From IMG/VR virus record IMGVR_UViG_3300044620_000348, positions 1 to 35,249 of that record: 35,249 nt of DNA; one strand, 5' to 3'. The translations under genes were made by a program, and so were the position numbers. Below, in pieces: positions 1-35,249 of this stretch. How positions within the stretch are numbered: position 1 is the stretch's first letter; each line of letters starts with the position of its first letter. The notes under the pieces were generated by a model, which saw only the letters and a program-made list of their open reading frames with translations, was not told where the DNA came from and ran no database searches. The DNA comes from a virus.

Positions 1-1
1 A

Positions 2-97
2 ATTGTGGCCCAGCCTCCGAAAAAGTGGTATGAGACAAAGGCATTCGCTTTTGCGCTCGGTGGCATTACAGGATTCGCAATCGGTCGCGCAAAATAA
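2..97 (+). CDS. C-terminal end of a spanin-like membrane protein, variant allele (partial)
   Basis: An open frame enters from the window edge and stops at TAA 95-97. Its 31 residues (IVAQPPKKWYET...FAIGRAK) match the last 31 residues of the protein encoded at 33879-34523 (IVADKPKKWYQT...FAICRAK). Both end in a glycine-rich hydrophobic segment followed by RAK. The differences are many for so short a stretch, so this is a diverged allele and not a sequencing copy. It supports reading the window as a circular genome whose two ends come from different variants. Confidence 0.75.
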   Translation: MVAQPPKKWYETKAFAFALGGITGFAIGRAK

Positions 98-163
98 TTG
101 CGTTGATTATTAAACACTTGCGATTTTTTACGCTGGTGGTTTGCTGTTTTCTTTGTTTAGGTA

Positions 164-193
164 TTGTGAAATCAAAATAAGGTTGTACATTTG
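164..193 (+). promoter_or_regulatory. Bacteroidetes-type promoter
   Basis: TTG at 164-166 and TACATTTG at 186-193 are separated by 19 nt, matching the Bacteroidetes -33/-7 consensus TTTG-N19-TAnnTTTG. The box overlaps a TTG codon at 191 that could otherwise be taken as a start. Transcription should begin near 199, which makes ATG 215 the likely start. The promoter is conserved in the right-end copy. Confidence 0.75.
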
Positions 194-214
194 TCAAACA
201 AAACAATCACAGCC

Positions 215-418
215 ATGACAACAGCAGCCTTCACAGAAATCGGTTTCAGAATCAACCCAACAATCGAAGCGGAAATTACAAAACGCTCAAGTGTTTTAGA
301 CAAAATGCATGAGCAGTCTTTTTGGACTAAAGAAATGGAAGCGATAGAAGTCGCACTACAAAATGAAATAAACGATTTACTTGCAGCTCGCCAAGCTTAC
401 GGCTCTTTTTTTTCCTAA
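215..418 (+). CDS. Small unknown protein in a variable cassette, allele A
   Basis: This encodes 67 aa from ATG 215. The frame is open from TTG 191, but that codon lies in the -7 promoter box. The sequence is polar and probably helical, with no family I recognise. The gene has its own promoter just upstream and its own hairpin terminator just downstream, like a phage 'moron'. In the right-end copy of the locus the promoter, the first three codons (Met-Thr-Thr) and the terminator are kept, but the rest is replaced by an unrelated sequence. The position therefore acts as an exchangeable gene slot. Accessory roles such as anti-defence or superinfection control are guesses. Confidence 0.65.
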   Translation: MTTAAFTEIGFRINPTIEAEITKRSSVLDKMHEQSFWTKEMEAIEVALQNEINDLLAARQAYGSFFS

Positions 419-424
419 CCTCAC

Positions 425-443
425 GGGGGCCCTAACCGCCCCC
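425..443 (+). terminator. GC-rich hairpin after the cassette gene
   Basis: GGGGGC (425-430) pairs with GCCCCC (438-443) around a 7-nt loop, seven bases after the stop codon and followed by ATTTT. The uridine run is short. The same hairpin follows the different gene in the right-end copy, so it belongs to the fixed frame of the cassette. Confidence 0.65.
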
Positions 444-475
444 ATTTTCCCTTAAACTTTTACACCTTTATACAC

Positions 476-787
476 ATGCACACACCAGAACTCTCAACAG
501 CAACGACCTTCAAGAATTGGAAGGGCACAGAATTTTTCCACTACAATCACTTAACCGGCACAATGGTCATGGTTGTAAATGACGGCTGCATCAAAGGGCT
601 ATACACCCGATGCGACTCTCAAGCCGCTAACCTCGCACGCCAGTACCATCGCAGCATGGAGCACGGCGTTGCACCAGAGAAACGCCTTTGGGATCCTTGC
701 AAGATGGATGAATTCCACAATCAGTTTGCGCTCGTTACCGAGTATCTTCACGAACAATCAACTCAAGCACTTTTAACCTCAATTTAA
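476..787 (+). CDS. Conserved hypothetical protein, 103 aa
   Basis: ATG 476 opens a soluble 103-aa protein with many aromatic and histidine residues. I recognise no family. It is the first gene of the early operon after the cassette terminator, and the SSB-like gene follows 10 nt later. The copy at 34868-35179 differs by only a few substitutions, such as CKMDEF versus CNMEEF. That conservation beside a fully replaced gene suggests purifying selection on this protein. Its place at the head of the replication block hints at an early role, which is an inference. Confidence 0.7.
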   Translation: MHTPELSTATTFKNWKGTEFFHYNHLTGTMVMVVNDGCIKGLYTRCDSQAANLARQYHRSMEHGVAPEKRLWDPCKMDEFHNQFALVTEYLHEQSTQALLTSI

Positions 788-797
788 TCTTTAAACC

Positions 798-1460
798 ATG
801 AAAGCACCAGTAAACTCTGGCAATGGCTCAAGCCGCCAAATCGCTCCCGAAGGAGCACACGTAGCAAGATGCTACCAAATCATTGACAAGGGAACCACCT
901 TCGACGAGAAGTGGGGAAACAAGAAACGCAAAGTGCAATTCTTGTTTGAACTGCCACTTGAAACAGCAGTATTCAGCGAGGACAAAGGAGAACAGCCTTT
1001 CTATGTTAAGACTGTATTCAACCTCAGCATGGGCGAAAAAGCATCGCTTCGCAAGTTCGTTGAATCATGGATTGGCAAAAAGATGACCGATGCGCAAGCT
1101 GGAGACTTCGACATCATCAAGCTACTCGGCCACTCTTGCATGGTAAACATCGCACACAACGGCAAAGACGACCGCACCTATGCAAACATCATGAGCATCT
1201 CTCCGCTTCCAAAAGGCATGGCGTGCCCTCCAGCAGTGAACGAATTGCTATCTTATGACACGACCGAACACAGCGATGCAGTATTCAACAAGCTGCCGGA
1301 CTTCCTTCAAGAAGATATTCGCAAAAGCGATGAGTGGATTGCTCGGACTACTGCCAAGCCTGCCGCTGTGCCTGCTCCAAAGTGGGAGAGCACAACTGTA
1401 ACTGATGAGCCGGATCTTGACAGCCTATTCGCTAACGACTCAGACGGCCTACCATTCTAA
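798..1460 (+). CDS. Putative single-stranded DNA-binding protein
   Basis: This 220-aa protein has a beta-rich N-terminal two thirds (PEGAHVARCYQI...KKRKVQFLFELP), consistent with the OB-fold-like phage proteins found in replication and recombination clusters. After a proline/alanine-rich linker near residues 186-195 it ends in an acidic tail, DLDSLFANDSDGLPF. An acidic tip ending in a proline-phenylalanine pair is the hallmark of bacterial SSB proteins (E. coli SSB ends DDDIPF), where it recruits replication and repair partners. The gene is followed by a perfect hairpin and then by recombination genes. The fold is inferred; the tail is directly visible. Confidence 0.65.
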   Translation: MKAPVNSGNGSSRQIAPEGAHVARCYQIIDKGTTFDEKWGNKKRKVQFLFELPLETAVFSEDKGEQPFYVKTVFNLSMGEKASLRKFVESWIGKKMTDAQAGDFDIIKLLGHSCMVNIAHNGKDDRTYANIMSISPLPKGMACPPAVNELLSYDTTEHSDAVFNKLPDFLQEDIRKSDEWIARTTAKPAAVPAPKWESTTVTDEPDLDSLFANDSDGLPF

Positions 1461-1468
1461 AAATAACA

Positions 1469-1498
1469 AAGGCCGAGGACACACAACACCTCGGCCTT
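1469..1498 (+). terminator. Perfect hairpin after the SSB-like gene
   Basis: AAGGCCGAGG (1469-1478) and CCTCGGCCTT (1489-1498) form a perfect 10-bp stem with a 10-nt loop, nine bases after the SSB-like stop. No long uridine run follows, so it may be a weak terminator, an mRNA 3'-end stabiliser or a partial terminator that tunes SSB against the downstream genes. Confidence 0.6.
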
Positions 1499-1516
1499 AC
1501 TCACATATCAAAACAC

Positions 1517-2146
1517 ATGAACAGCATCGCAAAGATAACAATTCCAATCGAGAAATTGTATCAGACAATAAATTCAGCTGAGGTATTGTCAGCCCAGCAA
1601 ATAATCGAACGCAACAGCTATGAAGGCGTAGCGTATCCAATCGACAACGTAATGCACTACGCCGCTGCATCCAATGCAATAGCGGAAGTGAACAAGGCCA
1701 TAAAGGCCATTCAAGATGCGCGCAAAATGGTCACCGGCCCTCTCGATGCGTACAAGAAAGAACTCATGCGCATCGAATCCGATGCAACAATGCCGCTGCA
1801 AAGCTTCATCGCATCGACAAAAAAGGCCATGCTCGAATATAACGCAGCTTGCGAGAAGCAATTCGCAGCCGAGCAAGAGAAGGCCACGACACTTGAGAGC
1901 CTTGTGGATAACACCGCTGAGGTGAGCATCCAGCACAGCCACATCAAAGGCATTCGCACCATCCGCCGCACTCGCATCAATGGAGAAGTAGATTGGATGA
2001 AGGTGCTCAGTGTCCTGTTCGGCTCTGGAATGTACAAGCCCGAAGACCTCACGCAGAATCTACTCAAGGCAATGGAGAAGTGCGGCGTGGATGCCATCGC
2101 AGGCATCGAGATTTATGAAGAGAAAATCCAAACAATAACACGATGA
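1517..2146 (+). CDS. Coiled-coil protein of the recombination cluster
   Basis: The 209-aa protein is helical, with a charged stretch (about residues 55-125) typical of a coiled coil. The spacing of IQDARK, LDAYKKELMRIE and later AMLEYN recalls phage proteins found beside RecT/Bet or RecE genes (DUF1351-like), but I cannot confirm the family by eye. The C-terminal part is more globular (GEVDWMKVLSVLF). It overlaps the next gene by 4 nt (ATGA) and lies between the SSB-like gene and the RecE-like exonuclease, so a role in homologous recombination is the best inference. Confidence 0.55.
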   Translation: MNSIAKITIPIEKLYQTINSAEVLSAQQIIERNSYEGVAYPIDNVMHYAAASNAIAEVNKAIKAIQDARKMVTGPLDAYKKELMRIESDATMPLQSFIASTKKAMLEYNAACEKQFAAEQEKATTLESLVDNTAEVSIQHSHIKGIRTIRRTRINGEVDWMKVLSVLFGSGMYKPEDLTQNLLKAMEKCGVDAIAGIEIYEEKIQTITR

Positions 2147-2379
2147 AGCATAACCCTACCAAGCAGGTGCGCGAAATACTTGAGCGCGTGCCTGCAACAC
2201 GCAAGAGCGATGCAAGACTGATCGCTTACGTCTGGGCCGATACAATCGGCTATGACAAACTGAATGCAATAACTGCAAAGGAGGTACTCGACATGATGAG
2301 CGAGGGCAAACTTCCAGCTGCCGAAAGCATCAGAAGAGCACGCCAAAGAGCACAACAGTCTAACCCTAATTTGAAGTAA
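2143..2379 (+). CDS. Small basic protein with a C-terminal helix, recombination cluster
   Basis: This 78-aa protein overlaps the upstream stop by 4 nt. Its C-terminal block (LPAAESIRRARQRAQQSNPNLK) has the form 'LPsxexIRRxRqxxQxxnPxL', which I associate with small proteins of phage replication clusters. The N-terminal half (VREILERVPATRKSD) looks like a small helical bundle. The function is unknown; nucleic-acid binding is plausible from the basic C-terminus. Confidence 0.6.
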   Translation: MKHNPTKQVREILERVPATRKSDARLIAYVWADTIGYDKLNAITAKEVLDMMSEGKLPAAESIRRARQRAQQSNPNLK

Positions 2380-2383
2380 GACC

Positions 2384-2596
2384 ATGAAAACACCAGTGCA
2401 GCAATTAATGACAGAGCTCAGAGAATTGCATCCCGAATTCTTTGACGTGCATAGCGACAAAGGCAGGCAGTTCTTAAACAACTTTCACAAGTACATTGCA
2501 ATTGAGAAGGAATTGATAGTTGAAACCTACAACGAAGGCGCACTCGACGGCCTGCAACTGGGAGAGCAATATTACAATCACGTTTTTAACTCATGA
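2384..2596 (+). CDS. Small hypothetical protein, 70 aa
   Basis: The short protein has an EKELIVETYNEGALDG segment and a C-terminal GEQYYNHVF. The same layout (xEKxxIxxAYxxG...YY) appears in the 71-aa protein at 3980-4195, so the two look like distant members of one small family common in Bacteroidetes phages. It overlaps the exonuclease start by 4 nt, indicating translational coupling. No function is known to me. Confidence 0.6.
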   Translation: MKTPVQQLMTELRELHPEFFDVHSDKGRQFLNNFHKYIAIEKELIVETYNEGALDGLQLGEQYYNHVFNS

Positions 2597-3183
2597 CACG
2601 CGAAGACTACATAAAATACCCAGCGGTAAGCGCAAGCAGGATCAAACGATTCTACACGGGAGACATTAGCTATGCAAAGGCATCGCTAAACTATGGCAAG
2701 GACTTCCACTATTCGCTGCTTGAGTGCGACTATTCAGAGATGGGCGATGCAGTGCGCAATACCTATGATGCAATTCACCAGGTGGAACTACTTGGCGAAC
2801 TCTTCGACAAATCCGAGAAGGAGCGCATCGTGGTGAGTGAGCTCACAGTTGGAGACAAGACCGTGCTCGCCAAGGGTGCGATGGATATCTGCTGGGATGA
2901 GATGAAGATAATAGCTGATGTGAAGACCACAACGGCCAAGAATCTGCAAGCCTTCGCTGATGACATGATAAAGCACTTCAACCATGTGCAGGCCGTTTGG
3001 TACTGCATGTTGATGGGCTGGGATCCGAAAGACTTCTACTACATCGGCGTGCCTCCAAAGGTCAAGAAGTCGGGGCAGTTCAAAGACCTCTACCTATACC
3101 GGCACAACCAGCAAGAGCTCGATCATGCTTACGAGCTAATCGCAAATTTCCTCAATCAATTCGATGGTAACTATGGGAAGTAA
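2593..3183 (+). CDS. RecE/lambda-exonuclease-like PD-(D/E)XK nuclease
   Basis: This 196-aa protein shows the ordered motifs of RecB-family exonucleases: GKDFH with His39 and LLE with Glu44, then Asp98 in KGAMD, the catalytic pair Asp109-x-Lys111 in ADVKTT, and Gln133-x3-Tyr137 in QAVWY. It resembles the RecE/exonuclease VIII (DUF3799-type) group, which resects double-stranded ends for recombination. It is coupled by 4 nt to the gene before and overlaps the HTH/HNH-like gene after it. No obvious RecT annealase is visible; the coiled-coil and SSB-like proteins upstream are the nearest partner candidates. Confidence 0.8.
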   Translation: MTREDYIKYPAVSASRIKRFYTGDISYAKASLNYGKDFHYSLLECDYSEMGDAVRNTYDAIHQVELLGELFDKSEKERIVVSELTVGDKTVLAKGAMDICWDEMKIIADVKTTTAKNLQAFADDMIKHFNHVQAVWYCMLMGWDPKDFYYIGVPPKVKKSGQFKDLYLYRHNQQELDHAYELIANFLNQFDGNYGK

Positions 3184-3790
3184 GTATCCAAAAGAGGTGA
3201 TTGACTACGTCATCCAGCACTATCCAACAACGCGGACAGCAGAGATGGCTGAGGTGCTCGGAATAAGCATAAACAAGGTGCATCAGCTCGCAAACTCTCG
3301 CGGCATCAAAAAGACAAAGGAGTACATCCGCGAAATACATGGTCCTGTTGTGTCACTTGCCGGAATAAACAACCGATTCTACAAAGGCCAAGAGGCTTGG
3401 AACAAAGGAATAAAAGGACGGAACAACGCACCAGAGCATACGCTATTCAAGCCGGGCCATCTGCCTGCAAACCACAAGCCAATCGGATGGACTCGCGTGG
3501 ATGGCGAAGGCTACACATGGATGAAGATCGCAGAAGGCCGTCAAGGCTGGGTTATGATTCACCGCCTTGCCTGGGAACTGGAGAACGGCCCGATACCTGA
3601 AGGCAAGTTCCTTCGCTTCATCGATGGCAACAAAGACAACTGGCAAGTGGAGAACCTCATGCTGGTAGATCGCGAAAGCAACATGCGACTTAACACAATT
3701 CACCGATACCCTGAAGAGGTAAAATCGGCAATGAAAATACTTTCTAAACTAAAACGTAAAATCCAAACACATGGCAAAGAACAAGATTGA
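3164..3790 (+). CDS. HTH protein with a degenerate HNH-3-like domain
   Basis: The N-terminus (about residues 8-50) reads as a helix-turn-helix (TTRTAEMAEVLGISINKVHQ). The C-terminal part follows the HNH_3 layout: HRLAWELENGPIP, then FLRFIDGNKDNW, then VENLMLV. In canonical HNH_3 nucleases the middle block carries His-His before the Asp; here those positions are Arg and Phe. The variant with Ile-Phe or similar at this spot is frequent in phage proteins annotated as HNH, so DNA binding may matter more than cutting. Met 3164 and Met 3173 are both possible starts; either overlaps the exonuclease gene. Confidence 0.75.
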   Translation: MVTMGSKYPKEVIDYVIQHYPTTRTAEMAEVLGISINKVHQLANSRGIKKTKEYIREIHGPVVSLAGINNRFYKGQEAWNKGIKGRNNAPEHTLFKPGHLPANHKPIGWTRVDGEGYTWMKIAEGRQGWVMIHRLAWELENGPIPEGKFLRFIDGNKDNWQVENLMLVDRESNMRLNTIHRYPEEVKSAMKILSKLKRKIQTHGKEQD

Positions 3791-3983
3791 ACACTTAAGA
3801 GACCACCTATTCGAGACAATCGAGATGCTCAAAGATGGTGACATGGAGCTCGACAAAGCACGCACAATCGCTGAGGTCGCTCAAGTAATTATTAACTCCG
3901 CAAAGGTTGAAGTTGACTTCATCAAGACCGTGCATGGCAACGGCTCTGACTTCATCCCAATGGATAAAAGACTGGAATCATGA
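3771..3983 (+). CDS. Small hypothetical protein, 70 aa
   Basis: The protein is mainly helical (MAKNKIEHLRDHLFETIEML) followed by AQVIINSAKVEVDFIKTV. This layout is familiar from small proteins in replication clusters of Bacteroidetes phages, but no function is known to me. It overlaps the genes on both sides, by 20 nt upstream and by ATGA downstream, so it sits firmly in the operon. Confidence 0.65.
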   Translation: MAKNKIEHLRDHLFETIEMLKDGDMELDKARTIAEVAQVIINSAKVEVDFIKTVHGNGSDFIPMDKRLES

Positions 3984-4195
3984 AAAAGCAGACAGCATTA
4001 GAGTGGTATCATACAAAATTAGCAGAGCCAACAACTCAAGCAAAAGATGTAAATACAATATTCCTATTAGCCAAAGCAATGGAGAAGGACCAGATTCAAG
4101 ATGCCTACTACCATGGAATATGGCTCGATGAATCCAAAGTCCACAGCCCATACATAGCAGCAGAAGACTACTACACCTCAACCTACGAGAAATGA
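3980..4195 (+). CDS. Small hypothetical protein, 71 aa
   Basis: The protein begins with TALEWYHTKL, continues with AMEKDQIQDAYYHG and ends with AAEDYYTSTY. The spacing matches the 70-aa protein at 2384-2596, suggesting an old duplication. It is coupled by 4-nt ATGA overlaps on both sides, and the SF2 helicase follows. The function is unknown. Confidence 0.65.
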   Translation: MKKQTALEWYHTKLAEPTTQAKDVNTIFLLAKAMEKDQIQDAYYHGIWLDESKVHSPYIAAEDYYTSTYEK

Positions 4196-5811
4196 CACTT
4201 CGCCCCTACCAACAGAATTTCATCAATAACATCATTGCAAAGTTGCGCATCCACAATCGGGTGGTTGCGCAGCTCGCAACTGGTGGAGGGAAGACCGTGT
4301 GTTTTTCTGCGATATGCGACCGCTTCTGTGCTCAGAGCTCTCAGGATATACTGATTCTTGTGCATCGTGAAGAACTGATGAATCAAGCAGCAAGAGCAAT
4401 GAATCAGCCTGTTCAGAAGGTTGTGGCTGGCATGAAATCGATACCTTCTGCAAGAGTCTACATTGCAATGGTTGAAACAGCATACAAGCGCAGGCACATG
4501 TTCACAAATATCGGCTTGGTAATTATTGACGAATGCCACATTGGAAACTTCACTAAGGTGCTTGATCACTTTGAGTCTTTTAATCCCCAGCCGCCAAAGC
4601 ATGGATGCGAATACCTAAAAGAAGTGACTCCATATATCATCGGATTTACTGCAACACCTTTGGCAGTTAGTAAAGGAAGACCTTTGAAGCTTTATTTCGA
4701 TGACATCGTTTGCGGAGTTGATATTCCAGAATTGATTGAGCAAGGATATCTATGCCCTGAGATGACATATTCTTCACCGCATATAGTCAACAGGGCAAGG
4801 CTTAAAATGAAGGCCGGAGACTTTGACCAGGCACAGATGGCAGCAGCATTCAAAGAGCCAAAATATATTGAATCAACTTTAAATGTGTATAAGCAGCGAT
4901 CTCTTGGCCGTAAGACCATTATCTTTAACTGCAATGTATCTCATTCGATGGCCGTCAACAACGCATTCGTGGAAGCCGGATTCAATTCTCGCCATCTCGA
5001 TGCTGAGTCACCAGATCGAGCTGAAATATTAGAATGGTTCGCCAACACGCCAGATGCTATTCTCAATAATGTTTTTATTGCAACAACAGGATTTGACCAA
5101 CCCGATATTGAGACCGTCATCGTAAACAAAGCCACTGCCTCTGAGCCATTGTGGCTTCAGATGTGCGGACGTGGTGCAAGGCCGCATGATGTGAAGATTG
5201 CATTTAATATCATCGATCTCGGAGGCAACTGCATAACGCATGGCCTCTGGTCATCACCAAGACCTTGGGAGGAAAGATTTAAAAATCCAACAAAGCCAGG
5301 GAAAGGAGTTGCTCCGGTGAAAGAATGCCCTGAATGTGGTGCCCTGCATCACGCAGCAAAGAAGGTATGTGATGCAATACCTTTGTTCTCTGAAGAAAAA
5401 TGCGGATACATATTCCCTGTAATAGTTGTAAAAGATATAGGATTAGAAGAGTTTATTGAAATAGGCAAAGGTATTGATATCCAAAAACTAATAGCTGCAA
5501 ACGCACATCACAAGGAGTATCGTTCTCTTTTTGTGTTGGTTGAGAGAGTTTTCAACAATGCTGTTCGCATATTTAAAAGTATAACACCTGAAAGCATGCC
5601 TAAAATTGAGGAAAAAATTCATGAACTTGCAAGGCTCTGGTGCAAAGAAAAGAATCGCAGATTTGACCAGTTCCACCGTAACCTCGTAAACAGCAAACTC
5701 ACACAATTATGCTCATCTCACACTACAACTCCATCTATACAAAACAAGCCGATGATGTCGAGCTCACTTCCTTTTTGGAAGGAGTCAGAACCGGCAAATG
5801 GCAGGACATAG
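4192..5811 (+). CDS. Superfamily 2 DEAD/DEAH-type helicase
   Basis: This 539-aa protein carries the SF2 helicase motifs in order: Walker A (ATGGGKT, residues 29-35), motif II DECH (113-116), motif III FTATP (152-156) and motif VI QMCGRGAR (323-330). The C-terminal part has four cysteines (379, 382, 393, 404) that could bind zinc. It fits the RecQ/UvsW-like or restriction-helicase-like group of phage helicases that unwind DNA in replication or recombination. It is coupled by 4 nt to the gene before. Its last 103 nt overlap the primase-helicase gene in another frame, an unusually long overlap here. Confidence 0.85.
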   Translation: MTLRPYQQNFINNIIAKLRIHNRVVAQLATGGGKTVCFSAICDRFCAQSSQDILILVHREELMNQAARAMNQPVQKVVAGMKSIPSARVYIAMVETAYKRRHMFTNIGLVIIDECHIGNFTKVLDHFESFNPQPPKHGCEYLKEVTPYIIGFTATPLAVSKGRPLKLYFDDIVCGVDIPELIEQGYLCPEMTYSSPHIVNRARLKMKAGDFDQAQMAAAFKEPKYIESTLNVYKQRSLGRKTIIFNCNVSHSMAVNNAFVEAGFNSRHLDAESPDRAEILEWFANTPDAILNNVFIATTGFDQPDIETVIVNKATASEPLWLQMCGRGARPHDVKIAFNIIDLGGNCITHGLWSSPRPWEERFKNPTKPGKGVAPVKECPECGALHHAAKKVCDAIPLFSEEKCGYIFPVIVVKDIGLEEFIEIGKGIDIQKLIAANAHHKEYRSLFVLVERVFNNAVRIFKSITPESMPKIEEKIHELARLWCKEKNRRFDQFHRNLVNSKLTQLCSSHTTTPSIQNKPMMSSSLPFWKESEPANGRT

Positions 5812-7832
5812 TTCTGCAAGTTCGCGCAACTCCCGACAAGGAAGAACGCGATAAAAAGAAAAAATCAGCACCGCTGGTAACCGTATCAGGTCAATTCACT
5901 GACCGAAAGGACGAGGCTCTCACAGCACACTCTGGCTTCATTGCCATCGACATCGACAACATCGACAATCCTGAAGAGACCAAGAAGCTCATTTCATCAG
6001 ATAGCTACGTTTATGCAGCGTTTACTTCCATCAGTGGACATGGACTATGCTTGATAGTAAAAATCGATGGCACACGCCACGCTGATGCGTTTAATGGCAT
6101 CGCATCGTATTTGTACCATACCTACCAGCTGATAGTTGACCAGTCCGGCAAGAACGTCTCACGTGCTCGCTTCATCTCCTACGACCCTTGGATTCACATC
6201 AACACAAAGGCAATCTTATTCAAGAAGTACCTCGCCAAACCTAAAGAGCGCAAGCTCGCCAAGGTCGCAGTCATAAAAACTGACTTCGATGCCATGATCG
6301 CTGAGATGGACCGCAAAGGGCTTAACCTCTGCGAAGAATATTCGGAGTGGATCCAAATCGCCTACGCATTGGTATCTGAATTCGGTGAAGGTGGTCGTGA
6401 CTACTTTCACACGCTATCATCGCACTCAAGCAAGTACAACTCAGATGACTGCAATTCGCAGTACACGGCCTGCCTGAAGAACCACAGCGAAAGCAAGGGC
6501 AAGCGGTCCACAATTGCCACCATCTACTACCACGCCAAGCAAAACGGCATACAGGCATACTCCGAGCAGACCAAGGAAATACTACGTGCTGCGAGCTCGC
6601 AACGTGCCGCTGGACTTTCGCCCGAAGCCATCGTCAAAAGCCTCGAAGTGGCAGGCATCAGCCCAGAGGAAAGTGCGAAAGTTGTCAATGAGATAGTAGC
6701 AAAGGATATTAAATTTAAATCGGAGAACGTATCCGCTGATATTGCGGCGTTTATAAAGACTTTCGACCTCAAAAAAAATGTAGTTACTCGCAAGATTGAA
6801 CTTAATGGAAGAGCCATCGATGACAGCGACATCAACTCGATTTATCTCGATAGCAAGGCGGTGTTCAAAGAAGCCACAAAAGACCTGATCACTTCAATCA
6901 TTTTCTCCAATCGAATCGAGTCATACAATCCTTTACATGAGTTTTTTGAAGAGGACCTTCACACTGATGATCTTTGCCCTAATCTCACTCACTTACTCAA
7001 CAGCGTTATCACTGATACGCCAAACGCAGATAAGTGGATATGCAAATGGCTGGTCTCAGTTGTCGCATCTGCTTATGGCAATCACTCGCCACTGGTGCTC
7101 ATCTTCTCTGGTGAGAAGCAAGGTACAGGAAAGACACATTGGTTCCGCTACTTGCTGCCAAAGCGATTGCGTTACCTATTCGCTGAGTCAAAGATGGATG
7201 CCGGAAAGGATGATGAGATTCTTATGTGCCTGAAGCTGATTATTCTCGATGATGAGTACGGTGGTAAATCCAAGAAGGAAGAGAAGCGGCTAAAGGAGCT
7301 CACATCGAAAGAATTCATCAACGTGCGTGAGCCTTATGGCCGCGTATCGCTCGACCTTCGTAGGCTTGCCGTATTCTGTGGTACATCAAATGAGACGCAA
7401 ATACTTAATGATCCGACCGGAAACCGTAGACAGATTCCAATTCACATTCTTGGAATTGATCAAAATGAATACAACAAATGTGATAAGGAAGGCTTATGGC
7501 GTGAGCTTTATGCCATGTATCGTGCTGGATGGGATTACACTGTACTGCGTCAAGAGATTGAAGAGCTAAACGAGTCAACCAATTCATTTAAGCATTCGAC
7601 TCCTGAAGAGGATTTGATCCATAAGAAGCTTTCACCAGGCACAACTGCGAACTATGGCGAGTGGATGTCGCTGACCGATATCCAGCAGTTCCTGATGCTG
7701 GAGACGAAGTTCAATTACCTAAACACGCAGCGAATCGGATCACTGTTGTCTGCACTCGGATTCGAGAAAGACCGCAAGCGTAAAGGCAAATCGCTGGTCA
7801 CAATGTACTATGTTGGCAAAAATCTGATTTAA
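5709..7832 (+). CDS. Primase-helicase (BT4734-like / PriCT-like / VirE-type)
   Basis: The 707-aa protein has an N-terminal domain like BT4734 proteins, with VTVSGQF and an AIDIDN motif (about 79-84) that resembles the metal-binding acidic motif of archaeo-eukaryotic primases. A PriCT-like segment follows (about 205-280; EWIQIAYAL, then STIATIYYHAKQNG). The C-terminal VirE-type helicase domain has Walker A GEKQGTGKT from residue 468 and Walker B LIILDDEYG near 510. Such proteins prime and unwind at phage and plasmid origins. An iteron-rich noncoding region follows at once, the usual arrangement of an initiator next to its origin. Confidence 0.8.
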   Translation: MLISHYNSIYTKQADDVELTSFLEGVRTGKWQDIVLQVRATPDKEERDKKKKSAPLVTVSGQFTDRKDEALTAHSGFIAIDIDNIDNPEETKKLISSDSYVYAAFTSISGHGLCLIVKIDGTRHADAFNGIASYLYHTYQLIVDQSGKNVSRARFISYDPWIHINTKAILFKKYLAKPKERKLAKVAVIKTDFDAMIAEMDRKGLNLCEEYSEWIQIAYALVSEFGEGGRDYFHTLSSHSSKYNSDDCNSQYTACLKNHSESKGKRSTIATIYYHAKQNGIQAYSEQTKEILRAASSQRAAGLSPEAIVKSLEVAGISPEESAKVVNEIVAKDIKFKSENVSADIAAFIKTFDLKKNVVTRKIELNGRAIDDSDINSIYLDSKAVFKEATKDLITSIIFSNRIESYNPLHEFFEEDLHTDDLCPNLTHLLNSVITDTPNADKWICKWLVSVVASAYGNHSPLVLIFSGEKQGTGKTHWFRYLLPKRLRYLFAESKMDAGKDDEILMCLKLIILDDEYGGKSKKEEKRLKELTSKEFINVREPYGRVSLDLRRLAVFCGTSNETQILNDPTGNRRQIPIHILGIDQNEYNKCDKEGLWRELYAMYRAGWDYTVLRQEIEELNESTNSFKHSTPEEDLIHKKLSPGTTANYGEWMSLTDIQQFLMLETKFNYLNTQRIGSLLSALGFEKDRKRKGKSLVTMYYVGKNLI

Positions 7833-7834
7833 AA

Positions 7835-8112
7835 TGTATCAACTTGTATCAACTTACTTTTTAGCAAGTTGATACACTTCAATCACTACTGCCGCAACTC
7901 TTTCAGCCAATATGTATCAACTTACAACTTACTTTTATACCTTAACAATATATATATGCACACACACACATGCACACACACACACACACATTATATAGTA
8001 AACGCATGTTTTTTGCGCAAGGTTGATACATTGGCTGTAACCTATGTTAGAGTAAGCGCACAGACGATTTTACGATATTTTTGTATCAACCTTGAAGTTG
8101 TAACCTGATACA
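7835..8112 (+). repeat. Iteron-like repeats, candidate origin or operator region
   Basis: This is the largest gene-free stretch (7833-8114). It holds TGTATCAACTT at 7835-7845, 7845-7855 and 7913-7923, its reverse complement AAGTTGATACA at 7866-7876, and a longer inverted pair, AAGGTTGATACA at 8019-8030 and TGTATCAACCTT at 8082-8093. A partial TGATACA lies at 8106-8112, just before the next ATG. An A/T-rich stretch and a CA tract sit in the middle. Repeated 11-12-mers next to a primase-helicase gene suggest initiator-binding iterons; repressor operators for the following gene are the alternative. Confidence 0.65.
7947..7990 (+). repeat. TA/CA dinucleotide tract
   Basis: An alternating TA run is followed by a CA tract (7959-7990) broken once by TG. 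Alternating purine-pyrimidine DNA of this kind melts or adopts unusual helical forms easily, and it sits between the iteron groups, consistent with a DNA-unwinding element. It may also vary in length by slippage. Confidence 0.7.
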
Positions 8113-8114
8113 TT

Positions 8115-8438
8115 ATGAGCGAAGTAAAAGCCCAAGCGAAGGCATTCACAAACCTATGGAATGCGCGCCCAGACTTACGTGGAAGAGTTTTTGCCATAAA
8201 CAATAACAGCATGAACGGAATCAAGGGAGCAATGAACAAAGCGATGGGAGTTGTGCCTGGAGTTGCCGACATGTGTTTTCTTAAGCCTGAAGGCAGAACA
8301 TGCTGGATTGAATGGAAGACAGACACCGGCAAGCAGTCACCATTGCAGATCAGGTTTCAACAGCTCTGCCTATCTTTGGGCCATGAATACCACATCGTGC
8401 GCAATGAAGAAGAATTCTTGAAGATTATAAACTCATGA
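8115..8438 (+). CDS. VRR-NUC domain nuclease
   Basis: The 107-aa protein is a stand-alone VRR-NUC nuclease of the PD-(D/E)XK superfamily. Visible features are GVADMCF with Asp52, the catalytic WIEWK (Glu66, Lys68), the QSPLQ segment and HIVRNEEEF near the end. Phage enzymes of this type are thought to act on branched or flapped DNA. It is the first gene after the iteron region, and its 5' end lies beside the last repeat element, so an initiator or repressor bound there could control it. It overlaps the next gene by 4 nt. Confidence 0.85.
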   Translation: MSEVKAQAKAFTNLWNARPDLRGRVFAINNNSMNGIKGAMNKAMGVVPGVADMCFLKPEGRTCWIEWKTDTGKQSPLQIRFQQLCLSLGHEYHIVRNEEEFLKIINS

Positions 8439-8671
8439 GCACCTACGAAAAGATTATTCAATACATGACCGAGAAGCTTCCAGACGAGTGCACGCTTGTG
8501 GATGGGCCGACAACTTACACCTCAACGCAGCAGGCGCATCGGTCTCTTGCGAGGTATCTGACAACAGCGAATCCTGGCACTTCAGTGCATCGAACCTATG
8601 CGGTGAAGGCATTCAACTGGCTGAAGCTTCTGCACAAGAATAATATTAATTTGCAAAACACAAACAAATAA
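8435..8671 (+). CDS. Small hypothetical protein, 78 aa
   Basis: The gene is coupled to the VRR-NUC gene by ATGA. The protein is soluble, with SLARYLTTANPGTSVHR and a C-terminal helix KAFNWLKLL. I recognise no family. Its last codons overlap the promoter of the next gene (8650-8680). Confidence 0.55.
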   Translation: MSTYEKIIQYMTEKLPDECTLVDGPTTYTSTQQAHRSLARYLTTANPGTSVHRTYAVKAFNWLKLLHKNNINLQNTNK

Positions 8672-8680
8672 ATACCTTTG
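8650..8680 (+). promoter_or_regulatory. Bacteroidetes-type promoter for a leaderless mRNA
   Basis: TTTG at 8650-8653 and TACCTTTG at 8673-8680 have exactly 19 nt between them, a full consensus match. The next ATG begins at 8686, 5 nt after the -7 box, so transcription probably starts at or next to the A of the start codon. Confidence 0.8.
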
Positions 8681-8685
8681 CACAC

Positions 8686-8874
8686 ATGAACACACAAAAA
8701 CGAGGCGGTAGGCGATCAGGAGCCGGGCGAAAGTCGATGTACGGCGAAAGCATGGCAACGATATCCTTCCGCGTTCCAGCATCAGCAAAAGAGACTATTC
8801 GCCAAATGGTCCGCAATTATCTTTCCGGTTTGACAATTCAGCGCAAGCAACATGAACCCGAAGACGGTTGTTAA
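8686..8874 (+). CDS. Small basic DNA-binding protein (RHH-like)
   Basis: The 62-aa protein begins RGGRRSGAGRKSMYGE, a glycine/arginine-rich arm, followed by MATISFRVPASAKETIRQMV. The strand-then-helix pattern resembles ribbon-helix-helix regulators, and the basic arm resembles an AT-hook-like extension. A strong promoter directly abuts the start codon, giving a probably leaderless message. With its own promoter it is a good candidate for an early transcriptional regulator of this phage. Confidence 0.65.
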   Translation: MNTQKRGGRRSGAGRKSMYGESMATISFRVPASAKETIRQMVRNYLSGLTIQRKQHEPEDGC

Positions 8875-8918
8875 ACTTTGGCACGATAAATGCAATACAC
8901 AATCAAAACACACACACT

Positions 8919-9116
8919 ATGTACACATCAAAAAAATGGACAATCTGGTATCCTTACTCAAGTCAAGAAGAGTGGAATGCTAACATTCAAAACATCCTCG
9001 AGGAAGTAAGAACTCAACAACGTCATGACACCGATGAGCCTTACGACTCAGAAGAGAAAGACTACTACACTCTCGGCTGCGATAAATACCATGCTTGGAA
9101 AGATGATCAGTTATAA
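8919..9116 (+). CDS. Small acidic hypothetical protein, 65 aa
   Basis: I place the start at ATG 8919; the frame is open upstream to TTG 8868, but that would overlap the preceding gene with unlikely sequence. The protein is acidic and rich in aromatic residues (WTIWYPYSSQEEW near the start, DSEEKDYYTLGCDKYHAW near the end). Small acidic phage proteins can be DNA mimics, but nothing here proves that. A strong hairpin follows 13 nt after its stop. Confidence 0.55.
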   Translation: MYTSKKWTIWYPYSSQEEWNANIQNILEEVRTQQRHDTDEPYDSEEKDYYTLGCDKYHAWKDDQL

Positions 9117-9501
9117 CCACAAACAATGCACACGCCGGCTCAGAGCTGGCGTGTTTGTCGATTCGGCATACATGGGATCGCATTGCTACTTTGGATATTT
9201 AACGCACCCTGCACTTGAATTTGATTTTGCGGTTTGTTTACATTTTGATGAGGTGCAAAGATTTGGCAACTTCAATAAATTGCTACTGAGCAAAGAGGGC
9301 GATGTGAAATATCGCTTTGGCATACTTACACCAACACAAGACAAGGCGAAGCTTGAAGGCTACACAGTGAAGGCTTTTATTGATGGAAAGATACGCCACT
9401 TGTTTATCTATCAATCGCAATTAGATGAGATGATATACAAGGGCCACGCGATTAATGTAACACAAGAAAGTTTATTTTTCGAAAATTTAGTAAATTTGTA
9501 A
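9103..9501 (+). CDS. Hypothetical protein, 109-132 aa (start uncertain)
   Basis: The frame encodes a soluble, beta-rich protein with FGNFNKLLLSKEGDVKYRFG and GKIRHLFIYQSQ. I recognise no family. Possible starts are ATG 9091, 9103 and 9172. The first two would put the strong hairpin at 9130-9154 inside the coding sequence; ATG 9172 would leave it as a terminator for the gene before, giving 109 aa. Its end overlaps the -7 box of the next gene. Confidence 0.55.
   Translation: MISYNHKQCTRRLRAGVFVDSAYMGSHCYFGYLTHPALEFDFAVCLHFDEVQRFGNFNKLLLSKEGDVKYRFGILTPTQDKAKLEGYTVKAFIDGKIRHLFIYQSQLDEMIYKGHAINVTQESLFFENLVNL
9130..9154 (+). terminator. Strong hairpin, probable terminator
   Basis: Bases 9130-9140 and 9144-9154 pair over 11 bp (ACACGCC with GGCGTGT, then one G-U and three Watson-Crick pairs) around a CAG loop, followed by TT. 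It lies 13 nt after the stop at 9116, the usual place for a terminator, although the uridine run is minimal. Confidence 0.5.
9491..9498 (+). promoter_or_regulatory. -7 box of a probable leaderless promoter
   Basis: TAAATTTG matches TAnnTTTG and ends 4 nt before ATG 9503. A degenerate -33 element (TTT at 9471-9473, 17-nt spacing) is possible. The spacing to the start codon equals that at 24597 and 33137. Confidence 0.5.
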
Positions 9502-9502
9502 C

Positions 9503-9646
9503 ATGCCACTATTCCAAGGAGACAGCCAAGAGATAATCAGCATGAACATCCGCAAGCTAATAAGCGAAGGATATTCATCTCAGCAAGCTGCCGCAATCGC
9601 ACTTGCAGAGGCTGAGAAATTCCGTAAAGCACGCAGCAACCGATGA
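9503..9646 (+). CDS. Small conserved protein, 47 aa
   Basis: ATG 9503 opens a short gene (MPLFQGDSQEIISMNIRKL...) ending ...AEAEKFRKARSNR. The segment LISEGYSSQQAAAIALAEA matches a pattern seen in many phages, 'LixeGyxxxQAvAIAlxxA', a small helical protein of unknown function. Its stop overlaps the next start (ATGA), and a -7 box lies 4 nt upstream of its ATG. Confidence 0.75.
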   Translation: MPLFQGDSQEIISMNIRKLISEGYSSQQAAAIALAEAEKFRKARSNR

Positions 9647-9954
9647 GAGTATCTTTCGACATCGATGGAGTGCTGGACACCTTAGCCGGGCAAGATATCG
9701 CAATTCGTGCCATCAATAAGGGCGATGATGTTTTTATCATCACAGCCCGAAATGAAGGCCGTGCTTCTGCTGAGGTGTTTGCGATCGCTACGAAACTTGA
9801 AATCCCACGTTTGAGTATTTACTTTACAAACGGAGCAGACAAGTGGAGAACAGTTGACCGATTGGAAATCGATTTGCACTACGACAACAGCCGAGAGCAG
9901 GTCGACAAAATTGAGCAAAACACTGATGCACAGGCTGTATTGTTCACAAGTTGA
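9643..9954 (+). CDS. HAD-superfamily phosphatase-like protein
   Basis: The 103-aa protein begins MRVSFDIDGVLD, HAD motif I with Asp6 as nucleophile and Asp8 as acid/base. IITAR gives motif II, the lysine in GADKW can serve as motif III, and LHYDNSREQ resembles the acidic motif IV. It is short, with essentially no cap domain, as in small phage phosphatases and nucleotidases. The substrate is unknown; a nucleotide or polynucleotide phosphate is likely from phage context. It is translationally coupled to the 47-aa gene. Confidence 0.75.
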   Translation: MRVSFDIDGVLDTLAGQDIAIRAINKGDDVFIITARNEGRASAEVFAIATKLEIPRLSIYFTNGADKWRTVDRLEIDLHYDNSREQVDKIEQNTDAQAVLFTS

Positions 9955-9973
9955 AACAACGAAATAACAACGT

Positions 9974-10285
9974 ATGGCAGGCGGTAGAGGTAAAATAGAG
10001 CCAAGATGGAAGAAGGGCGAAAGCGGCAATCCCAACGGCCGTCCGCCAAAGCTTCCAGACTTGCACATCTTGCTGGCCAACGTGCTTGGCAAGGAGAACA
10101 AGGACGGGCTGACTGCTGCCGAGGAGATACTTCTGGCACTTCATGCTAAGGCTAAGAAGGGTGACACCAGAGCAGCCGAGCTGCTTCTTGACCGAGGCTA
10201 TGGCAAGCCGAAGCAGACCAGCGAAACCACTCTCAAGACTACTGAGCCGCTTGTGATCATCAAGACCAAAGACAGCGATGATTAA
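9974..10285 (+). CDS. terS: Putative small terminase subunit (DUF5681-like)
   Basis: The 103-aa protein starts MAGGRGKIEPRWKKGESG followed by NPNGRPPKLPDL. The 'KGxSGNPxGRP' signature is typical of DUF5681 proteins, many of which precede a large terminase. A helical middle (AAEEILLALHAKAKKGDTRAAELLLDR) would suit DNA binding and oligomerisation. It lies directly upstream of a TM peptide gene and the large terminase, supporting a role in recognising phage DNA for packaging. Confidence 0.7.
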   Translation: MAGGRGKIEPRWKKGESGNPNGRPPKLPDLHILLANVLGKENKDGLTAAEEILLALHAKAKKGDTRAAELLLDRGYGKPKQTSETTLKTTEPLVIIKTKDSDD

Positions 10286-10415
10286 GGGCGCAGTGATAAC
10301 GGTTGCTACCTTGCTGCTATGTGCGGCCTTTGGCTGGTTCATCATCCTTGCGGTGCAGTCATTCATGAAAGACCATCAAAATGATGACGATGATCACTTA
10401 TGGCCTTCAGTTTAA
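10278..10415 (+). CDS. Short single-pass membrane peptide, 45 aa
   Basis: ATG 10278, overlapping the small-terminase stop by 8 nt, opens a 45-aa peptide. Residues 5-26 form one hydrophobic segment (AVITVATLLLCAAFGWFIIL), followed by an acidic/His tail (DHQNDDDDHLW). No family is recognised. Its last codons include the first copy of the duplicated large-terminase start sequence. Confidence 0.5.
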   Translation: MIKGAVITVATLLLCAAFGWFIILAVQSFMKDHQNDDDDHLWPSV

Positions 10416-10452
10416 CCAAATAAAAACGGCATATGGCCTTCAGCTTAACCAA
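10400..10452 (+). repeat. Direct repeat of the large-terminase start region
   Basis: ATGGCCTTCAG(T/C)TTAACCAA occurs at 10400-10419 and again at 10433-10452 with one mismatch, 33 nt apart and so in the same frame. The first copy reads MAFSLTK followed at once by TAA; the second reads MAFSLTKRQ and opens the terminase frame. It looks like a tandem duplication of the initiation region. Confidence 0.8.
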
Positions 10453-10528
10453 GCGACAAACTAAAGCTTTTAATCAGGCAACGGCAGGCACACACAGGGT
10501 TGTGGTGTTTGGTGGGGCCATACGATAA
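10433..10528 (+). CDS. terL: Large terminase, N-terminal segment ending at an internal TAA
   Basis: ATG 10433 encodes 31 residues and stops at TAA 10526-10528. KRQTKAF has the form of the adenine-binding Q motif found upstream of terminase ATPase cores. The segment ends VVVFGGAIR, the first half of a Walker A loop. The second half, GGKTYW, lies 39 nt downstream in the same frame (10565 on). Joining residue 31 to it restores GAIRGGKT, a perfect GxxxxGKT motif. The segment is thus the true N-terminus of the enzyme, separated by a gap that is either bypassed or a disabling insertion. Confidence 0.75.
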   Translation: MAFSLTKRQTKAFNQATAGTHRVVVFGGAIR

Positions 10529-10564
10529 TGGCCCCTGCTGGCAACGGTGGGGGCAAAGTCCCGA
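10514..10564 (+). other. Bypass-like element: hairpin, stop codon and matched CGA codons
   Basis: CGA (10523-10525) is followed at once by TAA (10526-10528). A second CGA (10562-10564), in the same frame and 39 nt further on, is followed by the resumed terminase sequence. GGGGCCAT (10514-10521) and ATGGCCCC (10528-10535) form a perfect 8-bp stem whose 6-nt loop, ACGATA, holds the first CGA. T4 gene 60 bypassing likewise uses matched take-off and landing codons, a stop after take-off and a hairpin. No experimental support exists here; a 39-bp insertion in a defective or mis-assembled genome would look the same. Confidence 0.5.
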
Positions 10565-11749
10565 GGTGGAAAAACATATTGGCTGCTGCTAACTCTCAGC
10601 TACCTTGCACTGGAATATCCGCGCAGCCGCTGGGTGATTATTCGCAGGAGCCTGCCGGATCTCAAGCGCACAACCTTTCCGAGCTTCAGCGCGATTCTCG
10701 ATGACGGCATCAACCAGTACGTCCAAAGTTGGAACAGGGATACGCAAGTGGTGACGTTCATCAATGGCTCTGAGCTGCTGTTCATGGCAGAGAGCTATGA
10801 CGATGACAAGGACCTCAACCGCTTCAAAGGGCTTGAGGTGAATGGCGCAGGCTTGGATGAGGTGAATGAATTGCAGGAGCAGACGTTCTACAAAGTGCAG
10901 GAGCGCATTGGCTCATGGAACAAGGCTGAAGGAAGGCCACCGATTGTCTGCATGGCAACGTGCAACCCAGCGAACAACTGGGTGAAGTCAATCATCTACG
11001 AGCGATACAAGGACGGCACGCTTCCGGAGCGTTGGAGCTTCATACCGAGCAAGATCACTGACAACCCTCACATCCCTGCTGAGTACCTGGAGTCGCTTCG
11101 CGAGCTGCCGCCTGTGCAGTACGCCCGATTCGTGGAGGGTGATTGGGATGTGATGGATGACGTGGCGAATCCGTTTCTGTATGAGTGGGCTGATGAGAAG
11201 CACATCGATGACAGTGTGCAGCTGAATCGCAATGTGCCGGTGCATGTGTCTGTGGACTTCAACATTAACCCGCTGTGTGCGCTTGTCATACAGCATGTTG
11301 GCAGGGGCGCGGTAGTAGTGGATGAGATAAAGATTGAGAAGGGCAGCGTGGATGCGTTCTGCGATGCGGTGCTTGCACTTGGCGTGCCGATGGGCCTCAT
11401 CAGGATTACGGGTGATGCGATGGGCAAGGGAGGCACAGTGCAGCAGCGTGACAACTCCAGCGCGTACACGCAGATCAAGCGGAGGCTCGGCATGAGTGAC
11501 AGCCAGTTCTTGATTCCAGCTAACCCAACGCACTACAACAGCCGCATCGATTGCAATGCTGCACTGCGTAAGTTGGATATTCGAGTGAACAGCAAGCGTT
11601 GCAAGGGATTCGTGTTCGATGCGAAGCAAGTGCAGTGCGATGCCAATGGAAGCATCATGAAGAGCAACCGAAAAAACTTATCTGAGCGTGCTGACTTCTT
11701 GGATTGTTTTCGTTACTTTGTGAACGCAATCCTAAAGCGATACTTATGA
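10547..11749 (+). CDS. terL: Large terminase subunit, ATPase and nuclease body
   Basis: The open frame continues in register from the upstream N-terminal segment; 10547 is only the first GTG after the internal stop. Visible are GGKT (rest of Walker A), SRWVIIRRSLPDLKRTT, Walker B near GAGLDEVNEL, coupling motif MATCNPANNW, and an RNase H-like nuclease with VDFNINP, ITGDAMG and DFLDCFRYF. The protein translocates DNA into proheads and cuts it. Begun at GTG 10547 it would lack the Q motif and have Ala where Walker A needs Gly, so it is unlikely to work without the upstream 31 residues. Confidence 0.85.
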   Translation: MGAKSRGGKTYWLLLTLSYLALEYPRSRWVIIRRSLPDLKRTTFPSFSAILDDGINQYVQSWNRDTQVVTFINGSELLFMAESYDDDKDLNRFKGLEVNGAGLDEVNELQEQTFYKVQERIGSWNKAEGRPPIVCMATCNPANNWVKSIIYERYKDGTLPERWSFIPSKITDNPHIPAEYLESLRELPPVQYARFVEGDWDVMDDVANPFLYEWADEKHIDDSVQLNRNVPVHVSVDFNINPLCALVIQHVGRGAVVVDEIKIEKGSVDAFCDAVLALGVPMGLIRITGDAMGKGGTVQQRDNSSAYTQIKRRLGMSDSQFLIPANPTHYNSRIDCNAALRKLDIRVNSKRCKGFVFDAKQVQCDANGSIMKSNRKNLSERADFLDCFRYFVNAILKRYL

Positions 11750-12087
11750 GCGTATGTTCTCCTTGCTTTGATTCCGGCATCAACGTGGCAGCTTGCAATG
11801 CTGGCATTGCCTTCGGTGTTGTTACTCCAGAGACCGAGTACAGTGTGACCATAACGCACAATGCAACTAAGAAGGTGCAGAGCTTTGTGGCCGAGTCGGA
11901 TGTCGATGGCATATTGACAATCGTGGGCGCAAAGATTGACGCGTTGCAGGGCTACACGATTGGATTGAAGAACTGCGAGAAGTTCACCATCTGCGAGGTT
12001 GAGTATGATTGCATCAGCTTCAGCGTGGTGAACATGGATGTTGATGAACCTGAAACGATAAACCTACTCGAATGCGTAAGCTGCTAA
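11746..12087 (+). CDS. Hypothetical structural-type protein, 113 aa
   Basis: ATG 11746 overlaps the terminase stop by 4 nt; an upstream in-frame TTG at 11704 is less likely. The protein is beta-rich and has several cysteines (SVCSPCF near the start, ECVSC at the end). The middle, YSVTITHNATKKVQSF then GILTIVGAKI, resembles a small beta-sandwich. Its position between terminase and tail genes suggests a virion or neck component, but I recognise no family. Confidence 0.55.
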   Translation: MSVCSPCFDSGINVAACNAGIAFGVVTPETEYSVTITHNATKKVQSFVAESDVDGILTIVGAKIDALQGYTIGLKNCEKFTICEVEYDCISFSVVNMDVDEPETINLLECVSC

Positions 12088-12290
12088 ACAAGATTAAGAG
12101 CATCGCGCATGGCTGGGCGTTGTGGGCGTTTGACACTAAGGAGAGCAGAGAGATATCGAAGCCGCGCATGGCCATCTGCAAGGAGTGTCCATATCGCATC
12201 AAGCTGACTGACACATGCAGGGAATGCGGATGCTTCTTGCCTGCTAAGACGAGATTGACTGATGAAGCCTGCCCGTTGTTACGCTGGTAA
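12072..12290 (+). CDS. Small zinc-ribbon protein
   Basis: The 72-aa protein has Cys36-x2-Cys39, Cys49-x2-Cys52-x-Cys54 and Cys67, within ICKECP, CRECGCFLPAKTRL and EACPLLRW. This arrangement is common in small proteins of Bacteroidetes phages and would form one zinc ribbon. The basic N-terminal helix (MRKLLNKIKSIAHGW) could be amphipathic. The role is unknown; transcriptional or assembly functions are possible. It overlaps the upstream gene by 16 nt and is followed 1 nt later by the next ATG. Confidence 0.65.
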   Translation: MRKLLNKIKSIAHGWALWAFDTKESREISKPRMAICKECPYRIKLTDTCRECGCFLPAKTRLTDEACPLLRW

Positions 12291-12291
12291 T

Positions 12292-12546
12292 ATGCTAACC
12301 GGATTCATCATTGTCGAGGCATTGCTTGTTGATGATGAAATCGACAAGCTGCTCGAGCGTGAGGAAAGGTGGACGGATTTGCTGATTAACACACATGACA
12401 TAAGCACGGTGCACGAGGACAATGAAGCGGAGCGTTGCTTCATAACATTCTTGAGCACGGATAAAGAAGTCACAACAAAGAACACACTGGATGAAATTAT
12501 TCAAAAGATTAGGCGAGCGACTGCGATCAACTTTTACACGCAGTAA
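12292..12546 (+). CDS. Hypothetical protein, 84 aa
   Basis: I prefer ATG 12292, just after the zinc-ribbon stop, over ATG 12262, which would overlap it. The protein is soluble and acidic, with IVEALLVDDEIDKLLEREE and TTKNTLDEIIQKIRRA. Its place before the tail chaperones suggests a tail assembly or completion role, unproven. The last 56 nt overlap the next gene. Confidence 0.5.
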   Translation: MLTGFIIVEALLVDDEIDKLLEREERWTDLLINTHDISTVHEDNEAERCFITFLSTDKEVTTKNTLDEIIQKIRRATAINFYTQ

Positions 12547-13117
12547 ACAGCAGAAGCCATTGCGGCCAATGGTCGAACTATTCAAAGATGCAACTCACAA
12601 GTACTACCGTTTCCCGAAAGAATTAAATCTACCTCTTGAGAGGTTTAGCATGTCGATGGGCCTGATGGAGCGCATCAGTTCGGGCTTATCAGGCAGCGAG
12701 ATGGATAAGATATTATCTGGCATGGAGAAGGCATTGAGTGCTGGCTTAAGCAATCCAAAGAACGCGGCAGTGGTGGCCGCTTACATCCATGTGATTCGCG
12801 AGAGGCAGGATACGGTTATCCATCGTGACCTATTGCTCAACCTTGCAGCAACATGGGTGGTGAGGGATGATGAAGATCCGGGAGTGATAGACCCAGAGAT
12901 TCACAAGCAGAAACTTGAATTGTTCGAAGGGATGTGCAAGGAGGCTTCCCATGATTTTTTTACTCGCTTGGATATCGATCCTCTGATGCCCTTGCTCACT
13001 ATGTCTCCACAAGACTTTCAGATCTTATGGGAGTACAACGTGGAAGCCCAGCGAAAGCTGACTCAAGTGCTCCAGCACTTAACTACTCACCTGGATACCG
13101 GGCGAAAAAAGCAGTAG
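12491..13117 (+). CDS. Tail assembly chaperone, G-type (upstream of the frameshift)
   Basis: This 208-aa helical protein lies two frames before the tape measure, the position of lambda gpG and its equivalents. Near its end the frame reads cgA AAA AAG cag tag, a perfect -1 slippery heptamer at 13105-13111 immediately before the stop. A ribosome slipping there makes a 256-aa fusion with the downstream frame, as lambda gpG/gpGT does. Such chaperones bind the tape measure before the tail tube polymerises. I recognise no sequence family; position and heptamer make the case. Confidence 0.75.
   Translation: MKLFKRLGERLRSTFTRSKQQKPLRPMVELFKDATHKYYRFPKELNLPLERFSMSMGLMERISSGLSGSEMDKILSGMEKALSAGLSNPKNAAVVAAYIHVIRERQDTVIHRDLLLNLAATWVVRDDEDPGVIDPEIHKQKLELFEGMCKEASHDFFTRLDIDPLMPLLTMSPQDFQILWEYNVEAQRKLTQVLQHLTTHLDTGRKKQ
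13105..13111 (+). promoter_or_regulatory. Programmed -1 frameshift site A AAA AAG
   Basis: The heptamer A_AAA_AAG sits in the zero-frame phase required for simultaneous -1 slippage, and it is the sequence used by E. coli dnaX. The zero frame ends at TAG 13115-13117, and the -1 frame runs on as KKAVDDIRVQAMNL to 13260. Confidence 0.8.
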
Positions 13118-13260
13118 ACGATATTCGGGTGCAGGCCATGAATCTTTGCAGTGGCAACATTGTCGAGTTCAATACATTGATGGCCTCCGATGTTTCAACT
13201 TATTTGCTTAAATTTGAGCTGTTCTTAAAGCAGCAAAAAGATGGCTCAAGCAGAAGTTGA
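13111..13260 (+). CDS. Tail assembly chaperone, T-type extension (reached by -1 frameshift)
   Basis: After slippage the ribosome reads 49 more residues (AVDDIRVQAMNLCSGNI ... LKQQKDGSSRS). The same frame is open from ATG 13027, but its upstream part lies wholly inside the G-type gene and is not needed. The extension plays the part of lambda T: it would link the chaperone to the tail tube. It ends 20 nt inside the tape measure gene. Confidence 0.75.
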   Translation, partial: AVDDIRVQAMNLCSGNIVEFNTLMASDVSTYLLKFELFLKQQKDGSSRS

Positions 13261-15820
13261 GATTATTTACAAAGCCAATGCGCAAGGCCTTGAAGCTGCG
13301 GTCGGCAAGATAACTCAGACCAATGACGAACTGGTAAAAGGCGCAACGGAAACCTCGAAGAAGGTGGCCGATGAGTTCAAGAAGATAGGCGGTGCTGCGG
13401 CTGCTGCCTTTGGGAGCCAGCAAGTGAAGGCTGCATTGGACCAGCTCAACAAAGAATCGGACAAGCTAACCACTAACTTGAAGGAATTGCAGAAGGAGCA
13501 AGTGCTTCTTGTGGCTTCCGGCAATCGCGTGAGCAAGGCTTATCAGGACAATGTGAAAGCTCAACAGGTATTGAAGGTGCAGATTAGCCAGGTGAATGCG
13601 GAGCAGAAAGAATTGAACAACACCTTTGGCCAGACGGAAGAGAAGCAGAAGAGCCTGACAGGACAGCTCAGAGCATTGAAGCAAGAGCTCGCACAGCTTG
13701 AGACACAGGGCAAAGAGAACACTGATGAGTTCAATAATTTGTTATTTGCAGCGGCAAGGCTCGAAGATCAGATTGGAGATACAAGAGAGCGAGTGCGAGT
13801 GCTGGCATCGGACACGTTCAAGTTCGATGCGGCGGTAGGCGCAACGCAAGCACTGGCATCAGGCTTTGAGGTTGCGCAAGGTGCGGCTGCGTTGTTCGGT
13901 TCGGAAGGTAAGGAGTTGCAGGAAGTTATTGCCAAGACAACGGCTGTGACTGCCATCGCTAACGGTGTGAATGATCTTGCCCAGCAGATAACAGGACAAG
14001 GCGCATTGAAGCTTGCATTGCTTGCGGCAGGGCAGAAGGCGGTTGCTGTTGCCACTGCCATCAGCACCGGAGCAATCAGCGCATTCAGAGTGGCATTAGC
14101 TGCGACTGGCATTGGCTTGTTTGTGACAGGGATCGCTTTGCTTGTGGACCGATTGAGGGATGCGGCGGCGAATCAAGCGAGCTTTAATCGCAGTTTGGAA
14201 CTATCCAAGCAAGCTGCCGACAGTTCACGAAAGGCAATTAAAGAGTTACGAGATAGCCAGCTGGATGCTGCGATTAAGATTAAGATTGCTAATGGTGAGT
14301 TATCACAAGAGGAGGCTGATCGTAATCAGCAGATTGCTGAGAGAAATAAACTATTTCAAGATAACTTAAAACTTGAAGTTGCTGCCCAGACTGTTGCATT
14401 AAGAGAACAAAAGCGATTATCTGCTGAGCTTGCAAAGGCAAGAATTGCGGACCAAAGAGATGCAGCAAGGACAGGACAACAAGTTGAGAGCGAACAGACA
14501 AAATCACTTGAAGCGCAATTAGCAATTCAAGAATCTAATATCAAAGCGAGCCAAGATAGAATCAAGGCAAATAGAATAGAAACAGGACTTGAAATTCAAG
14601 GCATCAACAATGTATTTGCAGCTGAAGAAAACGCCAAGCGAAAGGAAGAAGCAGATAAGCGATCTAAGGAAGCAGCAGACCGTGCTAAGGCTGATGCGGA
14701 GGCAATAGCCAAAGCCGAGCGTGATACCTTCAACACATTGCGCCAAGAGACAGCAGCATTGCAGATTGATTTCGATAAGCAAGTGGCAGAGGAGCGCAAG
14801 AAGAATGAGGCGAAGCTTCAGGTTGAACTTGCTGATCTTGCGGACACATCTTTGCAGACACAGCTTGACACTCGCATCGCATTCTTGCAAAGGCTGGAGA
14901 TCCAGGAAGGCACATCGCTGGATAGAAGGATAAACATCATCGAGCTGGAAGCAAAGAAGCGGCAGGATAACATTCGCAATACTGTTGATGATACAGCGAA
15001 GGCAAATGCACTGATTCTTTTAGATGAGGAGCAGACTCAAGAAGCAATCCGAGCTGAGCGTAAGAAGTCAACTGAAGAAGCAATTAATGATGCTTTAGAA
15101 ATCGCTCAAGCAACAGCTGATGTATTTGGTAAAATAATAGAATTGCAAGGGGCTCAGTCGGCGGTTCGCATTGAGCAAATCAATGCAGCAAGTCAAGCCG
15201 AAAAGGAGGCTATTGAGAGCACCACACTAAGCGAAGAAAATAAACAGCGCAAGCTCGAAGCTTTACGCATAAGAACAGAGCAAAAGATTGCAGCTGAGAA
15301 GCGAAGACAAGCAGCCGCAGATAAGGCTGCTGCAATCTTTACTGCTGTGATAAACACCGCTGCTGAGGTTACAAAGAACATTGCCAATCCTGTACTTGCT
15401 GCCATCACTGCTGCGGCTGGACTTGCACAGATTGCCATCATATCTGCACAGCCAATCCCTAAGTTCAAAAAGGGTGGACCGGTAGGCGGCAGAAGCCATG
15501 AGGCTGGAGGTACATTGATTGAGGCTGAGCGTGGCGAGTATGTGGTGAACAAGAGCTCAGTGGCACGCCATCGACAAGCATTGGATGCAATGAACACATC
15601 AAGTGCTGCATTCAGGAAGTTCATCGATGAGAAGTATGTGCGTCCTGCCATCGCTGGCTATGCTATGAACAGCAAGCGTGACGGCATCACAGTCAATGCA
15701 TCACTGAACAGCAAGAGCATGGAGCGTGAGTTGAAAGGATTGCGGAAGGATATGCGAAACAAGAACACAGTAATCAATTTTAACGGCAGCGATTCGCGAT
15801 ACTCATGGCAGCAGAATTGA
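13241..15820 (+). CDS. Tape measure protein
   Basis: The 859-aa protein has long coiled-coil stretches (about 60-200 and 310-640), an Ala/Gly-rich middle with a membrane-type segment (ALAATGIGLFVTGIALL), a second hydrophobic stretch near 695-735, and the end signature KFKKGGPVGG...GEYVVNKSSVARH seen in many tape measures. It sets tail length and may help open the host membrane. At about 1.5 angstrom per residue it predicts a tail near 130 nm, typical of a siphovirus. It directly follows the frameshifted chaperones. Confidence 0.9.
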   Translation: MAQAEVEIIYKANAQGLEAAVGKITQTNDELVKGATETSKKVADEFKKIGGAAAAAFGSQQVKAALDQLNKESDKLTTNLKELQKEQVLLVASGNRVSKAYQDNVKAQQVLKVQISQVNAEQKELNNTFGQTEEKQKSLTGQLRALKQELAQLETQGKENTDEFNNLLFAAARLEDQIGDTRERVRVLASDTFKFDAAVGATQALASGFEVAQGAAALFGSEGKELQEVIAKTTAVTAIANGVNDLAQQITGQGALKLALLAAGQKAVAVATAISTGAISAFRVALAATGIGLFVTGIALLVDRLRDAAANQASFNRSLELSKQAADSSRKAIKELRDSQLDAAIKIKIANGELSQEEADRNQQIAERNKLFQDNLKLEVAAQTVALREQKRLSAELAKARIADQRDAARTGQQVESEQTKSLEAQLAIQESNIKASQDRIKANRIETGLEIQGINNVFAAEENAKRKEEADKRSKEAADRAKADAEAIAKAERDTFNTLRQETAALQIDFDKQVAEERKKNEAKLQVELADLADTSLQTQLDTRIAFLQRLEIQEGTSLDRRINIIELEAKKRQDNIRNTVDDTAKANALILLDEEQTQEAIRAERKKSTEEAINDALEIAQATADVFGKIIELQGAQSAVRIEQINAASQAEKEAIESTTLSEENKQRKLEALRIRTEQKIAAEKRRQAAADKAAAIFTAVINTAAEVTKNIANPVLAAITAAAGLAQIAIISAQPIPKFKKGGPVGGRSHEAGGTLIEAERGEYVVNKSSVARHRQALDAMNTSSAAFRKFIDEKYVRPAIAGYAMNSKRDGITVNASLNSKSMERELKGLRKDMRNKNTVINFNGSDSRYSWQQN

Positions 15821-17859
15821 AGTTTTTGATTGACGGCTTGGATAGGGGCCAGCCACTTAACCCGGAGGACTTTGGCATCAACATAACCGAGGACGATTCC
15901 ATTGGGGCGCGTATTGTTTCGTTTGATAATGAGCTAATCTTTGGCGGCGATGTTTTCACCTACCTATACACAAAGCTTGCAACAAGCGGATACTGCGAAC
16001 TGGTTCGCGTATCTGTTCAATATATTTGCGCATCAGGAACGTGGGAGCGATTGGTGGATGGGTACATTATTGCAACCGAGTGTATTTTTTCGCTTGATAA
16101 ATGTGAAGTCAAAACAAAGGTTTATGACGAAACATTCAGCACGAAGATTAACAACAACAAAGCGATTCCATTTGCTCTAAACCTAACCACATCAAAGAAC
16201 GGAGCGACAATAATTCCACCAACGAAACGCAAACTAAGAATGTTTACACCGTCAACAGGTGTAACTGATTCTGGAAACCCTACATTTGGTTATGCTATTT
16301 ATGATGTGTTTTCGCATTTAGTAGCTTGCATGAGTGATGGGCTTATTGATTTTGATTCAAATTATTTTTACTATGACCCAAGCACTACGCTTTTAATCAA
16401 CACCTTTGCATATACTACAGGGTTCCATATTAGAACAAAATCAAACGACCCTATATCTGCATCATTTGAAAACGTTTATAATGCTTTAAGGCAAAAGCTA
16501 AATCTTGGCATCGGCTTTGAAAAGCAAAGCAACGGCAGACCATTGTTAAGGGTTGAGCCTATTAGCTATTTTCAGCAATCGAATGCCTCGGCTAACCTTT
16601 ACGACCAGCCGGATATTGAAATGAAGTTTGATACATCAAGACTATATCAAGCTGCTGAATTTGGAAATCAATTGTTTTTAGAGCAAGGTCAATGTAATGG
16701 AGGAAGTACACCATGTGAATTTACGCAAACTGTATTTAGGGGATTCAGACCAGAAACATTTGGTTTTGCTGGAGAATGTAATACCTCAAATATTTTAAAG
16801 TTAAAAACTGATGAAGTAATATTTGACACCAATGTGATAGAAGATATTTTTGTTCATAGTTCTGAAAATTATGAAACAAACCCAGCGATAATACAAGTAC
16901 AATATTTTCCGATTACATTACCAACGCCTGATTATGTTTTTAGTGCAAGGAAATTTGACCCTTATAATTTTAATCAAAATATTTATAACGGTGATTTTAC
17001 TAATGACAATGTTTCGGCAAATTGGATTAATGGATATCCTAATACATTAAACTCTTTTTTGGGTGGCATAAGTCCATCGCAAACGATTTTTAATGTTCAA
17101 TCCGGTTTTGGTGTAAATTCAGATTTATATCTTTTCAATAATACCTTTTTTCAAGATATAAAAACAGCTAATGGTAATTATGCGGTATTCTTAAATGAAA
17201 TCACTGATAACGGAAATAATTTCACATTTGATGTTTACACCGTGCCAGCGGCTGGCATTTATTCATTTAGTGCTTTAATGATTTGGGAAGAGGTTAGAGA
17301 TGGTACGCCACCGTTTAACATAGACCCTAATGAATGGGGTAGGCAAATAAAGCTGCGCATTGAGCATTATGATTCAGCTGGCACTGCTATTGGATTTCAA
17401 ACATCAGATGCAGTTACATTAAGCAAAACAAAGAATTGGAGAGAAATATTAAACTACACCATTGTATGTAATACAGGCGATAAGGTTGTAGTTAATTGCT
17501 ATACGCAGCGTGTATTCTTTACGCCATTTGATAACCTACAAAGATTTTTAGATAACTGGACATTTCCTGAAGGTTTTAAGCAATCCTATTTCAGTGGATT
17601 CGGTCAACCTTTTGGATTGCCTAATGAACTACAGCCCGTTGACATCAACGATGTGCAAGCCTACTTATACAAGTTCAACAGGCCCCTCACGATGGCCGAG
17701 ATAAACGCCATCACAAGCGAGACATCGAAGCCAATCTTATTGGGTCGGAAAGATGATGCGCTTGCGGTTTCTCCGACCTACATTAAAAACATTCAGATTG
17801 AATCAGTGATGCGCAAGAATGCGCAATTCGAACTAAGATCCAATAAGCTACTGCCATGA
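15805..17859 (+). CDS. Large tail protein, probably distal tail or baseplate-like
   Basis: The 684-aa protein follows the tape measure with a 16-nt overlap, the usual place of distal-tail and tail-associated proteins. The N-terminal ~130 residues look like a tail-ring domain (ELKFLIDGLDRGQP, then EDFGINITEDDSIGAR). The centre, roughly 135-610, is beta-rich with a probable carbohydrate-binding-like module (NDNVSANWINGYPN to NCYTQRVFF). Bases about 16200-17600 are visibly richer in A/T than the two ends, suggesting a module gained by exchange. Exact homology is not recognised. Confidence 0.7.
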   Translation: MAAELKFLIDGLDRGQPLNPEDFGINITEDDSIGARIVSFDNELIFGGDVFTYLYTKLATSGYCELVRVSVQYICASGTWERLVDGYIIATECIFSLDKCEVKTKVYDETFSTKINNNKAIPFALNLTTSKNGATIIPPTKRKLRMFTPSTGVTDSGNPTFGYAIYDVFSHLVACMSDGLIDFDSNYFYYDPSTTLLINTFAYTTGFHIRTKSNDPISASFENVYNALRQKLNLGIGFEKQSNGRPLLRVEPISYFQQSNASANLYDQPDIEMKFDTSRLYQAAEFGNQLFLEQGQCNGGSTPCEFTQTVFRGFRPETFGFAGECNTSNILKLKTDEVIFDTNVIEDIFVHSSENYETNPAIIQVQYFPITLPTPDYVFSARKFDPYNFNQNIYNGDFTNDNVSANWINGYPNTLNSFLGGISPSQTIFNVQSGFGVNSDLYLFNNTFFQDIKTANGNYAVFLNEITDNGNNFTFDVYTVPAAGIYSFSALMIWEEVRDGTPPFNIDPNEWGRQIKLRIEHYDSAGTAIGFQTSDAVTLSKTKNWREILNYTIVCNTGDKVVVNCYTQRVFFTPFDNLQRFLDNWTFPEGFKQSYFSGFGQPFGLPNELQPVDINDVQAYLYKFNRPLTMAEINAITSETSKPILLGRKDDALAVSPTYIKNIQIESVMRKNAQFELRSNKLLP

Positions 17860-19487
17860 GTTATACCTCGATACCTAATCAACCTATAATCTTCAATTCT
17901 ATTCTGCCTGAAGGCTGCGAGGGCTGTGGCTCGGAGTATTCACAGCTCGTTGACTTTAACGACCAGTTGTTCTGGCAGCTCGACTTAGGCGTTTGCGGCT
18001 CGGTTAAATTTGACACTCAAATTGTTTTTGGTGATTGGACGCAATCGGGCAGCACGATAACGGGAACGGGAAACGCGGGCGGCTATGTTAAGACATTTTT
18101 GAAATATGAGCTTGTACGTAATTTTAGAATAACAGTAACAATAGACACTTATAACAGCGGAACATTGACAGTTGGAACGCTGGTAGGCACAACTGTGAAT
18201 TTATCCGCACCGGGTACGCATACTTTTATAATCGAAAATTATGACGGGACAAGCCCAGCAATTGCGTTCTTTTTCGTTGGCGCGTCTGGAGATGAATTCG
18301 ATGGCACGTTCACTGTTGACCAAGTTGAAACGTTAGCGAATGGGTTATTATTATTTACGGGCTTAGTGGATGCGCAAACCCTTGCGATAGTTAAAAGGTT
18401 TGAACCTGTTCTAACTTTAAGGGATAACTATTTAACGGTTGCAATCAACATGGCCGATTACGAAATCGAGCCGGGCTGCTATCGGTTAGCGATTGCGGAC
18501 TATTGCACAAACACTTGCGGACAATATTTCATTTACAACCCGTTCTTTAATGGTCCGTCCTTAGCAAGCGGCTGGACTTCGAACCCAATTGTTGGGTCAA
18601 CAAATTGGACGGTAGGTAATGGCGAGGCAGCGATTGAATTATCAGGTACGAACTCAACCGAGTTGGTAAGTGTTACGGAGTTGTGCGAGGATAAGGATTA
18701 CTACATCACAATCGTTGTAGATACCATTGTCAACTGCACACTTGAGCTGCAAGTTGACGGCATCATATACGGCCCTACAATAACAACGGCAGGCACGTAT
18801 AGCTTTCTTATAACGCCAACAACAAACGGCGCGGTTAGCTTACTTGGAACATCGATAAGCGGTACGCGAAATGAGATAATCGTTACCAAGATAACCGTGC
18901 AAGGTGATAAAAACTATGCAGTCTACGATATGTACAGCGACCTAATCAGCGTAGGTGATTTCTCAGACGATTGCAAGTTCTTCAAGCTTGAAGGCTGTAA
19001 TGCGGAGAATCAATTCGGCCTCGCATTCAATGGCACATCGTTCTTGCCTGGCATCCGTTTGGAGGGCCGAAGATTCAGAGCTCAGTACAACTCGGATGTG
19101 GACTTGTTCAGATATGCAAGCGGCAAGGCTGTGACATCCTATGCGGATATTCGCAAGCGTGTGTCCTTCTTCTTTGGCCAATTGCCTGAATACGTATTCG
19201 ACTTCCTTTCGATTATCACGTACTTCGACAATTTGTATGTGAATGGAGATTTGTACTCACCAGCTGAGGCTGACTTCCCAGACATTGAGTACAACGATGC
19301 TAATGACCTCGGCTCGATCACCATCGACTTGTATAAAAAGAACGACAGGGTGCGTAAGACTGTTTGTACGGCAGCCGATGCGAACTGCCTACCTTCGATA
19401 TTGGATTTGGATACTGAGCCGTTTATATTGGCTCAGGATGGCGATCGCTTGCTAACACAAGATAACATCAATTTGTATCAAGAATAA
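17856..19487 (+). CDS. Minor tail protein with beta-sandwich insertions
   Basis: The 543-aa protein overlaps the preceding gene by 4 nt. Two segments, about 50-160 and 240-350, read like carbohydrate-binding-type beta-sandwiches (GTHTFIIENYDG; GTYSFLITPTTNG) set into a cysteine-bearing scaffold (EGCEGCGSEY, EPGCYRLAIADYC). The C-terminus, ILAQDGDRLLTQDNIN, is a short 'LLTQD' repeat also found in the alternative frame after the capsid gene. It probably lies at the tail tip and contacts host glycans; this is an inference from architecture and position. Confidence 0.65.
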   Translation: MSYTSIPNQPIIFNSILPEGCEGCGSEYSQLVDFNDQLFWQLDLGVCGSVKFDTQIVFGDWTQSGSTITGTGNAGGYVKTFLKYELVRNFRITVTIDTYNSGTLTVGTLVGTTVNLSAPGTHTFIIENYDGTSPAIAFFFVGASGDEFDGTFTVDQVETLANGLLLFTGLVDAQTLAIVKRFEPVLTLRDNYLTVAINMADYEIEPGCYRLAIADYCTNTCGQYFIYNPFFNGPSLASGWTSNPIVGSTNWTVGNGEAAIELSGTNSTELVSVTELCEDKDYYITIVVDTIVNCTLELQVDGIIYGPTITTAGTYSFLITPTTNGAVSLLGTSISGTRNEIIVTKITVQGDKNYAVYDMYSDLISVGDFSDDCKFFKLEGCNAENQFGLAFNGTSFLPGIRLEGRRFRAQYNSDVDLFRYASGKAVTSYADIRKRVSFFFGQLPEYVFDFLSIITYFDNLYVNGDLYSPAEADFPDIEYNDANDLGSITIDLYKKNDRVRKTVCTAADANCLPSILDLDTEPFILAQDGDRLLTQDNINLYQE

Positions 19488-19500
19488 ATTCGTATATTTG
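19472..19500 (+). promoter_or_regulatory. Promoter of the tail-tube gene
   Basis: TTTG at 19472-19475 and TATATTTG at 19493-19500 lie 17 nt apart, within the range for Bacteroidetes promoters. It overlaps the end of the upstream gene and would give a leader of about 75 nt that contains the structured element at 19512-19578. Confidence 0.7.
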
Positions 19501-19511
19501 CACAGATCATC

Positions 19512-19578
19512 ATAGAGACGTAGGACTTAGTGAGCCATCCTATTCAACTGGCATCACACCAACAAATTAAATCTCTAT
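19512..19578 (+). promoter_or_regulatory. Structured 5' leader with pseudoknot (tail-tube gene)
   Basis: ATAGAGA (19512-19518) pairs with TCTCTAT (19572-19578), which ends 3 nt before ATG 19582. Inside, TAGGA (19521-19525) pairs with TCCTA (19538-19542), while GTGAGCC in its loop (19530-19536) pairs with GGCATCAC (19550-19557, one bulge). That is an H-type pseudoknot with loops of 4, 1 and 7 nt. The capsid leader at 26091-26170 has the same architecture with different sequence. Its role may be translation control or mRNA stability. Confidence 0.6.
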
Positions 19579-19581
19579 ACT

Positions 19582-20121
19582 ATGGCTTGTGTAAGCTACT
19601 GCGACTCTTCGCTACTTGATCACAACTTAGTAAACTGCAACGAATACAAGCTCGGTGGCGTGTCTGCTATCTTAGTTGGTGCCTGCGGTACGGAATTGGT
19701 TGACCCTTCAGATGCGGTTGAAGTTGACGCGCTTATTACAGCCGGTACAGCTAAACTCATCGAAGACATCCGTTTCGCTCTACCTGCTGGCTCACCTGTG
19801 ACTGTTGACAGCCCAATCGGCTGCGGTACTGCGATTCGTATCAACGAAGACCGTACTGCAACCTTGTTTGATGCAAACGTAACTGACGAGAACAATACTT
19901 TCTGGAATGATGTAAACAACCGCCGCATTGCATGGATACTTGCGTACATGTGCGACAGCGGAAAGGTGATCTACATAAACCCTCCGGTTGGTATTACTAC
20001 CTCAGCGAACTTCATCTTGCCTGAGCAGAACAATGAATTGCAGCGTTACGAAGTGACGTTTTCATGGCGTGACAAGAATATCCCTGCACAATACGATGCC
20101 CCTGCTGGTATCTTTGGATAA
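19582..20121 (+). CDS. Probable major tail tube protein
   Basis: The 179-aa beta-rich protein (ALPAGSPVTVDSPIG, RTATLFDANVTDEN, ELQRYEVTFSWRDKN) has the size and composition of a siphovirus tail tube subunit. Supporting context is its own strong promoter and structured leader, shared in type only with the capsid gene; the tube and capsid proteins are normally the two most abundant virion proteins. Its stop overlaps the start of a glycosyltransferase gene by 1 nt, so the tube is a natural candidate for glycosylation. I cannot confirm the fold by sequence alone. Confidence 0.65.
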   Translation: MACVSYCDSSLLDHNLVNCNEYKLGGVSAILVGACGTELVDPSDAVEVDALITAGTAKLIEDIRFALPAGSPVTVDSPIGCGTAIRINEDRTATLFDANVTDENNTFWNDVNNRRIAWILAYMCDSGKVIYINPPVGITTSANFILPEQNNELQRYEVTFSWRDKNIPAQYDAPAGIFG

Positions 20122-21044
20122 TGGATAGTCAAACCAACAAAGAAAGCCAGAGCACTGCATCGAAGGGTGTGGTGCTCATGGCATTTGGGAAGCACGTTTA
20201 TTACGGTGCTGCATACAATCTTGCCTATTCAATCAAGAGATTCAATAAGGACATTGAGATTGCCTGCATCATTGATAAGGTAGATGAAATGATGAGGTAT
20301 GCACCAGACCTTATTGATGTGGTGGATTGCATCATTGACATCAAGCCGGAACACATGTACACCAATGGCAAGCTTGATCCAGGCAAGGCGAAGGTGTTCC
20401 TTTACGATTATCTGCCATTTGAAAACAACATCTACTTAGATGTCGATGCAGTGGCATTGAAAGACATTCAGCCCATGATTGACGAACTGATTGCATTTGG
20501 CAAGCCATATGCGTCTCACATCATGGGCTACCATACAATAGACAAAGGCAACAAGATTGAATCAATGGTGTGGGCCTATGCAGATGATATTTGGGAGCGT
20601 TATGGCTTGAGCGAAACAACTGTTCTGCCTGCCATCAATAGCTCCATCCAGTTCATTCAGATTAGCCCAAAAGCACATGCGCTTTATAAGATTGCGCAAG
20701 ACTACTATGTCAACAATCAGATTCCTGTTAAGCAGTTAAGGTTTCAGTGGGGCGGCGGCCAGCCTGATGAGCTGTACATGAACATCGCATTGGCAAAGTT
20801 GGAGATGGATCCTGCGACAAGTTGCGAATATGTTCACATCACAACAAAGCGAGGCTTGTCAATTACTGGAGTGACAGAGCAATACTATCTGCAATCATAC
20901 TTTGGTGGGCAAGGCTTCACGCCAAACTTTTACGTTGAATGGCTCGACAGATTGATGAGATCATGGATGAGCGAAAAGGGCAAGATTCACAAGTATTTGA
21001 TTAAAAGAATTGTTTCAAGCAAGCACGTTGAAGCTAAACGATGA
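20121..21044 (+). CDS. Glycosyltransferase, GT-A type with DxD motif
   Basis: The 307-aa protein starts near VVLMAFGKHVYYGAAYNLAY, a nucleotide-sugar-binding start as in GT8-like enzymes. Asp107-Val-Asp109 in NNIYLDVDAVAL supplies the metal-binding DxD. Later GGGQPDELYMNIAL resembles the acceptor/donor region of such enzymes. It is wedged between the probable tail tube and the portal genes in the virion operon, coupled to both the tube and the next glycosyltransferase (ATGA). It most likely modifies a virion protein; host surface modification is the alternative. Confidence 0.75.
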   Translation: MDSQTNKESQSTASKGVVLMAFGKHVYYGAAYNLAYSIKRFNKDIEIACIIDKVDEMMRYAPDLIDVVDCIIDIKPEHMYTNGKLDPGKAKVFLYDYLPFENNIYLDVDAVALKDIQPMIDELIAFGKPYASHIMGYHTIDKGNKIESMVWAYADDIWERYGLSETTVLPAINSSIQFIQISPKAHALYKIAQDYYVNNQIPVKQLRFQWGGGQPDELYMNIALAKLEMDPATSCEYVHITTKRGLSITGVTEQYYLQSYFGGQGFTPNFYVEWLDRLMRSWMSEKGKIHKYLIKRIVSSKHVEAKR

Positions 21045-21715
21045 GCATTGAAGTAAACATAGCAATTCAAAAGCATCGGGTATCTGTTGCGGAGAAGCTA
21101 ATCGACTCGCTTAACAAGCAGATCGTGAAGCCTGATTTGATTACTCTAATACTGCAAGGATTCAAGCATGAATTCAAAAGCGATATAGAGCTCAACTATG
21201 TTTACAACAGCGAGAACAAAGGATCTGCTGAAAGGTTAAAGCATACCGGTGATGATATCAATTTGATTATCGATGATGACTTTGTGCCATATCCGAACTA
21301 CATCGAAGTAGCGTTGCAAGGCTTAGAAAGAAATCCTAATGCTTTTTGTTCATTCTGGGGCTATCAGGTAATCAAAGCCAACACGTGGACCAAAGGCATT
21401 CACAACATCGACTGCTATAAAAAGTATTATCAGGACATCAAGTGTAAAATGCTTGGAGTAGGCTTGTCTATTTGGGATGAGTCAAAGCTTCGCCTTAAAG
21501 ATGTGGCATTTGAGTATAGTAACTATGTAGACGTTCAGCTTGGCGTATATTGCAAGGCTAACAACATTGACATGTTCAAGCTTGCACAACCTTTAAACCT
21601 TGTCAAGCATTATGACAATGCTGAGATTCAGCAAGGCTCTTTGTACAAAGGCCAAGCAAGCAACTCGAAATTGTTTCAATCAGAATACTTAAAACTCATA
21701 AGCGATGAAAAATAA
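21041..21715 (+). CDS. Second glycosyltransferase, GT2-like
   Basis: The 224-aa protein has a GT-A start (NIAIQKHRVSVAEKLIDSL), a middle LNYVYNSENKGSAERLKH and then INLIIDDDFVPYPNYIE, with Asp78-80 as the metal-binding motif in the style of GT2 enzymes. It is short and lacks an obvious membrane segment. The 4-nt overlap with the first glycosyltransferase suggests that the two act in sequence, for example adding a first and a second sugar to the same virion protein. Donor sugars cannot be told from the sequence. Confidence 0.7.
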   Translation: MSIEVNIAIQKHRVSVAEKLIDSLNKQIVKPDLITLILQGFKHEFKSDIELNYVYNSENKGSAERLKHTGDDINLIIDDDFVPYPNYIEVALQGLERNPNAFCSFWGYQVIKANTWTKGIHNIDCYKKYYQDIKCKMLGVGLSIWDESKLRLKDVAFEYSNYVDVQLGVYCKANNIDMFKLAQPLNLVKHYDNAEIQQGSLYKGQASNSKLFQSEYLKLISDEK

Positions 21716-21782
21716 CTTCTGCCGATCTAAGAGCTGCGGCTCGCACATCATAAACCAACCAACAACTAAAGCAGTTGCATAA
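21705..21782 (+). CDS. Possible 25-aa peptide linking the glycosyltransferase and portal genes
   Basis: ATG 21705, 11 nt before the glycosyltransferase stop, opens a peptide MKNNFCRSKSCGSH...TTKAVA that ends at TAA 21780-21782, whose last base is the A of the portal ATG (TAATG). It has two cysteines and a histidine. Perfect coupling at both ends argues for translation, at least as a ribosome ferry to the portal start. Its function is unknown, and chance cannot be excluded at this length. Confidence 0.4.
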   Translation: MKNNFCRSKSCGSHIINQPTTKAVA

Positions 21783-23689
21783 TGGCACTTTCTACTGAGG
21801 ACATTGACAAGATTGTTCGAAGGTTCGCATACCAGTACAAGGGATGGGAGACCGCTTCGAAGAGTTCACCCATAAACCCCATCACCAAGGAGCGCACTGG
21901 TGTAACTCAATATCCTGAGTATTGGCCGGGGTATAACTATGCCGCTAAGATGTATGACAGCATCTTGCCGCATACCCGGCCTGACATTTACCCAGCTCAC
22001 TTGCTGAGTGTGCGCGCACCTAATCAGACTGATGCGCAGGCTGAATACATCAGAGCCAACTACAAGCCCACGACACTCAGCGTGTTCGAGGATTTCAAGG
22101 CTACGATAAGCCGCGCCTTCGCAGATCAGAATTGGTCAATCCGATACACGCCAGAACTTGAGCCAATCTTCGGGGATGATACGTTTCAGCGTTATGTGAA
22201 TAACGAGATTGAGAAGTTTGGCTCACTGGAGATGTTCGTCAAGACCATGCTTCCAACATTGAAGCTGATTGATCCCAACGGCATCATCGCTATCTCACCG
22301 GAAGATGTTGAGACCATCGAGAACGAAGAGGGCGAAGATGTGATAAGCAACGAACTTATCAAGCCGATGCCGGAATATTATTCATGCAAGAGCATCGTGG
22401 GGCAGAAGTTCGGAGAGTATTACATGGTGATATCCGATGACAAGAGCGAAGTGAAGGCAGGCAGCAAGATGGAGCATTCTGGCCTTGTGCTTGAGATATA
22501 CGACACCGAAGCAATTTGGAAGGTCTATCAGTACGGCAAGAAGTCCGACATGACATTCTCAGAGCCTGTGCTGTATTATCAGCACAACCTTGGATATGTG
22601 CCTGCACAAAAGCTTCAGGGCACTCCACAGCTCATCAATGGAGAGATTGCATTCCAGTCGCCATTCATAACGGCTGTGCCTTTGTTAGACCAAGTAATTC
22701 TCGATGAGTCATACTTGCAAATCAGCAAAGCCACAAGTGCCTTCCCTTTCATGGTCGCACTTGGCGAGATTTGCGAGTTCATTGACCGCGAAGGAAACAA
22801 ATGCCAGGACGGCCAAATCTTTGATCCAATCAATGGCGGTTACAGGACTTGCGGTTCATGTAATGGGTCCGGAGTGAAGTCAAGATTCTCGCCTACTGGC
22901 ATGCTATTAATCAAGCCTAAGACAGCATTGAGCGAAGGAGACAGTGCTTTATCTGGTGAGTACCTCAAGTTCGTGAGCCCTCCAATGGACACATTGAACT
23001 TCTTGCGTACAGAGATTGAGCAGCAGATGGCCAAGGCAAGAAGGATATTGCACTTGCCATCGAGTGACGAAAGCGGAACCATTGGCGAAGCATCGACTGC
23101 AACAGGTTCATTGAACAAGCTGCGTGCGCTGTATGCCTTCATCAAGCCTATCTCAGACCAGCTGTTCAACCTTTACGAGTTCTGCTTGGTGACAATGGGG
23201 CAAATGCGATACGGCGAATTCTTTGGCGGTGTGAACTTGGTGTATCCAACATCGTTCGACATATCAACTCCGAGCGACTACCTTGCTGTCATCAGCGAAG
23301 GCGTGAAGGCTGGTGTACCTCCATCGATTACATTCAGTAATGTCTACAACTACATCCGAGCAATTCACTACACAGATGAGGAGACCTCAGCGATTTACGA
23401 CCTGATTATCAATGCGGATGAGTTGCTACTGATGAGTAGTGCAGACATCGCGTTGCGTGTTGCAAATGGCACGGTTGAGAAGTACCAAGATGTGATTCAC
23501 CACAGCGCACCTCAGCTGATCATGGAGCTCATTCGCAACTACATCCCTACTGAAGATGCACCTCGCTTCATTGATTTACCAATGAGCGAACAGATTGCAG
23601 CATTGAATCGCTTGGCATCGGATAAGATAGGCACGCAACTGGATCCAATCCAACAGGCGCAACAGGAGCTACTGAATGGCATCATTTGA
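21782..23689 (+). CDS. Portal protein
   Basis: The 635-aa protein has the length and layout of a siphovirus portal: an alpha-helical N-terminus (AEYIRANYKPTTLSVFEDF), a wing with mixed strands, a long crown-like C-terminal helical part, and the stem-like stretch FLRTEIEQQMAKARRIL. A cysteine cluster (CEFIDREGNKC, then CGSCNGSG, near 335-360) forms a DnaJ-like zinc knuckle, an insertion I associate with portals of Bacteroidetes phages. It forms the head vertex through which DNA is packaged, and it overlaps the Mu F-like gene by 14 nt. Confidence 0.8.
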   Translation: MALSTEDIDKIVRRFAYQYKGWETASKSSPINPITKERTGVTQYPEYWPGYNYAAKMYDSILPHTRPDIYPAHLLSVRAPNQTDAQAEYIRANYKPTTLSVFEDFKATISRAFADQNWSIRYTPELEPIFGDDTFQRYVNNEIEKFGSLEMFVKTMLPTLKLIDPNGIIAISPEDVETIENEEGEDVISNELIKPMPEYYSCKSIVGQKFGEYYMVISDDKSEVKAGSKMEHSGLVLEIYDTEAIWKVYQYGKKSDMTFSEPVLYYQHNLGYVPAQKLQGTPQLINGEIAFQSPFITAVPLLDQVILDESYLQISKATSAFPFMVALGEICEFIDREGNKCQDGQIFDPINGGYRTCGSCNGSGVKSRFSPTGMLLIKPKTALSEGDSALSGEYLKFVSPPMDTLNFLRTEIEQQMAKARRILHLPSSDESGTIGEASTATGSLNKLRALYAFIKPISDQLFNLYEFCLVTMGQMRYGEFFGGVNLVYPTSFDISTPSDYLAVISEGVKAGVPPSITFSNVYNYIRAIHYTDEETSAIYDLIINADELLLMSSADIALRVANGTVEKYQDVIHHSAPQLIMELIRNYIPTEDAPRFIDLPMSEQIAALNRLASDKIGTQLDPIQQAQQELLNGII

Positions 23690-24587
23690 TTCGTTAGTTC
23701 GCGATAAGATTGCGCTGTTCGAGTCAGTGCCTGAGAAGCTGGCAACGGCTGCTCAGAAGACTCAAGCTGAGATATGGCGCAAGATTCGCCCTATCTTGGA
23801 GGATATGGATGTCACAGCTGCTGGAAACATCGAGCAGACTGAAGGCAACATAAGGCGCATTGCACTTATCAGCGATGAACTAAAGAAGGTGCTTGCAGGC
23901 AGTGAATATCGCGAAGCAGTTCGTGCCTTCCTTAGTTCGATTGATGAAGGCGTGCAGTTGACAAATGAGATTGCACGTACATTCGAGAGTGCATTCGAGC
24001 CTACTGAAGTGCAGAAGCAATTGCTGCAACTTAGCAAGCAGAATGCAATAAACACATTCTTTGGTGCTGGGCTGGATGCAAGATTCACGCAGCCATTCCT
24101 TGAGCAGCTGACAACCAACATCGCAGCAAGGTCACCACTACGCGAGACCGTTGCAGCATTGGAGGGAATAGTCACCGGCACAGAGGCGAATGATGGCAGG
24201 CTACTTGCCAACATCAAGACCACAGCAACAACTGCTCAGGCTGTTGCGGATAGAAGCTATTCAGCGGCTGTGAATGACGAACTTGGGATTGAGTGGTTCG
24301 AATATCTTGGCGGCGAGATACCTACAACACGGCCCTTCTGTGAGCATCGTGAAGGGGAGATATTCCACCGCAAGGAGATTGAAGCATGGGGAGACGGCAA
24401 GAATAGTGGTGGCATAAGAGACATACGTGACGGCACTTGGGCTGGGCGCATAGATGGCACAGATAGCAAGTCAATCTTCACTTTAGTGGGTGGGTGGAAT
24501 TGCCGACACTATCTGGTGCCAGTGCCCGATCGTAAAGTGCCGGAGACGGTAAAAGCAAGAGCAAGAGCCGAGGGGTTTTATGATTAA
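23676..24587 (+). CDS. Head morphogenesis protein, Mu gpF-like
   Basis: The C-terminal third of this 303-aa protein carries the Mu F signature: RPFCEHREGEIFHRKEIEAW, a GTWAGRIDGTDSKSIF segment and a final GGWNCRHYLVPV. The N-terminal two thirds are helical. Mu F-like minor head proteins bind the portal and enter the prohead; their exact activity is unsettled. Position after the portal is standard. A promoter -7 box follows 10 nt after its stop. Confidence 0.8.
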   Translation: MASFDSLVRDKIALFESVPEKLATAAQKTQAEIWRKIRPILEDMDVTAAGNIEQTEGNIRRIALISDELKKVLAGSEYREAVRAFLSSIDEGVQLTNEIARTFESAFEPTEVQKQLLQLSKQNAINTFFGAGLDARFTQPFLEQLTTNIAARSPLRETVAALEGIVTGTEANDGRLLANIKTTATTAQAVADRSYSAAVNDELGIEWFEYLGGEIPTTRPFCEHREGEIFHRKEIEAWGDGKNSGGIRDIRDGTWAGRIDGTDSKSIFTLVGGWNCRHYLVPVPDRKVPETVKARARAEGFYD

Positions 24588-24596
24588 ATATTTTTT

Positions 24597-24604
24597 TACC
24601 TTTG
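24597..24604 (+). promoter_or_regulatory. -7 box of a leaderless promoter
   Basis: TACCTTTG, identical to the box at 8673-8680, ends 4 nt before ATG 24609. The -33 element is degenerate (TTT at 24576-24578, 18-nt spacing). It would start the scaffold-region transcript at or near the start codon. Confidence 0.6.
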
Positions 24605-24608
24605 TAAT

Positions 24609-24875
24609 ATGAGACACTTGATACTCTCAGATGGGCGCATTATCAAAGCCTCCGATATGGTGGCTGAGCATCTGATAAAAAAGAAAGGCGCGAAAGAGTT
24701 AGAATTGCAACCAATTAACACCCCTGAAATATATGCCGATCAAACCGGAGGAAGCACTGGAGATAGTGAACTTCCTAAACCTAAACGAAGCCGAAAACCT
24801 CGAGGAAGCAAAGGAGAAGTTCCAGGAGAACTGGGTCAACTCAAAGGAGCTAAACGAAAAGCTCGGAAAGATTAA
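24609..24875 (+). CDS. Small basic hypothetical protein overlapping the scaffold gene
   Basis: ATG 24609 lies 4 nt after a -7 box, which supports it as a real start. The 88-aa protein has a folded-looking first half (RHLILSDGRIIKASDMVAEH) and a very basic, proline/glycine-rich tail (KPKRSRKPRGSKGE). The last 143 nt are also read in another frame as the start of the scaffold gene. The tail could bind DNA or the capsid interior. No family is recognised. Confidence 0.6.
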   Translation: MRHLILSDGRIIKASDMVAEHLIKKKGAKELELQPINTPEIYADQTGGSTGDSELPKPKRSRKPRGSKGEVPGELGQLKGAKRKARKD

Positions 24876-25557
24876 CGGCACCATTGCACATGTTGCCAAG
24901 CGTGCTTTCGAACCTTTCGGAGTTACCCTCACTGAGGAAGATTTCAAAGACAAGAAGGCGCAAGATGTTTTACGCATGGCCTCAGAGCGAGCTCGCGAGG
25001 CTTATGAGAAGCAGCAAGATGAATGGCAGCAACGTGCTGACAAGTCAGGCTCAGAGGAACTTGTAAAAGAGTGGGAGAAGAAATACAAATCTCTCGAGCG
25101 CAAAGTTGGTGAGATTGACACTGCACGCCAAGAAGCCATTAATCAGTTCGACCAGTTCAAGCTGAAGATGGCAGAGGAGCAAAAGCAGAGCAAGATAAAC
25201 CATACATTCGAGCGCGAACTTGGAGCCATCAAGCTTGATCCTTCCGTGAATGAATTCACCATCAAAGGATTTAAGGCTACCATCAGCGAGAAGTATGCAA
25301 TCGACTTGGAAGAGGACGGCAATATATTCGTGAAAGATAAGAACAGCGGCGAGCGATTGAAGAGCAAGGAGAAGGCAGGGTCATTCCTTAACCTCTCTGA
25401 TGTGCTGCTTCAGGAAGCAACTGCTGCCGGCATCATCCAAAAGAATCCATCAGCAGGGCAAAGAGTGCCGAGACCAGGTGCGCCAATGGTGCCACAATTG
25501 GAGTCACAATCAGACAAGAAGATACGCGGCATCAACCCTCGATTCTTTGCGAAATGA
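24733..25557 (+). CDS. Probable capsid scaffolding protein
   Basis: The 274-aa protein is charged and mostly helical, with a long coiled-coil (about 95-160) and a proline-rich C-terminus (RVPRPGAPMVPQ) ending in a basic GINPRFFAK that could contact capsid subunits. This composition and the place between portal/Mu F and major capsid genes are typical of scaffolds. No protease gene is evident, so it may leave the prohead intact or be self-contained. The start overlaps the upstream gene by 143 nt; later in-frame starts would cut into the helical part. Confidence 0.7.
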   Translation: MPIKPEEALEIVNFLNLNEAENLEEAKEKFQENWVNSKELNEKLGKINGTIAHVAKRAFEPFGVTLTEEDFKDKKAQDVLRMASERAREAYEKQQDEWQQRADKSGSEELVKEWEKKYKSLERKVGEIDTARQEAINQFDQFKLKMAEEQKQSKINHTFERELGAIKLDPSVNEFTIKGFKATISEKYAIDLEEDGNIFVKDKNSGERLKSKEKAGSFLNLSDVLLQEATAAGIIQKNPSAGQRVPRPGAPMVPQLESQSDKKIRGINPRFFAK

Positions 25558-25715
25558 CAATCAAGCAAGCATACAAAGTATTGAAGCATCATGCGGATTG
25601 GAGGCAAGGGCTGAACAGCGAAATGGTGGAACCAGCACAGCTAACCAAAGCACTTGAGATTGTGCTTGCATATTTGGAGAATAAAATAAAAATGACCACG
25701 TATGCCACAGTATGA
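25554..25715 (+). CDS. Small conserved protein, 53 aa
   Basis: ATG 25554 overlaps the scaffold stop (ATGA). The peptide begins MTIKQAYKVLKHHADWRQG and continues with VEPAQLTKALEIVLAYLENK. The pattern (a helix, WRxG, 'P..L..ALxxVixxL') recurs in small phage proteins of unknown function. It ends 14 nt inside the next gene. Confidence 0.65.
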   Translation: MTIKQAYKVLKHHADWRQGLNSEMVEPAQLTKALEIVLAYLENKIKMTTYATV

Positions 25716-25974
25716 AGGTTTCAACGTGACCTCCTCGGAACGTGTTGGGAAAAAATATAAGGCGGTAGATGATGACGGCAATGAGATTCACTTTGGTGCT
25801 GAAGGCTATCGGATTAAGCCCGGCACGGATGCAGGGAATTCTTACTGTGCTCGTAGTGCTGGCATCCCTTCTGAGAAAGGCTCGGCGAATTGGTGGGCTC
25901 GGCAGCTTTGGAGCTGCGAGGGTAAAAGGTCGGTAAGCGACAAACCTTTTTTTGGTAAAATCGAATTGCCTTAA
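25702..25974 (+). CDS. Small hypothetical protein of the head region, 90 aa
   Basis: The 90-aa protein has GKKYKAVDDDGNEIHFGAEG, then NSYCARSAGI and SANWWARQLWSC. The order 'HFG... YC.R... W' recalls DUF5754-like proteins seen in phages and giant viruses, but I cannot assign it firmly. It lies between scaffold and capsid genes, just before a promoter. The function is unknown. Confidence 0.55.
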   Translation: MPQYEGFNVTSSERVGKKYKAVDDDGNEIHFGAEGYRIKPGTDAGNSYCARSAGIPSEKGSANWWARQLWSCEGKRSVSDKPFFGKIELP

Positions 25975-25982
25975 TATATTTG
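25951..25982 (+). promoter_or_regulatory. Promoter with no gene before the next terminator
   Basis: TTTG at 25951-25954 and TATATTTG at 25975-25982 have 20 nt between them. The -33 box lies in the end of the upstream gene, and the -7 box starts right after its TAA. Transcription would start near 25988 and meet a strong terminator 30-60 nt later. Confidence 0.55.
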
Positions 25983-25987
25983 CCCTG

Positions 25988-26048
25988 TTTCATAGTACAA
26001 AGTATACGTTAAGGAAATGACTGCAAGCGACGGCAGTCATTTTTTTTT
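25988..26048 (+). ncRNA. Candidate small RNA of about 60 nt
   Basis: A consensus promoter (25951-25982) and a perfect intrinsic terminator (26016-26048) bracket about 60 nt with no credible reading frame. The body contains GTATAC and ends in the terminator hairpin. Either it is a small RNA, or the terminator simply ends the upstream operon and the promoter match is accidental. Which is true cannot be settled from sequence. Confidence 0.4.
26016..26048 (+). terminator. Intrinsic terminator before the capsid promoter
   Basis: AATGACTGC (26016-26024) pairs with GCAGTCATT (26033-26041) over 9 bp around an 8-nt loop, followed by a run of T to 26048. The -33 box of the capsid promoter (TTTG 26046-26049) begins inside the T run, so the two signals are back to back. 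Confidence 0.85.
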
Positions 26049-26077
26049 GCTCAATTCGTAGCGACTCCATATCTTTG
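26046..26077 (+). promoter_or_regulatory. Promoter of the major capsid gene
   Basis: TTTG at 26046-26049 and TATCTTTG at 26070-26077 have 20 nt between them. Together with the terminator just upstream and another after the capsid gene, it makes the capsid message a separate unit with a leader of about 95 nt. Confidence 0.75.
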
Positions 26078-26090
26078 CAATTCTATGATG

Positions 26091-26170
26091 ATGTAGTGAG
26101 TGCCAACTTTATCGGCACAAAGTAGGCGCAACCTTCCGGCCTAATAACTGAAGGAACTTCCAAACTACAT
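26091..26170 (+). promoter_or_regulatory. Structured 5' leader with pseudoknot (capsid gene)
   Basis: ATGTAGT (26091-26097) pairs with ACTACAT (26164-26170), which ends 7 nt before ATG 26178. Inside are a hairpin GTGCC (26100-26104)/GGCAC (26114-26118) and an H-type pseudoknot: TAGGC (26123-26127) with GCCTA (26139-26143), and CCTTC (26132-26136) with GAAGG (26150-26154). Loops are 4, 2 and 6 nt. Stem 1 differs from the tail-tube leader by one compensatory pair, stem 2 completely. Confidence 0.6.
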
Positions 26171-26177
26171 TTCAATC

Positions 26178-27227
26178 ATGTCTATATCTCGCATTCTATC
26201 GGAGTGTCCTAATGTGCAAATGTCACTTAGCGAACTCTTTATCGAAGTTGGTCAGCGTGAGCAATTGCCTTTCTTAGAGTTTTTGCTTTCACCTGAAAAC
26301 ACTAAACTAATCCGCACTGAAGTTTCTCCAGGCGGTGGAAAATTAAAAACCGTTCAAGCACGTTGGATTCAGCGTTTACCTGAGACCGAAGTTGATGAAG
26401 AAGGTGACATCCTTGCTTGTACTTCAACCAACACTTATGGTGACAGCACAACTACTTACACAGTTGATGTGACTGACACTTACCAAGCATCTCAGTTGAT
26501 CAATGCTGCTGACATCGCTCGTCATTGCCAAGAGAACTCTCGCTATGTGCTTGAGTCGGTTATGCGTTTGATGGATGTTCTTGATCGCAAGGTTGCTTCT
26601 GTTGCTGCTGTTCAGGCTGTTGCTGACATCGGAAACTGGGGCACTGAAGTTGAAGGTTACTACACTGTAACTGGTGACTGCTTGCAAATTGCTACTCGTC
26701 AGAGTGGCGGTCAAGCATTGAATGAGTTCGCACTTGCTGACATCCTTCAAGCAACTCGCATGGCTAACTATCCAGGCGCGCCTGTGGTATTTGGTGGTGC
26801 TGAAATGCAGCGTTATGCTAATGCTGTGCAAGCTGGTTGCTGCACGCAGTTCGGCATCGACTTGTTGGCTATCAGCCAGCAGAACGGATTCGGCTTCGCT
26901 TACGATTCTCGCGTTGCTGCTGCTCAAGGTTCTCAGTTAAAGAACTTGGTGACAACTGCCGGAGCAATCCAGTGGTTATCATTCAACTTGGCTGATTGGA
27001 ACACTGGCATCACTCCTGTTGCTGGATCAAACTACTCAAAGACTTTGGTGTTCACACCTGCTGGTCTTCCAGTTGATTTGACCATGAAGGATGATTGCGG
27101 AAACTTGTCAATCGTGTTGACTACAACTGGAAAGATTGTAACTCTTCCGACTGATATCTACGAGTCTTCTGACAAGTATGCTGGTGTTAACTATGTTAAC
27201 TGTGTTCAGATTGCAAACCCGGCATAG
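26178..27227 (+). CDS. Major capsid protein
   Basis: The 349-aa protein follows the scaffold and has a mix typical of HK97-fold capsids: an N-terminal helical arm (SLSELFIEVGQREQLPFLEF), a long helix (RHCQENSRYVLESVMRLMDVLD), and beta-rich A/P domains. It is flanked by its own promoter, structured leader and terminator, as expected for the most abundant virion protein. The zero-frame stop is TAG 27225-27227. A slippery heptamer 3 nt before the stop and an open -1 frame suggest that a fraction of subunits carries a C-terminal extension. Confidence 0.8.
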   Translation: MSISRILSECPNVQMSLSELFIEVGQREQLPFLEFLLSPENTKLIRTEVSPGGGKLKTVQARWIQRLPETEVDEEGDILACTSTNTYGDSTTTYTVDVTDTYQASQLINAADIARHCQENSRYVLESVMRLMDVLDRKVASVAAVQAVADIGNWGTEVEGYYTVTGDCLQIATRQSGGQALNEFALADILQATRMANYPGAPVVFGGAEMQRYANAVQAGCCTQFGIDLLAISQQNGFGFAYDSRVAAAQGSQLKNLVTTAGAIQWLSFNLADWNTGITPVAGSNYSKTLVFTPAGLPVDLTMKDDCGNLSIVLTTTGKIVTLPTDIYESSDKYAGVNYVNCVQIANPA

Positions 27228-27304
27228 GGTCGGTAGGTTTACTCTCGCAAGCCGATGAGGACTTATTGACCCAAGACGGATTAGATAATCTAACCACGCA
27301 ATAA
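27215..27304 (+). other. -1 frame C-terminal extension of the capsid protein
   Basis: A_AAC_CCG (27215-27221) has the X_XXY_YYZ form in the correct phase. From 27221 the -1 frame encodes 27 residues, GIGSVGLLSQADEDLLTQDG then LDNLTTQ, and stops at TAA 27302-27304, one base before the terminator. The 'LLxQxxxxLLTQD' pattern also ends the tail protein at 17856-19487, which argues that this is coding and not chance. Slippage would give a 375-aa minor capsid form. CCG is not a strong slip codon in E. coli. Confidence 0.55.
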
Positions 27305-27305
27305 A

Positions 27306-27333
27306 GGGAGGGCTTCGTGCCCTCCTTTTTTTT
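27306..27333 (+). terminator. Intrinsic terminator after the capsid gene
   Basis: GGAGGGC (27307-27313) and GCCCTCC (27319-27325) form a 7-bp stem with a TTCGT loop, followed by eight T (27326-27333). It is a textbook intrinsic terminator and marks the end of the capsid transcript. Confidence 0.9.
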
Positions 27334-27340
27334 ATCTTTG
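27333..27340 (+). promoter_or_regulatory. -7 box after the capsid terminator
   Basis: TATCTTTG begins with the last T of the terminator run and ends 14 nt before ATG 27355. No -33 element is visible because the terminator hairpin occupies that place, so the promoter may be weak or need an activator. Confidence 0.45.
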
Positions 27341-27354
27341 TAAAAACTAAAGAG

Positions 27355-28392
27355 ATGTGCATTGAATCACTACTCGGATTGAGAGGCTGCGAATCAGCAG
27401 AGCCATCGACTGGACTCTATATCGATGACCTCGGAATCAACCAAACATTCTTAGGGCAACTTATCACGGATCAATACAACAATGGCGTTGAGCTGTTCGA
27501 AGATAAGCGTGCCTTTGCATGGCGCAAGATATCGTCTGATGTGCTGACCAAACTCAGCCCGATGATGAAGAGCGACACTGTGATTGAGAACAAGCGTGTT
27601 GGACAAGTTGTGTCCAATTACTCCAATGTGCAGACTGCTCTGGGTGCAGGCAACTATGGCGGCATCAGGTTGAAGATTGACCCGAACACGGTGTCATATC
27701 TGAACTTCTACCTTGCAGATGTTAACCTTGCAATTGCATCGACCAATACCAACGTGCCGGTATTAATCTTCGACATGACCACAGGCAAGTTGATTCAATC
27801 GATCACTTATGCGGAGGGTGCACTCGACCAGTTCATCGGCAAGACACTCACCTCAGCAAAGCGGAAGCTTGACATTGCAATTGTGTATGAGTCAACCATG
27901 AACACTGTGAAGTTCACGCCAAAGAAGGGCACTTGCACAAGCTGCGGAGGCGGTCCAAAAGAATCGCATATCTGCCCTTTCGTGGATGCGATAGGGATTG
28001 AACTCACTACCGATGGCACGAATGTGCTGACCAGTACCAGCTCAAGATATACCACAGGCATGAGCCTCACATATAGCATCAACTGCGACCGCCAAGGATG
28101 GATGTGCTCAATCGGTGGGCTGATGGCCTTACCGCTTGCATATGCCACCGCTGTTGAGATTTACAACTATGCACTCACAGTAAGCCCGAATCAAAGGGTT
28201 AATACAACTGTTATTGTGAATAGGGGGCAGAATAAGACCGAGTTAATGGATGGAATCATGGCCGCACGTGACATCGCAGCTACACGCTACGGCGAAGAAC
28301 TTGGAGCGATGTTGCAGAACATGCGACTGCCTGATGACACGCATTGCTGGGATTGCAAGCGCAACATGAAGTACGTCACAGCACTTCCATAA
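27355..28392 (+). CDS. Head or connector structural protein, 345 aa
   Basis: The protein begins MCIESLLGLRGC and has STGLYIDDLGINQTFLGQL, a layout I associate with conserved structural proteins of Bacteroidetes phages, which I cannot assign to a defined role. A cysteine pair motif, CTSCGG near 197-200, and later SHICPF and CWDC could bind zinc. Position between capsid and completion genes suggests a neck/connector or minor head component. The start follows a -7 box by 14 nt; the next gene begins 1 nt after its stop. Confidence 0.6.
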   Translation: MCIESLLGLRGCESAEPSTGLYIDDLGINQTFLGQLITDQYNNGVELFEDKRAFAWRKISSDVLTKLSPMMKSDTVIENKRVGQVVSNYSNVQTALGAGNYGGIRLKIDPNTVSYLNFYLADVNLAIASTNTNVPVLIFDMTTGKLIQSITYAEGALDQFIGKTLTSAKRKLDIAIVYESTMNTVKFTPKKGTCTSCGGGPKESHICPFVDAIGIELTTDGTNVLTSTSSRYTTGMSLTYSINCDRQGWMCSIGGLMALPLAYATAVEIYNYALTVSPNQRVNTTVIVNRGQNKTELMDGIMAARDIAATRYGEELGAMLQNMRLPDDTHCWDCKRNMKYVTALP

Positions 28393-28393
28393 C

Positions 28394-28951
28394 ATGCCGA
28401 CACCAGCTGAAATTCAGAAGAACCTCGACATATTGTATGAGGGATGGACATCGAAGTTCACTCCTTTGTACGTGGCAGTTCGCGAATTGAAGCGCATCAT
28501 GTTTAAGCGAATCTTTGGCACTGGCTCATCAGGAGGGACCAATACAGCAGGCGAGAAATTGCCGACTAAGCCATACAGCACAAAACCGATTTATGTCAGT
28601 CCAAGAGCGTTGGCATCAGCACCAAGCAGATACAAGGTGGGTAAACGTGGCGAGCCAATTGAATCTCTTTACTTTCCTGGTGGATATGCGGAGCTGAAGA
28701 AAGGAACATCTCGCAAGCTTCCGCTTGAGTTGACTGGCAAACTGAAGGGTGGATTCCTAACATCAGAGGTGATCACTGAAGGACTCGAGGCAGCCATCAC
28801 AGTGCCAGCATCGGAGCTTGGCAAGATTGAAGGATTAGAAACCAAGTACGGCACTATCTTCCTGCCAACCAAGGAAGAGCAAGAGGCAATGCTTGAAGAG
28901 CATGCACAGCTATTAGTTGAGCAAATCATAAACGCAATGAAAAAATCATGA
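28394..28951 (+). CDS. Head-tail joining/completion protein
   Basis: The 185-aa protein has a helical N-terminus, then a GEKLPTKPYSTKPIYVS segment, FPGGYAELKKGTSRKLPLEL and TGKLKGGFLTSE, a pattern seen in phage virion-morphogenesis/tail-completion proteins (gpG/HK97 gp10-like). The C-terminus is helical. It overlaps the next gene by 4 nt. Assignment is by pattern and place. Confidence 0.6.
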   Translation: MPTPAEIQKNLDILYEGWTSKFTPLYVAVRELKRIMFKRIFGTGSSGGTNTAGEKLPTKPYSTKPIYVSPRALASAPSRYKVGKRGEPIESLYFPGGYAELKKGTSRKLPLELTGKLKGGFLTSEVITEGLEAAITVPASELGKIEGLETKYGTIFLPTKEEQEAMLEEHAQLLVEQIINAMKKS

Positions 28952-31281
28952 ATCTACTTTCTACCATACTGGACAGACTCAACCAACGCATTGAAGTCGG
29001 CAATATCTTCGACAAGATATACGGCCTCAGCGAGCTTGTAGGCGAAGGCAATGACAAAGCGTGGGCTTATTACATTGGCAATGGTCAAGCCGTTCCTGTG
29101 ACCGACTTTGATGCGAAGCAGGGCACATTGTTCTGGGCCAAGCGTGGAAAGATAACAGTGGCCAAGAATGACTCTTTGAGGTTAGCGGGCTGCAAGTCTA
29201 TCTATGAGACTAAGTTCAGCATGACGGCCTATGCAATGGTGCGCAAATCGCACTTACCTTGCGACTCTGCCGATGCGCAGGATTGGGTAGCATCGAGGGT
29301 GCTGAGGTTAATCAGCGGAACGGATCCGCAATTCAAGACTGCCATTGGTGTTATCGCTTATGAGGTTGTGCCCAATGGATACCAGAATGAGATCCGTTAC
29401 TTGCCGGTTAACTATGAGTGGGCCGCTGTCGCAATTGATGTGGATGTGAATGTCAGCACCTCAAGCGAGGACGGCTGCTACGATACTTGCGCAACTGGTG
29501 ACATTCCACTCCCAGACTTCGAGCCATGCACGCCATGTCTTACCGAGGTTGCGGTTGACGGCATTACAATAGTCGGAAATGGTACACCTGAAGATCCGTT
29601 AATCGCAGTCGGAGGCGGTGGTGGTGGTAGCTTAACCGTGCGCGATGAAGGTACTGTTGTAGCTTCAGGCGTTGTGAATATGAACTTTCGGGGCGGTGCT
29701 GTGAATGCGAATAGCAGCACGGCCGGTTCAGTTAATATCGATGTTCAAGAAGTGCAATTGACGGAAGGCACTGGCATAGATATAACTGGTACTTATCCGA
29801 GCTTCACAATTGCCAATACGCTGCCCGACCAAACGGTAGTGCTTACTGAAGGTGCTGGCATTGATATAACTGGAACGTATCCAAACTTCACAATTGCTGC
29901 AACAGGCGGAACAGGAACGGTAACATCGGTTGCGGCAACAGTACCAACCCCGACAAACCCTGCATTCAGCGTTAACGTACCTAACCCAACCAGTACGCCA
30001 AGCATTGATATAACTGCCAACGGAGTAGTGAGCCAGTACGTGCGTGGCGATGGGTCTTTAGCGAATTTCCCTTTGGGCGGTGGCGGTGGGGCATCGGTTA
30101 ACTATTACCTCAACGGCTCGATAAGTCAGGGCACGATTGGAGGCAATGATTACTTTCAAATGAGCCGCACTCCAGTGCTTGGACCGGGCACTAACTTTAC
30201 ACGCACGAACGCGCAAGGCAATGGATACATCGCGCAATTCATAACCGATGCAGGCGACCCAAATCTTTTGGCAATCCCTTCAGGCAATTGGAACTTCGAG
30301 ACCTACTTCAATGCTTCCAGTGGCGGTGGCAACCCGAGCTTTTACATGGAGCTTTACAAGTACGATGGCGCAACCTTTACGCTCATATCTTCAGGCTCTA
30401 CAAATCCCGAAGCGATTACAGGCGGCACGGTAGTCGATTTGTATGTAAGTGCGCTTGCAGTGCCTTCGACTGTATTGGCTGCAACTGATAGGCTTGCAGT
30501 ACGCGTTTTCGTAACTACTTCGGGGCGAAACATTACGCTGCACACTGAGGACAACAACCTTTGCCAAGTACTCACAACTTTCACCACAGGGCTTAACGCA
30601 TTGAATGGCTTAACGGCGCAAGTGCAAAACTTTGCAACGGGTACAAGCGGCACGGATTTCGGCATAAGCTCGGCAAGCAGCACGCATACATTCAATCTAC
30701 CAACTGCCAGCGCAAGCAACAGAGGTGCATTAAGCTCGAGCGATTGGAGTACATTCAATGGCAAGTTCAACACACCAAGCGGCTCAACCTCGCAGTATGT
30801 GAGGGGCGATGGAACGCTTGCAACGATGCCGATAAGCACATTTAAAAGCACAACGGATACGGCAACGATTACAGGCTTGACAAACCAGCTTGTTCAATCG
30901 CAGCTTATTGCTGCCAATACGTATGCGGTTGGAGATATTATCCGCATTTTGTTTCGAACGCAAAAGAGTACAACAACGGCGAACTCCACGCTTAGGTTTT
31001 ATATTAACACAGCCAACAACTTAACAGGCGCAAACCTTATTGGTACATTTAATTCAGTCGGCTTATACGGGCAAATGGAAAGAAGGCTGTTTATCAAATC
31101 GGCAACGGTTACTCAGTCCATGCTTTCTACATTCAGTTTTCAAACTGATATCGGAACGACCAACGGAATCACAAACACCAATATTGACTGGACACAAGCG
31201 CAATATATTATCTTAGCGGTGCAACAAGGAACAGGAACGGACACCTCTTTAGTGTCAGGATACTTAATTGAAAAGCTATGA
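28948..31281 (+). CDS. Tail fibre / receptor-binding protein
   Basis: The 777-aa protein has an N-terminal ~185-residue domain with no repeats (LSTILDRLNQRIEVGNIFD), probably the virion anchor. A glycine-rich linker leads into beta-structured fibre with repeats: EGTGIDITGTYPSFTI and EGAGIDITGTYPNFTI, then SQYVRGDGSLANFP and SQYVRGDGTLATMP. The C-terminal part is Thr/Ser-rich and ends in a compact domain. Such proteins bind host receptors. RGD occurs inside a fibre repeat, as in other phage fibres, and need not imply integrin binding. Confidence 0.75.
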   Translation: MNLLSTILDRLNQRIEVGNIFDKIYGLSELVGEGNDKAWAYYIGNGQAVPVTDFDAKQGTLFWAKRGKITVAKNDSLRLAGCKSIYETKFSMTAYAMVRKSHLPCDSADAQDWVASRVLRLISGTDPQFKTAIGVIAYEVVPNGYQNEIRYLPVNYEWAAVAIDVDVNVSTSSEDGCYDTCATGDIPLPDFEPCTPCLTEVAVDGITIVGNGTPEDPLIAVGGGGGGSLTVRDEGTVVASGVVNMNFRGGAVNANSSTAGSVNIDVQEVQLTEGTGIDITGTYPSFTIANTLPDQTVVLTEGAGIDITGTYPNFTIAATGGTGTVTSVAATVPTPTNPAFSVNVPNPTSTPSIDITANGVVSQYVRGDGSLANFPLGGGGGASVNYYLNGSISQGTIGGNDYFQMSRTPVLGPGTNFTRTNAQGNGYIAQFITDAGDPNLLAIPSGNWNFETYFNASSGGGNPSFYMELYKYDGATFTLISSGSTNPEAITGGTVVDLYVSALAVPSTVLAATDRLAVRVFVTTSGRNITLHTEDNNLCQVLTTFTTGLNALNGLTAQVQNFATGTSGTDFGISSASSTHTFNLPTASASNRGALSSSDWSTFNGKFNTPSGSTSQYVRGDGTLATMPISTFKSTTDTATITGLTNQLVQSQLIAANTYAVGDIIRILFRTQKSTTTANSTLRFYINTANNLTGANLIGTFNSVGLYGQMERRLFIKSATVTQSMLSTFSFQTDIGTTNGITNTNIDWTQAQYIILAVQQGTGTDTSLVSGYLIEKL
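29761..29897 (+). repeat. Tandem fibre repeat (two 53-nt units)
   Basis: Bases 29761-29813 and 29845-29897 encode the same 17-residue beta repeat with synonymous and a few replacement differences, inside the fibre gene. A second repeat, SQYVRGDG, lies near 30031-30060 and 30790-30829. Confidence 0.75.
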
Positions 31282-31496
31282 CAAACGTAAACATCACATC
31301 CACAAATATCGAGTTCACCTCAACGGGCTTGCCGTGGCTTAATCTAATCGAGCCAAAATGGGAGGCTGTGGATGAAACATCCTTTCACGTAATAACTGAG
31401 CAAGGTGTGTACTGCATCACAGTAATAGAACACAAACTAAATGCGCAAAAGTTTAAGAGTTCACAAGAGGCATTAAAGTATCTGAATAATTTGTAA
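31278..31496 (+). CDS. Small hypothetical protein, 72 aa, next to fibre genes
   Basis: It is coupled to the fibre gene by ATGA. The protein is soluble (WLNLIEPKWEAVDETSFHVI, then YLNNL at the end). Small proteins directly after a fibre gene are often assembly chaperones; here this is only a possibility. Confidence 0.55.
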   Translation: MTNVNITSTNIEFTSTGLPWLNLIEPKWEAVDETSFHVITEQGVYCITVIEHKLNAQKFKSSQEALKYLNNL

Positions 31497-31521
31497 ATTT
31501 ACCAAACTAAAAATAACCCTT

Positions 31522-32025
31522 ATGGCAGGCGTTAAAGTAACCGATTTACCAGCATTAGGAACGGCAGCACCAGACGATATATTATACATCGTAGATACAA
31601 CCGCTGACCAATCAAGAAAGATTGAGGTGCAAAACCTATTTGGCGGTTTGCCTGATATCGAGAGCGGTGTTTGGAATCCAACGCCAACAAATACGGGCGG
31701 AACTAATCCAATTGTTACTATTCAGCGTGGCAACTATTCGCGTGTTGGTGGTGTGGTAACTTGCTCGCTATTTTTTGATGTTGAAATGGATGCTGCCGAA
31801 TCTGTTGCAACCTTCACGTTGGATTTGCCTATTCCATCCAATTTCGCCAACGGTAAAGATGCCTTCGGGATTATTTCTTTTAATGATATAGGAACTGGTA
31901 CTTTTCAAGGTTGGATTATTAGTGCGGATGTTGCAGGAAATCAAATACAAATGGACATAACTTCAGCATCAAATGGTGATGTTTTCCAAAGTTTGCAAGC
32001 CGTTCTCCAATACGTTATTTTCTAA
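31522..32025 (+). CDS. Minor tail fibre-like protein
   Basis: The 167-aa protein starts MAGVKVTDLPALGTAAPDDI then LYIVDTTADQSRKIEVQNLF. This start is widespread in Bacteroidetes phage fibre/appendage proteins and is thought to attach to the tail. The rest (WNPTPTNTGGTNPIVTIQRG, SRVGGVVTCSLFFDV) resembles short trimeric fibre heads. It ends immediately before the lysozyme start. Confidence 0.65.
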   Translation: MAGVKVTDLPALGTAAPDDILYIVDTTADQSRKIEVQNLFGGLPDIESGVWNPTPTNTGGTNPIVTIQRGNYSRVGGVVTCSLFFDVEMDAAESVATFTLDLPIPSNFANGKDAFGIISFNDIGTGTFQGWIISADVAGNQIQMDITSASNGDVFQSLQAVLQYVIF

Positions 32026-32484
32026 ATGCGCAGCACCTCGCTTCTCGGTCTGAACTTGATTAAGAAGTACGAGGGCTTGCGGCTTAGTTCATACCTTTGC
32101 CCTGCTTCCGTAGTTACCATAGGCTACGGCAGCACTCGCTACCCGAACGGCAAGAAGATTCTTTTAGGCGAAAAGCTCGCAAGCGAAAAGGAAGCAACGC
32201 AATTGCTACTCGCTACACTTTCGCCCTATGAGGATGCAGTAAATAAGCACCTACCGAATCTCAATCAATGCCAGTTCGATGCGTTGGTAGCATTCAGCTA
32301 CAACGTTGGCACGGGTGCATTGGTAAAATCCACATTGCTCAAGAAAGCCAAAGTAAACGCAGCCGACCCTTCGATATTGGATGAGTTCCTGAAGTGGAAT
32401 AAGGCAGGGGGAAAAGTGCTTGCAGGGCTGACCAACCGCAGGCGCGAAGAGGCGAATCTGTATTTCTCACTTTGTAATTTCTAA
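32026..32484 (+). CDS. Endolysin, GH24 (T4-type) lysozyme
   Basis: The 152-aa enzyme shows the GH24 catalytic pattern E-x8-(D/C)-x5-T: Glu16 in KKYEGLRL, Cys25 in SYLCP, Thr31 in VVTIGYGS, at the spacing of T4 lysozyme Glu11/Asp20/Thr26. FDALVAFSYNVGTGAL and TNRRREEANLY are further family blocks. It cleaves peptidoglycan glycan strands. There is no clear signal peptide, so release probably depends on the holin candidate downstream. The Cys variant is found in P1 Lyz-like enzymes. Confidence 0.9.
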   Translation: MRSTSLLGLNLIKKYEGLRLSSYLCPASVVTIGYGSTRYPNGKKILLGEKLASEKEATQLLLATLSPYEDAVNKHLPNLNQCQFDALVAFSYNVGTGALVKSTLLKKAKVNAADPSILDEFLKWNKAGGKVLAGLTNRRREEANLYFSLCNF

Positions 32485-32530
32485 GCCACTATTGCCCCAA
32501 CGTTCGGTATGCTTTCGCGTAATTTAAACC

Positions 32531-32737
32531 ATGCGAAAACGTGCTACCAAACCGAGGCGAATAATCGACATAATTGTCAAGCATTGGCGTAGCACAATCG
32601 GAAGTCTTATGATATTAGTTTCAATCTTTCTACTAATCTTTAAAGTTATATCCACCGAAACACTCGCGGCAATTGTAGCAACCCTAATCGCCGCAGGATA
32701 CATACCAAAAGCCAAAGACGATGCAGCAGATTCGTAG
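32531..32737 (+). CDS. Holin candidate
   Basis: The 68-aa protein has a basic N-terminus (MRKRATKPRR), one strong membrane segment (GSLMILVSIFLLIF), a second weaker hydrophobic stretch (ETLAAIVATLIAAGYI) and a charged C-terminus. Size, topology and location after lysozyme suit a small holin. No family signature is seen. Its end overlaps the next gene by 17 nt. Confidence 0.65.
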   Translation: MRKRATKPRRIIDIIVKHWRSTIGSLMILVSIFLLIFKVISTETLAAIVATLIAAGYIPKAKDDAADS

Positions 32738-33119
32738 AGATACAATAAAGACCGTGCGCCATAGTAAGGTGAATGTCGATACTATGAGCTGGGAGGCGGC
32801 TAATGCAGACACAAGCTTTGCGCAAGCTAACCGCGAAAGCTTTGAGGCTGTAATGGCACAGCCGCGCAAGGAGAAAGTGCTCACCGCATTCGACACAATT
32901 CAGCCATGCGATGTATCTTTGTTGGCAGCCCCTACGTACTACACCGTCAAACCTCAGCCTGTAAGAAACACCAAAGATTTGGAGATGCCTATGAATTACG
33001 ATATACTGTTAAACGGCATTGTGTTCAGCTTCACTCTGTGGATGTCGGCAAAGTACCTTATGACATGCGGTGCTGCATGGTCAAATCTTTTGCAGGACTT
33101 ACGTAAAGAATTAGCCTAA
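32721..33119 (+). CDS. Hypothetical lysis-region protein with C-terminal membrane segment
   Basis: The 132-aa protein is soluble for most of its length and has one hydrophobic stretch near the end (YDILLNGIVFSFTLWMSAKY). Its position between holin and spanin candidates suggests a lysis accessory or antiholin role, which is an inference. It overlaps the holin candidate by 17 nt. Confidence 0.55.
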   Translation: MQQIRRDTIKTVRHSKVNVDTMSWEAANADTSFAQANRESFEAVMAQPRKEKVLTAFDTIQPCDVSLLAAPTYYTVKPQPVRNTKDLEMPMNYDILLNGIVFSFTLWMSAKYLMTCGAAWSNLLQDLRKELA

Positions 33120-33136
33120 AAGTTCAATCCTTGCCT

Positions 33137-33144
33137 TATCTTTG
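33137..33144 (+). promoter_or_regulatory. -7 box of a leaderless promoter
   Basis: TATCTTTG ends 4 nt before ATG 33149. The -33 element is poor (TTAG near 33111). The box lies inside the frame if the alternative TTG 33131 start were used, which argues for ATG 33149. Confidence 0.55.
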
Positions 33145-33148
33145 CGAT

Positions 33149-33715
33149 ATGGCAAGCCTGCACATCCTTGAGTCGAGCATCGACCTCTTCTATGTGATCA
33201 CCGATAAGGATGGCAATATCGTCACCTCCAATGATTTGTTCAAAGAATACAGCAGCCATATTAAGCCTGGCAACATATTGGACATTGCGGCCAACGATTC
33301 CGATCGGGATGAGTTGCTAAGTGCAATCAGGAAGTCGCAGAAGAAAGCACCGGACCCGATTCGAGCTTATGCCAAGACAAAGCAGAAGATGGCCTCTGAG
33401 CGTTACAATATGTGGAATATTTATTCCATTGTTGACATGCTGCACTTCATCGGGATTCAACTTGTCGATGTTACTTCCATAAGCAACCATGAGCATGAAC
33501 GCCAGAAGATCCTTCTGGAAGAGTTCCGCTTCATGCTATCTCATGAACTTCGCCAGCCATTGACTTCAATCGGAGGTTTGGTCAAGATGATGATTGAGCA
33601 CGAAAGCGCAACGGATCAGGAGCGCAATGATGTGATGAAGATGCTTGCAAATAGCGTTGATAAGCTTGATGATGTGATCCGGTTATTAGTTAAGAAAGCA
33701 ACCAGGCAAATATGA
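33149..33715 (+). CDS. PAS-HisKA protein without a kinase ATPase domain
   Basis: The 188-aa protein has a PAS-like domain (about 1-110; LFYVITDKDGNIVTSND) and a HisKA dimerisation helix with a near-consensus H box, EEFRFMLSHELRQPLTS, with phospho-acceptor His132. The sequence ends soon after the second helix, so the HATPase domain is absent by design and not by a frameshift. Without it the protein cannot phosphorylate itself but could be phosphorylated by a host kinase or form mixed dimers. Its own -7 box abuts the start. Altering a host two-component system is the obvious hypothesis. Confidence 0.75.
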   Translation: MASLHILESSIDLFYVITDKDGNIVTSNDLFKEYSSHIKPGNILDIAANDSDRDELLSAIRKSQKKAPDPIRAYAKTKQKMASERYNMWNIYSIVDMLHFIGIQLVDVTSISNHEHERQKILLEEFRFMLSHELRQPLTSIGGLVKMMIEHESATDQERNDVMKMLANSVDKLDDVIRLLVKKATRQI

Positions 33716-33906
33716 CCAACCTACCGGCTACCGATTGCGAATGTGATGAGAGACTTGTAAAGGTGCTGGCTGTTTATATTGCAGAAAAAGCTATGCCGCT
33801 GAAGGTGGCGGCTGATATCTTGCTCAATGAATTGCGCAACAAGGATGAGTATATCAAACGACTTAACGAACTAATACAATGCACCAGAGCAATATCAGTA
33901 CACTGA
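33712..33906 (+). CDS. Small hypothetical protein, 64 aa
   Basis: It is coupled to the PAS-HisKA gene by a 4-nt ATGA overlap. The protein is helical with a DCECDE segment near the start and AADILLNELRNKDEYIKRLN. No family is recognised. Coupling suggests it works with the PAS-HisKA protein or the lysis genes. Its end overlaps the spanin candidate by 28 nt. Confidence 0.5.
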   Translation: MTNLPATDCECDERLVKVLAVYIAEKAMPLKVAADILLNELRNKDEYIKRLNELIQCTRAISVH

Positions 33907-34523
33907 GCCTTTTGGCAATCTGCTTATTCATTTTGCTGCTATTGCTTCGCACATGCGGTGCGTTAGCCGAGGCCGAAAGCAATGCCATGTATCTTGATTC
34001 GCTGAATTCTGAGTATACTGTGCGCATCGCAAGAGACAGTTCCAGAATCCACAGCCAAGCCGTGCAGCTCGCGGCGGCAGGCACCAAGCTGCGAGCCTTG
34101 CAGCTGCGAGAGCCTGAAGTGGTGGTGAGGTATCAGACGCGGACCAAGATTAAAACCGAGCTGCAACTTGCGGAACCGGTCTACATCGACAGCTTTCCGC
34201 ACTTGCGCCTGCCAAGGTCATTCAGCCGAGAGGGGAAGTTCCTTCAGATAGGTGGCTCAATAAACCGCTTAGGAAGGCTTCAAATCGATTCTATTATCAT
34301 TCCGGTAAGTTATACCGTTGCAATTGGAGATACGCTTCGTAAGGGCTTGTTTTCGCGTAAAAGAGACAAGGTGGTTCGCCTTGGGATAGACAATCCATAT
34401 GTAAGCGTTACAGGAATGCACAACGTGATTGTGGCAGACAAGCCGAAAAAGTGGTATCAGACTCAAGTTGCAGGGGCGGTATTCGGTGGGCTTGTCGGCT
34501 TTGCGATTTGTCGCGCAAAATAA
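33879..34523 (+). CDS. Spanin-like membrane protein
   Basis: The 214-aa protein has an N-terminal membrane anchor (LLAICLFILLLLLRTC), a periplasmic part with a helical segment (SSRIHSQAVQLAAAGTKLRA) and beta-rich stretches, and a C-terminal hydrophobic Gly-rich tail (VAGAVFGGLVGFAICRAK). Anchors at both ends with a periplasmic middle recall spanins, which fuse inner and outer membranes at lysis. A diverged version of its C-terminus occurs at 2-97. The family is not recognised. Confidence 0.55.
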   Translation: MHQSNISTLSLLAICLFILLLLLRTCGALAEAESNAMYLDSLNSEYTVRIARDSSRIHSQAVQLAAAGTKLRALQLREPEVVVRYQTRTKIKTELQLAEPVYIDSFPHLRLPRSFSREGKFLQIGGSINRLGRLQIDSIIIPVSYTVAIGDTLRKGLFSRKRDKVVRLGIDNPYVSVTGMHNVIVADKPKKWYQTQVAGAVFGGLVGFAICRAK

Positions 34524-34589
34524 TTGCGTTGATAATTAAGCACTTGCGATTTTTTACGCTGGTGGTTTGCTGTTTTCTTTGTTTAGGTA

Positions 34590-34619
34590 TTGTGAAATCA
34601 AAATAAGGTTGTACATTTG
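34590..34619 (+). promoter_or_regulatory. Cassette promoter, right copy
   Basis: TTG at 34590-34592 and TACATTTG at 34612-34619, 19 nt apart, are identical to the left copy at 164-193. Confidence 0.75.
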
Positions 34620-34640
34620 TCAAACAAAACAATCACAGCC

Positions 34641-34808
34641 ATGACAACACAACTTGCAATCGTAAACAGAGGTCAAAAATTCGGAATGCTTTTCGGAGTA
34701 ATAACCAAAAACGAAGAAATTCACGCAATCATCTTTAAGGCTATTAAAGAAAATAGAGCAAAAAAAATTGTGGATACTGACACAACCTTGGCCTACAAAA
34801 TAATCTAA
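34641..34808 (+). CDS. Small unknown protein in the variable cassette, allele B
   Basis: ATG 34641 opens 55 residues (MTTQLAIVNRGQKFGMLFGV ... ending AYKII). Apart from Met-Thr-Thr it shares nothing with the 67-aa protein at 215-418, although promoter, leader, stop context and terminator are the same. The sequence is basic and may form a small alpha/beta fold. No family is recognised. A TTG at 34617 is in frame but lies in the promoter box. Confidence 0.6.
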   Translation: MTTQLAIVNRGQKFGMLFGVITKNEEIHAIIFKAIKENRAKKIVDTDTTLAYKII

Positions 34809-34815
34809 CCCTCAC

Positions 34816-34834
34816 GGGGGCCCTAACCGCCCCC
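34816..34834 (+). terminator. Cassette terminator, right copy
   Basis: GGGGGC (34816-34821) and GCCCCC (34829-34834) with a 7-nt loop, followed by ACTTTTT, a better uridine run than in the left copy. Confidence 0.65.
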
Positions 34835-34867
34835 ACTTTTTCCTTAAACTTTTAAACCTTTATACAC

Positions 34868-35179
34868 ATGCACACACCAGAACTCTCAACAGCAACGACC
34901 TTCAAAAATTGGAAGGGCACAGAATTTTTTCACTACAATCACTTAACCGGCACAATGGTCATGGTAGTGAATGACGGCTGCATCAAGGGCCTTTACACCC
35001 GATGCGACTCTCAAGCCGCTAACCTCGCACGCCAATACCATCGCAGCATGGAGCACGGCGTTGCACCAGAGAAACGCCTTTGGGATCCTTGCAACATGGA
35101 GGAATTCCACAATCAGTTTGCACTCGTTACCGAGTATCTTCACGAACAATCAACTCAAGCACTTTTAACCTCAATTTAA
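34868..35179 (+). CDS. Conserved hypothetical protein, 103 aa (second copy)
   Basis: It is nearly identical to the protein at 476-787, with CNMEEF in place of CKMDEF and mostly synonymous changes elsewhere. It follows the allele-B cassette in the same spacing. It is best read as the same gene met again on going round the genome, from a slightly different variant. Confidence 0.7.
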   Translation: MHTPELSTATTFKNWKGTEFFHYNHLTGTMVMVVNDGCIKGLYTRCDSQAANLARQYHRSMEHGVAPEKRLWDPCNMEEFHNQFALVTEYLHEQSTQALLTSI

Positions 35180-35189
35180 TCTTTAAACC

Positions 35190-35249
35190 ATGAAAGCACC
35201 AGTAAACTCTGGCAATGGCTCAAGCCGCCAAATCGCTCCCGAAGGAGCA
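35190..35249 (+). CDS. SSB-like protein, first 20 codons (second copy, cut by window end)
   Basis: ATG 35190 begins the same residues as the SSB-like gene at 798 (MKAPVNSGNGSSRQ) and runs off the window. It shows that the right end continues into the left-end gene order. Confidence 0.75.
   Translation, partial: MKAPVNSGNGSSRQIAPEGA

Follow-up and report, generated by a model that had tools for sequence, protein, structure and literature searches.

The large terminase gene (terL) of the virus record IMGVR_UViG_3300044620_000348 is interrupted in the sequence coding for the Walker A loop by a short insert, which is probably a mobile, homing-endonuclease-linked translational bypass element. The analysed DNA (hereafter the window) comprises positions 1 to 35,249 of this record, 35,249 nt in total. 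A preliminary description made from the letters alone had proposed a terL split in Walker A by a bypass-like 39-nt element, and this proposal is supported by insert-free homologues, matched codons flanking the gap, a gap length that is free modulo 3, stops within the gap and purifying selection on the gene.

The interrupted terminase gene of the window

The first part of the gene (ORF1) ends with VFGGAIR, followed by a TAA stop (10526-10528), and the same frame reopens at a CGA codon (10562-10564) with RGGKTYW and continues to 11749 (ORF2). The interruption thus lies in the Walker A loop of TerL, with 39 nt between matched CGA codons (Table 1). The DUF5681 ORF upstream of terL is the probable small terminase gene. 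The isolate nearest to the window TerL is Flavobacterium phage 11b (31.5% identity over 64%), from which a host belonging to the Bacteroidota is likely. Near-identical 103-aa ORFs with small differences are present at both ends of the window (476-787 and 34868-35179), which would suit a circular or permuted genome whose ends overlap imperfectly.

Table 1. Features of the terL region in the window
Feature	Position	Strand	Evidence
Small ORF upstream of terL, DUF5681	9974..10285	+	PF18932, E 3.5e-15
Imported tract (approximate)	10400..10575	+	Divergence from the insert-free relative L001; ORF1 dS versus ORF2 dS
First copy of duplicated terL start (MAFSLTK-stop)	10400..10423	+	21-nt direct repeat 10399-10419 / 10432-10452; 33 nt absent from L001
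terL ORF1, 31 codons, MAFSLTKRQTKAFNQATAGTHRVVVFGGAIR	10433..10525	+	Open reading frame; frame open to VFGGAIR in 48/48 carriers
Proposed take-off codon CGA, preceded by ATA	10523..10525	+	ATACGA in 47/47 contigs, bases left free
Intervening element, 36 nt separating both Arg codons (39 nt codon to codon)	10526..10561	+	
Extra G-C pair of the 39-nt class hairpin	10531/10554	+	
Conserved hairpin	10532..10553	+	Stem 10532-10540 / 10545-10553, loop GCAA 10541-10544
Purine-rich GGGGGCAAAG before the landing codon	10549..10558	+	Alignment A1 (29 distinct carrier regions)
Proposed landing codon CGA	10562..10564	+	Landing codons CGA/CGC/CGT across 48 carriers
terL ORF2, GGKTYW to stop, Terminase_6N	10565..11749	+	PF03237, E 4.3e-9; dN/dS

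A family of homologous inserts at one codon

Close homologues lacking the 39 nt, for which the preliminary description had suggested a search, are frequent: among the nearest 80 of 372 TerL loci, which were kept for comparison, 69 are uninterrupted and 11 have an insert at the same codon. A pattern scan of viral contigs returned 65 matches, corresponding to 47 true carriers and to 18 uninterrupted genes with an upstream ATACGA, which were dropped. Before counting, eleven of the nearest-TerL loci were removed as duplicates of pattern-scan contigs, and L081 was removed because it duplicates the window. The resulting 47 IMG/VR contigs and the window make 48 carriers, with a homologous insert at the same codon throughout. 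Its recurrence in 47 further contigs, drawn from many IMG metagenomes with different numbers, shows that the element reflects neither chance nor a single assembly event. The uninterrupted comparison set (n = 86) is composed of the genes nearest to the window and of chance pattern matches, and is not a random sample.

ORF1 codes for 31 aa and ends with VFGGAIR in all 48 carriers. The gap measures 39 nt in 22 carriers, 40 nt in one and 41 nt in 25, covering all three frame relations. The upstream frame meets a stop within the gap in 48/48 carriers. In the downstream frame, 43/48 have a stop within the element, and in 20 of the 25 elements of 41 nt this stop immediately precedes the landing codon. 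Given these stops and the three gap lengths, the family has no single frame that stays readable across the gap, whose length modulo 3 is free. The stop directly after the take-off codon, also pointed out in the preliminary description, is present in the window but is not a family trait, being found in 18/48 carriers, window included, all of the 39-nt class.

The match between take-off and landing codons claimed for the window (CGA in both cases) extends to the family as CGA to CGH in 48/48, the landing codon being CGA in 20 carriers, CGC in 14 and CGT in 14. When the third base of the Ile codon and the take-off and landing codons were left free in the pattern, ATACGA was found at take-off in 47/47 contigs (46 + 1), and since all these matches are among the known carriers, all have ATACGA and CGN; these patterns still had GGNGCNAT fixed upstream and GGNGGNAARACNTAYTGG downstream, and carriers with other flanks (e.g. 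GGSIR) would escape them. At the same site, uninterrupted relatives have ATA in 29/86 and CGA in 43/86. CGH is present there in 80/86 of them anyway (p 0.09), and matched Arg codons alone are therefore weak evidence. Across 36 distinct ORF1 sequences, ATA and CGA never vary, while most neighbouring codons do so synonymously; this fits a weak take-off pair but also common descent. A possible nascent-peptide signal in ORF1 is DMA at -17 to -15, present in 47/48 carriers (all except the window) and in 0/86 of the others; shared ORF1 ancestry would account for it as well.

The 48 carriers harbor 25 distinct element-plus-landing sequences. Most members have GGGGG 8-9 nt ahead of the landing codon, which could pair with the anti-Shine-Dalgarno sequence, and the purine-rich stretch listed for the window is a possible Shine-Dalgarno-like landing aid. 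Searches for the element in other genes returned the same locus: an element-only pattern gave 36 matches, 36/36 at the known carrier site, and a looser one matched 57 times, 47 times in the known carriers and 10 times at places with no terminase and no resumed frame, as judged by eye from the translations. A covariance model matched each of 13 carrier records and the window convincingly once, whereas six uninterrupted relatives gave no convincing match (best E 0.118). Finally, the bacterial genomes scanned with the carrier pattern gave 0 matches.

A conserved hairpin follows the take-off codon

In an alignment of 29 distinct regions from the 48 carriers (A1), a 9-bp stem closed by a G-N-A-A loop begins 6 nt past the take-off codon, with 98.9% of cells paired. 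Stem cells changed on both sides number 44 (shuffled mean 17.9; reached by 0/500 shuffles), and stem covariation is 0.501 versus 0.210 in shuffles, a value likewise reached by 0/500, slid versions of the stem giving at most 0.071. Two other counts do not exceed the shuffles, namely pairs changed on both sides (4; reached by 198/500) and further pair types (12; reached by 105/500). RNAalifold recovers the 9-bp stem unprompted, and single-sequence folds of the element have z-scores of -1.95 to -3.79 in four cases, with -1.54 for a 91-nt stretch of the window. The hairpin originally put forward was a different one, an 8-bp stem at 10514-10521/10528-10535. It is present in the window but is not conserved in the family, with 69.4% of cells paired, the third pair formed in 1/29 distinct sequences and a covariation of 0.046 versus 0.044 in shuffles.

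Interrupted terL genes are under purifying selection

The dN/dS ratio of ORF2 was calculated from pairs with dS 0.1-1.5 and full 395-codon sequences. Median values are 0.036 for the 39-nt class (136 pairs from 19 sequences, the window left out), 0.039 for the 41-nt class (22 pairs from 13 sequences) and 0.052 for uninterrupted relatives (797 pairs from 68 sequences). A clade of 18 on the tree that is composed entirely of carriers, 17 of them with full sequences, also has a median of 0.036 (135 of 136 pairs). ORF2 is 395 or 396 codons long in 37/48 carriers, runs off the contig in nine and is cut short by early stops in two (L112, L142). Neither the window nor any of 13 carrier records yielded a second TerL; some of these records may be incomplete (the TerL of L098 is split by contig ends). 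Strong purifying selection and a single TerL per record indicate that terL is kept although interrupted.

Patchy distribution and linkage to an endonuclease

On a TerL tree of the 126 rows (out of 134) with at least 235 codons, 17 changes are required to explain where the insert occurs, supported branches forcing at least 14 of them, and a single carrier clade is rejected (p-AU 1.5e-69). Such patchiness would be equally expected from recombinational loss of the insert as from gain. Both alleles can be found within one sample, e.g. 3300037041.

ORF1 is inherited together with the insert. It is nearest to that of another carrier in 47/48 cases (0.88-1.0, the best uninterrupted gene reaching at most 0.756), and the ORF2 (450 nt compared) of 8 of those 47 carriers is closer to an uninterrupted gene. 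In blastn comparisons of 12 carrier/uninterrupted pairs, seven lose homology either close to where the upstream small gene ends or at most about 170 nt before the landing codon, and regain it no more than 17 nt from that codon; L114 and L094 additionally show a short aligned stretch of ORF1 (79-80% identity). The DNA of the other five pairs, the window among them, aligns straight through with only a gap.

Relatives of a NUMOD4/HNH_3 ORF lie between the small gene and terL in 23 of the 45 carriers with at least 600 nt upstream and in 0/86 uninterrupted relatives; they are missing beside terL in the other 22/45, window included. Both the NUMOD4 and HNH_3 domains were identified in the two endonuclease proteins scanned. 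The endonuclease frames are open over 177-206 codons, stop to stop, in 23/23 cases, openness having been measured for all 23 and a motif filter having displayed 17 of them. On average over 13 independent tree pairs, the endonuclease follows the insert in 8.3, opposes it in 0 and does not distinguish the two members in 4.7 (median p 0.008). A scan with one endonuclease protein, which reaches close relatives only, detected 30 loci, 20 of them at 71-99% identity and all on carrier contigs; L167 (79%) ends inside the gene, and the remaining loci are at most 69% identical and either partial or distant. The HNH ORF at 3164-3787 of the window (phrog_1891, HNH_3) was considered as a mobility partner and rejected, close relatives being also present in the uninterrupted L001, L002 and L003.

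L086 and L082 share an identical ORF1 (90 nt), yet the C-terminal parts of their endonucleases are of two different types, which suggests recombination among endonuclease genes.

Other interrupted terL genes were encountered. In an unrelated phage (L170 2303-3420, the same contigs as L178, L179 with L171; and L177), another ORF of HNH type immediately precedes a different terL, which is likewise broken at Walker A by a 5-nt interruption, ...VLFIGG-TGA being followed by ACGGGKSH in another frame; L170 and L171 share 99.8% identity over 5,097 nt, so that this break may be one event or an error. In L181, L182 and L183, a related terL is broken after ...FRKHQGL by a longer out-of-frame stretch, which looks like an intron, and resumes at YTLICFDEATHF.

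Probable recent arrival of the insert in the window

Compared with the insert-free L001, the 100-nt blocks of the window in and around this region are 90-100% identical, except for two blocks at 10375-10575 (85% and 80%), which contain 33 + 39 extra nt. The dS between the two is 1.52 for ORF1 and 0.26 for ORF2, with an identical 30-residue ORF1 peptide. The duplicated terL start is likely a recombination scar. Given the diverged tract, the excess of ORF1 dS and the duplicated start, the most likely origin of the insert in the window is a recent local replacement by DNA of an unsampled donor. The window, which lacks DMA, is also alone among the carriers in having an ORF1 nearer to uninterrupted genes (0.833). 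The preliminary description had considered the gene either recoded or newly broken: the insert does look recent in the lineage of the window, but "newly broken" does not fit the family.

Proposed mechanism and alternative explanations

We propose that ribosomes would read ORF1 up to the CGA (Arg) codon in the Walker A loop, where the hairpin just 3' of take-off may stall them. The peptidyl-tRNA-Arg would detach from CGA, the ribosome would slide across 36-38 nt, and the same tRNA would re-pair with CGA, CGC or CGT ahead of GGN GGN AAR, giving ...GGAIRGGKT... with one Arg. CGA is read by an inosine-34 tRNA through a weak I-A wobble, and one tRNA-Arg ICG reads CGA, CGC and CGT. The insert interrupts a conserved terL sequence that is presumably cut by the neighbouring NUMOD4/HNH endonuclease, and may protect its carrier because it would break this target. 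Cutting and repair of insert-free alleles would then spread ORF1, insert and endonuclease as one, and the window would represent a carrier with no endonuclease beside terL.

Alternatively, the gap could be removed from the mRNA as a mini-intron of 39-41 nt that either excises itself or is processed by cutting and joining enzymes of the host or the phage, e.g. ATA^CGAURR...^CGN. Frame independence, the invariant ATACGA, the conserved hairpin and the endonuclease linkage suit an intron as well as a hop. We nevertheless regard splicing as unlikely: the Arg codon is kept on both sides of the gap, where one would suffice, no Rfam family attains its gathering score here (a sub-threshold pseudoknot, E 0.69, is the sole match listed), and no RtcB ligase was found in the 17 phage records searched, a result that concerns the phage side. 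The element is also much shorter than known self-splicing introns, all of which are, to our knowledge, far longer than 39-41 nt, and we know of no mini-intron this small in bacteria or phages. Slightly lower credence still is given to the full version, a mobile mini-intron of 39-41 nt built around one GNRA-type hairpin and spread by the neighbouring homing endonuclease.

It is very improbable that terL has become a split gene whose 31-aa peptide and ORF2 product are made separately and jointly rebuild the ATPase. ORF2 is long and open, and 24/48 carriers have an in-frame start codon between the last stop and the landing codon, but the other 24/48 have no such start, so that initiation would lose GGKT in these carriers. 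In addition, ORF1 stops exactly at the Arg, and a P-loop cut in two would not be expected to work. Ordinary frameshifting or stop read-through within the gap has even less to recommend it: the 39-nt class has one in-frame stop, and read-through would result in a 13-residue insertion expected to destroy the P-loop, while gaps of 40 and 41 nt shift the frame and most 41-nt elements (20/25) have the downstream-frame stop directly before landing. Finally, a dead gene or a sequencing or assembly error, to which the early ORF2 stops in 2/48 carriers might point, is just as improbable and is contradicted for the family by 48 records with 25 distinct element-plus-landing sequences and compensatory changes, by the median dN/dS of 0.036 in the all-carrier clade and by the finding of only this TerL in the 14 records tested.

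Comparison with known systems

The bypass element proposed here is analogous to that of gene 60 of phage T4, a topoisomerase gene in which 50 nt are bypassed in a programmed manner from Gly GGA to GGA, and which adjoins mobA, an HNH homing endonuclease gene called apparently defective (PMC5009743, PMC3014915, PMC11194080). The two share a gap of tens of nucleotides between matched codons, a hairpin at take-off, a neighbouring HNH homing endonuclease, relatives with a whole gene and an insert thought to be protective against the nuclease. The terL element differs in its gene, in hopping, as proposed, from Arg CGA to CGH over 39-41 nt, in its GNAA loop, and in having a stop beside take-off in 18/48 carriers only; no KKYK was seen in ORF1 of the window. 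Unlike mobA, the terL-linked endonuclease frames are open in 23/23, and unlike gene 60 there are dozens of members, with and without the endonuclease.

The mitochondria of Magnusiomyces capitatus contain 81 bypassed inserts described as independent of mRNA context (PMC5009743). They are likewise short and skipped by the ribosome, as we infer for terL, whereas the terL insert is found in one gene, as a single copy per record, and comes with a conserved hairpin and a linked endonuclease. The proposed hop of 29 nt in an adhesin gene of Prevotella loescheii, a member of the Bacteroidota like the probable host here, concerns a cellular gene and was reported once, with no follow-up according to the review (PMC5009743). 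The preliminary description knew of no bypassing in a terminase gene; an earlier suggestion of another kind exists for the terminase gene of Streptomyces phage Hau3, with a much shorter gap, a tie to a UUA codon and a suggested regulatory role, and the description of Hau3 in that review includes no insert family or endonuclease (PMC5009743). In the literature on terminases with bypass or homing endonucleases, titles and the beginnings of abstracts offered no comparable case, this review (PMC5009743) excepted.

Plain ORF calling would truncate interrupted terminases such as these. The setting is an essential enzyme whose active site hinges on correct landing. Programmed bypass in phages rests chiefly on one worked case, T4 gene 60. 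The terL inserts form a natural family of tens of members, which come in three gap lengths, have the endonuclease or lack it, and can be set against siblings with no insert. Such a family offers a way to study the sequence features that make ribosomes hop, and the origin and spread of elements of this kind.
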